Program-made: the position numbers and the translations under genes | Shown: in pieces, positions 1 through 64,000 of the stretch | Layout: every line of letters begins with the position of its first letter | Position numbering within the stretch: the first letter of the stretch is position 1 | Notes under the pieces: generated by a model | Databases searched by the model: none | What the model was told of the DNA's origin: nothing | What the model saw: the letters and a program-made list of their open reading frames with translations, nothing else | DNA from: Actinotignum urinale DSM 15805 | GTDB taxonomy: Bacteria > Actinomycetota > Actinomycetes > Actinomycetales > Actinomycetaceae | Direction of reading: 5' to 3' | Length of the DNA: 64,000 nt | Assembly (NCBI RefSeq): GCF_000420445.1 | Contig: NZ_ATUY01000007.1 | Location: 1-64,000, forward strand

Positions 1-454
1 GATAGGTCTTTCCGCATACATCATCGCCACTCTGTTCGCCAGTTTTAGCTTCGTTAACCACCGTGTCGTAGTTGATATGGAAATTATCTTGAGGCTTGAC
101 GTAACCCAGGAAATCCGGGAGGTTAATAGTCTTATTTACCTTGTCTTTTTCTTCTTGAGTAGCATCTGCCCCTACTGTCGCCACATAGGGCTGGTAATTG
201 ATGGCATAGTCTCCATCTCTCTCAACCCGATAATCGCTACGGAGGGTGTAGATATCTGGCTGCTTCGGATTCTCGACGAACTTTTCCGTCGTTGTGCCAG
301 CAGGAAGCTTCGCTGGTTCCAGTTCCATGGAATTTTGGTATTTGCTGGTTTCCGCGGCGTCAGCTGTCAGCGGCCGGGAAAGTATCACTGCCGCCGGAAG
401 TATCAATGCCAGTGCCAGTAGTAGAGACAGGGTTCGCTTGAACGAAATTTTCAT
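1..454 (-). CDS. Secreted surface protein, N-terminal part (runs off the window)
   Basis: The minus frame is open from an ATG at 452-454 to the left edge, so only the first 151 residues are visible. It begins with a clear signal peptide: MKISFKR, then a Leu/Ala-rich core, ending near LTADAAET. The exported part is hydrophilic, with YTLRSDYRVERDGDYAINYQ followed by PYVATVGADATQEEKDKV and INLPDFLGYVKP, a composition like repeat units of Gram-positive wall-anchored adhesins. I do not recognise a named domain, and any LPXTG anchor would lie outside the window. The G-rich run just before the ATG could act as a ribosome site. It adjoins a prophage remnant, so it may belong to horizontally acquired DNA. 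Export is well supported; an adhesin role is inference. Confidence 0.6.
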   Translation of the reverse strand, partial: MKISFKRTLSLLLALALILPAAVILSRPLTADAAETSKYQNSMELEPAKLPAGTTTEKFVENPKQPDIYTLRSDYRVERDGDYAINYQPYVATVGADATQEEKDKVNKTINLPDFLGYVKPQDNFHINYDTVVNEAKTGEQSGDDVCGKTY

Positions 455-550
455 GGGGGGGGACTTTCCGCTTCCTATGCCATAATTTATTTTTGAGGGC
501 AAATATTGATGTTTCGGACTATTAAGCATTTTAGCCATTAAAACATTGTC

Positions 551-703
551 TTACAACCCTTTAAGGCGGGTAAGAGTGCCGGAGCGTCCTGACACCTCAA
601 TATCGTCTACGCCCATGGCGGTAGCTGGGATCTCTACAGGTGCGCAAAAACGGATACCCAGGCCTTTAGAGCTAACCTTATGGTCGAGAACAAACCCGTA
701 CAT
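551..703 (-). pseudogene. Phage tail (distal-tail-like) protein fragment
   Basis: A 50-codon frame starts at ATG 701-703 behind a GGGGGTG ribosome site and reads MYGFVLDHKVSSKGLGIRF, then EIPATAMGVDDIEVSGRSG, TLTRLKGL and stop. Siphovirus distal tail proteins commonly begin with a short F.L.GK.SS..GI block and carry an E(I/V)EV.GR.GTLT motif at about this position, and this frame matches both. Full proteins are 200 residues or more, so this is the N-terminal stump of a truncated gene. It overlaps the end of the serine recombinase remnant in another frame. The call rests on motif resemblance only. Confidence 0.45.
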
Positions 704-1074
704 TGTTTTACACCCCCGCAGCTAGCAGATTGGCTCGCCGAGATAGCCGTGTAGAGCGTCGATTGGCGTCGCTGCACACCGATGGCGCGCAGAGCGTCGA
801 CGACGAGGTCGGCTACGCGGTCGTTGCGTACGGCGAGCGCTTGCATGGCCTCGACTATCTTGGCCAGCAGAACCTCTTGGTAGAGGTGGCCAGTTTGACA
901 GGTACCACGCTTGACGTAGTTCGTCGGGCACTCCTACACAACCACACGATTCGAGGTGCTTGAATGCCACGTCTTTCGCCCGAACATTCGTGTGCAGTCC
1001 CCGCACATGATCTTGCGCGACATGCGAACGCCGAAAGACTTGTGTCCTTGTGGATCCGTGCGGGTGACCAGCCA
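634..1074 (-). pseudogene. Large serine recombinase C-terminal fragment (degenerate)
   Basis: One minus frame bounded by stops at 1075-1077 and at its 3' end reads MSRKIMCGDCTRMFGRKTWH, then an in-frame TAG at 934-936, then ECPTNYVKRGTCQTGHLYQE and LLAKIVEAMQALAV. This is the zinc beta-ribbon of large serine integrases: CGDCGG.(F/Y)G.K.WHS, a W.C segment, then C.TPHL. The TAG stands where family members have the Trp before the second Cys, as expected from TGG to TAG decay. The catalytic N-terminal domain is absent. Together with the phage tail stump and the adjacent tmRNA gene it marks an old integrated element. Confidence 0.6.
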
Positions 1075-1182
1075 CTATAGTTCACGCGTCACCAGACCAA
1101 GCACCCGCTTCCATGCCCGCCTCATGTCACGCCAGAGGCGCAACAAACCCCTCGAATTCCTTGTTCTACTAGGTAAAACCCG

Positions 1183-1197
1183 GAACCCGAGGGGTTC
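1183..1197 (-). terminator. Probable tmRNA terminator
   Basis: A hairpin GAACCC-CTC-GGGTTC on the minus strand, followed by CGGGTTTT, lies about 40 nt past the mature 3' end of tmRNA. The stem is only 6 bp, so strength is uncertain. Confidence 0.45.
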
Positions 1198-1237
1198 GTG
1201 CCACACTCACACTTTTGTATCCAAAGTTGAGTGCAGA

Positions 1238-1613
1238 TGGTGGAGATGGGGGGAATTGAACCCCCGTCCGACGATAGGCACCAGAGTCTTCTCCGGGTGC
1301 AGTTCGCTGGTAGTTGTTTTCGGCTCCAAAGTTCCACGCGAACGAGGCTTTGACGAACCTATCTATGTTAGGTGTCGGCCACGCGCCCGTAGCAAACGCG
1401 TAACCCAGTGGCTTTCTTAACGATGCTGAGGTCTATACGGAAAGCACATATAGTTCAGCAGATTTCGCAAGTCGCTATAGATTAAGCAGCGAGGGCGAAA
1501 TCGGTGCTCTTGTTCTTGGCACCTATAGTTTTTAGAGAATCGTTAACGAGTGGACTCTAATCCTCGACCCGCTTCCCTCCGACTAACTATCGCCGTCGAA
1601 ACCGATCATCCCC
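1238..1613 (-). ncRNA. ssrA: tmRNA (transfer-messenger RNA)
   Basis: Rescues stalled ribosomes together with SmpB, which is encoded just upstream. The 5' end reads GGGGATGATCGGTTTCGACG and the 3' end carries the T-arm GGGGGTTCAATTCCCCCC, then CATCTCC and ACCA. GGGGATG pairs with CATCTCC to form the acceptor stem, and CCA is encoded. The tag reading frame lies at 1482-1520 and starts at the resume codon GCC: AKNKSTDFALAA then TAA, a typical actinobacterial proteolysis tag. Total length is about 376 nt, normal for a one-piece tmRNA. tmRNA genes are common integration sites, in keeping with the phage fragments on the 3' side, although I see no duplicated attachment core in the window. Confidence 0.96.
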
Positions 1614-1839
1614 TTATTCAGTTATCAACTAACCGCACGCAAACACGTAAAGCGCCCACGCGAATATATAATTTTATAACGAATACGCCCGTATGTCCAG
1701 ACTTCCCTCGCCTCTTTTTACGACTTCTTACGACGAAAACCGGCACCTAAAAATTACACGTCTCAAACCAAAGTCCGGATCGTTTTACACGCCAAAAACC
1801 GGCATCCCGCGCCTTACGTAACGTCGAAATTCGCAAACC

Positions 1840-1919
1840 TTCATCGAACATCCGCTTCGTCGAACATCCGCTTCATCGCACATCAGCTTCGGTACACATC
1901 AACTTCGTCATAAATCCGC
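1840..1919. repeat. Five tandem 16-bp repeats, degenerate
   Basis: Units start at 1840, 1856, 1872, 1888 and 1904. The first two read TTCATCGAACATCCGC and TTCGTCGAACATCCGC; later ones drift. They lie directly before the dehydrogenase fragment. Confidence 0.8.
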
Positions 1920-2059
1920 GTCAATTCGATGTGATTGTCACGGAAAACCTGTACGGCGATATTTTGTCTGATTTGATGGCGGGGTTGATTGGCGGGACTG
2001 TGGGGGCAACAGAATTCACCACGCTACTGGTTAATGCCGTGACCAAGGCGAAGAATTAA
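1910..2059 (+). pseudogene. Isocitrate/isopropylmalate dehydrogenase fragment
   Basis: With no start codon, the plus frame reads [40 protein letters not shown] and VNAVTKAKN, then TAA at 2057-2059. FDVIVT.N(L/M)(Y/F)GDILSD..AGL.GG is the signature of the NAD(P)-dependent isocitrate/isopropylmalate dehydrogenase family. About 50 residues remain, and GATEFT looks like a C-terminal segment joined straight onto the signature, so an internal deletion is also likely. The stretch 1614-1909 before it holds only the tmRNA promoter zone and the 16-bp repeats. A dead remnant. Confidence 0.75.
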
Positions 2060-2096
2060 CTGTAGATGCAGTTAACGCAGACGAAGAATTAACAAT

Positions 2097-2134
2097 CCGT
2101 GCCCGCGGGTAAACTTTACTACCCGCGGGCACGG
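2097..2134. terminator. Perfect 15-bp inverted repeat at the smpB stop
   Basis: CCGTGCCCGCGGGTA, an 8-nt loop, then TACCCGCGGGCACGG. The smpB stop (TAG, 2119-2121) lies in the loop/stem, so the last Arg-Gly codons form part of the stem. There is no long T-run on either side. Confidence 0.7.
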
Positions 2135-2649
2135 CGGCGTGCGGCACTCATTGCACGCTCTGCCTCACGATCGGCTTCACGCCGTCGTAATGTTTCACGC
2201 TTATCCCACTCCTGCTTACCGCGAGCTAAAGCAATTTGAAGTTTCGCATAACCCCGGACAAAATACAGTTCGAGGGGCACAATCGTGTAACCCTTCGAGT
2301 CCACAGCGCGAGCAAGTTTAGTGATTTCTGCCTTATGGAGAAGCAGGCGACGTTTGCGGACAGGCGCGTGATTCGTCCATGATGCAGCGGCGTAGACGGG
2401 AATATTCACCCCGTGAACCCACGCCTGGTTATACCGATCAACCTCAACCCACGCATCAACAAGGGAGGCGCGTCCTGCACGCAAAGCCTTCACCTCGGAA
2501 CCCGCCAAGGATAAACCCGCCTCGTAAGTATCTTCAATAAAGTAATCGTGGCGTGCCTTCTTATTCCGGGCAACAATCTTTTTCTCGTCAGATGCCTGCT
2601 TGGCTTTCTGAGCGGCGGTGAGCTTAGGCTCTTTCCATTTTTTCGCCAT
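2119..2649 (-). CDS. smpB: SsrA-binding protein SmpB
   Basis: Binds the tRNA-like part of tmRNA and delivers it to stalled ribosomes. 176 aa, near the family norm of about 155-165. The start is the ATG at 2649 (MAKKWKEPKLTAAQ), preceded by AAGGGGGAGA; the 30 upstream in-frame residues are not SmpB-like. The core shows NKKARHDYFIEDTYEAGLSL, AGSEVKALRAGRASLVDAW, the RKRRLLLHK segment, and the basic C-terminal tail KQEWDKRETLRRREADREAE that inserts into the decoding centre. An N-terminal extension of about 25 residues rich in Lys/Ala precedes the conserved N(K/R)KA.H(D/E)Y motif. Same strand as ssrA with the repeats between them; ftsEX and prfB lie upstream, as in many actinobacteria. Confidence 0.96.
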   Translation of the reverse strand: MAKKWKEPKLTAAQKAKQASDEKKIVARNKKARHDYFIEDTYEAGLSLAGSEVKALRAGRASLVDAWVEVDRYNQAWVHGVNIPVYAAASWTNHAPVRKRRLLLHKAEITKLARAVDSKGYTIVPLELYFVRGYAKLQIALARGKQEWDKRETLRRREADREAERAMSAARRRARG

Positions 2650-2797
2650 TTCTCTCCCCCTTCTTTCCTCAAGCCGAACTATGTATTTTAACAGGTCACT
2701 ACGTCGAAAACCCAGTAGCAAAAGATCGACGCGTTGCACACAAACACATATTCTGAGGGCAAAATCCCTATCTTGTTTGTCGGGTAACGAGTGATAC

Positions 2798-2830
2798 GTA
2801 GAGGTGTCGTGCTGACCACAACACCTCTAC
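2798..2830. terminator. Inverted repeat between smpB and the M23 peptidase gene
   Basis: GTAGAGGTGT, 13-nt loop, ACACCTCTAC, starting 13 nt past the peptidase stop. No poly-T tail, so it may be a weak terminator or a processing/stability hairpin. Confidence 0.55.
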
Positions 2831-2842
2831 ATTAAACACCAC

Positions 2843-4144
2843 TTAGAATCCAGGCAACCCCATCGGATTAATCGTGTCCCCGTTTTTCCATACTTCGAAG
2901 TGGACGTGGCAACCCGTCACCATACCCGTCGCTCCCGTGTAGCCAATAACCTGACCTTGTGAGACTCTCTGGCCAACACGTACCGCAAAACCGGATAAGT
3001 GGTTGTACACAGTAATATAACTTGAGCCACCTATCACGCCGTGGTTAATGAATATCTGGTTTCCGTGTGTATCGTTACCGTATGCGCCACGAACCGACGC
3101 CACTGTACCGGACGCGGCAGCGACCTGAGGATTACCGCAGGCAGAACGCAAATCCACGCCCTGGTGGAAGAAATACCCGCCGAAAGGATACCAACGCATA
3201 CCGTACGGAGATGTTACAACAAGTGGCTGAGGAATCGGCGGAATCAACGCGCCGGAAGGGGCTGGGGCACCCCCACCTGATTGCCCGCCACCACCACTAT
3301 TCGCTGCGGCGCGCTGACGTGCCGCCTCCGCATCAATACGCGCAATTTCAGCAGCCGTGTCATTTTTCGCGGCATTCATGGAGCTAATCGAACTCTGGAA
3401 TTCACCCTTGAGTGATTCAAGCGCGACAGTCTGCGCGGTGACGCTACTTTCGAGCTGTTCCAAAGCTGCTTTCTTCGCAGATGTTTCCGCTTCCTTCGCG
3501 GCCTTTGTCTGTACGACCTTATCGGCCTCGGCCTTTAATTCCCCAATCGTTTGCTCCACGGCCTTTTGGCGACGCTGACGTGTTTTATTACCCGCCGTCG
3601 TCTGAGAAACAGTTGTTAAGGTTTGCGACTGAATGCGATGTACGGCCTGACTTGCCGTCAAGGAATTGAAGAAATCATCTGAGGATTTGGCGCCAACAAG
3701 AAGGTCAATCGTCGAAATTTTGTTATCCCCACGATATTCGGCACGAGCAATGCTAGCCAGTGAATCCTTCGTCTCATTCAGCTGAGCTTCACCGTCAGCA
3801 ATCTGTGTTGTGATCGTCCCCAACTCGCCCTTGGCCGCATCCAAACGCGCCGCAACCTGCTCCTGTTCGCGTTGAGCTGCCGCGAGCTCGCCTTGCGCTA
3901 CCAGCAACTCCGCTTGAACGCCCGGAATTTGAGCCTTTGTTTCCTCAAGTTTCACATATGTTTTTTGCAGATCCACATTCACGCCCTCAAGGGAGGACTG
4001 GAGATTCTGAATCTGCTGCTCCTGTTGCCGCTGTTTACGAATCAAATCATCTCGTTCATCGGCTTGAGACGTGGACAAACCACCGGCAATCAACGCCACA
4101 GTAGCACTTAATGCCACTATGCGTGAACTGCGTGCGAAACGCAT
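2843..4144 (-). CDS. Secreted coiled-coil M23 (LytM-type) peptidase, likely FtsEX-linked
   Basis: 433 aa. An N-terminal signal peptide (MRFARSSRIVALSATVALIA, cleavage near SQADE) leads into about 230 residues of Gln/Glu/Lys/Ala-rich coiled coil (IRKQRQQEQQIQNLQSSLEG onward), a Gly/Ser/Pro linker near residue 290, then an M23 zinc endopeptidase domain. Metal ligands are visible: HQGVD (about residue 325), HGNQIFINHG, NHLSGF and GCHVHFEVW. M23 enzymes cut peptidoglycan cross-links. The architecture is that of E. coli EnvC, an activator controlled by FtsEX, and the gene sits 77 bp behind ftsX on the same strand. Unlike catalytically dead EnvC, the H...D and HxH residues are present, so it is probably an active hydrolase. 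The ATG has a good site (AAAGGAATGAGCAT). Regulation by FtsEX is inference from context. Confidence 0.9.
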   Translation of the reverse strand: MRFARSSRIVALSATVALIAGGLSTSQADERDDLIRKQRQQEQQIQNLQSSLEGVNVDLQKTYVKLEETKAQIPGVQAELLVAQGELAAAQREQEQVAARLDAAKGELGTITTQIADGEAQLNETKDSLASIARAEYRGDNKISTIDLLVGAKSSDDFFNSLTASQAVHRIQSQTLTTVSQTTAGNKTRQRRQKAVEQTIGELKAEADKVVQTKAAKEAETSAKKAALEQLESSVTAQTVALESLKGEFQSSISSMNAAKNDTAAEIARIDAEAARQRAAANSGGGGQSGGGAPAPSGALIPPIPQPLVVTSPYGMRWYPFGGYFFHQGVDLRSACGNPQVAAASGTVASVRGAYGNDTHGNQIFINHGVIGGSSYITVYNHLSGFAVRVGQRVSQGQVIGYTGATGMVTGCHVHFEVWKNGDTINPMGLPGF

Positions 4145-4221
4145 ATGCTCATTCCTTTCACGAAAACAATTATTGACGAATGGCGACTTTCGTCGTCGAA
4201 AAACTCAATCCCTTACCCTCA

Positions 4222-5136
4222 CTAGACGCGAGCATAACGGCGCAAAGCAATCCACGACGCACCACCTGAAACAACAATGGATCCAATAATCATCCACGGG
4301 ACGACGGACCACAAATCTCCTGTACTCACCACATGAATCCACGGTAGCGATTTTCCAATCCATTTTTCGAGCAGGAAATGGACACCGAGCCACAGGCCCC
4401 CCGAGGCAAGAATCGCTCCGGTAAGGGAGGCGATAATGCCCTCAAGAATGAAGGGAAGTTCAATGAAGAAATTCGAGGCTCCCACGTAACGCATAATTCC
4501 CGTTTCTGTTTCACGGGACATTGCGGAGAGGCGAATCGTTGTGGGGATGAGCATTAGTGCCGTAAGAATCATGACCGCAGCGAGCCCACCCGCAATAGCT
4601 GTGAAGCGGTTGAGAGTGGCGAAAATGGGTTCAACTTGTTCGCGTTGGTCGTGAACGGTTTGGACGCCGGGGCGGCCGGAAAGATCCTCAACGATGACCT
4701 GATATTTTTCCGGGTCTTTTAATTTAATTCGGTAGGATACCTGCATTTGGTCTGCTGTGACGGTATCGCGCCACACGCTATCCCCGATTTGACGCTTGTA
4801 GTTTTCGTAGGCCTGCTGCTTTGTTTCAAACTCGAAACTTTCAATTTGGCCAGCAAGTGGCTGGGTTGACAGCGCTTTACGAACGTCTTTAATTTGTTGT
4901 TCGGTTGCCTCCACGCCGGCGCATGGCTCAGCCGAATCGTTGGTGGCACACATAAAGACTGAAACTTCAACCTTGTTATACCATTCGCTTTTCAAATGCC
5001 CGATTTGGGTTTGAAACAGGGCTGCTGCACCGACGAAAAGGAGGGAGACGAAAGTAACCAGGGCAACCGAGACTGCCATCGCTTTATTGTGGATAAGACC
5101 TTTAAATGTTTGAGATAAAACAAAACGAAAACGCAT
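4222..5136 (-). CDS. ftsX: Cell division protein FtsX
   Basis: Membrane half of the FtsEX ABC-type transmission complex that controls septal peptidoglycan hydrolases. 304 aa, normal for Gram-positive FtsX. Begins [17 protein letters not shown], a first membrane segment at about residues 19-41, a large extracellular loop with a Cys pair (C63, C72), then three further hydrophobic segments (around AIAGGLAAVMILTALMLIP, the GAILASGGLWLGVHF region, and VVPWMIIGSIVVSGG). The start overlaps the ftsE stop by one base (TAATG), so the two are translationally coupled. The Cys pair is a plausible extracellular disulfide. The adjacent M23 peptidase is the likely client. Confidence 0.95.
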   Translation of the reverse strand: MRFRFVLSQTFKGLIHNKAMAVSVALVTFVSLLFVGAAALFQTQIGHLKSEWYNKVEVSVFMCATNDSAEPCAGVEATEQQIKDVRKALSTQPLAGQIESFEFETKQQAYENYKRQIGDSVWRDTVTADQMQVSYRIKLKDPEKYQVIVEDLSGRPGVQTVHDQREQVEPIFATLNRFTAIAGGLAAVMILTALMLIPTTIRLSAMSRETETGIMRYVGASNFFIELPFILEGIIASLTGAILASGGLWLGVHFLLEKWIGKSLPWIHVVSTGDLWSVVPWMIIGSIVVSGGASWIALRRYARV

Positions 5137-5828
5137 TATTTTTGTCCTCCTCCGTATTGTCCGCGTGCTTGGTCGCGGACAATAACACCGTTGCTTAGCT
5201 CGATAACGCGTTTACGCATCTGATTCACGACTGTGGCATCGTGGGTTGCCATAACAACGGTTGTTCCGGCGCGATTAATGCGGTCCAGGATGCGCATGAT
5301 GGAAAGGCCGGTATTTTGATCAAGGTTTCCGGTGGGTTCGTCGGCAAGAAGAATTTCGGGGCGGTTAACCATTGCGCGTGCAATAGTGACGCGCTGCTGT
5401 TCACCACCAGATAGTTCGTTAATACGACGATTTTCTTTTCCATCTAGCCCTACTAGCTGAAGAACTTCAGGAACTTCTGTTTTGATGCGGTGGCGTGGTG
5501 CGCCAATCACTTGAAGCGCGAGGGCAACGTTATCGTAGACGTTTTTGTCTTTAAGGAGACGAAAATCTTGGAAAACCGTACCAATACGACGACGAAGAAG
5601 TGGCACACGCCGTGCGGATACTGTAGAAAGGTCACGTCCGAGAACATCAACACGCCCTGCCGTTGGGCGAATTTCGGCCATAATAAGACCAATCATTGTT
5701 GATTTTCCTGAACCGGATGGGCCAACGAGGAATACGAATTCTCCTCGATCAATATCTACTGTCACGCCGTCTAGAGCTGGTTTTGCACCTTTTTCATAGA
5801 GTTTCGTGACTTTATCAAATGTGATCAT
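5136..5828 (-). CDS. ftsE: Cell division ATP-binding protein FtsE
   Basis: ABC ATPase that drives FtsX; cytoplasmic face of the divisome. 230 aa, normal length. Begins [19 protein letters not shown]. Walker [10 protein letters not shown] (about residues 37-45), Q-loop in FQDF, ABC signature LSGGEQQR, Walker [12 protein letters not shown], and switch His in ATHD are all present. First gene of a minus-strand ftsE-ftsX-peptidase run. A palindrome GAAACGTTTC sits 16-25 bp upstream of the ATG. Confidence 0.97.
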
Positions 5829-5841
5829 AGCCTGCCTTTAT

Positions 5842-5857
5842 GTGAAACGTTTCGCAC
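5842..5857. promoter_or_regulatory. LacI-type palindrome upstream of ftsE
   Basis: GTGAAACGTTTCGCAC with a perfect 10-bp core GAAACGTTTC at 5844-5853, centred on CG as LacI-family operators usually are. It lies just before the ftsE start. Its role is not demonstrated and it could be chance. Confidence 0.3.
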
Positions 5858-5922
5858 TTTAGGATACGCGAAAATTACACACGTGTAACATGACGCGCCG
5901 CACATTTTAGAATGGAATGTGC

Positions 5923-6036
5923 AAGGTGCGCCACAGCCACTTCTCAACAGGACTCACCAGTGGTCCGACTATATTGTGGAAGGTGTACCACAGCAACATC
6001 TCAACATGACACATCAGTGGCTGGATTTGACTGTGG
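5923..6036. repeat. Two tandem 57-bp imperfect repeats downstream of prfB
   Basis: Copies at 5923-5979 and 5980-6036, both running from AAGGTG..CCACAGC through TCTCAACA and CAGTGG to TGTGG. They start 10 bp beyond the prfB stop on the minus strand and fill the prfB-ftsE gap. Confidence 0.75.
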
Positions 6037-6045
6037 ATTAGCACG

Positions 6046-7179
6046 CTAATTTTCGTCTTTTACTGTTTCACCGGTTGCGCGCCACCGAATTCCGGCGTCA
6101 ATGAAGTCGTCGATTTCTCCGTCGAAAATTGCATCAACGTTTCCGGATTCGTAACCTGTGCGCAAATCTTTGACCATTTGGTAGGGCTGTAAAACATAGG
6201 ATCGCATTTGGTCGCCCCAGGATGCTTTAATATCGCCCGCAAGTTCTTTCTTTTCACGGGCTTCTTCCTCCTGTTTGAGCAAAAGCAGGCGCGATTGGAG
6301 CACGCGCATCGCCGCCGCACGGTTTTGGATTTGAGATTTTTCGTCTTGCATACTCACCACTATTCCGGTTGGTAAGTGGGTGATACGAACGGCGGAGTCC
6401 GTGGTGTTCACGGACTGACCTCCGGGGCCGGAAGAACGGAAAACGTCGATGCGAATATCGCTGTCGGGCACGTCAATATGATCTGTTTTTTCAATGACGG
6501 GAATAACTTCGACGGCAGCGAAGGATGTCTGACGCCTCCCCTGGTTATCAAAAGGCGAAATGCGCACAAGGCGATGCGTTCCGGCTTCTACCGAGAGTGT
6601 TCCATATGCGTATGGTGCGCTCACTTCAAAAGTTGTAGATTTCAGTCCGGCTTCTTCGGCGTAGGATGTATCCAATACTTTTGTTGCATAACCGTGGCGT
6701 TCTGCCCAGCGTAGGTACATGCGTTGGAGCATTTGTGCCCAGTCCGCCGCGTCTACTCCCCCGGCGCCACTTCTAATGGTGACAACTGCATCTCGTTCGT
6801 CGTACTTGCCTGAAAGGAGTGTGCGAATGTGGAGTTCTTCGAGGTCGCGGGCGAGTGTGGCGAGGTCTTTTTTGAGGTCGGACATGAGTTCGTGTGCCAT
6901 GTCTTGATCATTAAGAAGCTCCTCTTGCGCCATGAGGAGTAGGGTTTCGGCGTCTTCCAGGCGCGAGGAGAATTCAGTGAGTTTTTTCAGTTCGCTTTGT
7001 GCGTGGCTGAGTTTGGAGTTCACGGCCTGCGCGCGTTCGAGATCTTCCCATAAATCCGGGGCGAGTGATGCTTCGGTGAGTTTCTCCACTTGCTCGCGGA
7101 GTTTTTCGGGGTTCATGACGATTTCGACCTGCGCATAAATATTGCGTAAGTTGCTAAGTGTTTCTGAATATTCGCTCAC
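6046..7179 (-). CDS. prfB: Peptide chain release factor 2
   Basis: Recognises UGA/UAA stops and releases the peptide. 377 aa from a GTG at 7177-7179 ([20 protein letters not shown]); this start aligns with the usual M(S)EFD..EI..LR N-terminus of actinobacterial RF2, while the longer upstream frame is Cys-rich and unlike the family. The codon-reading SPF tripeptide is in [17 protein letters not shown] and the catalytic GGQ in [18 protein letters not shown]. The gene is read straight through with no UGA, so the programmed frameshift found in many bacteria is absent. The ribosome site before the GTG is weak. Confidence 0.95.
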
Positions 7180-7553
7180 GCAATATAGGGTACAGCATGC
7201 GTAGCGTACAAGCGCGAAAACATGGCAGGCATAGCACTCTTGTGATTCTATCTGCGAAAACTTGATTCGTGGCGCGCAATCCGGAGCACCTGATTTGTAC
7301 CGGCTCGAATCACTTGGTTTCGTAGCACACGCCTGCTTACATACCACACTGTAACGTAGTTTGTAGCACGCGCTTCCCTACACGCCACACGCGCCATGTG
7401 GTTTGCGACGCTAGTTTCGCAACACTCTATTTTATTCACCATATCGCACAGATTCGTGGCGCATAGCTCTTTATGCCCAGCTTGAAGCGTCTGATTCGTG
7501 GCGCGCGGAGAGATGTGTAGGCTCTTGGAGTATTTTTCGGCTAAATTAGTGAT
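7180..7553. other. Divergent intergenic region prfB / kinase-like gene with a short repeated motif
   Basis: 374 bp without a credible gene. The motif GATTCGTGGCGC occurs three times, at 7264-7275, 7451-7462 and 7493-7504. Both flanking genes start from GTG codons. Confidence 0.6.
7542..7547 (+). promoter_or_regulatory. Possible -10 box giving a leaderless transcript
   Basis: TAAATT lies exactly 6 bp before the GTG at 7554 and no Shine-Dalgarno sequence is present, the layout of leaderless actinobacterial genes. No good -35 is seen. Confidence 0.35.
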
Positions 7554-8843
7554 GTGAATATTTCCCCGCTTTATCTTGCCGCGTTAGCCGTAGGTGCTTT
7601 GGACGTCGATATTGTGTCCACGCGCCAGCCTTTTATTGAGACAGAAGATTTTACTTCTGGGTGTGTGTTGGATGCTCAGGGTCGAAATTGGGTTGTGAAG
7701 GTTCCACGGAATCAAACGGCTGCGACAACATTGGAAGCGGAAATTGCGTTTGCCCCTCAGTTACTTGAGGAGCTACGTGCTGGAAATCTGCCTTTTGATG
7801 TGATGCGCCCTGCGGGTTTTGCGTCCGTTGAAACCGGTGGGCGCGCGGTGGTTTACCCTGAGCCTTTCGGGAAAATGCTTGAATTTGAGAGTTTGACGGC
7901 GGACGAGGCTCGCGCATTGGGGCGTACAATTGCCTCGATTCATTCTCTTAACGAAGATTTGATTGGACGTAGTGGCTTGCCGATTTATACGTCTCAACAG
8001 TGGCGTGAGCGTGTGCGTGTTGAGTTGGAGACTGCGCAGAAAGAAACAACGATTCCAACATTGCTTCGCACTCGTTGGGGTGAGGTTTTGGACGACGATT
8101 CCATGTGGGATTTCGTTCCTACGGTTGTTCATGGAGATGTTGCCGCCGATAATTTCTTGTGGTCTAATGGCTCTATTTCAACGGTTTTGGGACTTGGCGA
8201 GGCTCATGTTGGCGATCCGGCTCGCGATATTGTTCCTTTGTTGAATTTAAGCGACCAGCAGTGGAGTGCTTTCATTGGAGCATATGAGAATACTCGTAAT
8301 GTTGAGTTGACGCAAAAGGATTTCGATCGTATTACTTTCACGTCCGAGTTCGCGATTATTCGTTGGTTGTTGTACGGTGTGCGCAACGGAAATCGGGAAA
8401 TTCGCAATGATGCAGTGCAAATGTTGGGTGATTTGACCGAGGATTTGCGTGCACAGTACGAGTACGAAGCCTCGTCTTCTACCGTTGCCACTAGTGATAA
8501 CTGGGCAGAACCGGAATTCGCGACGGCAAATGCCGAGAATCAACAGCCTGCTTATGATGGAGTGACAGAATCGACCTTCCTTAACCACGATGGTGAACGA
8601 GCTACTTTTAATAACAGCGCTTTCCAGCCGGCATCTTACGGCGAAAATGCGACGAACCGAAATGGGGCGGACACTGTTGAAACAGCAGTCACCGCACCTG
8701 ATTTTATTGAAACCGCTCTAACCGCAGCAACCGCCCCAGGTACCGCTGACTCTAATGTGGCCGGCTCTGGTTTAGCTGACTCTGGTTTGGCTGACAATTC
8801 TCAAGATGAACCGCATTCCTCGGCTCATCCTAAAAATCCCTAA
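7554..8843 (+). CDS. Aminoglycoside-phosphotransferase-fold protein, possible pseudokinase
   Basis: 429 aa with GTG start and no clear ribosome site. Residues 1-310 follow the APH/choline-kinase fold: a nucleotide-lobe Lys in NWVVKVPRN, helix AAATT.EAEIAF-like segment, the catalytic loop VVHGDVAADNFLW (HGD.x4.N), and GDPARDIV. The usual metal-binding Asp of the (V/I)D(F/W)G.A motif between these is replaced by Gly: VLGLGEAHVGDP. That change would impair Mg2+ binding, so it may be a weak enzyme or a non-catalytic member. Residues about 310-429 are a low-complexity acidic tail rich in Ala, Thr, Asn and Ser, with GSGLADSGLADNS near the end. Convergent with adnB. Genes of this family often neighbour UvrD-type helicases in actinobacteria; substrate unknown. 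Confidence 0.8.
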   Translation: MNISPLYLAALAVGALDVDIVSTRQPFIETEDFTSGCVLDAQGRNWVVKVPRNQTAATTLEAEIAFAPQLLEELRAGNLPFDVMRPAGFASVETGGRAVVYPEPFGKMLEFESLTADEARALGRTIASIHSLNEDLIGRSGLPIYTSQQWRERVRVELETAQKETTIPTLLRTRWGEVLDDDSMWDFVPTVVHGDVAADNFLWSNGSISTVLGLGEAHVGDPARDIVPLLNLSDQQWSAFIGAYENTRNVELTQKDFDRITFTSEFAIIRWLLYGVRNGNREIRNDAVQMLGDLTEDLRAQYEYEASSSTVATSDNWAEPEFATANAENQQPAYDGVTESTFLNHDGERATFNNSAFQPASYGENATNRNGADTVETAVTAPDFIETALTAATAPGTADSNVAGSGLADSGLADNSQDEPHSSAHPKNP

Positions 8844-8862
8844 AATAGCGGTAATTTTGTGG

Positions 8863-9022
8863 GTGTTTACTTCGGCGTTTATTTCGGCATGCGGGAAAGA
8901 ATATCTTTTCGCTAAGTAAGTGTTTACCTCTGCGTTTATTTCGGCATGCGGGAAAGAATATCTTTTCGCTAAGTAAGTGTTTACCTCTGCGTTTACTTCG
9001 GCATGCGGGAAAGAATATCTTT
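8863..9022. repeat. 57-bp tandem repeat, about 2.8 copies, spanning the adnB stop
   Basis: Units start at 8863, 8920 and 8977; the two left copies are nearly identical. On the minus strand each carries ATATTCTTTCCCGCATGCCG followed by AA(A/G)TAA, so the terminal codons and stop of adnB (MPK stop, 8993-8995) are duplicated twice downstream. Confidence 0.9.
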
Positions 9023-12000
9023 TTCACTGAGTTTGCCTACTTTCACCTCCATTTTTTCGGGTTTTTCTTTCAGGTAGATAAAGCTGGCGTCGATTTCTTC
9101 GATGGGTATGTTATGTGTGCGTGCCCACGCGAGCCGATAGAGCGCTAACTGAAGTTCGCGTGATGCTAGTTGTTTTTCATCTGGGCGTCTGCCTGTTTTC
9201 CAATCGACGATGGTGATGTTTTTACGGTTTGGCGCAGAGCTTGTGTCGAGAATTGCATCAATGGTGCATCGAATAATTTTCCCGTCGATAACTATTTCCA
9301 TGGCTTCTTCAATTCCGAGGGGTGGATATGTGGAGAATTCGGAGTTCATATAGTTATCCCAAAGTTTTTCTATGTCTTTTTCGGTGGCAATTCCTTCGTT
9401 TTCCCATTCGTCAGCAAAATCGATGTCCAATGTTGCAACTTTGTCGTACGACTCCGCAATTTTTGCATGAAGCAGTGTGCCTAATCGCGCAGCTCTTGAT
9501 GGTTGAAGGGGTATGGGGCGAAGGAGTTGTTTTTCGTACGTGTCTGCATATTCTGATAATCCGACGATGTCACTCGCCGTATAGTATTCACGCTCTAACT
9601 TTATGCCGGATAGTGGCGTAGCCTCAGGTGTGCTTGTTTTACCTGGGGTTTTCTTTGCGTTTTCGCCTATTTCTTCATTGAATTTCATGTCTCCTTCATG
9701 AGTTGTCCCTAAGCGTGGTTTTACAGGGGGTTTATTTTCGTCATGCTGTTTACCGTAAGTTTTTTCGGTGAAGCGACGTAATGCCGTATAGATGTGTTCT
9801 TTTTCTTCCTCGCTGAGTTGCTGTGTTTCTCGGGGAAGGCTTCGGGCGTTATCGTGTGGCCAATAAAGGGTTTCTGGTGCATCCAGATAATCCACAACTT
9901 TTGTTTCATCGGAAGGATGGAGAACAGATTCTTCGAAAATTTCCCGGAGTTGTTCCACGCTAAAGGAGTTGGGCGCCTGATATTTTAATGCGTCTTCCCA
10001 GTGTTCTTCTCCATGATGGAGGGGAACGCTAAGGCGTGCGCATTCATCTCGGACGTTCATCAAAAATACGGATGGTTCTTCTGCTGTAATCCCCGCTATT
10101 TCGAGTAGTCGGCGTTCTTCATCTATGTCGCTTGGATCCTTTGCGGTTTGCGTTGTTTTTGATGAGCTTTTTTTGTTTGAAGTGCTGGCTTTCTCCAATT
10201 TTTCTAAGTCTTTTTCGTACTTGGCTACTTTTTTACCAACATCGTCTAGGTCTTTAAATGCGTATCCGACGAGCATGAGTTCTTTACTTGCGCGAGTGAA
10301 GGCAACATACGCTAAACGTCGTGCTTCTTCGCTTTCCTTCCAACATAGGTAGTCTTTGAATTCCGCGTATTGGCTTGCTGTTTCTTTTTTGTCTGTCATG
10401 TCGGCGAGCCGGAATTGCCCTAAATATTCGTAGTCGCTACGTAAGGGGTAGGGAAAAACTCCAGAATTTTGTGGCCAGGCTTTTACCCGTTCCGTTATGG
10501 TTGATAACCCTGATGTCACCATATCGGGAATAACAACGAGGTCTTTCCATTCCAAGCCTTTGGAGGCATGGATTGTCATGATTTGTACGACTCCTGGGTT
10601 GACTTCTTTTTCTTCGTCGAGGATGGCTATATCTTCACCGGCTTCTTCTTCCCCACCGTGTTCTTGTTCTTCAACAATATCTAGCCAGTTGATAAAGTCG
10701 ACGGGGTTGGTTGTCGCATGGATTTTTCCGTATTCTCGCGCTACTGCAACAAATTGTTCAATGGATGTTTGGACGCGTTGTTTACCTTGTGATCGGCTTG
10801 ATACCGCAATATCTAGGCCTAGCAGTGTTATTGCTGTTTTTACTTGATCTGCTAGTGGTTGGGATGCAACACGTCGCATGGATTGTAACGCTTTGGCGAT
10901 ATGTTCTAAACGGCTTACTCCTTCTTCTGTTATTCCCCGGTTTTCTTTACGTGCTTTTTCCAACCATTGGGTAAATATGCGGTTCTCCACAATGGCGTCG
11001 AGAGCTTCTAACATATTTGTTTCGTCGCGAATATTGAGAGTGTTTTCGGTTTTTTCTTTTTCTTCAAGGCGGCGAACCTGTATAGACGTGTATTCTCTTG
11101 CCCATCGTGCTAGTTCGCGAATATCACGGACACCAATATTCCAGTAGGTAATGAGACGTGCGAGGGCGTCGCCTCTAGCGGGGTTGTTTGCGGCGCTAAG
11201 AAGTGCGCGTAGGGTGATAATTTCTGGGCGTTTAACTAGACTTTCTCCACCAATAATTTCGTAGCGAATGATTTTGTGTTGAGGGTCGGCTTCGTGTAAT
11301 GCGTTAACGACGTCATCAAATTGGGAACGTTTCCGGCAAAGTACAGCTATTTCTGCACCTCGTGCTTCTTTGCCTTGGGCTTTGCGTATGTCGTTTTCTT
11401 TTCTGACGTTCTCATAAACGTCAAGTATTCGCCTAGCGATTGCCTGATAGGATTCTTCACGCATGAGTGTTCTCACGTCACGAACAATTCCTTCTCCTGC
11501 GCCTTTACGTGGTTCAAGGGCGAGCACTGTTGACGAACTTTTCTTCATTTTGTGCACAATCGGTGTATCTTCAACGGTTTCTGGCAGAGGTATTTCTGTG
11601 GTGACCGCATTTCCAGCAACAAGAACGGCTTTATCATTCCTAAATGCTGTTGATAGGTGAAGTCTTTGAACGCCTCCAAATACTTCTTTCATACTTTCAG
11701 CAAAGTTTTCGAGTGCCGATGCGCTAGCTCCACGCCAACCGTAAATGGCTTGGTTGGGATCCCCTACCGCCGTGATGGAAAGGTTTTCTCCCTTGTGTGC
11801 GGTCAGTGCGCGAATGAGGAATCGTGCCTGGTTGACGTCGGTATCTTGGTATTCGTCGAGAAGAACGAGACGGTATCGTGACGATATTTCTTGTGCGACG
11901 AAGGGGAACTTTTCAACAATGTGTGCCGCTGTGGATACTTGATCAGCGAATTCGGAGAGATGCTCGTCTTTTTTTATCTGATGGTAATTTTCTACTGCCT

Positions 12001-12721
12001 GGAGAAGGGCAAGAATAACCTCGGGTGTGTTTTTCTTTTTTAATGCACTGAAAGCTAGCGATGCCTTAGGGTGGCGTGGTTTTCTGATTGTGCTTGAATC
12101 TTCAATAAAATCCTTGAGTTTTGCGGATTCTTGTTTGCAGAATATCCTGGCTTCCTGCAGGCTAACACCGTTATTAATTAAGCCGTCCGATATGGTTAGC
12201 GCTTGTGTGATGGCCGAGGATAATGAGATGTCTTGGAGTGGAGCCAATGCTGGAGATTGAGGTAGCTGTTGAATGACGCGCCGCATAAGCGAGTATCTAT
12301 CAGCTTCCGTCATGAGTCTGTTGGATGGATCGGCTCCTACAAGAACTCCATACGTGGAGGCAATATCTGAGGCGAAAGAATTATAGGTGCTAATAGTGGG
12401 TTGTTTGAATACGACATGAACATCACCTTCTGGACTCTCAAAATTCCCCATGAGGTTGAGCGCGTGAAGACGTTTGGTAACGCGTTCTTTCAGTTCCCCG
12501 GCCGCTTTGTTTGTAAAGGTTAGTCCAAGTACCTGCCCGGGTTTTACGTTTCCAGCCGCCACATGGTAGGCAATACGGTCCGTCATGGTCTTGGTTTTTC
12601 CCGACCCTGCCCCCGCAATAACGAGGATGCCTGGCTCTTCGCACACAATAACCTGTTCTTGTTCGGGCGTTGGCGGGAATTTCCCGTCGTTTATTTTTGC
12701 ATATGCTTCGCTGTTTATCAT
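8993..12721 (-). CDS. adnB: AdnB: UvrD-like helicase with RecB-type nuclease domain
   Basis: Subunit of the heterodimeric AdnAB motor-nuclease that resects double-strand DNA ends for recombination (the actinobacterial counterpart of RecBCD/AddAB). 1242 aa, somewhat longer than mycobacterial AdnB. Q-motif and Walker A GAGSGKTKTM (residues 37-43), TFTNKAA (motif Ia), LLDEYQDTDVNQARF (motif II), GDPNQAIYGWRGA (motif III), IMTIHASKGLEW (motif V) and VAFTRASKELML (motif VI) are all present, then a C-terminal nuclease with IRCTIDAILD and IVDWKTGR.PDEKQLASRELQLALYRLAWA. Starts inside the last codons of adnA (ATGA overlap), so the pair is coupled. The region around residue 820-850 is Lys/Ser-rich and poorly conserved. 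Its stop lies within a 57-bp tandem repeat. Confidence 0.92.
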   Translation of the reverse strand: MINSEAYAKINDGKFPPTPEQEQVIVCEEPGILVIAGAGSGKTKTMTDRIAYHVAAGNVKPGQVLGLTFTNKAAGELKERVTKRLHALNLMGNFESPEGDVHVVFKQPTISTYNSFASDIASTYGVLVGADPSNRLMTEADRYSLMRRVIQQLPQSPALAPLQDISLSSAITQALTISDGLINNGVSLQEARIFCKQESAKLKDFIEDSSTIRKPRHPKASLAFSALKKKNTPEVILALLQAVENYHQIKKDEHLSEFADQVSTAAHIVEKFPFVAQEISSRYRLVLLDEYQDTDVNQARFLIRALTAHKGENLSITAVGDPNQAIYGWRGASASALENFAESMKEVFGGVQRLHLSTAFRNDKAVLVAGNAVTTEIPLPETVEDTPIVHKMKKSSSTVLALEPRKGAGEGIVRDVRTLMREESYQAIARRILDVYENVRKENDIRKAQGKEARGAEIAVLCRKRSQFDDVVNALHEADPQHKIIRYEIIGGESLVKRPEIITLRALLSAANNPARGDALARLITYWNIGVRDIRELARWAREYTSIQVRRLEEKEKTENTLNIRDETNMLEALDAIVENRIFTQWLEKARKENRGITEEGVSRLEHIAKALQSMRRVASQPLADQVKTAITLLGLDIAVSSRSQGKQRVQTSIEQFVAVAREYGKIHATTNPVDFINWLDIVEEQEHGGEEEAGEDIAILDEEKEVNPGVVQIMTIHASKGLEWKDLVVIPDMVTSGLSTITERVKAWPQNSGVFPYPLRSDYEYLGQFRLADMTDKKETASQYAEFKDYLCWKESEEARRLAYVAFTRASKELMLVGYAFKDLDDVGKKVAKYEKDLEKLEKASTSNKKSSSKTTQTAKDPSDIDEERRLLEIAGITAEEPSVFLMNVRDECARLSVPLHHGEEHWEDALKYQAPNSFSVEQLREIFEESVLHPSDETKVVDYLDAPETLYWPHDNARSLPRETQQLSEEEKEHIYTALRRFTEKTYGKQHDENKPPVKPRLGTTHEGDMKFNEEIGENAKKTPGKTSTPEATPLSGIKLEREYYTASDIVGLSEYADTYEKQLLRPIPLQPSRAARLGTLLHAKIAESYDKVATLDIDFADEWENEGIATEKDIEKLWDNYMNSEFSTYPPLGIEEAMEIVIDGKIIRCTIDAILDTSSAPNRKNITIVDWKTGRRPDEKQLASRELQLALYRLAWARTHNIPIEEIDASFIYLKEKPEKMEVKVGKLSEKDILSRMPK

Positions 12722-15700
12722 GAGAACATCCGCCCTTCTGCTTCGAGTGGGTGCACTTTTCTAACTCTGCCCACGCTAGTTGTATCTTCGTATACTTTAT
12801 TCACCGGTATTTTTCCGGAACTCATGAGGTGTTGAACTTCTGTGAGTTGTTCTTCAATGGCGCGGAGCGTCCACGGTTCGCACGCCTCCTGTTGTCTTTC
12901 TGCCCATTTTTGTTTCTTTGTTTCGTGATTGGGGTGAAGATAAATGAGGTAGGCACCTTGGCTTGGCTTTTCTTCTTGGGCTAATAACCATTGATATACC
13001 TGCATTTGTGGATGTGTCTCAGCTTCTTTTTTCGACGGCTTAGTTGCCCCAGTTTTGTAGTCCACAACAACATATCCGCTGGATGTCTCCATGAGACGAT
13101 CCATCGTTCCGCTTACTCGCGAACCATTAAACGTGTGTGCAACACGTTTTTCAGCTTCACATAAGGTATGAGTGCTACTATATCCTCCCAGATTCGAATA
13201 GGCGAGGAATTCATAGAGCGCCTCAACCATATGTTCGGCTTTGAGGTATTCGGCAGAGGTGTACATGTGGGCTTGTTCTTCTTCATAGTTACCCGGCCAT
13301 CGTTGCCTCAACATCTGTTTCATAACGTCAAGATCAGGTTTGTCTCCATATTCTTTCGATATCGTTTCCCCAATTCCGTGAATGAGAGTTCCTAATTCAC
13401 TTGCTTCCCTGTTTTCCTGAGAAGTTAAACCGTTTGCGGAGAGGAACGCATCCAGGGGACTTTTCAACCAGCTTTCGACGCTGGAGGGGCTAATACTCAG
13501 CTGTTCTACCTCGGTTTCTTGTTCTGTTGTGGGCTGATATTCGTCGAAAAAGAGGGTGCTATGAGCTTCTGCGCAACCCTGCATCATGAGTTCTTTGAGA
13601 ACGCGCTGCCCTTCTTCACCCGAGTTTCGTAAACGTCCAACAACTTCTGCCATATCCATGAATCGTGGCGCAACGGGTTGGTGAACAATTTTTTGTTGAT
13701 ATCTTGGATTTTTCAGATGATTTCCCTTGTTCCCTAGGGTGTTATTATCGGCATTATCGGACAAGCTACCACCCGCGTTATCGGACAAGCTACCACCCGC
13801 ATTATCCGACAAACTACTGGCGCTTGCGCCCGAGTTTTTTCCAGTTTTTTTCTTTGTGTTTCTTGCCTCGTTATCCTCAGCATTTACTGGAGTGTTCACG
13901 TTGATTGTCCACGCTGAATCATCGAGCCTGGTAACTGGACGACGCCGTACACCGTAAGGCTCCTCAACCTCTTGCATTGTTCGTGGGAAACGCCCCTCCT
14001 CCACTTCGGGATCGGGCACAAATCCCATAATTTTCAATAATCGTGAGGGTTGTTGGGAAGAGTTTGATGTGGTTGTCAATAAAACACTGTGGCTTGCTCG
14101 AGTAAGCGCATAGTGTAGCTGGCGCAGTTCATCGTCGAACACACTGTCGAGGGAGTTTTCAGCGATTCGGGCAGTGAGTTGCTCGGTGTTGTATTTTCCA
14201 AGACTTTCTGTATCTATTGCCCCGACGACAATATCTTCCAACAGTCCTGTTGCTGTGAGTGCATCTCGCCTTCGCATATTCGGCCATACTCCATCTTGGA
14301 GCCCCATAATAATGACGTGTTTCCATTCTCGCCCTTGCGATGAGGATGGCGTAATGAGCGCTACCGCTTCTGTTGGCGTTGCAGATTTGGCAATCGTATC
14401 TTCTGGTAACTCTTGACGCTCCATGGTTTCAAGGAAATCTTGAATGTGGACATTGGGTTGGCGATCTGCCATACGTTGAACGATTCGGAACATTTGTATG
14501 ACCGCATCAAGATTGTCACCAGCATTTTCTGCTTCTGCTTCTCCTGAAAGCGCTTGTTTTTGCCATTTTTCGGCAACTTTGCAACTATCCCACGCAACCC
14601 ACATGACTCGCTCAGCCTGCCCTGAAGATTTTTCGTATTCCTTTTGAATTTCTTGAATAGTTCGGGCGAGCGCCACAACCGTGCGGTTTTTTGTTGACGT
14701 GGCACCGTTACGCACAGCTTCGTTCAATAATTGTTGACTATCGAGCTCATATCCCTGCTTTCCCTCAGCCATGGCTTGCGCACGTAATCCACGTAATGTT
14801 CGCTGTAATTGCACAGCATTAAGATCAATAAGTGGCGAACGCAAAATATCGCTAACGAGAGGTTCCTTTACCTGTTCGCCTTCGCCTGAAGGAGTGATTT
14901 TTTCGCACCCTGTTGCCAGATAGACAAGATCTAACAGAGCGCGAACAACGGGGTGGATTTTCAACGGATCTTCGCTTCCTATGGTTTCCACCGTTATTCC
15001 TGCCTGAGTTAGCGTCTGACGCAAAGGATAATGCGTAGCTCGCGAGCGCGTACACACGGCAATATCTGAATAGTTATACCCGTAGGATTGGTGAAGTTCT
15101 TCAATGTATGCGGCAACATAGGCTTGTTCTTCTGAAGAATGAATGAAACTGGCTGCACGTAATCCCTGAAAATCCGCAATGCATGTTTGCCCAGAAATTA
15201 TGTTCTTAACATCAGCCTGCCCGCAAACCGTAGATTCTGCATCTACTTGTTCACAAGCTGGAGCTGTAGAATCACTCTTCACGCAACGCGTATCTTCATT
15301 ATCTTCGCATTCAAAAAGCCGGCACTCCGTATCTTCGCGTTCAAAAAGCCCACTTTCTGCATCTTCGCATTCAAAAAGCTCGCATTCCGTATCTTCACGT
15401 TGAGATAACCCGCCTTCTGCGTCATCGCGTTGAGAAAGCCGGTTTTCTCTATTTGAACTTGCTTCAACATATGCATCAATACGGTGTTGTGCCTGCCCGC
15501 CCGCAATTCGTATATGTTGTGTAATATCTTGTGATGCTTGATGGATGCCAGGGTGGGCCCGATGCCTAACATTGAGAATAGCCCTGGTTAAACCTAATCC
15601 TGCTGGCCACGCTAAACACACATCTCCCGGTAAGGACGCAACTCCGCCTCTAAAGCCTTGCACAGCTGAATCTGGATCTCCGGCGACAATAATTCGTGCC

Positions 15701-16509
15701 CCATCACGTTGAAGCTGACGTAAAAGAATAAGAATCGAGCGTGGAGCATTTTGAATATCATCAACGAGTACAGCATCCCATACGGGACGTTTACTACCCG
15801 AGGCATCCCATTCATCTAGCATGTGAGCAGCCGTTGCCACTAACTGTGCATGATCTAATCGATCCGGACTTGCTAAAGATCCTGCTAATGCATCCTGCAT
15901 ATCGAGTGCATTTTCATAAATATCCATGACCTGTGCAGCAAGTTTCCACATCTCACCCTGAAGATAGGGAACGATCCCTTGGGAGGAAAGGCGTTCCATG
16001 TCCGCAGAAGTTAACCCCAACTCTCGACTACGTGTGATGAGGTTGCGTAATTCTTGCCTAAAACCTGGAAGTTTGCGTATATCACCAGTGATGAAATCCG
16101 GATACTTTATGCCAGTTTCTTCGCTGGTAAGAATTTGGGCAATAATTTGATCTTCTTCCGGGCCAGTAATAAGTTCTGGATTATCTCTGCCTCTGGCTTG
16201 CGCGTAGGCTTGCACAATGGTGAAAGCAAAAGATGACAACGTATTGACCGTTAACCATTGTGGGCGATAACCAATAGCGCGTGTCAAATTATTACGCAAA
16301 ATCGACGCTGCACGCCGATCTTGAGTAATAACAGCAATCCTGCCATTTTCCTCCCCTCTCCTACGTATATATTCCTGAACAATATTCGCAAGAACCGTGG
16401 TTTTCCCGCTTCCGGGCACCCCCACAATGCTCACCCCTGTTTCGCTACCTACCGCAATATCGCGTGCTTTCACCTGTGATGAATCGAGGTGTTGCGCTCC
16501 GATAAACAT
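12718..16509 (-). CDS. adnA: AdnA: UvrD-like helicase with RecB-type nuclease domain
   Basis: Partner of AdnB in DNA end resection. 1263 aa from ATG 16507-16509 (MFIGAQHLDSSQVKARDI), chosen because AGAAAGGATTCGCT precedes it; the upstream 38 residues look untranslated. Walker A GVPGSGKTT (residues 30-38), AVLVDDIQNAPRS (a divergent motif II), AGDPDSAVQGFRGG, LITPSSSQGREWKHV and YALTRASHSVLLTT give the helicase fold; the C-terminus carries the nuclease GTMDRLMETSSGYVVVDYKT then HPQMQVYQWLLA. Motif II has DDIQ rather than DE.QD, in line with AdnA being the weaker motor. Two repeat-rich insertions interrupt the protein: residues about 353-403 (30-bp repeats) and about 895-920 (24-bp repeats). 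Mycobacterial AdnA is roughly 1050 aa, so these and similar loops account for much of the extra length. Confidence 0.9.
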   Translation of the reverse strand: MFIGAQHLDSSQVKARDIAVGSETGVSIVGVPGSGKTTVLANIVQEYIRRRGEENGRIAVITQDRRAASILRNNLTRAIGYRPQWLTVNTLSSFAFTIVQAYAQARGRDNPELITGPEEDQIIAQILTSEETGIKYPDFITGDIRKLPGFRQELRNLITRSRELGLTSADMERLSSQGIVPYLQGEMWKLAAQVMDIYENALDMQDALAGSLASPDRLDHAQLVATAAHMLDEWDASGSKRPVWDAVLVDDIQNAPRSILILLRQLQRDGARIIVAGDPDSAVQGFRGGVASLPGDVCLAWPAGLGLTRAILNVRHRAHPGIHQASQDITQHIRIAGGQAQHRIDAYVEASSNRENRLSQRDDAEGGLSQREDTECELFECEDAESGLFEREDTECRLFECEDNEDTRCVKSDSTAPACEQVDAESTVCGQADVKNIISGQTCIADFQGLRAASFIHSSEEQAYVAAYIEELHQSYGYNYSDIAVCTRSRATHYPLRQTLTQAGITVETIGSEDPLKIHPVVRALLDLVYLATGCEKITPSGEGEQVKEPLVSDILRSPLIDLNAVQLQRTLRGLRAQAMAEGKQGYELDSQQLLNEAVRNGATSTKNRTVVALARTIQEIQKEYEKSSGQAERVMWVAWDSCKVAEKWQKQALSGEAEAENAGDNLDAVIQMFRIVQRMADRQPNVHIQDFLETMERQELPEDTIAKSATPTEAVALITPSSSQGREWKHVIIMGLQDGVWPNMRRRDALTATGLLEDIVVGAIDTESLGKYNTEQLTARIAENSLDSVFDDELRQLHYALTRASHSVLLTTTSNSSQQPSRLLKIMGFVPDPEVEEGRFPRTMQEVEEPYGVRRRPVTRLDDSAWTINVNTPVNAEDNEARNTKKKTGKNSGASASSLSDNAGGSLSDNAGGSLSDNADNNTLGNKGNHLKNPRYQQKIVHQPVAPRFMDMAEVVGRLRNSGEEGQRVLKELMMQGCAEAHSTLFFDEYQPTTEQETEVEQLSISPSSVESWLKSPLDAFLSANGLTSQENREASELGTLIHGIGETISKEYGDKPDLDVMKQMLRQRWPGNYEEEQAHMYTSAEYLKAEHMVEALYEFLAYSNLGGYSSTHTLCEAEKRVAHTFNGSRVSGTMDRLMETSSGYVVVDYKTGATKPSKKEAETHPQMQVYQWLLAQEEKPSQGAYLIYLHPNHETKKQKWAERQQEACEPWTLRAIEEQLTEVQHLMSSGKIPVNKVYEDTTSVGRVRKVHPLEAEGRMFS
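13751..13822. repeat. Three 24-bp in-frame tandem repeats inside adnA
   Basis: Units at 13751, 13775 and 13799 encode three (A)GGSLSDNA-like blocks (SSLSDNAGGSLSDNAGG). The first two differ by one base. They lie in a loop just before the nuclease half and keep the frame. Confidence 0.9.
15301..15450. repeat. Five 30-bp in-frame tandem repeats inside adnA
   Basis: Units start at 15301, 15331, 15361, 15391 and 15421. They encode ten-residue blocks such as CELFECEDAE, SGLFEREDTE and GGLSQREDTE. The acidic, Cys-containing insert falls between helicase motifs III and IV. Confidence 0.9.
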
Positions 16510-16927
16510 AGCGAATCCTTTCTTTTCTACCGTTGCCCTGCGTATATCCAGGATAAGGGGTAGCTCCAGCATTAAAAATTGCACGAACTTTTTTCGACGA
16601 CGAAAACCGCAAGAATTCGCCAATTTTTGCTGATAAATTTCCTCAAAATATCGCTTTTGAAGAAAGAATTATCCAGATGTAACAGTTCCGAGTTGTTTCC
16701 GACTAGACTATTAGTTGTATGTGTCAAATTCATCAACGTAGCCCTGTAGTTTGTCCACACATCTGGACAACACGTCCCCGCGTGAAAAAGTACGCGATGC
16801 CGTCGTCGTATATTATCCCAACCCAGTTGATGATACGTACGCAACATACGCGTTGCACGCCTGCATGGCACATATCAATACGGTAATACAGAACCCAAGA
16901 AACGTGTATCAGAAAGTTTGAGGAAAT
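16510..16927. other. Divergent intergenic region adnA / DUF3107
   Basis: 418 bp with no convincing gene. It holds the inverted repeat TTGTCC-acacatct-GGACAA at 16751-16770. Promoters for adnA and for the DUF3107 gene must lie here, but I cannot fix them. Confidence 0.5.
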
Positions 16928-17149
16928 ATGGAAGTTGTTATTGGTTTTAAAGATTCAGCACGCGATGTCACTTTCGAAACGGATTTAACTGCAGAAGTTA
17001 TTCGCGAACGCGTGAATCTCGCGATTGAATCCGAGGGCATTCTTCACCTGGAAGCGAAGAAGAACCGTGAATTTTCTATTGCCGCCAAAGCGATAGCGTT
17101 CGTCGAAATTCGTGAAGCCGATACAAGGCGCGTAGGTTTCGGGTTGTAA
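16928..17149 (+). CDS. DUF3107 family small protein
   Basis: 73 aa (MEVVIGFKDSARDVTFETDL...). The pattern matches the conserved actinobacterial DUF3107 family (mycobacterial TB9.4/Rv3208A, which also lies near adnAB and a DEAD-box helicase): an acidic N-terminus, then VIRERVNLAIESEGILHLEA and a C-terminal strand AIAFVEI.EAD.RRVGFG. No catalytic motif is visible and the function is not established. GAGGAAAT lies just before the ATG. Confidence 0.85.
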   Translation: MEVVIGFKDSARDVTFETDLTAEVIRERVNLAIESEGILHLEAKKNREFSIAAKAIAFVEIREADTRRVGFGL

Positions 17150-17192
17150 AATTTTTAACGACGCCTCCCGCCAAGCTGTGCGCAGCGTGAGC

Positions 17193-17281
17193 CGCAAACC
17201 CGCGAACATGAGGAAATCACGCATTACGCCAATGGTGATAGGGTCGCTGAAATCGCAAACCCGCGAACATGAGGAAATCAC
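17193..17281. repeat. 28-bp direct repeat, two copies 61 bp apart
   Basis: CGCAAACCCGCGAACATGAG plus GAAATCAC occurs identically at 17193-17220 and 17254-17281, between DUF3107 and the DEAD-box helicase gene. Confidence 0.9.
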
Positions 17282-17414
17282 ACGTCACCAAGCCCGCTAA
17301 AATCAAACCGGTGAAGCGTCCTCTCACCTAAAACTCAACAAGTAGCGCACAACCCACAACAAAACCCCGCACACAACCCACAACAAAAACAAACTGTAAG
17401 AAAATAGGTTCACC

Positions 17415-19034
17415 ATGGTTTCTGGAGTCATTAATTCTTCCAACGCTCACACTCCGCGAGATACGTCACCACGCGCAAACATCACGGGAAGCGCTGAAGA
17501 TACACAGGACATGACTTTTGAAGATCTTGGTGTTTGCGCAAGTATCGTCGAAGCGCTCAAAGAGCACGGAATAACCCACCCTTTCCCAATTCAGGCACTC
17601 ACCTTGCCCGTCGCCTTAAAACGTAAGGACATTATTGGACAGGCGAAAACAGGTACGGGTAAAACTCTCGGTTTTGGAATCCCGATGATTGAAAACTGTG
17701 TGGGGCCTGGTGAAGAGGGCTGGGACGATCTTCCCGAAAAAGTTGCGGGGAAACCTCAGGGGCTTGTGGTTCTTCCAACGCGCGAACTTGCACTGCAGGT
17801 GGCCGTCGAGTTGCGTAACGCAGCGGCTCATCGAGCCTTAAGAATTGTTGATATTTATGGCGGAATTGCTTACGAACCTCAGCAAAAGGCGTTGGCGCGC
17901 GGTGCGGAAATTGTGGTTGGAACTCCGGGGCGCATTTTGGATCTCATGAAACGCCACATCCTGAATGTGAGTTACGTGAGCACTGTTGTGCTTGATGAGG
18001 CGGACGAAATGCTTGACCTCGGTTTCCTTGAGGATGTGGAGGCCATTCTTTCTAAAGTTCCCGCTCGGCGCCACACCATGTTGTTTTCGGCGACGATGCC
18101 GGGGCCCGTTATCGCCATGGCTCGCCGTTACATGATAACGCCCACCCATATTCGTGCCCAAGATCCCGACGACGATACAGTTACGAGCCGGAACATCCGG
18201 CAGGTTGTGTACCGCACGCACAATATGAATAGAGAAGAAGTTCTGGCTCGTATTCTTCAGGCTGATGGGCGTGGGCGCACCATTATTTTCACGCGAACAA
18301 AACGCAGTGCCCAGAATCTTGCGGACGGTTTGGAACGGCGCGGGTTTGCCACGGGTTCCCTTCACGGAGATTTGGGGCAAAGTGCGCGCGAACAGGCGTT
18401 GCGTGCTTTCCGTAAGGGAAAAATTGATGTTCTTGTGGCAACCGATGTTGCCGCGCGTGGTATTGATGTTGATGACGTGACTCATGTTATTAATTATCAG
18501 TGTCCCGACGATGAAAAAATCTATGTTCACAGGATTGGGCGCACGGGGCGTGCAGGGAACAAAGGAACAGCTGTTACTTTTGTTGACTGGGAAGATATGA
18601 CCCGCTGGAGCATGATCAATAATCAGCTAAATTTGGGAATATCCGAGCCTGTGGAAACCTACCACACTTCAGAACATCTCTACACAGATTTAGGGATTCC
18701 TGAAGGGGTAACCGGAGAACTTCCCTCTTCGCAACGCACACTCGCCGGAATAGATGCCGAAGAAATGGAAAATCTTGGCGAAACTGGGCGGAAAAGTCGA
18801 GCTCGTGGGAGCCGTTCGAAGCGTTCGGCACGCACTGGAGAATCAAGAAAATCAGGGCGCGCACGTAAAAATACACAAAAGCACCAGGAAACCACGAAAA
18901 CCACAGGTACGGCCGGACGTATCCGCCGAAAACTTGGCGAGCCTCGTCAAGAGCAGGGCACGCAAGCCGGCAAGAAAACCGCGTCTTCATCAACGCGACG
19001 TCGTCGTCGACTCGTCTCGGGACTCAACGACTAA
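17415..19034 (+). CDS. rhlE: DEAD-box RNA helicase
   Basis: 539 aa ATP-dependent RNA helicase. Q-motif FEDLGVCASIVEALKEHGI, motif I AKTGTGKT, Ia PTRELALQV, II VLDEADEML, III SATMP, IV TIIFTRTKRSAQNLADGL, V ATDVAARGIDVDDVTHVINY and VI HRIGRTGRAG are all intact. The C-terminal 110 residues are a Lys/Arg/Ser-rich tail (GRKSRARGSRSKRSARTGES...RRRRRLVSG) typical of RNA-binding extensions. Mycobacterial RhlE sits in the same neighbourhood, which is why I use the symbol. The ribosome site is weak (ATAGGTTCACC). A run of Asn/Ala/Thr-rich residues precedes the core. Confidence 0.93.
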   Translation: MVSGVINSSNAHTPRDTSPRANITGSAEDTQDMTFEDLGVCASIVEALKEHGITHPFPIQALTLPVALKRKDIIGQAKTGTGKTLGFGIPMIENCVGPGEEGWDDLPEKVAGKPQGLVVLPTRELALQVAVELRNAAAHRALRIVDIYGGIAYEPQQKALARGAEIVVGTPGRILDLMKRHILNVSYVSTVVLDEADEMLDLGFLEDVEAILSKVPARRHTMLFSATMPGPVIAMARRYMITPTHIRAQDPDDDTVTSRNIRQVVYRTHNMNREEVLARILQADGRGRTIIFTRTKRSAQNLADGLERRGFATGSLHGDLGQSAREQALRAFRKGKIDVLVATDVAARGIDVDDVTHVINYQCPDDEKIYVHRIGRTGRAGNKGTAVTFVDWEDMTRWSMINNQLNLGISEPVETYHTSEHLYTDLGIPEGVTGELPSSQRTLAGIDAEEMENLGETGRKSRARGSRSKRSARTGESRKSGRARKNTQKHQETTKTTGTAGRIRRKLGEPRQEQGTQAGKKTASSSTRRRRRLVSGLND

Positions 19035-19207
19035 GGCACACATCGGACACCCGTAACCAAACATCAATCAATTACCCACAAAATCTGCGGGGCGCACCAA
19101 ACCCAACGAAAACACGCACACGGCCACTACGCCCCTACGACATTGCGCCACTGTGGCATTAGGACACTACGCCCCCACACCCCTACAACATTAGGCCATT
19201 ACGCCAA

Positions 19208-20050
19208 CTACGGCCACAAAATCGGCAAAAACGCGCCTTCTTCCATGCGCTGAACCACCTCAAATTCCGTCGTGTTTTCGCCCAAAAGATTGGGCTTTCC
19301 ACTCCCGTGATAGTCACTGGAACCGAAAATTTCCAGGCCGAGTTCGCGGGCTTCCACCTTGAGTTTTTCCGCAAGATCTAGGGCATTATCTCGATGATAA
19401 ATTTCAACGCCCCACAAACCTGCGTCACGCAACATGCCAAATAACTCCCAGGGCACAACTTTGTTACGATGCGGGGCGACCGGGTGAGCAAATACGGCGC
19501 GTCCACCGGCCTCGGTTATCCAGCGAACAACATCGAGAGTGTTGGGGGCATAGTGTTCCACATAATATGGCGATCGCGGGTGAAGGATATGTTGAAAAGC
19601 TTCACTGCGGTTGGAAGTGATTCCCTTCGCGACGAGAGCGTCGGCGATATGTGGGCGACCAAGTGTGGCGCCATCTTCGGCAACCTCTTTCACATCCTCC
19701 CAGCCAATCGGGTAATCTTTCGAAAGAAGTTCTACCATAGCATGGGTTCGCGTGAATCGGGACTTTCTGACGCTGTTGCAATGTTCGACGATTTGAGCGT
19801 TTTCCGGATCGTAAAGATACCCTAAGATATGCGTGGTAATTCCGAGATATTTTGAGGACATTTCAATGCCTCGTATCAGTCCAACACCAGTTTTTTCGAC
19901 GAGAGATACTGCCTCTTCCCAGCCATTCATCGTATCATGGTCTGTGATGGCTATGGCGCCCAATCCTGATTCGCGCGCATGCCACATCAACTGAGAAGGA
20001 GTGAGTGTCGAGTCTGAAGCTGTGGAATGAACATGGGTATCAATACGCAT
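19208..20050 (-). CDS. PHP-domain metal-dependent phosphoesterase
   Basis: 280 aa. N-terminal PHP motif MRIDTHVHSTASDSTLTPSQ with the metal ligands D4-H6-H8, then GAIAITDHDTMNGW (second metal motif), RGIEMSS, HILGYL, GRPHIA, and C-terminal GSSDYHGSGKP. This is the TrpH/YciV-like branch, members of which hydrolyse nucleoside 3',5'-bisphosphates or act as 5'-3' exoribonucleases on short RNAs; which applies here is unknown. Convergent with the DEAD-box helicase gene, across a 170-bp gap of imperfect CACTACGCCCCTAC-type repeats. Confidence 0.9.
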   Translation of the reverse strand: MRIDTHVHSTASDSTLTPSQLMWHARESGLGAIAITDHDTMNGWEEAVSLVEKTGVGLIRGIEMSSKYLGITTHILGYLYDPENAQIVEHCNSVRKSRFTRTHAMVELLSKDYPIGWEDVKEVAEDGATLGRPHIADALVAKGITSNRSEAFQHILHPRSPYYVEHYAPNTLDVVRWITEAGGRAVFAHPVAPHRNKVVPWELFGMLRDAGLWGVEIYHRDNALDLAEKLKVEARELGLEIFGSSDYHGSGKPNLLGENTTEFEVVQRMEEGAFLPILWP

Positions 20051-20213
20051 ACGGTTATTTTACGCTACCCTTTCACCTGTTATAGCGACGACGAAACACG
20101 GGTTGCACACAAAACGTGACGGTCCAAAATCTCAACCCTCATGTTTTGGGGAAACTTACAATAACACCGCCGGTAAAAAAGTTCGTGCGAAAAATAATGC
20201 GGGAGCCTAGTGC

Positions 20214-20219
20214 CATAAT
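20214..20219 (+). promoter_or_regulatory. -10 box for a probably leaderless pepP transcript
   Basis: CATAAT ends 6 bp before the ATG at 20226 and there is no Shine-Dalgarno sequence, so transcription probably begins at or next to the start codon. Confidence 0.45.
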
Positions 20220-20225
20220 GTATAT

Positions 20226-21743
20226 ATGACTGAACAACGGAACAACGAACATAACGGCACACAAAGCCTTTCAGCGCGCGGGAATAATCGTAGCCAACAA
20301 CCAAAAAACGTGGCTTTTCGTGAATTCATGGGCGAAGATTGGGGGCCACGCCCGGAACCTGCCCCGCGAAGCAAGGTCGCGGATTTTCTTCCCGCGCGGC
20401 ATCGCGCCATTTCTCAACTGTTTGAGGGAGAACGTCTAGTCATTCCCGCGGGTGTAGAAAAAATACGTTCCAATGATTGCAGTTACCGTTTTCGTGCACA
20501 TTCCGCTTTTTCGCATATGAGCGGATTGGGTGGAGAGCAAGAACCGGGTGCGGTGATTGTTTTCAACCCAAAGGAGGAAGGCGGACACGATGTCACGCTT
20601 TATATGTGGCCACGCTCATCGCGCAGTAGCGAAGAATTCTATGCTGACAGTGCACATGGAGAATTCTGGGTGGGCGCCCGCCCGTCTCTGCATGAAGTAT
20701 CAGTTGCTACAGGTCTGCGAACCGCACATATTAACGAACTCAAGGATGCACTGTCCAAAGATCTTGGACAGGTAACCTTGCGTATTGTTCCAAACGCTTG
20801 CGGAAAAACCGCAAGCCTTGTGAATGAATTGCGCGAAAATGCCCACCTTGCCCAATCCCAAACAACCTTCCTGGATAACGAACTTGCCCAGGCGTTATCC
20901 GAACTTCGGCTCATTAAAGACGAATATGAAATTGAGGAAATGCGCAAGGCAATTACGGCAACACACCAAGGGTTCACACAGATGCTGGCTTCCTTGCCAC
21001 GTGCCCTGGCACATCACCGTGGAGAACGCGTCCTTGAAGGAGCGTTTTTTGCTCGCGCTCGCGAAGATGGGAATGGACTGGGATACGAGACAATTACTGC
21101 TTCAGGAAACCACGCCAACACCCTCCATTGGATAAAGAACGACGGAGAAGTGCGCGATGGTGATCTTATTTTGATAGATGCCGGTGTAGAAGTTGATTCC
21201 CTCTACACGGCGGATATTACGCGAACTATTCCGGCAAACGGGCATTTTACGGAAACTCAAAAGGAGGTCTACAACGCTGTTCTTGAGGCGGCGAATACCG
21301 CTTTAGAGGCTGCGCGTACACCGGGTGCAAAATTCCGCGACGTTCACAGCGCCGCAATGGGTGTAATTGCCCGGTACTTGGAAAAATGGGGAATACTCCC
21401 CTGCACAACTGAAGAATCTCTCCGGCAAGAAGTGCAATATCATCGTCGTTGGATGCCACATGGAACCTCACATCACTTGGGAATTGATGTTCATGATTGT
21501 GCTGCCGCGCGCCGGGAGATGTATATTGACGCAGAACTACAACCCGGCATGGTTTTCACCATCGAACCCGGGCTATATTTCCGCGAAGACGATTTGAAAG
21601 TACCCGAACGTTTCCGAGGAATCGGCATACGTATTGAAGATGACATACTCGTTACACAAAAAGGAGTAGAACGCCTATCAGAAAACATCCCCCGAACAGT
21701 GGAAGAAGTTGAAGCCTGGATCGCCAGCGCACAAGAATCCTAG
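20226..21743 (+). CDS. pepP: Xaa-Pro aminopeptidase (M24B)
   Basis: 505 aa dimetal peptidase removing N-terminal residues before proline. An N-terminal creatinase-like domain (RHRAISQLFEGERLVIPAG, SYRFRAHSAFSHMSGL) is followed by the pita-bread domain. Metal ligands are visible in order: LILIDAGVEVDSLYTADITR (two Asp), HGTSHHLGIDVHD (His), TIEPGLYF (Glu) and GIRIEDDILVT (Glu). The first 30 residues are Asn/Gln-rich and not conserved. The gene probably stands alone and is transcribed from its own promoter. Confidence 0.95.
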   Translation: MTEQRNNEHNGTQSLSARGNNRSQQPKNVAFREFMGEDWGPRPEPAPRSKVADFLPARHRAISQLFEGERLVIPAGVEKIRSNDCSYRFRAHSAFSHMSGLGGEQEPGAVIVFNPKEEGGHDVTLYMWPRSSRSSEEFYADSAHGEFWVGARPSLHEVSVATGLRTAHINELKDALSKDLGQVTLRIVPNACGKTASLVNELRENAHLAQSQTTFLDNELAQALSELRLIKDEYEIEEMRKAITATHQGFTQMLASLPRALAHHRGERVLEGAFFARAREDGNGLGYETITASGNHANTLHWIKNDGEVRDGDLILIDAGVEVDSLYTADITRTIPANGHFTETQKEVYNAVLEAANTALEAARTPGAKFRDVHSAAMGVIARYLEKWGILPCTTEESLRQEVQYHRRWMPHGTSHHLGIDVHDCAAARREMYIDAELQPGMVFTIEPGLYFREDDLKVPERFRGIGIRIEDDILVTQKGVERLSENIPRTVEEVEAWIASAQES

Positions 21744-21912
21744 CGAACCAGTAGCGCCACCACGCGCAACTCGGATACTCAGCGCACAAGCAATCCAAAC
21801 CGGAACGCGCATGCACACAATCCGAACCAGCAACGCCACCCACATAAGACCACCCTTATAATGTGGTTCACACAACAATGCAAGCCCTCTTAATCTTGGT
21901 AATCTGAACAAC

Positions 21913-23001
21913 ATGGTGACTCGCGAACATATCCTCAAGGCGCTCAGCTCTATTATCGACCCAGAGCTTCGCCACCCCATTACTGAACTCGATATGGTTC
22001 ATCGCGTCACCATCACAGACACGGGCAAAGTTGAGGTTACGATTCTTCTCACAACCGCCCGGTGCCCACGTTCGGAAGAGATTGAACGCGAAGTGCGCGA
22101 AAAAATCGAATCCCTTGGGGTAACAGATGTTCACGTCACGATGGGTGTAATGACTGGTCTGCAAATCCAAAAGCTCCAGGAAAAACTTAAAGCAGGCCGG
22201 GCGACACGCAATATTCCCTTTGCGAAAGAAAATTCGCCAACATATGTTATTGCCATTGCCTCCGGGAAAGGCGGGGTTGGTAAATCAACAGTCGCGGCAA
22301 ACCTTGCCGTCACGCTCGCAAAAAAAGGCGCAAGTGTTGGCCTCATTGACGCAGACATCTACGGATTTTCCATCCCCTCAATGCTCGGGGTGGATACTCC
22401 AGCCCAACAATTGAACGGCATGATTATTCCACCCGTCGCGCACGGAATTAAAATCATGAGCATCGGCATGTTTGTTCCTGACGGCTCCCCCGTTGTGTGG
22501 CGTGGCCCCATGCTTCATAAGGCACTCGAACAATTTTTTGCCGACGTGTATTGGGGAGATCTTGATTTCATTATTCTTGACCTTCCGCCAGGAACAGGGG
22601 ACGTCACCATTTCCATATCTCAACTCCTGCCCTACGCGCATATTCTCGTCGTCACCACACCTCAAACAGCGGCAGCAGATGTTGCGCTTCGAGCCGGTTC
22701 CGTCTCGAAACAAACAGAACAAAAAACGGTTGGCGTCGTCGAAAATATGAGTTATATGGAGATGCCGGACGGAACACGCAACTATATTTTCGGAAAAGAT
22801 GGTGGAAAAAACATTGCCCGAAAACTAACAAAAAATCTTGGATACGATATCCCGCTCCTCGCACAAATTCCGTTCGAAACAGATATTCGTGAGGGAGGAG
22901 ATGTAGGTGAACCCTTTACTTTAGATATTCGCACGTCCAGGGCGCGTAAAGAATTTGAGCAACTCGCTGATTATTTCATGAAAACCCGGCAAACATCTTA
23001 A
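21913..23001 (+). CDS. mrp: Mrp/ApbC family P-loop ATPase (Fe-S carrier)
   Basis: 362 aa. N-terminal DUF59/MIP18 domain (MVTREHILKALSSIIDPELR...LTTARCPRSEEIEREV) followed by the ParA/MinD-type ATPase: deviant Walker A IASGKGGVGKSTVAANLA, DADIYGFSIP, LPPGTGDVTIS and VENMSYM. Proteins of this group load or carry Fe-S clusters. The CxxC near the C-terminus of many homologues is absent here: the segment after VENMSY reads MEMPDGTRNYIFGKDGG. The start ATG lacks a strong ribosome site. Probably in one operon with the methyltransferase 25 bp downstream. Confidence 0.93.
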   Translation: MVTREHILKALSSIIDPELRHPITELDMVHRVTITDTGKVEVTILLTTARCPRSEEIEREVREKIESLGVTDVHVTMGVMTGLQIQKLQEKLKAGRATRNIPFAKENSPTYVIAIASGKGGVGKSTVAANLAVTLAKKGASVGLIDADIYGFSIPSMLGVDTPAQQLNGMIIPPVAHGIKIMSIGMFVPDGSPVVWRGPMLHKALEQFFADVYWGDLDFIILDLPPGTGDVTISISQLLPYAHILVVTTPQTAAADVALRAGSVSKQTEQKTVGVVENMSYMEMPDGTRNYIFGKDGGKNIARKLTKNLGYDIPLLAQIPFETDIREGGDVGEPFTLDIRTSRARKEFEQLADYFMKTRQTS

Positions 23002-23026
23002 AATAGGAAGGGATTAAAGGAGGAAC

Positions 23027-23734
23027 ATGTCGGATCAAATACAATGCTGGCAGTACGCCGAGGAAGTCGTTATTGAGCCAGAAATTATTGCAACCGCACG
23101 CGATGTCGCCACCGATTTCGGTATTCGTTCCATCAGTGCAGCAACAGGTAATTTTCTCACCATGCTAATGAAAACAGCCCGAGTAAAGAACGTTGTTGAG
23201 GTTGGAACCGGAACAGGCATTTCCGGAATGTACATGTTACGTAGTGGAAATATTCATTTGACGACGTTAGACACTGAATCTGAAGCGCAACACGCTGCAC
23301 GCGATTTCTTCACGAAAGCCGGGGCGCGCCCAGGGCGTGTGAGGCTCATTAACGGACGTAGTGCTGATTTGCTTCCGCGCCTGGCCTCCGCCAGCTACGA
23401 CTGCGTTGTTATCGACGGTGATCCGCTTGAGGCACCAGGTGATGTTGATGAAGCCATGCGCCTCCTACGCCCGGGCGGTCTCATTGTTATTTTGCATGCA
23501 CTTCAAGGTGGAAAAATTGCGGACCCTGCCAGACGTGAAGAAAAGGTTGTGGCAATTCGAGGTCTGATTAAAGACATGAATGACTCCGAAAACATTGATA
23601 CAACCCTGGTTCCCATTGGAGACGGCGTGCTTGTAGCGCGACTAACGAACACCACCCCGGCCGGAAAACCAGCGCCCGTCCCCTCCAAACGGCGCTCAAG
23701 CTTCGGCACTCGGAAAACCCCAAGGCTTCCCTAA
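23027..23734 (+). CDS. SAM-dependent O-methyltransferase
   Basis: 235 aa. The ATG follows AAAGGAGGAAC, the best ribosome site in this part of the window. Class I methyltransferase fold: VVEVGTGTGISGMYML (SAM glycine loop), TLDTESEAQHAARDFF (acidic ribose contact), YDCVVIDGDPLEAPG and LLRPGGLIVILHAL. It matches the small metal-dependent O-methyltransferase family (mycobacterial Rv1220c, catechol-OMT-like). Substrate unknown. The last 25 residues are Lys/Arg/Pro-rich. Follows mrp at 25 bp. Confidence 0.88.
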   Translation: MSDQIQCWQYAEEVVIEPEIIATARDVATDFGIRSISAATGNFLTMLMKTARVKNVVEVGTGTGISGMYMLRSGNIHLTTLDTESEAQHAARDFFTKAGARPGRVRLINGRSADLLPRLASASYDCVVIDGDPLEAPGDVDEAMRLLRPGGLIVILHALQGGKIADPARREEKVVAIRGLIKDMNDSENIDTTLVPIGDGVLVARLTNTTPAGKPAPVPSKRRSSFGTRKTPRLP

Positions 23735-24138
23735 ACTACCACGCCACGCACTCCCTGCCTAACGTCCAACTATACGCTCCCGCCACACACGCCCTGCCGA
23801 ACGCCTAAACTTTACTGGGATAAGCGTCAAAATGTGCGGAATGTTGGGTCGGTTTGGGATTGTATTTACTAACCACAACCGGGATTTATAACGTTTGTGA
23901 TGTCATCAACCCTGCTTACGTGGGAAATATGGGGATAAGTGTCAAAATGTGTGGCATATTGAGCCGGTTTGGGATTGAATTTATTGGCCAAACTGTGTTG
24001 CTGGGGTTAGTAGCCTTCCTGCGGGCAAACAGGAAGGCTGGGAAAAATCTTTCGAAACTTTCCCAGCCTTGCATACGTATCTCATCTTGTGTGAGATCTC
24101 AAAAGATTGTCGAGCATTACAGACACGACATCTGAAGA
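23735..24138. other. Repeat-rich gap between the O-methyltransferase and DUF3117 genes
   Basis: Two imperfect roughly 40-bp repeats rich in CGCC/CCTGCC (about 23745-23815) are followed by a 59-bp imperfect direct repeat at 23817-23875 and 23932-23990. The latter reads GISVKMCG(M/I)L(G/S)RFGI in the same frame in both copies, with several synonymous third-base differences (AGC/AGT, TGC/TGT, GGA/GGC). A 93-codon plus frame covers the second copy (23854-24135), but it lacks a recognisable family or ribosome site, so I do not call it a gene. Confidence 0.5.
24012..24070. terminator. Two overlapping, mutually exclusive hairpins
   Basis: Hairpin A is AGCCTTCCTG/CAGGAAGGCT (24012-24039). Hairpin B is AAGGCTGGGAAA/TTTCCCAGCCTT (24034-24070). 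They share AAGGCT at 24034-24039, so only one can form at a time. They lie 70 bp past the DUF3117 stop (minus strand). Neither has a strong T-run. Confidence 0.55.
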
Positions 24139-24306
24139 TTAACGTTCGACGGCTTCTAATGCCTTTCGCAAACCGACGCATTCATCATCATTAAGTTCAA
24201 GCACCAGACGCCCACCGCCTTCAACAGGAATTCGAAGAACAATTCCACGCCCTTCACGTTCAACCTCTAATGGACCATCCCCTGTACGGGGCTTCATTGC
24301 TGCCAT
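24139..24306 (-). CDS. DUF3117 family small protein
   Basis: 55 aa: MAAMKPRTGDGPLEVEREGR, then GIVLRIPVEGGGRLVLELND, then DECVGLRKALEAVER. This matches the near-invariant actinobacterial DUF3117 family (e.g. mycobacterial Rv1211) over its whole length. Function unknown; the fold is probably a small beta-sheet with a C-terminal helix. GGAAGGATGAAAT precedes the ATG. The LOG-family gene ends 105 bp upstream on the same strand. High confidence as a gene despite its size. Confidence 0.93.
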   Translation of the reverse strand: MAAMKPRTGDGPLEVEREGRGIVLRIPVEGGGRLVLELNDDECVGLRKALEAVER

Positions 24307-24411
24307 ATTTCATCCTTCCCATCAGGGGCGACTACCTGATTTCTTATAGCTTTATTTTACCTCAAGAAAGCCTGTAAAGGGCGAAATATCGCTTATTTTT
24401 AGGGTCAAACT

Positions 24412-25143
24412 TTACTTTTGTGTCGCATTAAAAAGGACGTCGAGAGCCTCCTCAGCGGTGTCAACAAGGACAAAAAGATTCGGGTCATCCAGGGACACAA
24501 GTCTCCTCGCTACGAGGCGATCGTGAATCCATTCAACAAGTCCTGACCAGAATTCCGTCCCCACCAGCACAACAGGAAATTCTGCGACCTTGTGCGTTTG
24601 AACAAGAGTGAGCGCTTCAAAAAGCTCATCTAATGTTCCAAAACCGCCGGGCATTACAACAAAACCTTGCGAATACTTCACAAACATTGTTTTACGGACA
24701 AAGAAATACCTGAACTGCATACCGCGGTTGAGATAGTCATTGAGCCTCTGTTCATGTGGAATCTCAATTCCCAAGCCGATGGATACGCCATCTTCTAAAT
24801 AGGCTCCGCGATTAGCCGCCTCCATAATTCCCGGCCCGCCACCGGTAATCACACCGACACCTTTTTTCACAATCCCCTGCGCAATCTGTGTGGCAAGTTC
24901 GTAGTAGTGGTCGCCTGGCTTAATGCGGGAAGAACCGAATATGCTCACGCATTGCGGAACATCGGCCATAGCCCCAAAACCGTCCACAAACTCCGCCTGA
25001 ATACGTAGCACACGCCACGCCTCAGACCTCGTCCAATCGTCCACATTTGCAGGTCGGTTTAACAGTTTCGCGTCAGCCGTCGTCGTAGGAATTTGGCTTC
25101 CGCGACGTAGCTGTCCGCCCCTACGATATTCTCGATCTTTCAT
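24412..25143 (-). CDS. LOG-family (TIGR00730) nucleotide phosphoribohydrolase
   Basis: 243 aa from the ATG at 25141-25143 (MKDREYRRGGQLRRGSQIP), which has GGAGACGT before it; the 21 upstream residues overlap the preceding gene. The LOG signature is complete: VSIFGSSRIKPGD, GVITGGGPGIMEAANRGA, and VVMPGGFGTLDELFEAL. The family cleaves nucleoside 5'-monophosphates, releasing free bases such as cytokinins, and is common near DUF3117 in actinobacteria. Starts 7 bp after the mannose-1-phosphate guanylyltransferase stop. Confidence 0.92.
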   Translation of the reverse strand: MKDREYRRGGQLRRGSQIPTTTADAKLLNRPANVDDWTRSEAWRVLRIQAEFVDGFGAMADVPQCVSIFGSSRIKPGDHYYELATQIAQGIVKKGVGVITGGGPGIMEAANRGAYLEDGVSIGLGIEIPHEQRLNDYLNRGMQFRYFFVRKTMFVKYSQGFVVMPGGFGTLDELFEALTLVQTHKVAEFPVVLVGTEFWSGLVEWIHDRLVARRLVSLDDPNLFVLVDTAEEALDVLFNATQK

Positions 25144-25150
25144 ACGTCTC

Positions 25151-26797
25151 CTAACGTAAATGGCCAAGCCCGTAGGCGTCGAGATTTTCCACAATATCCT
25201 TGACACCCTGTGCGGATTCCTGGCGTGTCACAAAAATAACATCATCCATATCAACTACAACCGCCCCAGGTATCCCAAGAACAACAACGGGTTTACTCCC
25301 CGCCACTGCAAGTGTACCCGGGCTATCAATTGCGACGACGGTGGTGTCCGGAGTTACGGGTATTGTTCGGCCCGGTTCCTGCGCGCTTACTCCTTGTACA
25401 CCCCGTTTTTGCGCGCCTGGCTCCTCCGCGCCCACCTTGCTAACACTTAGCCCTTGCGCGCCTGCCTTGTGGACGCCGAGTCCTTGTGCGCTAAACTTTA
25501 TAAAACTCTCACTCGATTCGTGAGTATTAGATTTTTCCGCGCCCGGTTCCTGCGTACCCAATCCTTGCGCACCTGGTTCTTGAGCGCCAGCGTCCGTCGT
25601 ACATGAAACAGAATCCGTCTCCATGCCGTGAGCGCTACGTCCTAGCGCGTCATACACACCCCGATTTTCCGCCAAAGACTTGTAGTCCCCCACATCGGAC
25701 CACCCAATATCCGCCGGAACAACCGCGACTCCCCCGCAGGCCGCGAGTGGCTCAGCGATCGCGCGGTCAATCACAGCCTTGGGAATCGCTTCCCACAATG
25801 CGCGCACTTGCTCATTTTGCTCGCGCACCTCCACATCCCACGCCTGCGCCACCCGAGCCAGGGGCAGAGCAATATCTGGCCGAAACCGCTCAAGCGCCTC
25901 CACAAGCACACTCGCGCGGGCAATAAACATTCCCGCATTCCACAGATATGTTCCCGACTCCACGTAACGGCGCGCCCGCTGCTCATCAGGTTTTTCTACA
26001 AATTTTTCGACGATATAGGCGCTTACCGTTTCAGCACCTTCATTACTGACGTTTTGCGGGTCGGTAGCAAAGTTATCCGCATGTACTGGGTCGACGAGAG
26101 CTTTCTCCACACCTAGCGGGGCAACAGCAACTTTATCGTCGCCAACCTTATCGCAACCGAACGTGCCGCTACTTAGCGGGGCAACCCCAAACTTATCGCC
26201 ACCAACCGCGTTCCCACCGGCGACGTGTGGCAACTTGTCACCCTGGTGAATGTATCCGAAGCCTGTTGCCGGATAAGTTGGTGAAATTCCGATAGTGACG
26301 ACGAAACCGGCTTCTGCCTGCTCGATGGCTTCCCACAGGCTTGCCTGAAATGCGGGGACGTCGGCTATTGCGTGGTCGGCGGCAAAGGAGCCGATAATGG
26401 CGTTGGGATTCTCGCGCATGGCAAGATGGGCGGCGAGCCCAATCGCGGCCATTGTTCCGCGAGCGCTCGGCTCCACCACGTACCGGAGGGGAATTGTTCC
26501 TTTATCGCCAGATGCGCTGAACTCCCCGCCCGCCCTTTCACGTTGGGCATCGCTATCACCGCGCACGCGGCTTTCCGGGTTCATCACCTCCAGTTGCCTG
26601 GCAACCTCATCAACATGGGTTTTCCCCGTGACCACGTAGGCCGCCTCGCTCAACGGCGCAATTCGCATAAGAGTTTCTTGAATCATGGTACGCCCACAGC
26701 CGGTGAGGTCAGTTAAAAACTTCGGGTGCCCCGCCCGGGAAAGCGGCCAGAGCCTACTGCCAATCCCGCCGGCCGGAATAATCGCATAAAAACTCAT
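25151..26797 (-). CDS. manC: Mannose-1-phosphate guanylyltransferase with repeat insertions
   Basis: 548 aa; typical family length is about 360. Makes GDP-mannose from mannose-1-P and GTP. Nucleotidyltransferase core: MSFYAIIPAGGIGSRLWPLS, HPKFLTDL, FAADHAIAD, FGYIHQGD, VEKFVEKPD, YLWNAGMFIARAS and IGWSDVGDYKSLAE; the C-terminal part (VVVLGIPGAVVVDMDDVIFV) is also normal. The extra length lies in three insertions: residues about 80-100, 192-256 (GGDKFGVAPLSSGT-type) and 398-482, the last built from short blocks such as GAQEPGAQGLGTQEPGAEK. The core motifs around each insertion are intact, so the protein is probably functional with disordered loops. Confidence 0.88.
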   Translation of the reverse strand: MSFYAIIPAGGIGSRLWPLSRAGHPKFLTDLTGCGRTMIQETLMRIAPLSEAAYVVTGKTHVDEVARQLEVMNPESRVRGDSDAQRERAGGEFSASGDKGTIPLRYVVEPSARGTMAAIGLAAHLAMRENPNAIIGSFAADHAIADVPAFQASLWEAIEQAEAGFVVTIGISPTYPATGFGYIHQGDKLPHVAGGNAVGGDKFGVAPLSSGTFGCDKVGDDKVAVAPLGVEKALVDPVHADNFATDPQNVSNEGAETVSAYIVEKFVEKPDEQRARRYVESGTYLWNAGMFIARASVLVEALERFRPDIALPLARVAQAWDVEVREQNEQVRALWEAIPKAVIDRAIAEPLAACGGVAVVPADIGWSDVGDYKSLAENRGVYDALGRSAHGMETDSVSCTTDAGAQEPGAQGLGTQEPGAEKSNTHESSESFIKFSAQGLGVHKAGAQGLSVSKVGAEEPGAQKRGVQGVSAQEPGRTIPVTPDTTVVAIDSPGTLAVAGSKPVVVLGIPGAVVVDMDDVIFVTRQESAQGVKDIVENLDAYGLGHLR

Positions 26798-26825
26798 ACA
26801 CTGTAACTTTCTACTAAGTTTGTTG

Positions 26826-26894
26826 TGTGCCAGATGCTTTGTTGTGCACTAGACGTTTGGTTGCGTGCTAGACGCTTGGTTGTCCGCCAGAAGC
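26826..26894. repeat. 19-bp tandem repeat over the yihY stop codon
   Basis: Units at 26826, 26845 and 26864, with a partial fourth at 26883: TGTGCCAGATGCTTTGTTG, TGCACTAGACGTTTGGTTG, CGTGCTAGACGCTTGGTTG. The gene's stop (TAG, 26868-26870) lies in the third unit and is repeated in the second. Confidence 0.85.
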
Positions 26895-28010
26895 AATACA
26901 GCGCCCGGATTCTCCCGCACATCCCCAAAGGATTGCTCCCGAGCCGTTGAGCGTAGCGGAGGTATGCGTAGCTTCGCCTTGCTTTTGGCTATCAGCACCT
27001 ACATCGTCGTCCTTTGGGGGTTTATACGGCAATAGCGCCCCGGTAAGTGGGTCGTGCGGCCATCCGAGGGACTCGGGAACGCTTCGTGTCACGTAATTGG
27101 GGGTGCTCTTCATGTGCAACTCTTCGTGCTCTTCGGGAACATAGAGGCGTGGTGGATTCGCCATAAACGCCGCGGTGAAGAGGAGGATACGCGAAGCGAG
27201 ATTGAACCAAAAGAGGATTGCTGCGAGGGCCGCGAACGGGGCGAGGAAAGGGTTTCTCGATACACTTGCCACCACCGTCGTTCCGAGCGAACGAACCACC
27301 GTGAGAAGTAAACCGCCTATTAAGGCTCCCGCAATAAAATCTTTTATCGGGACATGCGCATTGCCAACGTAACGGATAATGAACATAATGAGGGCTGCGT
27401 CAATCACAATAGCGCCGAGGAAAAGCAGGTGTTTCAAAACTAACCGGGTGGAGCTATCCCCCACGCCAATAAACTCCAAGATAAAAGTCCCTGCTTTGCC
27501 AATCATGGCGCTAATAAACGACGATGCCGCGATGCTGACGGCAAGAACTGTGAAACCGGCACAATTTGCGAGAATATTCGTGATACTTTTACGCATTCGC
27601 GTATTTATTCCAAACATTGCAGAAATTGCGATTCCCAGCCCGTCCATCACGCTGATTGCGGACCATACGAGCACGGCGATTGCGATAATCGTGGTAATCC
27701 AGCTACCACCCACAACGATGAGGGTGTCCGGGTCGATAATTCCTTCGCCCGTGGAGTCTTTAAGAATTCCCGGTATTGCCGCGTTGACATTATGTACGAC
27801 GGTTTCGCGCAGATCGAAGTTGCGCCCGAGCGTCGCCATGAAAATACTCCAGCATATCGTCAGGGCGGCGGACATGGCAAAAAGTGCAGAATAGGCAACG
27901 CCACCAGCAAGAAGGCTTCCACGTGCCGTGCTGTAACGCATCACTGCGCGCATCACGCGCCTATCTTGCAACCGTTCAATAAGAAGGGCCACTCGTTTTT
28001 TGATGTTCAC
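26868..28010 (-). CDS. YihY/BrkB family inner membrane protein
   Basis: 380 aa, GTG start at 28008-28010. Six hydrophobic segments follow an RYSTARGSLLAGGVAYSALF motif typical of YihY (formerly called ribonuclease BN; the family is a membrane protein of uncertain role). Conserved blocks include WSAISVMDGLGIAI, RYVGNAHVPIKDFIAGALIG and AAILFWFNLASRILLFTAAF. The cytoplasmic C-tail of about 90 residues is poorly conserved and ends within a tandem repeat. Confidence 0.9.
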   Translation of the reverse strand: MNIKKRVALLIERLQDRRVMRAVMRYSTARGSLLAGGVAYSALFAMSAALTICWSIFMATLGRNFDLRETVVHNVNAAIPGILKDSTGEGIIDPDTLIVVGGSWITTIIAIAVLVWSAISVMDGLGIAISAMFGINTRMRKSITNILANCAGFTVLAVSIAASSFISAMIGKAGTFILEFIGVGDSSTRLVLKHLLFLGAIVIDAALIMFIIRYVGNAHVPIKDFIAGALIGGLLLTVVRSLGTTVVASVSRNPFLAPFAALAAILFWFNLASRILLFTAAFMANPPRLYVPEEHEELHMKSTPNYVTRSVPESLGWPHDPLTGALLPYKPPKDDDVGADSQKQGEATHTSATLNGSGAILWGCAGESGRCIASGGQPSV

Positions 28011-28016
28011 ACGCTT

Positions 28017-28022
28017 AGTCTA
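28017..28022 (-). promoter_or_regulatory. Possible -10 box for leaderless yihY
   Basis: TAGACT on the minus strand ends 6 bp before the GTG start, with no Shine-Dalgarno. Confidence 0.35.
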
Positions 28023-28057
28023 CGTGAGAATGCGCGTGGAAACTTATGGCCGACAAC

Positions 28058-28100
28058 GAAAATACCCTGGAATCGTATTTCACGATTCCAGGGTATTTTC
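28058..28100. terminator. 19-bp perfect hairpin
   Basis: GAAAATACCCTGGAATCGT, 5-nt loop ATTTC, ACGATTCCAGGGTATTTTC. The stem ends in A/T tracts on both sides, so it could terminate in either direction. It lies about 50 bp upstream of yihY and would stop read-through from adh. Confidence 0.85.
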
Positions 28101-28467
28101 TGAAAGGATTTGATAAATGATAAGCCATAAAATGAACAAACGCTTAATCTGTTAAGATTTCAGCTTTTCCACCTATGTCCGACTCGTTAAGTATTGTACT
28201 GTTCAAATCTAGAAACAGTCTGAGAATTACTGGATATTTCTAAGAATGTTTACGTTGTGGCATCTTGCCAGGGCGGAACGTTGCGTTTTTATGAGTACTT
28301 CCACCCAAACCCGATTCCGTTATGCCACCAATTCAGAGTAGAACCCTACGATTCTAAGAAAACCTCCACCAAAACCCGTCCGTCGCACCACCGCTTCCGG
28401 GTGACGCCATAAGGGATAAGCGCCTCCTTTTCCTCTGTTTTCCTCTGTTATGTTTTCGTTAGGGGTA

Positions 28468-28508
28468 TGTATTGCCCCGTAACGGACAAACCGCCACGGG
28501 GCAACACA
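28468..28508. terminator. Probable adh terminator hairpin
   Basis: TGTATTGCCCCGT, 15-nt loop, ACGGGGCAACACA; one mismatch; 55 bp beyond the adh stop on the minus strand. No clear T-tail. Confidence 0.6.
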
Positions 28509-28562
28509 TCTTGTTATAACATCCTGGGACTCCACAAGTTTTATTGGAGCAACTCCTAGATA

Positions 28563-29621
28563 TTAGTCAATAACGACAACGGGCTTAATGAGGTCCGCTG
28601 GCTTGTCACGCATGAGGAAGAGCGCTTCTTCGAGCTTTTCCCATCCGTGGAATACGTGGGATGCCAAGGGCTTAACGTCCAGACGGCCTGCGCTAACCAA
28701 TGCGCCAAGCTTTTCCATACGCAGGCGCCCGCCGGGCATGAGACCTCCGTTAATCTGCTTGTGGCCCATACCAACGCCCCATTCGACGCGAGGAATACGC
28801 ACATAATCGCCGGTGCCAAGGTAGTTGACATTACCTACTGCTCCGCCTGGCTTGAGTGCTGCTACAGCGTCGATGAACGTGTCTCCGTCGCCACCTGCGA
28901 CGATGACGCGGTCAACGCCTTTACCGTCCGTGAGCTTCAAAACCTGCTCGGCAATTCCGCCATCTCTGTAGCTGATGAATTCGGCTGCCCCGTAGCCTTT
29001 CGCCACTTCGACACAGTTGGGGCGCGTACCGACTGCCATGATTCTGGCGGCACCGCGAAGATTTGCGCCCGCAACGCTCATGAGGCCGACCGGGCCGATG
29101 CCGATAACGAGGACAGTGTCACCGAATTTAACGTCGGCAAGTTCCACGCCATGGAATCCTGTGGGAACCATGTCGGAAAGCATGCAGGCCTCTACGGGGC
29201 TGACGTTATCTGGCATGATAGCGAGGTTGCCGTCTGCGTCGTTCACGTGGAAGAATTCGCCAAAAACGCCGTCTTTGAAGTTGGAGAACTTCCATCCGGC
29301 GAGCATTCCGCCTGAGTGCATGGAGTAGCCGGCCTGGGCTTCCAGCGAATTCCAGTCCGGGGTGATGGCGGGAACGAGAACGCGATCTCCGGGCTTGAAG
29401 TCGCGAACGAGTTCACCAACTTCGACGACCTCACCGCATCCTTCGTGTCCGAGGATCATGTTATGGCGGTCCCCGATGGCGCCTTCCCAAAGCGTGTGAA
29501 CATCGGATGTACAAATTGCGACGGCAAGCGGGCGGACGATGGCATCCATTGGGCCACAGACCGGGCGTTCTTTCTCAATCCAACCAGATTCGCCAATTTT
29601 AAGCATTGCGTATGCTTTCAT
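28563..29621 (-). CDS. adh: NADP-dependent secondary alcohol dehydrogenase (zinc)
   Basis: 352 aa, full length. Strong overall resemblance to the Thermoanaerobacter brockii/Clostridium secondary alcohol dehydrogenases: GWIEKERPVCGPMDAIVRPL, AICTSDVHT (zinc Cys37), MILGHEGCGE (His59, Glu60), MLSDMVPTGFHG (zinc Asp), VLVIGIGPVGLMSVAG (Rossmann) and AVGTRPNC, whose GTR replaces the GSR that selects NADP(H). The structural zinc lobe of classic ADHs is missing, as expected for this tetrameric group. It interconverts secondary alcohols and ketones, or reduces aldehydes. Given the fucose cluster, reducing lactaldehyde to 1,2-propanediol is a possible role, but this is inference. Preceded by an unusual hairpin array. 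ATG follows GAAAGGCTTAAAAC. Confidence 0.92.
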   Translation of the reverse strand: MKAYAMLKIGESGWIEKERPVCGPMDAIVRPLAVAICTSDVHTLWEGAIGDRHNMILGHEGCGEVVEVGELVRDFKPGDRVLVPAITPDWNSLEAQAGYSMHSGGMLAGWKFSNFKDGVFGEFFHVNDADGNLAIMPDNVSPVEACMLSDMVPTGFHGVELADVKFGDTVLVIGIGPVGLMSVAGANLRGAARIMAVGTRPNCVEVAKGYGAAEFISYRDGGIAEQVLKLTDGKGVDRVIVAGGDGDTFIDAVAALKPGGAVGNVNYLGTGDYVRIPRVEWGVGMGHKQINGGLMPGGRLRMEKLGALVSAGRLDVKPLASHVFHGWEKLEEALFLMRDKPADLIKPVVVID

Positions 29622-29645
29622 GTTTTAAGCCTTTCGATGTTCGGC

Positions 29646-29879
29646 GGGGCAGGCAAGAGCCCCTGTATTTGATTTGTGCGGGGCTGGGATTGCCCCTATG
29701 TAGTTAAGAGCCGATGTGGCTCGATTTATGTTCACAGAGTTGGTATATCTCCGTTGTTATGTGCGTGGAGCCGGAGCGACTCCACTATCAGTCTCGGGAG
29801 CCGTAATGGCTCGATTGGCAGTTATCGGGAACAGAAACAACCCCGTTCTTGTACGGCTAAGGAGCCGAAGTGGCTCCTT
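29646..29879. repeat. Array of eight small hairpins at about 30-nt spacing
   Basis: Self-complementary arms: GGGGC/GCCCC (29646-29663), GGGGC/GCCCC (29680-29696), GAGCC/GGCTC (29708-29722), GAG/CTC (about 29736-29752), GTGGAG/CTCCAC (29765-29785), GAGCC/GGCTC (29798-29812), GAAC/GTTC (29829-29848), AAGGAGCC/GGCTCCTT (29859-29879). Spacing between unit starts is 28-34 nt with A/T-rich linkers. Arms differ between units but still pair. The array begins 25 bp upstream of the adh start. Confidence 0.7.
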
Positions 29880-30216
29880 TATTCTTGTGAGCAAGTTTGA
29901 AAAACCCTCGTCGGTTATAAAGGATTAATGTAACCCTGTAGCCGATTCCGGTAGGACATTCTGCCCCCTGTTGCAGTTGGAAATACGCACAACTTTACGC
30001 GATTTCACACCAGCTATTCACAGCATAACAGCGATTCTAGTGGTGTTCGACACGTTTTTCGTTTGAGTAAAAATTACACTCTATCGATAACGAAAATGCA
30101 TAAATGCCGCACGGAGAACCGGGTCGAAAGTCCTTTAATATCAACGTTTATGCCGCGCCCTCCCCTTATCTGTTACATTTATTTATACATGTAACGCATT
30201 ACCTGAGGATATGGCC
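29880..30216. other. Region between the hairpin array and the zinc-ribbon gene
   Basis: No gene seen. Contains the inverted repeat GTTACAT/ATGTAAC (30171-30194), about 20 bp before the zinc-ribbon start, which may be an operator or promoter-linked palindrome. Confidence 0.45.
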
Positions 30217-31336
30217 ATGTTCTGCACGCGATGTGGTTCCAAAAATGATGAGACTTATGCATTCTGCATGACGTGCGGTGCTCCACTTGAACATAATCCC
30301 TAACACAATAAGTTCAACGCACACCCAGAACCCCAACAACTCACTCCCCAGGTAGCCCCCAACCCTGGACAAGAACCGCACAATAGCCTGCCCAACCCTG
30401 GACAAGAACCGCACAACAACTTACCTGAATCCACGCAGGCTTCCCCTCACGTAGTGCCCAGCCCCGTGCAAGAAACACCCAACAACCCACCATTCTCCGA
30501 ACACAATACATTCAAAACAAGGCCAGAACCCACACAGCCCTCTCCTCTAGTAGCGCCAAGCCCCGGACAAGAACCGCTCAACGACTTCCGCGAGCCCCTA
30601 CTGCAAGCCCCGCCTCAAGCTACTCCTCAGAGCACTCCTCAGGCGACTCCCCCACCCAGGCAACAGAAGAAAAAGCCGGGCAAGTCGTCGTCGAAAAAAC
30701 TAAGAAAAAGTCGACTTCTTCGCCAAAAGGTTTATATATTATGACGATTGCTAATGTGGCAATCCTTTCTTGCGTGGTGACGTCGGCGGCGTGGTTCACG
30801 TTTGGGTCACGTGGCTACAAGGTTCCGTTGAAGATTTCCGCTGAAGGGTTGGTACGACGAAGGGAACGTTGACTCCTGTTCGCATTGTAGGGACGACGGG
30901 TAGCGGGAAAACATACACGGCGAATGTGTATTCCGACCTTGAGGGCAAAGGGGTGGAAGTTCCTGAGACTGGGACGTATGAATTCACCATGTACGCCTCC
31001 CCAATTGGTGAGAACGGGCAAATGTATAAAGTTTCCGGGGCGAAGGTGAAGGGCACGGTGTCGAAAAAACGTTTACCGTAACGGAGACTCATCCCGTCAG
31101 CGACGCCCCTAGTGGCGCGGATGCAGGCGGGGATTCAGGAAAGGGCGCCCCTGGTTCTGCAAGCGCAGGGAATCCTGGGAATTCTTCTGATTCTTCAAGT
31201 TCCGGAAGTAGCTCCCGAATACATATTCTCTATTGCTGATGGACGCATCAAAATAAGCGATAAGGAAAGAATGAAAATAACGAATTCTACGCACAACTAC
31301 TACAGGGCAATCGCCAACACTGCCAAGCGCCGGTAA
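30217..31336 (+). pseudogene. Broken zinc-ribbon, Pro-rich, membrane, YARHG-like protein
   Basis: An ATG at 30217 behind TGAGGAT opens MFCTRCGSKNDETYAFCMTC (a CxxC...CxxC zinc ribbon) and stops at TAA 30301. Without the stop, the same frame continues through a Pro/Gln-rich linker (repeated PNPGQEPHN blocks) to 30744. The protein resumes one frame over as TKKKSTSSPKGLYIMTIANV AILSCVV-type membrane segment, shifts again to PVRIVGTTGSGKTYTANVYS (a beta-rich extracellular domain), again to EKTFTVTETHPVSDAPSGAD plus a Ser-rich linker, and finally to EYIFSIADGRIKISDKERMK to 31336, which resembles the start of a YARHG domain. Two of the shifts fall at TCGAAAAAA tracts and would be repaired by one extra A. 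One nonsense codon plus about four frameshifts: a dead gene, unless some shifts are sequencing errors. Confidence 0.7.
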
Positions 31337-31543
31337 CCCTGACGCTTAGCGAACTTCAGTGGCAGTGCCACACCTCGGTAGATAATAAACCGTCGAAAAA
31401 TGACGGCTCATGGCGGTTTCTAGTGGTGGTTTGCAACAGCCAAGCCTCACAGTAGCCAGGCACCGCAGCAACTATGCTTCACAACAACCAGACCCCACAA
31501 CAACTGCGGGAATATTGCGCGAACCCTTGATCTTTGCCGTCGT

Positions 31544-32560
31544 TTAGCCTTTTTTGTCGGAGGTTTTATTAATGGAAACAACCGAGGAGCGGATATTGAG
31601 CTTCATCGGATACCATTGGCTTTTTGCCGGTTTACCCACGCCGATGGCAAAAAGCGCATCGAAAGCGCCTTTAGCCATAGTCGTCATGGGCTGATGAACC
31701 GAGGACAACCTGGGACGCAACCAATCACACAGGTTGATATCGTCGCAACTAACAATCGATAAATCTTCGGGGATTCGCAAAGAATACCGTTCCGCGGTGC
31801 TCAAAATCCCAATCGCCGCAATATCGGAGGACACGAAAACGGCGGTCGGGCGCGGGTTTGCCTGAACAATGTTCGGCAAAATCGAGGCGCCAAAAACCTC
31901 GCTGAAGGGCCCGTGGAAAACGAGACCCTCGTCAACCGCGCAACCGTGGAACGCCATGGCTTCACGGAAACCCGCTTCGCGCGCGCGGGCGGTAGCCAAT
32001 TCCGTTCGCCCGCCAACAAAAGCAATACGTGTGTGCCCGCAGGACACGAGATGATTTACCGCCTGATAGGCGCCGTTTCTGTTATCGCTACTGATGAGAC
32101 ACAGATTATTATGGGCAGAATCGAACACTTCTTCGTCGACCATGACGAAAGGTTTCGTGATGAGCCTGGGATCCATGAGCCCTTCAAGCGAATTTGAACC
32201 CACAAAAAGGATTCCCTGAATTTGTTCGTTATCGTTCAAGCTTTTAATGAGCTCTATTTCTTGGGACACCACACCGTTTGTGACGTGGAGGGAGACGTCA
32301 ATGCCACGTTCGCGCCCGATGCGTATAACGTGTTCGGCAAGAAGCGCAAAAAAGGGGTTCGTTAGCTCGGGAATAATAAGGGCGACGGATGTAATGTCAA
32401 GGAAAGTTACGTGTGGGCGTTCCCAACCGACCTTATCCATTGCGGTAATGATTTTGTCTTCCGTTTCAGGAGTGACCCTTAAATGCCCGCGAACGTAACG
32501 CGACACCGTTGACGCGGAAACCCCAGCGACGCGGGCAACTTCTGTTAGGGATGACTGCAA
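31544..32560 (-). CDS. LacI-family transcription regulator
   Basis: 338 aa, TTG start with GAGGAAGCTC before it. N-terminal helix-turn-helix TEVARVAGVSASTVSRYVRG, hinge VTPETEDKIITAMDKVGW, then a periplasmic-binding-protein-like sugar domain (ALIIPELTNPFFALLAEHVI, HTRIAFVGGR, AVFVSSDIAAIGIL, LSIVSCDD). Lies downstream of the fucose catabolic genes on the same strand and is a candidate sensor of L-fucose or a pathway intermediate. Palindromes AACGTG-N6-CACGTT (35584-35601) and GTTTCA-N11-TGAAAC (35615-35637) upstream of the dehydrogenase gene could be its sites; this is a guess. Confidence 0.92.
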   Translation of the reverse strand: MQSSLTEVARVAGVSASTVSRYVRGHLRVTPETEDKIITAMDKVGWERPHVTFLDITSVALIIPELTNPFFALLAEHVIRIGRERGIDVSLHVTNGVVSQEIELIKSLNDNEQIQGILFVGSNSLEGLMDPRLITKPFVMVDEEVFDSAHNNLCLISSDNRNGAYQAVNHLVSCGHTRIAFVGGRTELATARAREAGFREAMAFHGCAVDEGLVFHGPFSEVFGASILPNIVQANPRPTAVFVSSDIAAIGILSTAERYSLRIPEDLSIVSCDDINLCDWLRPRLSSVHQPMTTMAKGAFDALFAIGVGKPAKSQWYPMKLNIRSSVVSINKTSDKKG

Positions 32561-32873
32561 GAGCTTCCTCTAATCCCTTCCCGAAAACTCGCGGGTTGGA
32601 ACATCCATCAAGATTTGTTTTGATTCATGTTACAAGGATTTTTGCGTCGAAAGCATCCATCTTTTTCAGCTGTTTCAAGGCTTTTGCCGTAAATTCAACA
32701 CGATAAGTGTTCTGAGAAGGACTTATGTATTCAACACAACCTTGGCGAACAATACAAAACGCAATACACGGTTGGTGCGGAACTCCCATAAAGTTCCGCA
32801 CCAACCGTGCCTGTAAAACCAGTCCTACTCCACTTCAGTTTCCGGTAGGGTTGTGCCCAGCACCGGGATTCAG
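32561..32873. other. Intergenic region between the aldolase and lacI genes
   Basis: 313 bp with no gene; holds the strong terminator at 32767-32809 and the lacI promoter zone. Confidence 0.6.
32767..32809. terminator. 18-bp perfect hairpin after the aldolase gene
   Basis: CACGGTTGGTGCGGAACT, 7-nt loop, AGTTCCGCACCAACCGTG. Placed about 65 bp past the aldolase stop (minus strand); marks the end of the fucose operon. Confidence 0.85.
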
Positions 32874-33785
32874 CTACTCAGCCTTTGAGGAAAGCGTCTC
32901 GTTAGGCAACGCCAGAATTTCCTTGATCCGCCCGACCTGCTCATCGGTCAGCTGGCATGCCGGCTCCTTAATACGCGTGCTAATATCCACGCCCTTAACC
33001 TTCACACCGCCCTTAATCGCTGAAATAAACAGCTCGGTCACCTCATAAAGCTCCATCAAAATCGCAACACGCCGCTCCTTAGCCGCAACAGTCGCAAAAT
33101 CACCAGCCTCATAAGCCTTATGTAAGGCAACAAACGTCTCCGGCTCAACATTCGTCATCCCCGTCAAAATACCATTACCGCCGGACGCACGATTCGACAG
33201 ATAGTATTCGTCGTACCCAGAAAGAACAGCGAAATCACGACGGAACGGCCTTACCGCCCTCAAAATCCTGCGCGTATGGCTCGCCGTATCAACCGTATCC
33301 TTAATCCCCACAATATTCGGGAACTCGCGCGCCAAACGAGCAACCAACTCCGGGCTCAAATCCGAACCCGTACGATCCGGGAAGTTATACAACAACACAT
33401 CAATATCGCACGCACCCGCAATCGCCGCGAAATACCTATACGCAACCTCGCTCGACGGACCAAAATAATACGGGCTCACAGCAACAACCGCATCCGCCCC
33501 AGCCTTAGCGCTATACGCCGTCAACTCACACGCCTCTTTCAGCGACGTGTTCCCCACACCAACAAGAAGCTGCACACGCCCATCAACATGCTTCACAGCA
33601 AAATCGACAGCCTCACGCTTCTCCTCCTCCGTGAAGGAATAAAACTCACCAATGGAACCAAAAATTAAAATTCCATTAATACCCGCACCAATCAACCGAT
33701 CAATATGCGTAGCCCACCCCTCGAAATCAATCGATTCGTCATCCCGAAGCGGAGTCACACTCGGCGTATAAATCCCATGAAACAT
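32874..33785 (-). CDS. DapA/NAL-family aldolase, probably 2-keto-3-deoxy-L-fuconate aldolase
   Basis: 303 aa class I aldolase. TIM barrel with GSIGEFYSFTEEEK (pyruvate-binding loop), LLYNFPDRTGSDLSP (Tyr of the YN.P motif) and NIVGIKDTVD (Schiff-base Lys). In dihydrodipicolinate synthase itself the first motif is GTTGE; GSIGE and the surroundings point to the sugar-acid aldolase branch. With fuconolactonase and fuconate dehydratase upstream, the expected reaction is cleavage of 2-keto-3-deoxy-L-fuconate to pyruvate and L-lactaldehyde, as in bifidobacterial fucose clusters. ATG follows AGAAAGGATGAGATT. 41 bp after the lactonase gene. Confidence 0.88.
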   Translation of the reverse strand: MFHGIYTPSVTPLRDDESIDFEGWATHIDRLIGAGINGILIFGSIGEFYSFTEEEKREAVDFAVKHVDGRVQLLVGVGNTSLKEACELTAYSAKAGADAVVAVSPYYFGPSSEVAYRYFAAIAGACDIDVLLYNFPDRTGSDLSPELVARLAREFPNIVGIKDTVDTASHTRRILRAVRPFRRDFAVLSGYDEYYLSNRASGGNGILTGMTNVEPETFVALHKAYEAGDFATVAAKERRVAILMELYEVTELFISAIKGGVKVKGVDISTRIKEPACQLTDEQVGRIKEILALPNETLSSKAE

Positions 33786-33826
33786 AATCTCATCCTTTCT
33801 GGTTTTAAATATTCAAAGAAATCGTT

Positions 33827-34615
33827 CTAATGTAAAGAATAAACCCGCCTTGCGGTGTCCGCAAAAACGTTGGCGTCGTCGTTGAAGAATTCACGAACCT
33901 GGTCCAGGTGCTCATGGAAATCCCCATACAGCTCCACGACCGGCCAGTTCGAAGCATACATCAACCTTTCAGCCCCAAAGCTTTCCTCGAGCAACGTATA
34001 TACGTCGCGCACAAAACCGCGATCCTTCGTCGCAATCCCTGAAAGCTTGCAGTAAACGTGTGGAAGTGACGCTAACGCCTTAATATCCTCAACGTATTTT
34101 TCATCAATCTTCTGGACATTTCCACAATGGTCGACGACGACGCTCAAAGACGGCACGCACAAACATGCATCATACACATCGCGCAGTTCCGGGGTTCGGA
34201 CGCACGCATCGAAGGGTATTTCCGCATCTGCCAAATCTCCCAGCCCCGTGAGGAAGTCTGGCTGCAAGCAGGTTTTTGGAGGCGCATCCGGCGTGTGGAG
34301 GGGACGCCTAATACCGTTCGCGCCTTGTGGAACACGGATACGTTGTGTGACCTCTGTGCGCAGAACTTTCCCCAGAATTTCGGGGTGTGTAGCCATAGCT
34401 TCCGCAATATGCTGTTCTTCTACTGTTGTATCGTCACCGTCGACTTCAACATATACAGCTCCGCGGAAGTTCACGTCCTTGTGCTGTGCGTATAGTTCAA
34501 CAAGTTCAGGGAAAATCCACGTTTTCGCAATACTCGGGCAGTCAGCTAACCAAGGAAGGTTTTGCTTATCAAGATCCCAAATATGGAAATGTGAATCAAT
34601 AAGATCCAGGGGCAT
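33827..34615 (-). CDS. L-fuconolactonase-like amidohydrolase
   Basis: 262 aa, amidohydrolase superfamily (COG3618). N-terminal IDSHFHIWDLDKQNLPWL supplies the HxH metal pair; GAVYVEVDGDDTTVEEQHIA, VVVDHCGN, HVYCKLSGI and LMYASNWPV (for the usual .(F/Y)GSDWP) follow. Opens the lactone formed by L-fucose dehydrogenase to L-fuconate. Lies between the dehydrogenase and aldolase genes. RBS AGAAAGAATGAAAA. Members also act on other sugar lactones; fucose is assigned from context. Confidence 0.88.
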   Translation of the reverse strand: MPLDLIDSHFHIWDLDKQNLPWLADCPSIAKTWIFPELVELYAQHKDVNFRGAVYVEVDGDDTTVEEQHIAEAMATHPEILGKVLRTEVTQRIRVPQGANGIRRPLHTPDAPPKTCLQPDFLTGLGDLADAEIPFDACVRTPELRDVYDACLCVPSLSVVVDHCGNVQKIDEKYVEDIKALASLPHVYCKLSGIATKDRGFVRDVYTLLEESFGAERLMYASNWPVVELYGDFHEHLDQVREFFNDDANVFADTARRVYSLH

Positions 34616-34677
34616 TTTTCATTCTTTCTACCAGTTTGCGGGGCACAATACCAGGTATCATGCCCCGCCTTTCGTAT

Positions 34678-35466
34678 TTAGTTCAACGCACGATCGAGGT
34701 GGACATAGCCACCATCGGGATGCAACCACTGGCCGGTGGTATGGCTGGAGCGTGGGGAGAGAAGGAACGCCGCCATATCTCCAATTTCTTCAGTGGATGT
34801 CATACGCTTGCCGAGCGGAATCTTGTCCTCAATAAGGGCAAGTCGTGCTTTCTGGGCCGCTTCATCACCGAAGCTCTTAATCCACCTTGCATACAGCGGA
34901 GTCCATGCTTCGGCAACAACAATGGCGTTCACACGCACATTATCTTCTGCCAATGCGGCAGCCCATTCACGAGTAAGCCCGAGGATAGCGCCCTTTGCCG
35001 CTGCGTAAGCACTTGTTTTACCCTGGCCGGTGAGTGCCGTCTTGGAACCAATATTCACAATGGACCCTTGAGATTCCTTCAGGTATCCGACGGCCTGATG
35101 GACAAGTTCGTAATAGTGGGTGAGGTTACCGTGCAGCGACTTCTCAAAATCACGCCAGCTTGTATTTTCCAAATCGCAGTTATCGTTTGCGCCAGCATTA
35201 TTGACAATACCGTCAATATGTCCGTACTTCTTGTAAACTTCTTCAACAATTGGAGCAATACCATCGGTATCGTTCAAATCAAGCTGATAATACTCATACG
35301 TATCTGTAACAGCTGTAATATCGGCAACGAATTCGTCGTCCACTGGTGAACGGTTAATAATCACAGGAATGGCGCCTTCAGTGGCAATGGAAAGAACGAT
35401 GCCTTTTCCAATACCGTTCTTACCTCCCGTGATGATAATGACTTTATTTTGTAACTGTAAATCCAT
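34678..35466 (-). CDS. SDR-family dehydrogenase, probably L-fucose dehydrogenase
   Basis: 262 aa from ATG 35464-35466 (MDLQLQNKVIIITGGKNGIG); the 25 upstream residues in frame are probably leader. TGGKNGIGKG coenzyme loop, NNAGAN, catalytic Ser in IVNIGSKTALTG and Y..AK in SAYAAAKGAILGL. Oxidises L-fucose at C1 to the lactone with NAD(P)+. The segment HTTGQWLHPDGGYVHLDRAL at the C-terminus matches sugar SDRs from fuconate clusters. Substrate is inferred from neighbours. Confidence 0.87.
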   Translation of the reverse strand: MDLQLQNKVIIITGGKNGIGKGIVLSIATEGAIPVIINRSPVDDEFVADITAVTDTYEYYQLDLNDTDGIAPIVEEVYKKYGHIDGIVNNAGANDNCDLENTSWRDFEKSLHGNLTHYYELVHQAVGYLKESQGSIVNIGSKTALTGQGKTSAYAAAKGAILGLTREWAAALAEDNVRVNAIVVAEAWTPLYARWIKSFGDEAAQKARLALIEDKIPLGKRMTSTEEIGDMAAFLLSPRSSHTTGQWLHPDGGYVHLDRALN

Positions 35467-35833
35467 ATTCTTCTTCGATTCTTTAAAATTGTTGTGTATG
35501 TGTGAGTAGTGCGTTTCTTGCGTCCAACCTTGGCTCGCCAACGCGGTTTCTCACGTTTTTGTAGTGTCTAACCTTGACGCACTAACGTGTTGTGTCACGT
35601 TAATTTTCAGTAGTGTTTCAAAGTATTTCGATGAAACATCTACGTTACGCCGACCTACCGTTCTATATTTTTTCTGATGTACGACGCCACCACGCCAGTG
35701 TTGATTCACCGCCATTATGGCGCCGTATCATCTCTTCTACCACGTGTTAACGCGACTTTAACGCTAACCGTGTGTTACTCGTCGCGACATTCGTCGCACA
35801 TAAGGAGCTATTTTAATAACACAAGATGCTATA
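35467..35833. other. Promoter region of the SDR-lactonase-aldolase genes, with palindromes
   Basis: 367 bp without a gene. Contains AACGTG-N6-CACGTT (35584-35601) and GTTTCA-N11-TGAAAC (35615-35637), both candidate operators. Confidence 0.5.
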
Positions 35834-36253
35834 TTAAATAACGCCTTTTTTCAAAATAATGTTTCCGTATGCAGCGGTTTCACCCGTGGCAACAACGGCG
35901 AAGGTTTTCGTCGTGTGACGATAGAACTCGAATCGTTCAATAAGGCTTGTTTCGTATTCTCCTTCGTGAGAAGAAATCACATCCTTATACGTATTCCACA
36001 CATCGGGTGCCACGTCGCCTGGAACGGGTTCCATTAAAGCGACTTGCCAATCGTTATAGCGGTCAAGCGGCATGAGTGTCAAAATTGCGTCGAGCAGTTC
36101 TGGAATATTGTGTCCATCTGCGCGAATAACATTGTCATTATTCGCTACCGACGGGAAATTCGCGTCCGCGAGAACAATTTCGTCGCCGTGCCCCATGCTC
36201 ATGAGCGTGTACACAAGATCAGGGCTAAGAATTTTCGGAATGTTTTTTAACAT
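35834..36253 (-). CDS. fucU: L-fucose mutarotase (RbsD/FucU family)
   Basis: 139 aa, full length. Starts MLKNIPKILSPDLVYTLMSM and has the conserved GHGDEIVLADANFP block, with the catalytic His, and RADGHNIPELLDAILTLMPL. C-terminal Y near ATGETAAYGNIILKKGV fits the FucU active site. Interconverts alpha- and beta-L-fucose, supplying the anomer used by the dehydrogenase. 14 bp after fucP, so cotranscribed. RBS AGGTGCTCAC. Confidence 0.94.
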   Translation of the reverse strand: MLKNIPKILSPDLVYTLMSMGHGDEIVLADANFPSVANNDNVIRADGHNIPELLDAILTLMPLDRYNDWQVALMEPVPGDVAPDVWNTYKDVISSHEGEYETSLIERFEFYRHTTKTFAVVATGETAAYGNIILKKGVI

Positions 36254-36267
36254 GTGAGCACCTGTGC

Positions 36268-37626
36268 TTAATCTTCGATAACTGCGTCGAAGGAGTTGGA
36301 TTCATCAACTTCAAGGTCATGCTTCAATGCGTAAATACCGTAGAGGCAGATAACGATGAAGCAAATCAACACGACGGAGAAGCTCATTGCGGTACCGGAT
36401 ACGTCACGCAGATGTCCTTGTACGACGGGGATAATCGCGCCACCAATAATCGACATCACCAGGCCGGCCGAACCGTACTTGGTGTCCGGGCCAACGCCGT
36501 GAAGTGCGATACCGTAAATCGTTGGGAAGAGGAGGGAGATGCAGGCGGACAGCGCAGCGATGCAAATCATTCCAACAACGTTGTGGGAGACAATGCCGAC
36601 GAAGGTGAACACTGCGCCAAGGCCCGTCATAATAATGAGCAGGAAACGCGGATCAACGATACCCATAATCCACACCATGAGGAAGCGCATCACGAGGAAG
36701 CAGATCAGCGAGAACTGGAGCCACCAACCGGCTGTTGCTTTCGAAACATGGAGGTAATCTTCAGCGTAGAAAATAATGTAGGTCCAGATACAGGACTGTG
36801 CGGCAATGTTGCAGAATTGCGCAACGACGCCGAAGGAGTAGAGCGGGTTCTTGAGGAGGCGACCGAAAACGCCGGGCTGGCGCTGAATACCGGACTTGGA
36901 ATCCGCAACAATGTTCTGGCGCTTCTGGATCTTCACCATGGCAATGCAGATTGCCAGGAAGAGGTAGAACAGACCGAGAACAATGTAGGGTGCCATCACG
37001 GCGCCGAGTTCTGCGGACTGCTTATCGAGAAGCTGTTCGGGGCTCATCGCCGCTTTTTCTTCGGGTTTTACTTCATGAACATAGGGAAGAATGAAGAAGG
37101 TAGCTGCAAGAACACCAATGTTGGAGCCGATGGGGTTGAATGCCTGGGCGAAGTTCAAACGGCGGGTTGCTGTTTTTTCTGGGCCCATTGCCATAATGAA
37201 GGGGTTTGCGGAGGTTTCCACGATGGAAAGGCCACCAGCTAGAACGAAGAGAGCTGCGAGGAACATTCCGAAGGTCATGACCTTGGAAGCCGGGAAGAAG
37301 AGGAGCGCGCCGATAGCCGCGAGGCTCAGCCCGATCACTACACCACCCTTGTAGCCTAAACGGGAGTTAATCCACGCGGCCGGGATGGCCAAGCAGAAAT
37401 AGGCACCGAAATAGGCAAATTGTACGAGCGAGGACTGCACCGTGCTCATATCAAAAACAGATTTGAACACGTTCACCAAAGGTGCCGTCAAATCTGTTGA
37501 AATACCCCATGCAGCGAAGCAGGTAACGAGCAGAATGAAGGCGAACTTCATTCCTGGCCAAACGAAGGGTGCTTTGCCACCTTCGTGCGCCGGCGTGCCT
37601 GCGCGTTTATTTGTTTCTTTATCCAT
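36268..37626 (-). CDS. fucP: L-fucose:H+ symporter (FucP family)
   Basis: 452 aa MFS permease with twelve predicted membrane segments. Diagnostic FucP features: WGISTDLTAPLVNVFKSVFD (TM1), QSSLVQFAYFGAYF (TM2), RLGYKGGVVIGL, GLSIVETSANPF and NLAQ-like RRLNFAQAFNPIGSN. The acidic residue in TM1 (ISTD) is a proton-coupling candidate. N-terminal 25 residues are cytoplasmic and basic. Heads fucP-fucU, behind the dehydratase gene. Confidence 0.93.
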   Translation of the reverse strand: MDKETNKRAGTPAHEGGKAPFVWPGMKFAFILLVTCFAAWGISTDLTAPLVNVFKSVFDMSTVQSSLVQFAYFGAYFCLAIPAAWINSRLGYKGGVVIGLSLAAIGALLFFPASKVMTFGMFLAALFVLAGGLSIVETSANPFIMAMGPEKTATRRLNFAQAFNPIGSNIGVLAATFFILPYVHEVKPEEKAAMSPEQLLDKQSAELGAVMAPYIVLGLFYLFLAICIAMVKIQKRQNIVADSKSGIQRQPGVFGRLLKNPLYSFGVVAQFCNIAAQSCIWTYIIFYAEDYLHVSKATAGWWLQFSLICFLVMRFLMVWIMGIVDPRFLLIIMTGLGAVFTFVGIVSHNVVGMICIAALSACISLLFPTIYGIALHGVGPDTKYGSAGLVMSIIGGAIIPVVQGHLRDVSGTAMSFSVVLICFIVICLYGIYALKHDLEVDESNSFDAVIED

Positions 37627-37735
37627 GTTATTATTTCTTTCTCTTCATGTCACTGTGATGCAGAGAAAAAGCCCCCGCCCCTACGACGAGGGCTGTCCGC
37701 AACTCAGCTCATGTCCTGAATGTGCGGGTTTTTTA

Positions 37736-39019
37736 CTACCCTTTAAAGGTGTAGCGTTCGATAGATTCCGGGTACATTTCTGAGGATGCTCCCGGTGTTG
37801 TTGGTGTTTGATAATGGCCATTCTTGATAACCACAGGCGTCAAGAAATGCTCATGAAGATGATGAACGTATTCAATGTAGCGATCTTCCGTTGTGCCGGA
37901 TACCGCAACATAGTCAAACATCGACATATGGCAAATGAGTTCGCACAGCCCTACCCCACCGGCATGTGGGCAGACACGAACACCAAACTTTGCCGCAAGA
38001 AGAAGCATGGCAATATTTTCATTCGGCCCAGCAACACGCGTCGAATCGAGCTGAAGAACGCTCAATGCGTTAGCTTGCAAGAACTGCTTTGCCATAATAC
38101 GGTTTTGCATTTGTTCACCCGTTGCCACCGGAGTTGGTGCGATTGCCTTAGCAATCGCTGCGTGGCCGAGAACATCATCCGGGCTAGTAGGCTCTTCCAC
38201 CCAAGCAATATCAAACTCTGCAAGCTGCTTAATCCACTCGATAGCATCCGGCACGTCCCACACCTGGTTAGCGTCCACCGCAATCTTAATATCCGGACCA
38301 ACAGTTTCACGCGCCTTACGCAAACGGCGACGATCTTCTTCGACGCTTCCGCCGACCTTGAGCTTAATCTGCTTAAAGCCTTCTACCTCAACAGCTTCGC
38401 GCGCCAAACGCATCATTTTTTCATCACTATAACCAAGCCAACCAGGGGTTGTGGTGTATCCGGGGTAGCCTTCTTCAAGGAGTTTCGCCATACGTTCTTC
38501 GCGTCCAGGTTCTGCCTTACGAAGAATCTCTAACGCCTCTTCTTCCGTAAGAGCATCACGCAAATAACGGAAATCAACACACTCAACAAGTTCTTCCGGA
38601 CTCATAGTAGCAAGCAACTGCCACAACGGCTTACCAGCCCGCTTTGCTTTCAAATCCCACAAAGCCGTAAGAACAGCACCAATCGCCATATGCTCAACAC
38701 CCTTTTCCGGGCCAAGCCAACGCAACTGGGAATCATAAATGAGGGACTTTGACGTTGCGCCCATGTGTGCGAGAAGATCCTCAACGTTCTTACCCTTAAT
38801 GTGGGCTTCTAAATCTTGTATGGCCGCGAGAACGACGTCGTTTCCGCGTCCAATTGTAAAAACAAAACCGTGGCCAGTTAATCCGTCGTCCGCATCGGTT
38901 TCAATAACACAATAAGCGGCTGAATAATCCGGATCCGGATTCATAGCATCAGAACCATCCAAAAATTCTGACGTGGGAAAACGTACATCATGCGTACGCA
39001 GTGCGGTGATTATACTCAT
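37736..39019 (-). CDS. L-fuconate dehydratase (enolase superfamily)
   Basis: 427 aa. Converts L-fuconate to 2-keto-3-deoxy-L-fuconate. Enolase-superfamily markers: KQIKLKVGG (K.K), [10 protein letters not shown] (first metal Asp), [10 protein letters not shown] (Glu), ATGEQMQNR (Glu), and [13 protein letters not shown] (catalytic His). N-terminal [20 protein letters not shown] and [11 protein letters not shown] are characteristic of the FucD branch, and length matches it. AAAGGAGATTCA precedes the ATG. First gene of the minus-strand fucose run, divergent from the IclR gene. Confidence 0.94.
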
Positions 39020-39435
39020 TGAATCTCCTTTGACGAGTACCTCAAACCTAAACGGTAATGTTCCGTTCAGTGAAACTTAGTTCCATAGTACTTTATTTCC
39101 TCCCCTCTGTCAGCTAAAATTGGAACAGAAAGAGAAATTAGTGCCATTCTGGTAATAATTTGCTCCCCCAACGAGTTTCATACCCGCATAATTAATATAT
39201 ATACTTAATCGCAACATGATTGAGGACCCAAAGTAAAGTATCTTTACTTCACTACAAGTTTTGGATGATTTTCTTCTCATATCGTCACCGTAGTTACAGC
39301 TTCGTTAGCTGATGTGATAAGTAACGTGTCCTGCTTGACATCCTCAAAAATTGCTAAAGCTACTTGTCTTTTTTAACATGATACTTTGCGCATATTTTTT
39401 AATTCACGTCGTATGAGAGAAGAAAGGATTTCCTC
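39020..39435. other. Divergent control region: fuconate dehydratase / iclR
   Basis: 416 bp without a gene. Holds the 19-bp palindrome below, AACGG-N7-CCGTT near 39050, and inverted GTTCCA / TGGAAC half-sites about 50 bp apart. Both promoters must lie here. Confidence 0.6.
39231..39249. promoter_or_regulatory. Candidate operator palindrome
   Basis: AAGTAAAG-TAT-CTTTACTT, perfect 8-bp arms, centred between the divergent fuconate dehydratase and IclR genes. Confidence 0.5.
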
Positions 39436-40212
39436 ATGCAAGATAAACGTGTATCGAGCAAGAAAAAACTCACCGCCACTGATAAAACTCTTGTTGTTCT
39501 CCAAGAAGCTGTTGATAACCCTCGATTTACCGACATTGTCAATTCAACCGGTTTACCAAAATCGAGTGTTCATCGTATCCTTCAATGCCTTGTTGAATAC
39601 GGATACCTCAGTGTGTCAAATGTCGGCATGTACTACCCGGGAGCAACACTATACTCCCTAGCCTCCAAAGCCTTCGAACGCGTCGACATCGCCTCCTTCT
39701 CCAAGCCTTTCATGGAAGAACTGGCAACAGCAACCAACTGCCAAGTACACCTTGGCGCCCTCAATTGGAAAGAAGTAATCTACATAGCGGTCCGCGAGAC
39801 AGATCTCCCCTACCGCATCGCTTCACGCGTTGGCGATATTATGCCACTACACTGCACATCCATGGGCAAAGCAATGCTCGCATACTCGGCAGATAACGTC
39901 GTCGAATCATATATCAACGATCCTGGACTCAACCCCAAAACACCACACACCATCACGTCTGCCACACAATTACGCGAAGAACTCGACCGTATTCGCGAAT
40001 ATGGCTACTCAGTGGACAATGAAGAAAACGTTCCCGGAATCGTGTGTGTGGCCGCGCCCATCATTAACCACCTTGGACGCGCCGAACACGGAGTGTCCAT
40101 CACGGCGCTCGCCATGGATAAAACGCTCGAAGAGTTAAAAAAATATGCACCACTTGTTATCGACTGCGCATCAAAGATTTCGGCGCAGTTCGGTGTTGAA
40201 CGCGAAGATTAG
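39436..40212 (+). CDS. IclR-family transcription regulator
   Basis: 258 aa. N-terminal winged helix (TDIVNSTGLPKSSVHRILQC LVEYGYL) and C-terminal effector domain with YRIASRVGDIMPLHCTSMGK AMLAYS and VCVAAPI. Start ATG behind AAGGATTTCCTC. Divergent from the fuconate dehydratase gene, so the likely controller of the fucose operon, probably responding to fuconate or its keto-deoxy product; this is inferred from gene order. Confidence 0.92.
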   Translation: MQDKRVSSKKKLTATDKTLVVLQEAVDNPRFTDIVNSTGLPKSSVHRILQCLVEYGYLSVSNVGMYYPGATLYSLASKAFERVDIASFSKPFMEELATATNCQVHLGALNWKEVIYIAVRETDLPYRIASRVGDIMPLHCTSMGKAMLAYSADNVVESYINDPGLNPKTPHTITSATQLREELDRIREYGYSVDNEENVPGIVCVAAPIINHLGRAEHGVSITALAMDKTLEELKKYAPLVIDCASKISAQFGVERED

Positions 40213-40523
40213 GGTGGCAAAGTTTAGATTCTACGAAGGGCACAAACCCGGATACGTAAAGCTAAAAGAGCGTTAAAGGTGTTAACAAGCTGGCAAAAAG
40301 TTAAAAATCACACAATTCAAACGTAAGTGTAAAGTGTGGGGAAACTCTTAATATTTCCCCACACTTACTTGCCGATACTAGGGCATGCACACGCTCAAAG
40401 TACTAAGCCTACAGTTTTCAACCCCAGTCACATGATGCGCGTTATTTGCGTTATTAGCGCTTAGGTTACAAGCATCTGGATTATTAATATACGGGCTATT
40501 TACGCCTATCCTCGCCTTGTGCT
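40213..40523. other. Gap between iclR and ldh
   Basis: 311 bp between convergent genes. Only feature seen is the hairpin at 40332-40366. Confidence 0.6.
40332..40366. terminator. 13-bp perfect hairpin after iclR
   Basis: AAGTGTGGGGAAA, 9-nt loop, TTTCCCCACACTT, between convergent iclR and ldh. Could serve both directions. Confidence 0.65.
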
Positions 40524-41507
40524 TTAGCTTTCTTTTTCCGCAGGAATATCGGCCTCAATATCGACTCTAATCGTTTCAATCGAACGCTTAATTTCCTCCG
40601 CGCTCTGCAACAACAATTTCCGCTCCGGCGCAGTCATCGGGACTTCGTAAACGGCATCCACGCCACGCTTCCCCACAACGGATGGCACCGAAAGCGCAAC
40701 ATCACTAATTCCGCGATAATCATTCAATACCGACGAAACCGGGAACATGCCACGTTCGTCGTTCAAAATCGCTTCAACAATACGGGCACTGGCCACACCA
40801 ACAGCGTAATTCGTCGCCCCTTTACCTTGAATAACCTCATAGGCAGCGCGCATCACCGACGTGGATAACTTTTCCAACTTCTCGTCATTAAACACCAGCT
40901 CGCCGTGATTTTCCCACTCGCGCAAAGGAACCGCACCAATCGTCGCGCTAGACCACACGGGGAACTCAGTATCGCCATGCTCCCCCATCATGGTGGCATG
41001 AACAGTTGTGGGCGCAACCCCGGCTTCTTCAGCAAGCATCATGCGCAAACGGGACGTATCAAGCATTGTTCCCGAACCGAGCACACGCCCGTAGGGTAAA
41101 TCTAAAATCTTTGTTGCCTGATATGTAAGAACATCGACAGGATTCGTCACAATAACCCATACGGCGTTCGGGGAATATTCCTTCAAGAGTGGCAACATGG
41201 AGGCAAGGATTTTCGCGTTCTTCCCTGCCAACTCCAGGCGCGACTGGCCTGGTTTCTGCTTCGCGCCCGCCGTAATCACAATAACGTCAGAGTTAGCTGT
41301 CACCGCAGGATCCGCCCCGCCCGTCACATCCGTAACCGGGGTGTACTGCGTGCCGTGGCGCAAATCCGCAACCTCGGCATTTACCTTTGATTCGTTAATA
41401 TCGTACAGGCAGACCTGCTGGGCAGAACCGCGAATAATGGAGGCATAGGCGACAGCGGTACCCACAGCACCGGCGCCAACAACAGTCAGTTTGCTTAAAT
41501 TCCTCAT
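40524..41507 (-). CDS. ldh: L-lactate dehydrogenase
   Basis: 327 aa from ATG 41505-41507 (MRNLSKLTVVGAGAVGTAVA); the 33 upstream residues are Cys-rich and unlike LDH. NAD fold VVGAGAVGTAVAYA and YDINESKVNAEVADLRHG, ITAGAKQKPGQSRLEL (loop with the substrate-discriminating Gln and the Arg), VTNPVDVLTY, GSGTMLDTSRLR and catalytic GEHGDTEFPVWS. Reduces pyruvate to lactate; next to a pathway that yields pyruvate, which fits fermentative growth. Weak ribosome site. Confidence 0.95.
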   Translation of the reverse strand: MRNLSKLTVVGAGAVGTAVAYASIIRGSAQQVCLYDINESKVNAEVADLRHGTQYTPVTDVTGGADPAVTANSDVIVITAGAKQKPGQSRLELAGKNAKILASMLPLLKEYSPNAVWVIVTNPVDVLTYQATKILDLPYGRVLGSGTMLDTSRLRMMLAEEAGVAPTTVHATMMGEHGDTEFPVWSSATIGAVPLREWENHGELVFNDEKLEKLSTSVMRAAYEVIQGKGATNYAVGVASARIVEAILNDERGMFPVSSVLNDYRGISDVALSVPSVVGKRGVDAVYEVPMTAPERKLLLQSAEEIKRSIETIRVDIEADIPAEKES

Positions 41508-41568
41508 ATATCCAACATTAGTTAGCTCAACTAATACACACAATATTCCGTGATTAAACAAGCAAAAA

Positions 41569-41611
41569 CAGGTGTGCGTGGCATGCGAATTTACGCAGCC
41601 ACACACACCTG
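41569..41611 (-). terminator. gntP terminator
   Basis: CAGGTGTGTGTGGC / GCCACGCACACCTG (minus strand, one mismatch) followed by TTTTTG, 20 bp past the gntP stop and before ldh. Confidence 0.85.
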
Positions 41612-41631
41612 TGGTTATCGCCTAAATTAGG

Positions 41632-42960
41632 TCATATAACAAGGGAGAGCGACCAGACAACAACCAAACCGACAACAGAAACAAGTGTTTCCATTAATGA
41701 CCACGTCTTGAATGTTTGCGAGATGGTCATACCGAAGTATTCCTTAACCAGCCAGAAACCGGCGTCGTTCAGATGCGAAAGGAACACTGAACCCGCACCA
41801 ATTGCGAGCACAAGCAGAGCCAAATGCGTTTGTGACATGTTGGCGGCAAGTGGCGCCATAATTCCACCCGACGTAATCGTGGCAACTGTGGCAGAACCAG
41901 TGGCGAGACGAATCAACACCGCAACAAGCCAGCCGGCGAGCATCAAATTCATATTCGAACCCGAAATCGCGTTTGCAATCACCTTATCGATACCCGAATC
42001 CACAAGGATTTGCTTCAAACCGCCACCGGCAGCAACGATAAGGAGAATACTTGCAATCGAGGCAAAGGACTTCCCTACTTCGTCGTTAACAAACTCACGG
42101 CTCCGCCCCTGTGCGTAACCCAACACAATCATCGCGTAAACGGCGGTAATGAAAAGTGCTTCAAGTGGCGTTCCTAAGAAGTGGAGGAATCGCCCAACGG
42201 GAGTCTTGGAATAGCCCAACATCTCCACAATCGAGCCACCAAGCATGAGGAACACGGGTAGCAGAATCACGGTAATAGCAGTGAAGAAGCTCGGGCGCTT
42301 CCCGCTCAAATCGCTATCTTCCGTACCTGCCTGAATCGGCGCTTCAATCGGCACCCATTTTGCCATGAACTTACCGGCTATAGGACCGCAAATAATAACG
42401 ACGGGAATGGACACAAGAAGGCCAAGCCCGAGGGTCAAACCAAGGTTCGCATTCACGGAATTAATGGCGATAAGCGGGCCGGGGTGCGGAGGCACGAATG
42501 CGTGAAGTACGGACAGACCCGCGAGCGCCGGAATACCAATGAGGATAACGGGCATTTTTGCTCGGCGCGCCGCGAACAACACCACGGGAATCAGGATAAC
42601 AACGCCCACTTCAAAGAACATCGGAATACCGACGATAAAAGCAACAAGCGCCATTGCCCACGGCAGAAGCTGGATTTTTGTTTTGGACATAATCGTATCG
42701 ACGATAACGTCCGCGCCACCCGAGGAAAAGAGTAGCGTTCCAACGATTGCTCCTAGTGCGATCAGCAAGCCCACCCCGGACGTGGTGGCACCCACGCCTT
42801 TGGCAAAGCCTACCATTGCTTTGTCGTAAGGAACTCCGGCGGCGACTGCCAAAACGAAGGAACCTAACGTGAGGGATAGGAAAGGATGGAGTTTAAACAC
42901 CGAAATAAATACCACAATAGATGCGATACCTATAACGGTGGCGAGGATTAGTTGCGTCAT
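41632..42960 (-). CDS. gntP: Gluconate:H+ symporter (GntP family)
   Basis: 442 aa, about twelve to fourteen membrane segments. GntP hallmarks: HPFLSLTLGSFVLAVAAGVP, IPMFFEVGVVILIPVVLFAA, and HAFVPPHPGPLIAINSVNAN; C-terminal SHLNDAGFWLVKEYFGM is also conserved. Takes up gluconate or related aldonates. AAAGGAGCGTATTC precedes the ATG. Paired with gntK 265 bp upstream. Confidence 0.95.
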   Translation of the reverse strand: MTQLILATVIGIASIVVFISVFKLHPFLSLTLGSFVLAVAAGVPYDKAMVGFAKGVGATTSGVGLLIALGAIVGTLLFSSGGADVIVDTIMSKTKIQLLPWAMALVAFIVGIPMFFEVGVVILIPVVLFAARRAKMPVILIGIPALAGLSVLHAFVPPHPGPLIAINSVNANLGLTLGLGLLVSIPVVIICGPIAGKFMAKWVPIEAPIQAGTEDSDLSGKRPSFFTAITVILLPVFLMLGGSIVEMLGYSKTPVGRFLHFLGTPLEALFITAVYAMIVLGYAQGRSREFVNDEVGKSFASIASILLIVAAGGGLKQILVDSGIDKVIANAISGSNMNLMLAGWLVAVLIRLATGSATVATITSGGIMAPLAANMSQTHLALLVLAIGAGSVFLSHLNDAGFWLVKEYFGMTISQTFKTWSLMETLVSVVGLVVVWSLSLVI

Positions 42961-43037
42961 GAATACGCTCCTTTGCGTTTATGTGTGCAAAATTTTTTGC
43001 GTGCGCCCCAACCTTGGACTTTGCGCACTTTATTCTG

Positions 43038-43113
43038 CGTTGAATTATTACGTGGATTGAATTAATACGTGAAGTAAGTTGTTGCGTAGAGTGAAGTGTT
43101 ACGTAGAGTGCGG
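43038..43113. repeat. 17-bp degenerate tandem repeat downstream of gntK
   Basis: Units starting CGT at 43051, 43068 and 43085, with partial units on both sides: CGTGGATTGAATTAATA, CGTGAAGTAAGTTGTTG, CGTAGAGTGAAGTGTTA. Confidence 0.65.
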
Positions 43114-43224
43114 ACCTGAAAAGAGGTTGCGGTTCTATATACTGCCCCGCTTCACATCTTTAGCTCGTCCGTGCGAACACGCCAACTGCCCGTAACCTTT
43201 CCGCCTCAGCTTTTAGCTTTTCAG

Positions 43225-43761
43225 CTACGCCTCAACTTTTGCCCTTTCATCCTTGTTGCGCATATATTTTTCGACGGCGGCAACGGCTTGTTCTACAACA
43301 GTTTCAACTGGCGCATCCACCGAGATTTCCACAAAGTTTTCATCTGGCTGTAGTGGCTCTAGCGTTGCAAACTGGCTATCCATAAGCGAAGCGGGCATAA
43401 AGTGATCCTTGCGTGCGCTCATCCGAGCCGTCAACAATTCCTGCGAACCTTTCAAATGAAGGAACAGCACGTCCAAATTTTCTTTCAACACATCGCGATA
43501 AACGCGCTTAAGTGCCGAACATGAGACGACAGTATTGCGCCCACCAGCTTCTTCTTCCTGCATCCAGGTATTGATAAGGCGAAGCCAAGGCCAACGGTCC
43601 TCGTCATTGAGCGGATGACCCGCTGACATTTTGTTAATATTTGCTTGGGGGTGGAATTCGTCCCCTTCTGCGAGAATGAAGCGTAAACGATTACGGATAG
43701 CTTCTGCCACCGTTGTTTTGCCGCAACCCGCAACACCCATAATGATGACATGTGTATGCAT
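43225..43761 (-). CDS. gntK: Gluconokinase
   Basis: 178 aa, normal for the family. MHTHVIIMGVAGCGKTTVAE gives the P-loop; FILAEGDEFHPQANINKMSA GHPLNDEDRWPWL is the gluconokinase signature, followed by SCSALKRVYRDVL and LTARMSARKDHFMPASLMDS. Phosphorylates D-gluconate to 6-phosphogluconate. RBS AAGGGAGAGTAG. A near-consensus promoter lies 40-70 bp upstream. Confidence 0.96.
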   Translation of the reverse strand: MHTHVIIMGVAGCGKTTVAEAIRNRLRFILAEGDEFHPQANINKMSAGHPLNDEDRWPWLRLINTWMQEEEAGGRNTVVSCSALKRVYRDVLKENLDVLFLHLKGSQELLTARMSARKDHFMPASLMDSQFATLEPLQPDENFVEISVDAPVETVVEQAVAAVEKYMRNKDERAKVEA

Positions 43762-44102
43762 CTACTCTCCCTTGAACATCGTTGTTGGGATAGTATGAAG
43801 ATATTATGTAATCATGCTACTTGTCAAGCAATAAATACTACGTAAAACACGTGTGCCGGAACACGATAATAAATGCCATCCGAAACATTTTATGTGCACA
43901 GATTAGAAACGGCACCGCACCCGTCGTCGAAACACTATTGTTTTTTAGTTACAAATTTAGGTAACCTGTCCCTATCTATCTCCATAAACCAGATACGTTA
44001 CACGTATTTCGCGAATAATCAGGTAAATATTCACACATATGTATTTCCACACCGGTTTCATGGGAAAATAGTTACTTAGCGACATTGAAGAAAGGTGGTG
44101 CG
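43762..44102. other. Divergent control region gntK / GntR-family gene
   Basis: 341 bp without a gene; contains the gntK promoter described next. The A/T-rich right half probably carries the regulator's promoter. Confidence 0.6.
43801..43827 (-). promoter_or_regulatory. gntK promoter with overlapping palindrome
   Basis: Minus strand TTGACA (-35, 43822-43827), 15-bp spacer, TAATAT (-10, 43801-43806). The spacer contains ATG-ATTA-CAT, a candidate site for the divergent FadR/GntR-type regulator. Confidence 0.55.
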
Positions 44103-44834
44103 ATGGACATAGGCAACCAGTCGGTAGATTTTTCACACAAGCCACTCCGCCATCCCATTACCGAGACCCTCGCGGTCGAAATGCTCGACGGCATCTTGCC
44201 TCTCGGCACTCCTCTCACCCTGGAAAATATTCAGGAGCGTTTTTCCATTTCACGTACTGTTGCGCGAGAGGTCGCCGGAAAGCTAGAAAGCGTTGGAGCC
44301 GTAGATGTACGACGGCGGATTGGCCTACTCCCCAGGCCGGTCGAAGAGTGGACGTCACTCAATCCCGATGTGATTAGCTGGAAGCTCAAATCTTCCCGGC
44401 GCCTTGACCAACTGCGTTCCCTCACTGAACTTCGTGTAGCTATTGAACCCGCGGCATCATTTCTCACCGCAACACGCGCCTCCATCGACCAACGCGGACT
44501 ATTCCCACCCCTGGCAACAAAAATGCGTCAAGCAGGAGAATCGGGCAATCTCGAACTGTTCCACAAACTCGACGCAATATTCCATTCCCTCATTCTCCAA
44601 CACAGCGGAAACGATCTTTTCGCCGCGTTTTCCGACATTATTTCCGCCGTTCTGCGTGGACGAGTTGAACTAGATCTATACCCAACGTGTCCGCGTCCTA
44701 TTGCCTTGGATTTGCACGATGCCGTTGCCACGGCAATTTGGGAAGGAAATGGGGGCGCCACTCAGCAAGCCACCCAGGCTATTGTTGATGAAGTGAGCGA
44801 AGCCATTGGTTTTTCGGACAGAAGGAACGCGTAG
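44103..44834 (+). CDS. GntR-family (FadR subgroup) regulator of gluconate genes
   Basis: 243 aa from ATG 44103 (MDIGNQSVDFSHKPL), preceded by AAAGGTGGTGCG; an in-frame TTG at 44085 is less likely. Winged helix TLENIQERFSISRTVAREVA GKLESVGAVDVRRRIG, then the all-helical FCD effector domain (ELRVAIEPAASFLTATRA, FHKLDAIFHSLILQHSGN, and H in LDLHDAVATAI). Divergent from gntK-gntP, so the likely gluconate-responsive repressor. Confidence 0.92.
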   Translation: MDIGNQSVDFSHKPLRHPITETLAVEMLDGILPLGTPLTLENIQERFSISRTVAREVAGKLESVGAVDVRRRIGLLPRPVEEWTSLNPDVISWKLKSSRRLDQLRSLTELRVAIEPAASFLTATRASIDQRGLFPPLATKMRQAGESGNLELFHKLDAIFHSLILQHSGNDLFAAFSDIISAVLRGRVELDLYPTCPRPIALDLHDAVATAIWEGNGGATQQATQAIVDEVSEAIGFSDRRNA

Positions 44835-44881
44835 CAGACAGAAGAACCCGCACCGCGTTCGCGCCCTAAAACCAAACCCGG

Positions 44882-45760
44882 CTACACGCCACCATACACA
44901 ATGTTCAGTGGCGCATGATCAGACCAGCGGGTATCGTAGCTGGCCGCGCGGTCGATGGCAAAAGACTGCGCGGTGTGCGCAAAGTCCGTCGTCGCCATGT
45001 GGTAGTCAATACGCCAGCCGACGTTATTATCAAAAGCCTTCCCGCGCTGACTCCACCACGTGTACGGCCCGTTATCCTGGGCTCCTTGGCGATCGAGCAA
45101 CGCGCGCTGAACATCGACCCACCCCGCGCCGAACCACTCGTCGAGATACCGAATTTCCGCGTCCAAAACGCCCGCGGTTTTGTTGTGGTTGGGTTTCCAA
45201 TTCGTAATGTCCCGTTGCGTGTGCACAATATTAAAATCGCCGCCGACGACGACGTTCCCCTCCCCACGTAGCTCCTGTAACCTCAGCGAGACGCGGTCGA
45301 GATGCGCGTATTTGGACGCCATTTTCTCCTCATTTTTTGCATCTCCCGAGTGGAGATAGGCGCTCACCACGCGCACGTCAACATCAGGCAGTTCGACTTC
45401 GAGCCAACGTCCCGTATCTACCGCGGGTTCGGATTCGTTGCGGATAACCTCGCCGTTGATAGCGCGCGAGATAAAAGTGTCCGCATCTGTTGCCGTTTCG
45501 GGAAGAAGTGTGCGCACTTCGCCAATTGTGATTCCTTCACGTACCGCGACGCTGACCCCGGCTCTGCCCTTAATATCGCAAACACTGTCCAGCACGCGGT
45601 AGGGAAAACCTGAGAAAAGTTCAGCAATAATGGACTGAGGGGCACGCACTTCCTGCATGAGGAGCACGTCCGGGGTTGAGGTGGCAAGCCACTCCCCCAT
45701 GCCCTTTCGGAACGCCGCACGAATACCGTTAACATTCACCGTTGTGATGGAAATTGACAT
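44882..45760 (-). CDS. xth: Exodeoxyribonuclease III / AP endonuclease
   Basis: 292 aa from ATG 45758-45760 (MSISITTVNVNGIRAAFRKG), with GGAGGATGTGGC before it. Motifs: NVNGIRAA, LLMQEVRAP (metal Glu), YLHSGDA, GGDFNIVHTQRDI (D.N), RIDYHMAT and WSDHAPL (catalytic Asp-His). Cuts abasic sites and degrades 3' ends in base-excision repair. Single gene, convergent with the gntR-type gene. Confidence 0.95.
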   Translation of the reverse strand: MSISITTVNVNGIRAAFRKGMGEWLATSTPDVLLMQEVRAPQSIIAELFSGFPYRVLDSVCDIKGRAGVSVAVREGITIGEVRTLLPETATDADTFISRAINGEVIRNESEPAVDTGRWLEVELPDVDVRVVSAYLHSGDAKNEEKMASKYAHLDRVSLRLQELRGEGNVVVGGDFNIVHTQRDITNWKPNHNKTAGVLDAEIRYLDEWFGAGWVDVQRALLDRQGAQDNGPYTWWSQRGKAFDNNVGWRIDYHMATTDFAHTAQSFAIDRAASYDTRWSDHAPLNIVYGGV

Positions 45761-46084
45761 GCCACATCCTCCGCCCAAAAAAATCAATCCCCCCTACTAT
45801 ACCGCGCCAAACACAATTTCCCGGCACAGATGCTCTGCATTTACTCCCGCAGTGTTTCTCAAACCCCGCGGTTAACAACTCAAACCCTTGCCGCAAAACC
45901 CACCGCAACCTACGCCCTTAAATGCGAAGTGTTGCTTAACGAAACTACTAACTAACCCACCAACAAAAACGCCAACGTGCCCACTAACAAAAGCACGCCA
46001 TTGTGGCGCGGTGACACAAAAACTGGGCGCCCCATGCGGGACGCCCAGCGGTTAAATAACACTAACCGTTACAGATTGCGTTAC
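45761..46084. other. Gap between the M20 amidohydrolase and xth genes
   Basis: 324 bp without a gene. A/C-rich short repeats (CCACCAACAAAAACGCC-like) near 45950-46000, then the terminator at 46023. Confidence 0.55.
46023..46048 (-). terminator. Terminator of the M20 amidohydrolase gene
   Basis: Minus strand CTGGGCG, 12-nt loop, CGCCCAG then TTTTTG: stem plus T-run, 37 bp past the stop. Confidence 0.88.
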
Positions 46085-47296
46085 CTACTTGCCGAGAATG
46101 GCGAGAGCGGCGGTAATGTGCGCTGAGGTTGCGGTTGTCGTCGTCGGCTCAATCACGGGTGCGAAGAACGGCGAGTGGTTGGCGGGGACGAGAGAACGAT
46201 CTCCTGTTTCCGCTGCCTTCTTCACGACCTCGGGATCCATGGAGCCAATGAAGGCGTACACGTAATCTGCACCAAATTGGGCAGGAATAATGGAGAAATC
46301 TTCAGATGCCGGTGCCGGCGGTTCTGGCAAGAAATCATCACCAAAGACTTCCTGGAACTTCGGTACGAGCTGGTCAACAGCTTCCTTCTTGTTGTTGGTG
46401 AGCGGGAACTGATCGTAGAATTCGATGTCCGGTTCCTGCCTGCATCCACCGGCTTCGCATTCTGCCTTAATAATGCGGGTAACTGCTTCGATAACATCCT
46501 TGCGGACCTCATCGTTGTAGTGGCGCATATTGAGGAGAATTTCTGCCTTGTCCGGAATAATGTTGGACTTGGTACCCGTGTGAACAGCACCGACGGTAAC
46601 GACGGAGAATTCGGTGGGGGCAACTACGCGAGCAACAACGGACTGGAGGCGAACCACGATGCTGGCTGCAATAACAACCGGATCGATGGAGAGGTTCGGC
46701 ATGGAGCCGTGTGCACCCTGCCCGTGAATGGTGACCTTCACAGAATCACCAGCGGAAAGCTTTGCGCCTTCGCTGATGTATACCTTGCCAGCCGGGGTGG
46801 GCATAATATGCTGTGCGTAGCAGAAATCAGGAGCAGGAATCTTGTCCTTCAACCCACCGGCAACCATATCACGCGCACCAGCAGCAGTTTCTTCACCGGG
46901 CTGGAAGAGTGCGATGAATGTACCGGCCCATGCATCCTTGTTGTCCAGCAACCAGCGAGTGGCGCCGAGCAAACCTGTCACGTGCATATCGTGACCGCAG
47001 GCATGCATTATGCCTTCGTTTTCGGAAGCGTAGGGAAGGCCTGTTCCTTCCTTCACAGGCAAACCGTCGAAGTCCGCACGAGCAAGATAAACCTTGCCTT
47101 CACCGTTCTTGACGATACCAACTAAACCAGTTTTGCCAACCTTAACGGGCTCCACACCGAGCTTCGTCAATTCTTCGGCAATGCGTTCGGAAGTTTTGTA
47201 TTCTTCCATGGAAATTTCGGGGGTGCGGTGAAGCTCCTTGTACAGTTCGTACTGCCAGTCGAGCTGTCCGCTAAGATCGTATGCACTTACTGCCAT
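46085..47296 (-). CDS. M20D amidohydrolase (hippurate/IAA-amino-acid hydrolase type)
   Basis: 403 aa. Metal-binding HACGHDMHVTGLLGA (residues about 98-112), QPGEE, and ASEDFS match peptidase M20D; LHRTPEISMEEYKTSERI at the N-terminus and the dimerisation segment GQGAHGSMPNLSIDPV are also present. These enzymes remove an acyl group from amino acids. Natural substrate not predictable. RBS AAAGGACTCTGAATT. Stands alone, with its own terminator. Confidence 0.92.
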   Translation of the reverse strand: MAVSAYDLSGQLDWQYELYKELHRTPEISMEEYKTSERIAEELTKLGVEPVKVGKTGLVGIVKNGEGKVYLARADFDGLPVKEGTGLPYASENEGIMHACGHDMHVTGLLGATRWLLDNKDAWAGTFIALFQPGEETAAGARDMVAGGLKDKIPAPDFCYAQHIMPTPAGKVYISEGAKLSAGDSVKVTIHGQGAHGSMPNLSIDPVVIAASIVVRLQSVVARVVAPTEFSVVTVGAVHTGTKSNIIPDKAEILLNMRHYNDEVRKDVIEAVTRIIKAECEAGGCRQEPDIEFYDQFPLTNNKKEAVDQLVPKFQEVFGDDFLPEPPAPASEDFSIIPAQFGADYVYAFIGSMDPEVVKKAAETGDRSLVPANHSPFFAPVIEPTTTTATSAHITAALAILGK

Positions 47297-47698
47297 AATT
47301 CAGAGTCCTTTCTCTAAATGCCTAGGTACTTCTAAATCTACGCTGAAACTCCCCTCTATGCCAGTACTATAACGATTTATGAACACCTATTTTTGACGCA
47401 ATTTCACAAGTTATTTGTTACGCTATTTTTTTAGACGTATCTCAGGTGTGCAAAGGCCTATGAAATGGCTAATTTTCCCCATTGTGAGCTTCACGTTAAG
47501 CCCTATTGCAAACCACCGATTTAGTCCATGCACGCCTCGTGTTAACCCCTATTATGCGCCTGGCGTATGCGTCAAAAAATGTCGCGGAAAGCAATCACAC
47601 TTTCCGCGACATTTTGAAAATTTTAGACTGTTTATTTCATGCAAGCCCCGCGTCTATTTCGCAACAAGCCTGCGTCTATTTCGCGCCAATCCCCGCGT
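47297..47698. other. Gap between folD and the amidohydrolase gene
   Basis: 402 bp without a gene; contains the folD 3' repeats and the terminator at 47577. Confidence 0.6.
47577..47616 (-). terminator. glyA-folD operon terminator
   Basis: AAAATGTCGCGGAAAG, 8-nt loop, CTTTCCGCGACATTTT, then further T on the minus strand: a 16-bp perfect stem, 83 bp past the folD stop. Confidence 0.92.
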
Positions 47699-47715
47699 CT
47701 ATTTCGCGCCGATCC
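47646..47715. repeat. 22-23-bp tandem repeat copying the folD stop
   Basis: GCGTCTATTTCGC occurs at 47650, 47672 and 47695. Read on the minus strand each unit is GCGAAATAGACGC, i.e. the final Ala-Lys-stop of folD; the real stop is in the right-hand unit. Confidence 0.88.
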
Positions 47716-48637
47716 CCGCGTTGCGCTCCGCCGTTTCCACAACGTTTTTGAGCAACATGACGCGCGTCATCGGCCCGACGCCCCCGGGATTCGGGGAAAC
47801 CCAGGATGCAACCTCACGCACAGCCGGATCCACATCACCAAGCGTCTTAAAACGTCCCGTTTCGGGATTGGGAACTCGTGTTACCCCAACATCGACGACG
47901 ACGGCACCCGGTTTCACCCATTCTTTTTTCACGAAGTGGGCAATCCCAACAGCTGCGATAATAACGTCTGCAGTTTTGCAGATGTCCTCAACATTCTCGG
48001 TGCCGGTGTGGCAAAGCGTGACGGTTGCGTTGTTTTCGCGTCGCGTTAACAACAAACCAATCGTTCTACCGACCGTAATACCGCGCCCTAGAACAACCAC
48101 GTGTTTACCTGCAACGGAAATATTGTGGCGGGTAAGAAGTTCGAGGATACCTGCGGGCGTGCAAGGCAAGGACGATTCAATAGGGCCGGATACGTTTGCA
48201 ACAAGGCGTCCCATGCTTGTGGGATGCAGACCATCAGCGTCCTTATCTGGATCAATTCGTTCCAGCAATGCGTTGGTTGGCATACCTTTGGGAAGTGGAA
48301 GTTGCAGAATATAGCCGGTACATGCCAGGTCATTGTTGAGCCCGTCAATAGCCTCTTCTACATCTTCCACGCTTGCCGTTTCCGGCAGTTCCACTCGGAT
48401 AGATTCAATGCCGACCTCGGCACAATCGCGGTGTTTTCCACCCACATATGCCTGGCTTCCCGGATCTTCACCAACAAGAATGGTTCCCAATCCGGGGCGC
48501 TTGCCGATAGCTGCCAATGCTTCCACACGTTCACGCAGTTCGTCTTTAATGGCCGCTGCGGTTGCTTTACCGTCGAGAAGCTGAGCGGTATGAGCTGTTT
48601 CGCCCACTGTTGTGTCCTTTATCGTATCGTCAGCCAT
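47699..48637 (-). CDS. folD: Methylenetetrahydrofolate dehydrogenase/cyclohydrolase
   Basis: 312 aa; makes 10-formyl-THF from 5,10-methylene-THF. [13 protein letters not shown] (catalytic Lys of YV..K), [30 protein letters not shown], and the NADP site [17 protein letters not shown]; typical GRS..VG reads GRGITVG here. C-terminal [13 protein letters not shown] intact. The ATG directly follows the glyA stop (TAGATG), so the two are coupled and supply one-carbon units together. An N-terminal extension of about 17 residues is unusual. Confidence 0.95.
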
Positions 48638-49927
48638 CTAGGCACCCGTCTGGTTCAAACCGTCGTACAGCGGGAACTTGCGGGCAATCGCCGTTGTGCG
48701 TGCATGGAGTTTCTCCACGTCCGCATTCTTACCTGCAATAAGGGTTTGAGCGATAATATCCGCAACTTCAGCGAAATCTTCAGCTTGCAAACCACGTGTG
48801 GCGAGTGCCGGGGTGCCGATGCGAAGCCCGGAGGTGACCATCGGCGGGCGAGGATCGTTCGGGACACCGTTACGGTTCACGGTAATACCGACGGCAGAGA
48901 GCAAATCTTCGCCTTCTTTTCCGTTAATTGCAGCATCGCGCAAATCGACGAGAACGAGGTGAACATCGGTACCACCGGAAATGAGGCTGATTCCAGCGTT
49001 CTTCACGTCATCCTGGGTGAGGCGATCCGCAAGAATCTGCGCACCTTCCAATGTGCGCTTCTGGCGATCCTTGAATTCATCGGTGGCGGCCAAGCCCAAC
49101 GCCACAGCTTTCGCTGCAATAACATGCATGAGCGGGCCACCCTGCTGACCGGGGAACACTGCAGAATTGAGCTTCTTGCCCCACTTTTCGCCGTCGCGAG
49201 AAAGAATCATACCTGAACGCGGGCCACCCAAAGTCTTGTGGATCGTCGTCGTTACAACATCTGAGAACGGAACCGGGTTGGGGTGCGAGCCGGCGGCAAC
49301 GAGACCTGCAAAGTGAGCCATATCCGTCCACAAAACGGCACCAACTTCATCGGCAATGGAACGGAAAGCTTCAAAATCAATATGACGAGGATATGCGGAC
49401 CAGCCGGCAATAATCATTTCAGGACGTTCCTTCAAGGCGACGTCACGCACCTGATCCATATCCAAAAGGTAGCTGACAGGATCAACATGATACGCAACCA
49501 TGTCATAAATGCGCCCCGAGAAGTTCAAGCGCATGCCGTGGGTGAGGTGTCCACCCTGATCGAGAGCCATACCCATAACCTTGGCACCCGGCTTCACCAT
49601 TGCGTGATACACGGCCGCATTGGCTGTGGCGCCTGAATGGGGTTGCACATTAGCATAATCTGCTCCGAAGAGGGCCTTTGCGCGTTCAATAGCGAGCTGT
49701 TCTGCCTTATCCACCCATTCGCAACCGCCATAATAGCGACGCCCTGGGTATCCTTCAGCATATTTATTGGTGAGAACGGAGCCCTGTGCCTGCAACACGG
49801 ATCGAGGCACGACATTCTCGGAAGCGATCATTTCTAGTCCATCTTGTTGGCGAGAAAGTTCGCCATTAAGTACCGCTGCAATTTCCGGATCGACCTGTGC
49901 AATCGGGAGGTCAAAACGCGATGTCAT
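48638..49927 (-). CDS. glyA: Serine hydroxymethyltransferase
   Basis: 429 aa from ATG 49925-49927 ([20 protein letters not shown]) with AAAGGAGCACC before it. PLP enzyme converting serine + THF to glycine + methylene-THF. [67 protein letters not shown] and the PLP lysine in [14 protein letters not shown]. First gene of glyA-folD. The frame extends 46 codons upstream without family similarity. Confidence 0.97.
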
Positions 49928-50327
49928 GGTGCTCCTTTGGGTATCGAGTAGAACGGCAAGGAATTCTGCCATAAAAATTAAGCTTCTTTGCACGACAAAA
50001 AGCAAAGAATTAGAACAAGCGTAGCCTTTTACGACGAAAAATTCATCATTTTCCCACAAAATCACACGCTTTGATTAGTCACACCGACCCCGCCACGCTC
50101 CCCGCGCACGCGCCAAGCGCCAACACGCCCGCCGGAACCCACTCAATCGAATAATTAACGCCAGTTCCGGACCTTCGTCGTACACCAACATTACGGACAC
50201 AATGTAGCCTCGTCGAAAAAACGCCCAATTCTGAGTTGCTCAAAGTTATACGGGTCAGAAAATAGTACACTACAATCATACGACCGTCACAGGGAAGCGA
50301 CGGCACACATAAATATAAGGACAGACC
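49928..50327. other. Divergent intergenic region glyA / MFS gene
   Basis: 400 bp. CCGTC-N10-GACGG forms a small hairpin at 50284-50303 just before the MFS ribosome site. No riboswitch-like fold recognised. Confidence 0.5.
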
Positions 50328-51812
50328 ATGACAGTCACCCCCTCTTCACCAAAGACCGCGCCCTACAGCGGCACGGATCGTGACATTATCGGGCTGATTT
50401 GCGCAGCCGTCACGTTCTGGCTTTTCGGGCAAACATTCCTCAACGTCGGCCCCATGATTGGCAAACAGGTAGGAATGCCGAACTCCGTTACCACTATCGC
50501 AGTCTCTATGGGTTCCCTCGTATGCGGGATGCTCATCGTTATGTGGGGCGGGCTAGCGGACTCCATCGGCAGAATGAAAATCCTCTTCATTGGAAATATA
50601 TGCAATATTATTGGCTCCGTGCTCATTGCCTGCGCCATGGGCGGAGAAACCGCAGCAACCGCAATGATTCTCACCGGGCGTGTTTTCCACGGACTTGCAG
50701 GTGGCGCCATCACCCCGAACATTCTCGCCATCGGTAACACATTCTGGAAGGGCGACAAACGTGCCCGCGCCATCTCCTTCATCTCCATGGGCACCTTCGG
50801 CGGACTGGCGCTCTCCTCCTCAGTGGGTGGCCTGATTGCTAGCTCACCACTCGGTTGGCGCTCCATCTTCATTATTTCCACCTTATTCTCCGTCCTTTCC
50901 ATTCTCCTTCTGCGCAACGTCCCCGAAAACAAGGCGGAGCGCACCGAGGCGTTCAAGCCGGATATTATTGGTATCACCTCCCTTGCTCTGTCCATGATTG
51001 GCTTGCAACTCTTCATTTCCCAGGGCGGGAAGATTGGGTGGACTTCACCTATTATTCTTGGTTTCGCGGGTCTCTTCCTTGTAGCGGGAATTATTTTCAT
51101 CATTACGGAAAAGCGAGTTGCCCAGCCTCTCGTCAATTTCTCCGTGTTTAAGTCGCGTACATTCACCGGCGCAGTTTCCGCTAATTTCTTTATGACGACG
51201 ACGGCCGGCATTATCTCCGTCGCCCTGTGGGTTCTTCAAAACGGTGCCAACATTTCGCCTGCCACGTCTGGTTATTTGACCCTCGGATACGCGTTCTGCC
51301 TGCTCGCATTTATCCGTGTGGGCGAAAAGGTGATGAAGAAGAAGGGCTTCCGTTTCCCCATGATTCTTGGGACGCTCATCGTTCTCGTCTCCATTATCTC
51401 CATGATGTTCACGGGTGTTCTTGCCTCCCAGTACATGGTGATTGTGGCCATTGCGTTTGCACTCTACGGTTTCGGTTTAGCCATGTTTGCGACACCATCG
51501 ACGACGGCCGCGCTTACTTCGCTCTCCCCCAATATGGTGGGTGCCGGTTCAGGTGTGTTTAAGATGGCGTCCTCGTTGGGTTCCGCGATTGGTATCGCCT
51601 TGGCTGCCACCATTTTCGCGACAATGCAGACTACCGGAACATTCATTATCGGTCGAGTGATTAAGTACTCTGGACGTCAGGATAATATTGCCGTGCGTGA
51701 TGCGGCAGCTATTGCCTTCGGCGTTGAGGCTATCTTCTGCATCTTTGCCATTGTGTGCATCTGGGTATTTATACGCAACCTGGAAACACAGACGAATATG
51801 ACGAAGAAATAA
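50328..51812 (+). CDS. MFS multidrug exporter (DHA2/EmrB-QacA type)
   Basis: 494 aa with about fourteen membrane segments, the DHA2 layout. Motif A in GGLADSIGRMKILFIGN, motif C-like GRVFHGLAGGAITPNILAIG, WRSIFIISTLFSVL. Start ATG behind AAGGACAGACC. Probably a proton-driven drug exporter; substrate unknown. Single gene with a strong terminator. Confidence 0.9.
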   Translation: MTVTPSSPKTAPYSGTDRDIIGLICAAVTFWLFGQTFLNVGPMIGKQVGMPNSVTTIAVSMGSLVCGMLIVMWGGLADSIGRMKILFIGNICNIIGSVLIACAMGGETAATAMILTGRVFHGLAGGAITPNILAIGNTFWKGDKRARAISFISMGTFGGLALSSSVGGLIASSPLGWRSIFIISTLFSVLSILLLRNVPENKAERTEAFKPDIIGITSLALSMIGLQLFISQGGKIGWTSPIILGFAGLFLVAGIIFIITEKRVAQPLVNFSVFKSRTFTGAVSANFFMTTTAGIISVALWVLQNGANISPATSGYLTLGYAFCLLAFIRVGEKVMKKKGFRFPMILGTLIVLVSIISMMFTGVLASQYMVIVAIAFALYGFGLAMFATPSTTAALTSLSPNMVGAGSGVFKMASSLGSAIGIALAATIFATMQTTGTFIIGRVIKYSGRQDNIAVRDAAAIAFGVEAIFCIFAIVCIWVFIRNLETQTNMTKK

Positions 51813-51823
51813 AAATATTTAGC

Positions 51824-51866
51824 ATGGGTTGGCTCCCCGCATATATTATGCGGGGAGCCAACCCAT
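51824..51866 (+). terminator. 20-bp perfect hairpin after the MFS gene
   Basis: ATGGGTTGGCTCCCCGCATA, 3-nt loop, TATGCGGGGAGCCAACCCAT, starting 12 bp past the stop. Short T-rich stretch follows (TTGACGGTTTT). Confidence 0.88.
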
Positions 51867-51970
51867 TGACGGTTTTCCTTATGAGTAATTGATTGCCCGG
51901 CGCCTACGGCGTGGATTCCGTATGAAACACGCACCCTTCGCATTCTTCGCATTGGCGAAGTGTTACGAAG

Positions 51971-52022
51971 GCGAACTACAAACCACTCACCCCAACGCGA
52001 ACTACAAACCACTCGCCCCGAT
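51971..52022. repeat. 26-bp tandem repeat, two copies
   Basis: GCGAACTACAAACCACTC plus CCCC-rich end, at 51971-51996 and 51997-52022. On the minus strand each includes GTTTGTAG, the end of the PuuD-like frame with its TAG. Confidence 0.85.
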
Positions 52023-52206
52023 GCTGGCTTCGCGAATAAAAGCGCGGAATAACGCATTCATCACCTGAAGCCCACGGCAAATCCCGAGAACAGGGATACC
52101 CTTACTTTGGGCGCGTTCCAGAATCGCGAAATCACAACGATCACGTTCATGCATAACCTCGCGAAGGAGTGGTGCTGGTTCGTTGTCATGAAAAGTATTG
52201 TAATAA
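52002..52206 (-). pseudogene. PuuD-like class I glutamine amidotransferase fragment
   Basis: A minus frame reads YYNTFHDNEPAPLLREVMHE, RDRCDFAILERAQSKGIPVL, then GICRGLQVMNALFRAFIREA and stop at 52002-52004. This is the centre of gamma-glutamyl-GABA hydrolases (peptidase C26): P.Y(Y/G)....P, RD..(E/D)...L..A...G.PVLGICRG.Q..N, with the nucleophile Cys in GICRG. The front half and the catalytic His/Glu at the back are missing and no start codon is apparent, so only a remnant of about 68 codons survives. Confidence 0.75.
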
Positions 52207-52256
52207 CTTCACAATAAATGTGCCGTTAGGGAACAAAAATGTTGGGCGAGAATTGG

Positions 52257-52769
52257 TTATTGCAGTAGCGGGCGAGGCTCGTTTCCTTTCTGATATTCAA
52301 TAATGACGACGGCGGTGGCGACGTTTCCGTCGTGACTCAGGGAAACATGGGTGTTGATGTTACCTAGCGTCTTGTGGACGGAAGTGGCAACCGGGGCGCC
52401 AAGAATAATGGCGGGGCGCCCCCAACGATCGTTTGTGACCTCAATGGATCCCCAGTATTCTTCTGAAAGGGGCGGTTCCGAACCATATAGTGCCCCCGAC
52501 CATGCTTTAATAAATGCTTCTTTTGCGGCCCAGCGAGCCGCAAGATGTTGTGCCAAATCTAGAGTTGTGGCGAAATCTTCGTCATATTCTGACCCGGTTG
52601 ACGCAAATTCTGGTGAAGCCTCTACGCGTGTAATGCGTTCAGCGCGACGCCTTGCGTACCTCATTTCTCGGGCTGTAAAAACTTTCTTCGCAAAAACAGA
52701 CCCCGGGGTTTCCAACTGTTGCGAAAAGGCTTTAATATCGACAACGTCGATGCCTACGCCGGCAATCAT
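52257..52769 (-). CDS. acpS: Holo-ACP synthase
   Basis: 170 aa. Adds 4'-phosphopantetheine to the ACP domain of FAS I. MIAGVGIDVVDIKAF holds the Mg-binding Asp, FTAREMRYARRRA follows, and AARWAAKEAFIKAW carries the Glu/Lys pair; HVSLSHDGNVATAVVI closes the fold. About 25-40 residues longer than usual because of an acidic insert (RVEASPEFASTGSEYDEDFA) between the two motifs. GGAGGGGTTAAC precedes the ATG. Lying just downstream of fas on the same strand is the standard actinobacterial arrangement. Confidence 0.95.
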   Translation of the reverse strand: MIAGVGIDVVDIKAFSQQLETPGSVFAKKVFTAREMRYARRRAERITRVEASPEFASTGSEYDEDFATTLDLAQHLAARWAAKEAFIKAWSGALYGSEPPLSEEYWGSIEVTNDRWGRPAIILGAPVATSVHKTLGNINTHVSLSHDGNVATAVVIIEYQKGNEPRPLLQ

Positions 52770-52965
52770 GTTAACCCCTCCTTCACCATGTGTCTTACGA
52801 CACTATTTTACGCCATTGGGCCGAGCTATATTCGATTTACCTTAAAAAATTAAAATCGTCGAAAAATTTTTAAATTAAAGGCGAGAAATAACCTCTATAC
52901 GTACGAGGGTGGTCGCTTGCGGAACAAGGAGGGCTTACGTGTCCCGAAAATGCCTCCGTGCATAG

Positions 52966-53001
52966 GGCGGTGGTAGGCTGCGAAAGCAACCTACCACCGC
53001 C
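52966..53001 (-). terminator. fas terminator hairpin
   Basis: GGCGGTGGTAGG and CCTACCACCGCC arms, extended by (C/G)TGC / GCA with a GAAA-type loop and one mismatch; 18 bp past the fas stop. Confidence 0.75.
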
Positions 53002-53018
53002 GATAGATGAACCTAGAG

Positions 53019-56000
53019 TTAGATTACATACTTACCGTTGACCATACGGACATCCGGGTTCAGGAGCAAAGCGGCTTCATCTTCATGGTGATCACCTACG
53101 AAGCGCTCATCCGTCGCGGTTTCAACGTACAGATCAGCGTGGCCAATCATGCCGGCACTCAGGTGACGGGCACCTTCGGCAAGGCGAACATTGGCTGCTT
53201 CACGCCATTCATCAGCAGCAGCATCACCGCTGGTACGGGCGATTGCTGCTTCGAAGGCCGTCGGGTGAACCATCACCATCAACGCGGAGACGTGTCCGAA
53301 ACCAAGAGACGTGAGGATCGCTGCCTTGATATCACCAAGTTCGGTCACTTCGCGTGGCCACACCAGGTATTCGCGCTGGCGGAAGGCCGGATCGGAACAA
53401 TCCAGGGCCTTGTTGCCCGGAACCTTACCGGATGCGAACATTTGCGCGATGCCAGACATCTGGAACAGAGCGGCACCACCCTTCGCATGCCCGGTGAGCG
53501 TCTTTTGGGAAACGACGAACAGCGGGTTACCTGCGCTACGGCCAATAGCCTTGAACAGGCGATGGTGAAGTTCTGCTTCGTTCGGATCATTCGCGTTGGT
53601 GGATGTATCGTGCTTGGACAGTACAGCAACATCATCAACGGAAACACCGGCAGTTGCAAGGTTCTTCACCAACTGGGAATCCTTACCACCCATACCAGCA
53701 GCCAAAGCGCCAAGGCCCGGAGCTGGAATAGATGTTTGGATACCATCAGCGAAGGAACGGACGTAGCCAACTACGCCGAGAACGGGCAAGCCCATCTTTT
53801 CAGCCAAATCACCACGAGCCAACAGTACGGTACCGCCACCCTGGCCTTCAACGAACCCACCGCGGCGCAAATCACCAGCGCGGGAGAAGAAGCGGGGGTT
53901 AATACCCTTATCTGCCATGGCTTGGGAATCAGCCGTCGCGTTCATGTCACCGAAGCCGATCAAGGATTCAACCTGGACATCATCGATAGCACCGGAAACC
54001 ACGAACTGTGCCTTACCTGTAGCGATCTTGTCCACGCCTTCTTCCACGGAAACAGCTGCGGTTGCACATGCACCAATCGGGTGAATCATGGAACCGTACC
54101 CACCGACGTAGGCCTGCATGGTGTGCGCGGCAATCACGTTCGGCAATGTTTCCTGCAGAATATCTTGCGGGTAATCCTTGCCAATAAAGCGATCCACGTA
54201 CAGGCGGCGCATGGACGTCATGCCACCAAAGCCGGTGCCCTGTGTGGACGTGACATCAACCGGGTGGATGTATTCAAGCAGTTCAGCTGGGCTGAAACCG
54301 GCGGAAATGAAGGCATCCACGGTTGTCATGAGGTTGTAGATCGCCATGCGATCCGCTGCTTCAGTCAGGGAAGCTGGAATACCCCACTTAGCCGGATCGA
54401 AATCGGTTGGGAACTGCCCGCCGACGCGGCGCGTCAACGTGGTACGACGTGGCATGTAGCTTAGGGCACCAGCCTTACGCGTAACGCGCCATTCGCCATC
54501 CACTTCTTCAGCCGTCGTGAACTGAGGATCAGCATCCACGTGATCTTGTGCTTCCGTCGCATCCTTCGCGGTGAAGGAAATATCCTTCTCCAGGTAAACG
54601 GGGGCAACATCAACCGTGCCAATATCTACCAGCGGGCCATCATCAACGAAAGCGCGAACACCGCTTCGGCCAACAACTTCATCACGGTACTTCTGGAAGA
54701 TATCAGCTTCATCCACCAGGGTGCCGTCCTGATCATACCAACCGGGTTGCGGGGTATCGTGCCAGGTGAGCAAGCCCATCATCCAGGCAAGTTCAAGCAC
54801 GCCTGCTGGGGTGAGATCGAAATCGCCGTCGTCCGTAACACCAAGTTCGGCTTCGAAACGGGTACGGGAACTACCCCACGGGCCAACTTCACCCAGGCCA
54901 ACGATAACAATCATATCTTCAGGCTTTGCTGTACCCGTCGCGAAAAGACCGCGGTCAACGCTTGCCTGTGTCGGGGCAAGGTTCGACGGGAGAGCCTTCA
55001 CCGTCGCCACCTTTTCCTGAACTGGCGCTTCCGGCATGGACAAATCGGCACTATCACGCAATGCCTTCATGTCAACATTGCCCAAACCGCCCGTCATATC
55101 GTGATTGATGGGTTCAACAGAAGCCTTTTCGCAGGCTTCTGGCGTGAAGAGCGTCAGCAGTTCAGCTCCGGCTTCCTCGGTGGACCAGGTGTGGATACCC
55201 GCAGCTTCAGCGGCCGCAACGAGCGGATCATTACCGCCCATCAAACCGGTTCCACGTACCCAACCAATGCGGGCGTGAGCCAACGTGGTGCGCTTACCCC
55301 ATGGTTCAACATGCCACTTGTTCGCAATAGCATCGAAAGCTGCCTTCACTTCACCGTAGGGGCCGTCTCCTCCGAAGGTTCCACGGTTCGGGGAACCCGG
55401 TAGAATAACGTGCATCTTGTGGTCAACCGCGCTGTCGGTGCCGATAGCGGACAAGCCACCCATGAAACGTTCAACGCCCCACAGCATCACACGTGCCTGG
55501 TTTTCCGTTTCAGGGCCGGCATCCGTCATATAGCCGGACACGCGAGGCGCTGCGAACGGCACAAGAAGATTAGGCAACAGGGCAGGCTTAACGAGCTTCG
55601 TCGTCGCACCAACAGTTTCACGCTGTTCCGTGCCAATCCAGGAAATGAGGGCATCAATATCGCGGAAGGAACCGAGGTTTGCCGGTACCAGCCACAGTTC
55701 AGCGCCATCGATAGCGTGTTCGCGGTACAGCTTCTTGACGAAGTTCAGGCGTGCGGAGGAAATGTTGGAGGCCGTGGTGATCACGGTTGCTCCGCCTTCC
55801 AGCAGGCCTGCCACAACGGCGCCGGCAATGGAATTTGGTGTCATACCGGTAACGACGGCGACCTTCCCAGCGTACTGGCCAGGTGTGTTATCGCGTGCAG
55901 CCTTAGCGATTGCCTTGAAGGTATCGGCAAGCTTCGGGTTGCGGGCTGCCTGCCATTCGGCCTGGCGTGCTACTTCTTCACCTGTACCGGTGAACTTACC

Positions 56001-59000
56001 CTTAACGTCCTTACCGAAAGCAATCTTGGCGACGTCTTCGCGGGCGGTTGCCCAGCGATCACAGAGGCGAACAGCCTGTTCTTCAGCGAAAGCGGTGGCG
56101 ACGAACTTCTCCCAGCCGGAGCCGAGTTCAGCGTTCATAGCTTCACGCAGTGCCGTGGTATCTTCACCGGCTACAATTTCGCGGGTTTCTTCCTTGCCGA
56201 GGCGCTTGATGAGATCACGGGCTGTTTCAGCCAGCGTGGTTGTCATTTCTTCAGCGAAGGCATCCAGGGCTGCGCTATCCACTACCCCGCCACTTGCTCC
56301 GCCGGCGCTTGGCATAGCAACCGCTACGCCCTGTGCTGCGCCAACAGCCTGTACTGCTGCATCAATGAGTGCATCAAGTTCAGCTGCGGATGTTGGGTTG
56401 GCAGCGCCCAATGTTGCCAAATCATCACCGCGCATGGACTTGCCATCGCGAGTGCCGAGCAACAGTTCAGCGGTGACATGGGATACCCAGCCGTCGCCTA
56501 GCTGCCAGGTGTTCTTCACGCGGTCCGCGATGCGGGCTGGGCGTGCACCGGCTGCGCCGGTGAGTGAACGGAGGCGTTCGGTGATGGCTTCGGAGAGAAC
56601 CGCGCCGAATGGTTTGTAGGAGTGTGCTGCCTGATCCACCTGGGAAACGAGTGTCTTCAAGGGCGCTTCGGCGGCGCCATCCATGGAGGCCAAATCGAAT
56701 TCGCTGGTCATGTCCATGAGGATCTGGTTGCGCTTGGAGGACACACCGTTTGTCAGTGTTTCTACTGTGTCAGCGTCACCCATTTGATCCATGCGGATCT
56801 TGGTTTCGTAGGCAAGCAGTACCTTGAGGGCATCGCCTGCACGGAAGGGAACATCGGCTACTGGTTCACCGCCGGTTGCTACGGGTGCTGCAGGTGCTGC
56901 GGCTGGTGTAGCGGCGACGGGTGCTTCCGCGGCAGGTGCCGGTGCTGCTGGTGCTGCGGCCGGGGCTGCGGGTGCCGTCGTTTCAACGGTTTCTTCCACT
57001 GCCTTGGCGGGGGAAGCGGCCACATCTTCTCGAAGAACACGCTTGGAATCGCGTTGTACGTTGAGGACGGTTACTTCGCGGTTGGCGTGGCGTGGCAGGG
57101 CCAGGGTGCGGGCCATCATATTGGCAAGTGTTGGGCTGGCTGCAAGGCCAACTTCCACTACTTCTTCCACACCTGTGGAGATCAGCAGATCTTGTGTTTC
57201 AATCCAGCGGACCGGGCTGGCGAACTGCCAGGCAAGAAGTTCGATGAAGATCTTGCGGGCGGTGCCTTCCTTATCCTTGGTCACAGCAGCATCGAAGTTA
57301 TCGCGAATGTCACGGACAACATCAGATGGAACAACGTCCAAGATGGCGTCGCAGAATTCGACGGTGAGTTCGAAGGGGCGTGCCACAAGGTTCGGAATGT
57401 AGCGATCCTTGAGGACGGACAGCTTAATATCTGAGGGAATGATGGCCCGAAGGGTTTCAGCGAATTCGGGTACACCATCACGCAAACGGCTGGAGTGGAA
57501 GGGAACATCAATGCCGGGAACCAGCATGAAGGGGCGCTTTCCGCCAGCGGCTTCGGCGCGGGCTTCCGCATCCTTGGCCAGGGCGTTCAGACCTGCAACT
57601 GTACCTGCCACAGCGTACTGTTGGCCGGCAAGGTTGTAGTTGACAATTTCCAGGAATTCGCCACTGTCCTGGGCAACGCTTTCCACGTATTCGCGGACAG
57701 TATCATCACCAACACCGAACTGGTTGGGGCGAAGTGCACCCATGCGGTAGTTGGAACGGCCAGCGGAATCGCGTGGTACCAAGTGGTGCATGGTTGTTCC
57801 ACGACGGTACACAATGCTGAGAACATCTTCCAGGCTGAATACTTGTGCGTAGGTAGATAGTGCATTGTATTCGCCCAGGGAGTGGCCTGCGAAGTAGGCA
57901 CCCTTCACCAGTGCGCCCTGTTCACGCAGGCGGGCTGTTTGGGCCATTGCCACTGTTGCCAGGGCTACCTGGGTGAACTGGGTGAGGTTGAGAACGCCTT
58001 CTGGGTGGCGGAATGCTTCCCCGCTAACATGCAGTTCTGTGGGGTTATCGCGTACCAGGGCAAGAATGGAGAAGCCAAGGTGCGCACGGGTGTGCTTATC
58101 GGCGCGTTCCCATACATCGCGGGCTGCTGCGGATTCTGCACGTTCATCGAGCGCCATACCCTTCGCCTGGATACCCTGTCCGGGATAGACGTAGGCTGTT
58201 GCGGGCGCAGAAATCGTGGCGCTTGCCTGGGAAACAATCTCGCCATCAATACGGCAGGTTACTTCCAGTGCCGCCCCACCACCGCGGATACGGCCAACGC
58301 GTTCCACAGTAATTTCGACGACTTCGTTCAAATCGACCATGCCGAACATGCGGTACGTCCAGCCGGTGATGTGGAGCGGCGGACGGCCAGGAAGGGCATC
58401 GGATACGGCGTGCTGGGATGCGGCACACAGCCACATTCCGTGAACCAGGGGTTCTTCCATGCCGGCAACGATTGCTGCACGCTTGGATACGTGGATCGGG
58501 TTGAAATCGCCGGAAACGATAGCGAATGCCGTCATATCCGATGGTGCGGTTACTTCAACGCGGTGCAGGACGGACCGTGGCGTATCAATAACGTCTACAT
58601 CTTGGCCGCCGCGTGCTACCGGTTCATCAGGCAGAGCGGTGGTTGTTGCACGGCCACGCATAGCGAAACGTTCCTGGAATTCCAGGACAACGGTTTCTTC
58701 ACCGTGTTCATCCTTCATGGACACGTCGGTTTTAATAGCAAGGACGCGGCCTGCGGAGGATTCCTTGACGCTATCAACCCAGGAGCGTGCCGTGAGCTGG
58801 CCAGCATTGAGGATATCTTCCATCGGTGCGTTGATCTTTTCGCTGTGATCAAGGTGAACACCGGAGAGGAGGCCTTCAATGATGGGGTAACCTGCGGCTT
58901 CCCCACTACCCATGGCGGAGTAAATGGTGGGCCAGCAGGAACCGAGCAATGCGGAAGGCACAGAAACTGGGGTGCGATCGCCAGGAGCGGTAATACCTGA

Positions 59001-62000
59001 GTGCAGTGCCCCGATTTCTGGGGATACATCGAAGGTGAGGGTTGCTACGCCGTCGATCATTTCTGGCTGCTTGGTGATTGGCGTGCCACCAATAGTTGTT
59101 GTGCCCACACCGGACATGTTCGCCAAAACTTCACGCATGGCATCCACCAGGCGGTTATCATCCACGACGGGAAGACCACCGGTGTGTACCGATTCTGGCA
59201 TGATCAGGGGAACACGCATGGATGGGACGACGTGCTGGGAAGCGTTGGTGCCATCCCATGTTGTATCGAGGGGCACGAAGATTTCCAGGCCGTCCTTGGT
59301 TTCACGGATTTCGGATTCTGGGATGAGGTGTGCCGGGTTGGCAGCCAAGTGGCCGTGCCATACAACGAAGGGTGCCTGGCGGATGAATTCATCACGGTTG
59401 GCTGCTGTACGGGAGTAGCCTTCCTTCGGCGTGCCCTTGACACGTTTAACGGCTTCCACTTCGTAGCGGCCGAGAATATCGGCAACCGGTTCATCAACTG
59501 TGGTGATGTCCTGAAGGGATGTGGGACCGGGAATAATACGTACCTGATCGGCAGTGTAGCGCGGGTTGTGGGATTGCCACAGGGAATCGGAACCCCAGAA
59601 ACGGAATACCTGTTCGTTAATAACGGGAACGAAGGGTACAGGCTTGGGGTACTTGGATGCCAGGGCAACAAACCAGGCATCATCTTGTGGCTGAACAAGC
59701 TGTTCTTCAGCATTCGGGTATGCCTTGAGGAAGGTATCGAAAGCTGCTTGTGGATCCACACACGCATCCTGTTCGGTTGGGAACAGGGTTGGGATTTCGC
59801 CATCTTCAGCATCGCTGAGGCGGGCTTCGAAACGTTGCAACATTTCCCAGAAACGGGTTTGTGTGGTTTCGTCGGACCATGGGGTGGTGAGTTCAATGTA
59901 GCGTGCCAATACTTCCGCGTATGTCATGGAGGTGACATCACCGAAGTAGGGCTTAGCGGTTTTGTTGATCGCTTCAATGATTTCATCGCGACGGGCCTGG
60001 ATTTCTTCCGGGTTGCCATCCACTTCAATGAGGAGGCGTGCTGCCTTGGCGGCACTGTTTTCCACATTGTACATATCAGCGTGCAGGGAGGAGAGGGAGG
60101 AGGTGATTCCACCGCGAACTTCGCCTACTGCTACCCAACCGCCGTTATCTTCAGGATCCACACCGGTGGCATCCTTGAGCAACTGCTTCACATCAGGGTT
60201 GGTTTTGGCTTCCTTGGCCGTCATGACGGAGGTACCAATAACTACGCCATCGACGGGCATGCGGCGAAGGCCGAACTGTTCGCTCCATTCACCGGTGAGG
60301 AAGGATGCTGCGCGTTCGGGAAGGCCCAGGCCACCACCAGCGGTGATGACAATGCCAGCTTCACGCAGTTCTTCATAGGTTGCCAGGAGTAGATCTTCCA
60401 AGTTTTCCCAGCTGTGGTGACCACCAGCGTGGCCGTCTTCCACCTGGGCAATAATGGGAGCACCCGGGCAATCCTTGGCAATATCCACCAACTGACGGAT
60501 TTGTGCCACGGTACCTGGCTTGAAGGCAATATAGGGGAAGCCTTCGCCACGCAGGCGTTCAATCAGTTCGAGTGCTTCTTCCTTTTCGGGAATACCGGCG
60601 GAAATAACTACACCATCGAGTGGTGCGCCAGCCCCGCGAGCGCGGGATACAAGGCGGCGTGTACCGAATTGCAGATCCCACAGGTAACGATCCAAGAACA
60701 TGGTGTTGAACTGTGCAACACGGCCCGGTTCGAGATTTTTCCTTAAGGTTGCAAGGTTTTCGTTCAAGACGTCTTCAGAAACCTGGCCGCCACCGGCAAG
60801 TTCTGTCCAATACCCGGCGTTCGCCGCAGCCGCAACGATTTCGCCATCAACGGTTGTTGGTGTCATACCACCCAAAAGGATGGGGCTGCGTCCGGTGAGG
60901 CGTGTGAAAGCCGTATCGAGAACGGTTTCACCGTTAATCTTCAACAGTTTGGGTGCGTAATCTTCCCAGTTGCTGGTGGCGGTAACATGTGCGCTACCGG
61001 TGATGAGATCATCACGTGAGGTCGCGGTTCCGGCGGCAACATACGTTACCGCACTGCCGGCGAGGTTTTCGAGCGTGATTTTCTTGAGGTTGACGCCCGG
61101 CCCCATATCGACAACGAAATGCGGTCCCGTTTTTTCTTGAGCTTGGATATCGTTAACCGCTTCGTCGAATTCTTCAACCCAGTTGAGGTGGTGGGTGAGT
61201 ACGGCGCGGGTGAGTTTGTCAATTTGTGCAACGTTGAGGCCAGCTTTGTCTGCCCACTTTTCGACGAGCTGCACGGCTGGTTCGAGAAGATGTGAATGGA
61301 AGGGTGCGTCCACCGCGAGGAATTCTGCGACGGGGTTGAGCGGTTCACCACCTGTTTTCTTTGCCACGCGGGCAGCTTGGGAACGTTCAGCAACATTGTC
61401 GATTTCTTTGAGGAGGCTACGCAATTCTGCGGGACGTCCGGACAAAACGGATGCGTCGCGGGAATTAATAATGGACAAATCCGCATCATCGAACTGTGCA
61501 ACGAGTTCGGAAAGAACATCTGTGGGAACGCCACGCACTGCGAGCATCGGGGTTGCTTCCCCATCGGCACCGTAACCGCCGGCGGTGGACACCTTGGATG
61601 CGGCCGCGCCAATAAGGCGGGCGAGAGCCAATACTGCTGGCTTATCGGCATCTTTGGCGTTGACCATGAACGCTGCGAGAACACCCTGGGAATGCCCGAT
61701 GGCTTTCGTTGGGGTGGCGTCAAGATCAAGGAACGCACCGTATTGTGCGAGAAGAATTCCGGGCACAGAAGTATGTGGTGCGATGCCTTGTGATGCCGGT
61801 CCGCGCCTGCCCAACAAATCCAAGCGTCCTGCGCTCACAACGGTGAGTTCGGGAAGAACGGCGCTGAGAATATTTTCTGCAGCGTCATCCAATTCGCTTA
61901 ATTCTGCCATGAGGCGGGAGTTTTCCGTCACGCGGTTCAATTCGTTGCGCCACGGAGTGCCCTGTCCGGCAAACTGGACAATCCATGGAGCGCCATTTCG

Positions 62001-62024
62001 AAGCGATTCATAAACAGTGGACAT
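53019..62024 (-). CDS. fas: Type I fatty acid synthase (multidomain)
   Basis: 3001 aa from ATG 62022-62024 (MSTVYESLRNGAPWIVQFAG), with AGAGAAAGAAATAC before it. Builds palmitate-range acyl-CoAs in the cytoplasm as one chain. Domain order read from motifs: acetyl-transferase (GHSQG, residues 110-114); enoyl reductase (LLGGMTPTTVDGEIVAAAAN near 400); dehydratase hot-dog pair (SGDFNPIHVSKRAAIVAG, HGMWL near 1197); malonyl/palmitoyl transferase (GHSLGEY near 1380); a Pro/Ala linker (about 1675-1718); ACP (NGVSSKRNQ, pantetheine Ser near 1760); ketoreductase (GKVAVVTGMTPNSIAGAVVA near 2050); ketosynthase (GACATAAVSVEEG, Cys near 2650; TGHAKGGAA, His near 2844). There is no pantetheinyl transferase domain, matching the separate acpS. 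Same order as corynebacterial and mycobacterial FAS I. Confidence 0.97.
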   Translation of the reverse strand: MSTVYESLRNGAPWIVQFAGQGTPWRNELNRVTENSRLMAELSELDDAAENILSAVLPELTVVSAGRLDLLGRRGPASQGIAPHTSVPGILLAQYGAFLDLDATPTKAIGHSQGVLAAFMVNAKDADKPAVLALARLIGAAASKVSTAGGYGADGEATPMLAVRGVPTDVLSELVAQFDDADLSIINSRDASVLSGRPAELRSLLKEIDNVAERSQAARVAKKTGGEPLNPVAEFLAVDAPFHSHLLEPAVQLVEKWADKAGLNVAQIDKLTRAVLTHHLNWVEEFDEAVNDIQAQEKTGPHFVVDMGPGVNLKKITLENLAGSAVTYVAAGTATSRDDLITGSAHVTATSNWEDYAPKLLKINGETVLDTAFTRLTGRSPILLGGMTPTTVDGEIVAAAANAGYWTELAGGGQVSEDVLNENLATLRKNLEPGRVAQFNTMFLDRYLWDLQFGTRRLVSRARGAGAPLDGVVISAGIPEKEEALELIERLRGEGFPYIAFKPGTVAQIRQLVDIAKDCPGAPIIAQVEDGHAGGHHSWENLEDLLLATYEELREAGIVITAGGGLGLPERAASFLTGEWSEQFGLRRMPVDGVVIGTSVMTAKEAKTNPDVKQLLKDATGVDPEDNGGWVAVGEVRGGITSSLSSLHADMYNVENSAAKAARLLIEVDGNPEEIQARRDEIIEAINKTAKPYFGDVTSMTYAEVLARYIELTTPWSDETTQTRFWEMLQRFEARLSDAEDGEIPTLFPTEQDACVDPQAAFDTFLKAYPNAEEQLVQPQDDAWFVALASKYPKPVPFVPVINEQVFRFWGSDSLWQSHNPRYTADQVRIIPGPTSLQDITTVDEPVADILGRYEVEAVKRVKGTPKEGYSRTAANRDEFIRQAPFVVWHGHLAANPAHLIPESEIRETKDGLEIFVPLDTTWDGTNASQHVVPSMRVPLIMPESVHTGGLPVVDDNRLVDAMREVLANMSGVGTTTIGGTPITKQPEMIDGVATLTFDVSPEIGALHSGITAPGDRTPVSVPSALLGSCWPTIYSAMGSGEAAGYPIIEGLLSGVHLDHSEKINAPMEDILNAGQLTARSWVDSVKESSAGRVLAIKTDVSMKDEHGEETVVLEFQERFAMRGRATTTALPDEPVARGGQDVDVIDTPRSVLHRVEVTAPSDMTAFAIVSGDFNPIHVSKRAAIVAGMEEPLVHGMWLCAASQHAVSDALPGRPPLHITGWTYRMFGMVDLNEVVEITVERVGRIRGGGAALEVTCRIDGEIVSQASATISAPATAYVYPGQGIQAKGMALDERAESAAARDVWERADKHTRAHLGFSILALVRDNPTELHVSGEAFRHPEGVLNLTQFTQVALATVAMAQTARLREQGALVKGAYFAGHSLGEYNALSTYAQVFSLEDVLSIVYRRGTTMHHLVPRDSAGRSNYRMGALRPNQFGVGDDTVREYVESVAQDSGEFLEIVNYNLAGQQYAVAGTVAGLNALAKDAEARAEAAGGKRPFMLVPGIDVPFHSSRLRDGVPEFAETLRAIIPSDIKLSVLKDRYIPNLVARPFELTVEFCDAILDVVPSDVVRDIRDNFDAAVTKDKEGTARKIFIELLAWQFASPVRWIETQDLLISTGVEEVVEVGLAASPTLANMMARTLALPRHANREVTVLNVQRDSKRVLREDVAASPAKAVEETVETTAPAAPAAAPAAPAPAAEAPVAATPAAAPAAPVATGGEPVADVPFRAGDALKVLLAYETKIRMDQMGDADTVETLTNGVSSKRNQILMDMTSEFDLASMDGAAEAPLKTLVSQVDQAAHSYKPFGAVLSEAITERLRSLTGAAGARPARIADRVKNTWQLGDGWVSHVTAELLLGTRDGKSMRGDDLATLGAANPTSAAELDALIDAAVQAVGAAQGVAVAMPSAGGASGGVVDSAALDAFAEEMTTTLAETARDLIKRLGKEETREIVAGEDTTALREAMNAELGSGWEKFVATAFAEEQAVRLCDRWATAREDVAKIAFGKDVKGKFTGTGEEVARQAEWQAARNPKLADTFKAIAKAARDNTPGQYAGKVAVVTGMTPNSIAGAVVAGLLEGGATVITTASNISSARLNFVKKLYREHAIDGAELWLVPANLGSFRDIDALISWIGTEQRETVGATTKLVKPALLPNLLVPFAAPRVSGYMTDAGPETENQARVMLWGVERFMGGLSAIGTDSAVDHKMHVILPGSPNRGTFGGDGPYGEVKAAFDAIANKWHVEPWGKRTTLAHARIGWVRGTGLMGGNDPLVAAAEAAGIHTWSTEEAGAELLTLFTPEACEKASVEPINHDMTGGLGNVDMKALRDSADLSMPEAPVQEKVATVKALPSNLAPTQASVDRGLFATGTAKPEDMIVIVGLGEVGPWGSSRTRFEAELGVTDDGDFDLTPAGVLELAWMMGLLTWHDTPQPGWYDQDGTLVDEADIFQKYRDEVVGRSGVRAFVDDGPLVDIGTVDVAPVYLEKDISFTAKDATEAQDHVDADPQFTTAEEVDGEWRVTRKAGALSYMPRRTTLTRRVGGQFPTDFDPAKWGIPASLTEAADRMAIYNLMTTVDAFISAGFSPAELLEYIHPVDVTSTQGTGFGGMTSMRRLYVDRFIGKDYPQDILQETLPNVIAAHTMQAYVGGYGSMIHPIGACATAAVSVEEGVDKIATGKAQFVVSGAIDDVQVESLIGFGDMNATADSQAMADKGINPRFFSRAGDLRRGGFVEGQGGGTVLLARGDLAEKMGLPVLGVVGYVRSFADGIQTSIPAPGLGALAAGMGGKDSQLVKNLATAGVSVDDVAVLSKHDTSTNANDPNEAELHHRLFKAIGRSAGNPLFVVSQKTLTGHAKGGAALFQMSGIAQMFASGKVPGNKALDCSDPAFRQREYLVWPREVTELGDIKAAILTSLGFGHVSALMVMVHPTAFEAAIARTSGDAAADEWREAANVRLAEGARHLSAGMIGHADLYVETATDERFVGDHHEDEAALLLNPDVRMVNGKYVI

Positions 62025-62133
62025 GTATTTCTTTCTCTTTGTGCGCACTTGCGCTGGTATATTCAAGCGCGGTTGCGCTGGGAAATTGGTTACATCGTGT
62101 AATACATAACGGTTAGGCACAACGCGCTGTAGC

Positions 62134-62217
62134 GTGTTCTACCTGGTGTTCTACCTGGTGTTTAAGCTGGTCTTTAACACGGTGTTAAACATGGTGTTAA
62201 ACCTGGGGTTAAACGCG
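62134..62217. repeat. Seven 12-bp tandem repeats between accD and fas
   Basis: Units: GTGTTCTACCTG (twice), GTGTTTAAGCTG, GTCTTTAACACG, GTGTTAAACATG, GTGTTAAACCTG, GGGTTAAACGCG. They start 8 bp past the accD stop on the minus strand and end about 110 bp before the fas start. Confidence 0.92.
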
Positions 62218-62225
62218 GATATTTC

Positions 62226-63830
62226 TTACATGGGGATGTTGCCGTGGCGGCGCTCGCCGTCGAACAGGGATTTCTTCGTGCGCAACATGCGCAAGGATTC
62301 CACAAGAATACGGCGCGTATCCTCTGGTGCGATAATGCCATCAAGTTCCCCGCGTTCAACGCTGAGGAAGGGGTTGACGTTATCGCGTGTGTATTCTTCA
62401 GAGAGCTTTTTGCGCAAGGCTTCAACATCTTCGCCCTTCGCAGCGGCTTCCTTCAGCGCACGACGTCCAGTAATGGCGACTGCGCCATCGGCACCCAATA
62501 CGGCTATTTCCGCCCCCGGCCACGCAAAATTCATATCGCCACCCAGGGACTTTGATCCCATCACGATATAGGCGCCACCATAGGCCTTACGCAACACAAC
62601 GGTTACCAGTGGCGTCGTCGCGTTTGCATAGGACCAAATGAGCTTGGCGCCTCGGCGAATAATTCCTGCCTGTTCCTGAGCGGTTCCCGGACGGTATCCG
62701 GGTACATCCACGAGGGTGACAACGGGGACGCGGAAAGCATCGCAGAACTGGACGAACCGTCCAGCTTTTTCCGACGCATCCACATCCAGGGTGCCAGCAT
62801 CAGCAAGTGGCTGGTTGGCAACAATACCCACGGATTGGCCGTCCAGGGCGGCAAAACCAACAATAATGCTGGGGCTGAAAAGTTCCTGAACCTGCACAAA
62901 TTCGCCGTAATCCACAATATGACGAATCACTTCGAGCATATCGTAGGGCTGTTTGGAGGATGCGGGAACCAAATCTGAGAGGGCCTGCGCGCACGCGCGA
63001 TCCTCCTCTGTTTCAACATAATCCCATTCGGGGATAGGGGCCGTATTGTTCGCGGGCAAATAAGTGAGGAGCGTGCGTGCATAATCTAGGGCGTCCTCTT
63101 CGTCCGAGGCAAGATAGTGTGCCACGCCGGACTGGAAATTATGGAGTTTTGCGCCACCCAAATCGTCGAAACTGACGTCCTCACCAGTGGTTGCTTTAAC
63201 AACGTCGGGGCCGGTAACGAACATGTGCGCATGGTCTTTTGTCATGACAATAAAGTCTGTGAGCGCCGGCCCATACACCGCTCCCCCGGCACACGGCCCG
63301 AGAATCACGGAAATCTGCGGAATAATTCCGGAGGCTTCAATGGTTTTCTTGAAGATTCGCCCGTATTGGGAGAGCGCCACCACGCCGTCTTGGATGCGTG
63401 CCCCGCCTGAATCGAGGAGGGAGACGATAGGGATGCGCAGTTCGAGCGCCTTGCTCATCAGGTTAATGATTTTGTTACCTTCGGCCTCACCGAGGGTTCC
63501 GCCCGAAACGGCGAAATCTTGCGCATAGACGGCAACGGGTTGGTCATTAATTCGCCCGATTCCCGTCACCACGGCTGCACCGCCGAACCCTTTCGCAATA
63601 TTTCCGCCCGCGAAATGCCCGATTTCCGTGAAGGTGTCCGGGTCGAGGAGCATGGCGATGCGTTCGCGTGCCGTGTTTTTCTCCAGTTTGTGTTGGCGCG
63701 CGGTTGCGCGTTCTTCGGCTTTTGCCGAAATTGCGTTCTGGTAGTCCATGAATTTGGCACGGTCTACCACGTGGGCGCTATGATCCAGGGTTTGCCATTC
63801 GTGTGCCGAACGCAAATCTGTTAGTGACAT
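62226..63830 (-). CDS. accD: Acyl-CoA carboxylase beta (carboxyltransferase) subunit
   Basis: 534 aa. Transfers CO2 from carboxybiotin to acetyl-CoA, propionyl-CoA or both, supplying malonyl-CoA to the adjacent fas. N-terminal half has TARERIAMLLDPDTFTEIG, GGAAVVTGIGRINDQPVAVY AQDFAVSGGTLGE, LLDSGGARIQDGV and GPCAGGAVYGPALTDF; C-terminal half has VPGYRPGTAQEQAGIIRRGA, KAYGGAYIVMGSKSLGGD and WPGAEIAVLGADGAV. Acyl specificity cannot be assigned from this. The biotin-carrying alpha subunit is not in the window. Fas follows 201 bp downstream. Confidence 0.95.
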   Translation of the reverse strand: MSLTDLRSAHEWQTLDHSAHVVDRAKFMDYQNAISAKAEERATARQHKLEKNTARERIAMLLDPDTFTEIGHFAGGNIAKGFGGAAVVTGIGRINDQPVAVYAQDFAVSGGTLGEAEGNKIINLMSKALELRIPIVSLLDSGGARIQDGVVALSQYGRIFKKTIEASGIIPQISVILGPCAGGAVYGPALTDFIVMTKDHAHMFVTGPDVVKATTGEDVSFDDLGGAKLHNFQSGVAHYLASDEEDALDYARTLLTYLPANNTAPIPEWDYVETEEDRACAQALSDLVPASSKQPYDMLEVIRHIVDYGEFVQVQELFSPSIIVGFAALDGQSVGIVANQPLADAGTLDVDASEKAGRFVQFCDAFRVPVVTLVDVPGYRPGTAQEQAGIIRRGAKLIWSYANATTPLVTVVLRKAYGGAYIVMGSKSLGGDMNFAWPGAEIAVLGADGAVAITGRRALKEAAAKGEDVEALRKKLSEEYTRDNVNPFLSVERGELDGIIAPEDTRRILVESLRMLRTKKSLFDGERRHGNIPM

Positions 63831-64000
63831 AGCCTCCTCCTAACTTTTCACAAGGTGTGCGCGTCTGTCGCGCTTTTCTATTTCTCTTGACGTTGTCTCT
63901 ATATTCGTGTCGTGTTTGCGTATGTTGTACGACGATTGAGGACCCTATTTTTGTTCGGGCGCGATCCTTACGAGGGGCTGGTATGTAGCCACGTTGGCTC
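63831..64000. other. accD upstream region with hairpin units at the edge
   Basis: Contains GGACCC...GGG...GATCC (63936-63968) and GGGGCTGG, TATGTAG, AGCCA-CGT-TGGCT at 63974-63999. The last words also occur in the 29.6-29.9 kb hairpin array. Cut off by the window end. Confidence 0.4.

Follow-up and report, generated by a model that had tools for sequence, protein, structure and literature searches.

The adh gene of Actinotignum urinale DSM 15805 was analysed within a contig stretch of 64,000 nucleotides (the window). Its product matched the NADP-dependent secondary or isopropanol dehydrogenases among the proteins of known structure, with a best E value of 2.7e-160, and the closest relatives among the best 80 matches listed were from the Coriobacteriia (among them Atopobiaceae, Olsenella and Collinsella), with identities of 87-89%. 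At E 1e-80 or better, a relative of adh was found in 9 of 213 genomes of the family, its own genome included, and in none of five genomes of the same genus. As judged from these sequence comparisons, adh has likely been transferred from the Coriobacteriia.

This Coriobacteriia-like gene has an L-fucose catabolic cluster as a neighbour (Table 1), which comprises genes for a LacI-family regulator, a DHDPS-family aldolase, an L-fucose dehydrogenase, a fuconolactonase-like amidohydrolase (match below the curated cut-off), a FucU-type mutarotase, a FucP-type permease and an enolase-superfamily dehydratase. Between the cluster and the hairpin array described below, an apparent decayed gene is found on the plus strand (~30217-31300), in pieces that lie in several frames and that, by eye, suggest a zinc-ribbon, proline-rich, membrane-type protein; two of the pieces gave no Pfam match. 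A perfect 7-bp inverted repeat, GTTACAT-N10-ATGTAAC (30172-30195), precedes it and is operator-like. Elsewhere in the window, a 57-bp tandem repeat of 2.8 copies, 97% alike, extends from an intergenic region into the end of the gene at 8993-12721, presumably a large helicase-like gene (repeat at 8863-9023), and a repeat of 22-23 bp in ~3.5 copies (47633-47721) lies mostly between minus-strand genes and reaches the end of the gene at 47699-48637.

Directly upstream of adh, positions 29646-29879 carry on the minus strand, which is the adh sense, eight simple, bulge-free and non-overlapping hairpins of -5 kcal/mol or better each (u1 to u8).

Table 1. Features of adh and of the region upstream of it (positions in the window).
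Feature	Position	Strand	Description
L-fucose cluster	31544-39019	-	same strand as adh, 1.7 kb upstream of the array
Possible promoter/operator stretch	29913-29935	-	TATAAC (29919-29914) within GGTTA-N13-TAACC; by eye only
Hairpin u8	29859-29879	-	AAGGAGCC/GGCTCCTT, 8 bp, 5-nt loop, -13.8 kcal/mol
Hairpin u7	29829-29848	-	GAAC.../GTTC, extended by G-U pairs, 4-nt loop, -7.4 kcal/mol, weak
Hairpin u6	29798-29812	-	GAGCC/GGCTC, 5 bp, 5-nt loop, -8.1 kcal/mol
Hairpin u5	29765-29785	-	GTGGAGTC/GGCTCCAC, one G-U on the minus strand, -14.5 kcal/mol
Hairpin u4	29734-29754	-	ACGGAG/CTCTGT, one G-U on the minus strand, 9-nt loop, -5.5 kcal/mol, weak
Hairpin u3	29708-29722	-	GAGCC/GGCTC, 5 bp, 5-nt loop, -8.4 kcal/mol
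Hairpin u2	29680-29696	-	GGGGC/GCCCC, 7-nt loop, -10.2 kcal/mol
Hairpin u1	29646-29663	-	GGGGC/GCCCC, 8-nt loop, -11.3 kcal/mol
Leader ORF	29757-29894	-	45 aa
Leader ORF	29625-29735	-	36 aa
Spacer, array to adh start codon	29622-29645	-	24 nt
Likely ribosome-binding site	29635-29630	-	GAAAGG, from sequence; putative role
adh	28563-29621	-	NADP-dependent secondary (isopropanol-type) alcohol dehydrogenase, 352 aa

An earlier note on this DNA had reported eight self-complementary units spaced 28-34 nt apart, with A/T-rich linkers and ending 25 bp before the adh start. The eight units stand, six of them being strong and two (u4 and u7) ordinary, weak hairpins. The spacing is regular, with centre-to-centre distances, in the aligned register and from the u8 side, of 33, 31, 30, 31, 29, 27 and 33.5 nt, hence 27-33.5 nt as measured, and the array does lie directly upstream of adh, but at 24 nt. 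The linkers (10, 16, 12, 10, 11, 11 and 16 nt in order from u8, 86 nt in total) consist of 44% A, 27% C, 12% G and 17% T and are thus 61% A+T, more exactly A-rich and G-poor. Loop sizes over the eight hairpins are 3, 4, 5, 5, 5, 7, 8 and 9 nt.

CGAAAGG, which includes the likely ribosome-binding site, likewise precedes adh in several Coriobacteriia loci. A consensus scan of the array region listed no minus-strand promoter, and a simple consensus scan of 29500-30400 gave no minus-strand terminator-like site. Since the hairpin-plus-T sites of the same scan fall on the plus strand only, the leader does not amount to a series of ordinary adh terminators. Two ORFs of 74 and 70 aa cross the array on the plus strand, and none of the four short ORFs across the array (36 to 74 aa) gave a Pfam match at E 1.

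Hairpins were counted as non-overlapping, bulge-free structures with a cut-off of -5 kcal/mol or a stricter one of -8 kcal/mol. At -5, the minus strand has eight (energy sum -79.2), a number reached by none of 1000 dinucleotide shuffles (mean 1.55, maximum 5; mean 1.6 and maximum 5 in a rerun), so that the earlier reading holds in that the array exceeds chance. The background in the window is ~1.9 such hairpins per 240 nt. On the plus strand there are five, equalled by 33 of the 1000 shuffles. At -8, six remain on the minus strand and five on the plus strand, and none of 1000 shuffles attains either count (mean 0.39 and maximum 3 for the minus strand). Folding of the whole leader as RNA gave a z score of -5.4 for the minus strand vs -2.2 for the plus strand. 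G-U pairs, which might have served as proof of the strand, were dropped as such because a strand-blind choice of stems gave three on the minus and two on the plus strand; as these counts are nearly equal, the strand call rests on folding energy.

The structure scan was extended to the window plus 20 further stretches of the same genome (460.4 kb, about a quarter of the genome, in 45,578 window-strands of 240 nt). The array was the most extreme of all 45,578 by energy; eight hairpins at -5 occurred in four window-strands and six at -8 in the array alone. Outside the array, five hairpins at -8 occur in stretches of L180 and L181, which are open in one frame over their whole length and are coding-like. 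In a structure-only scan of 163 other loci (812.7 kb, overlapping loci counted in and stretches above 60% GC dropped), array-like energy (~-79 kcal/mol) was absent. The better-scoring stretches inspected (L175, L144, L161, L180, L181 and L094) have open frames, except for L161, which contains a tRNA-His gene, and the first half of L175. The row of eight hairpins is non-random.

The units are only partly related to each other. A direct-repeat search detected two sets of repeats, a family of 19 nt (29708, 29798 and 29862) and a pair of 22 nt (29767 and 29861). In a comparison of 17-nt cores that took in six units (all except u1 and u7), u8 was identical to each of u3, u5 and u6 at 14 of 17 positions and those three to one another at 11-13, whereas u2 or u4 shared 8-10 positions with any of the six. 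A covariance model built from all eight units (R1) recovered, in the window, all but one of the units that it was trained on. As R1 was trained on its own targets, a model from u3, u5, u6 and u8 (R2) provided the fairer test; it found its own four training units, each with an E value of 3.4e-7 or lower, but did not find u1, u2, u4 or u7, either with filters over 64 kb or without them over 20 kb, and, being built from four sequences only, it may miss distant members. Because R2 and the core comparison group the same four units, u3, u5, u6 and u8 are taken as one family by descent. Homology of all eight units, of which R2 misses the other four, was dropped; u1 and u2 have their GGGGC/GCCCC arms in common, and the weak hairpins u4 and u7 are at most candidate members of the family. 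From the relatedness of these four units, old tandem duplication is part of the history of the array. The earlier statement that the units do not stem from recent duplication thus holds in the sense that the duplication is old, and for the four clear relatives only.

The arms had also been said to covary between units, which was not borne out. In the eight-unit alignment (A2), 75% of the cells pair and four of eight pairs are changed on both sides; of 500 shuffles, 68 equalled the alignment in pairing, 140 in doubly changed pairs and 111 in covariation score, and over five measures 68 to 333 were as good. The covariation term of RNAalifold was only -0.14. Between u8 and u5, two adjacent pairs are changed on both arms, from A-U to G-C and from A-U to U-A (columns 7-28 and 8-27), which as a sign of covariation is suggestive only, these outer pairs being formed in three of the eight units. 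Mean pairwise identity in the alignment is 64% in stems vs 40% in flanks. When uniform decay of one ancestral array was simulated, a mean of 1.5-2.5 hairpins was left, and at none of the four rates did any of 400 runs retain eight. The simulation presumes one ancestor for all eight units, which is supported for u3, u5, u6 and u8 only; if the ancestor was shared, the hairpins have therefore been maintained, in line with the earlier proposal that they are kept despite sequence change.

A second array was searched for in several ways. DNA searches with the array returned only the array itself in its own genome and no second array in 101 family genomes including its own; 57 of these had some match at E 1 or better, all short, the best outside the window at E 0.044. 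In the whole own genome, R1 matched the eight units (u3 at E 1.4) and seven scattered other places, the best of the latter at E 0.16. Among 99 genomes searched with R1 under stricter filters, which covers the sequence type of this array and would miss arrays of unrelated hairpins, 28 had a match at E 1 or better, its own among them. The best match in another genome (G066) had an E value of 0.0065, equal to that of u6, and the 98 relatives had no array, their matches being single or far apart. Of 26 non-array loci from the R1 searches, 22 were examined, and only L152 had a second unit, ~1.2 kb off. The earlier note had counted absence from other genomes against its reading, and no array was indeed found in any other genome searched by model or DNA. 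Phages gave no match to the array, plasmids a single match at E 0.8, and viral contigs five exact 17-mer matches with one unit apiece and no array.

The adh relatives were examined as a set of 89 loci, 88 of them distinct (L040 is the same as L072) and eight with less than 300 nt upstream. R1 gave 14 weak matches in these loci, the best at E 0.086, and none within 600 nt upstream of adh. The upstream regions of 15 Coriobacteriia adh genes were not hairpin-rich compared with 100 shuffles of each (z between -1.9 and 1.1). When bulges were allowed, in a looser measure applied to the 81 loci with at least 300 nt upstream, eight exceeded the window in hairpin energy; their GC content is 0.60 to 0.74 vs 0.50 here. 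A conserved leader inherited with adh was rejected, as no such array was found upstream of adh in these loci. In three uncultured genomes, two weak unit-like hairpins 76 nt apart lie downstream of adh on the opposite strand (L079 4101-4213, L096 4110-4222 and L098 2815-2927).

These results bear on the possibility that the array has no function, having arisen when a palindromic segment of a non-coding gap was duplicated locally and in tandem long ago, and that its arms are kept complementary by template switching during replication. Template switching is reported to create and maintain hairpins (PMC8794818). That the array is an orphan in the genomes searched and that four of its units are duplicates agree with such an origin, as do other tandem repeats outside genes in the window (for example 5918-6037 and 26822-26891) and the apparent decayed gene, which suggests a decaying region. 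However, this origin predicts neither the folding strand preference, nor the G-U pairs in u4, u5 and u7, nor the even spacing of unlike units, and by eye no loop is inverted between related units; we consider it somewhat unlikely.

The array might also act as DNA, as eight ~17-bp dyads with a GRG-N11-CYC core, set about three helical turns apart, to which a dimeric regulator would bind to control adh. In the alignment, columns 10-25 are G-C in all eight units and columns 12-23 are G with C or U in all eight, a sequence conservation that goes beyond pairing. The half-site distance is near-constant as well, and a gene of the LacI family is found 1.7 kb upstream of the array. The arms vary between units, however, and helical phasing of the eight dyads is not supported at 10.5 bp (R 0.39, equalled by 51% of random gap sets), with only R 0.58 at 10.0 bp. 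GAGCC-N5-GGCTC occurs at seven places in the genome, three within the array and four that are not array-like, vs five places for the reversed control. An operator array, which leaves the strand difference unexplained, thus appears unlikely.

As the earlier note had supposed, the array matches no RNA family in Rfam: the search gave nothing for it at the curated threshold, where only tmRNA was found elsewhere in the window, and over 29500-30200 the sole hit was SraG, with 19 bits vs a gathering threshold of 50 and E 0.97. The titles and abstract openings found by literature searches did not describe a tandem-hairpin adh leader of this kind. The nearest described architecture that we found is that of the proposed cluster-hairpin intrinsic terminators, which, according to PMC8355165, are contiguous short hairpins less than 15 bases apart, do not require a poly-U trail and are searched for downstream of stop codons. 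Of the seven linkers of the array, five (10, 12, 10, 11 and 11 nt) are below 15 and two are 16; unlike the terminators as described there, the array is upstream of a start codon, is regular in pitch and has units that are partly repeated.

Small hairpins in tandem within a leader are a trait that the array shares with the ANTAR motif, which according to PMC3369931 has two tandem hairpins with hexanucleotide loops, A being first and G fourth. The genome codes for one ANTAR-domain protein (E 2.5e-20, above the cut-off; G000:C8:40321-40476, L198). Unlike the motif as given there, the array has no 6-nt loop in any of its eight hairpins, and no minus-strand terminator-like site is present in 29500-30400. 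A scan of 29600-30000 for A1/G4 hexaloops found one on the plus and two on the minus strand (30000-29987 and 29790-29777, 4 pairs), the latter 200 nt apart and neither among the eight hairpins. An ANTAR leader was rejected, as the scans found no paired A1/G4 hexaloop hairpins and no terminator-like site on the minus strand, despite the ANTAR protein.

The antitoxin RNAs of ToxI-like type III toxin-antitoxin systems are encoded ahead of a gene as structured repeats of 30-odd nt in tandem. The array likewise consists of tandem structured repeats ahead of a gene, but this gene is an alcohol dehydrogenase and not a toxin nuclease, and the repeats are not near-identical. Sponge RNAs of the CsrB type are rows of hairpins, some of which carry GGA, and their bead-like build resembles that of the array, which might be a separately transcribed, trans-acting small RNA or protein-titrating sponge of tandem hairpins. 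In the array, GGA is in stems and not in loops, and CsrA had no match in the genome, in a search whose control finds CsrA in 3 of 14 genomes; kinship with Csr sponges was rejected on these grounds. With the adh start only 24 nt beyond the array, and the minus strand devoid of terminator-like sites in 29500-30400, a small RNA or sponge is very unlikely.

The array is real and unusual; the searches found it in a single copy, and the evidence for a function is modest. The best explanation, plausible although held tentatively, is that it forms a structured 5' leader of the adh mRNA, so far seen in this lineage only, which has grown partly by tandem duplication and acts in cis on transcript survival or elongation. 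Its location upstream of adh, proposed earlier, agrees with this, since the array lies directly before the gene and folds most strongly in the adh-sense RNA, with A-rich, single-stranded linkers. Against it stand the five plus-strand hairpins at -8, which are also beyond their shuffles, the covariation within the shuffle range, the lack of a homologous array in the genomes searched and the lack of a minus-strand promoter in the consensus scan. We infer that a promoter just upstream of u8 transcribes the array, where TATAAC would put the start just before u8, and that selection may keep the stems paired. The leader would then protect the 5' end of the adh mRNA against degradation, in cis, and/or RNA polymerase would pause while the hairpins form, an effect that may be graded by the number of hairpins, and the stretch with GAAAGG that follows the array would leave the ribosome site open. 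Since neither a ligand nor a protein partner nor a terminator was identified, no sensing role is claimed. That the array is a modular mRNA leader of an undescribed type is quite improbable; such a leader would have hairpins of at least two sequence types at a ~31-nt pitch, would be expandable by duplication and would scale adh output with hairpin number or bind several copies of an RNA-binding protein.

If the structured 5' leader does not work, the array calls for caution, as paired arms and even spacing can then mimic a conserved RNA though no homologue is found. If it does work, the array would provide a natural series for measuring hairpin number against transcript life or elongation, and would show how tandem duplication of one hairpin can give a probably acquired gene a tunable structured 5' leader.
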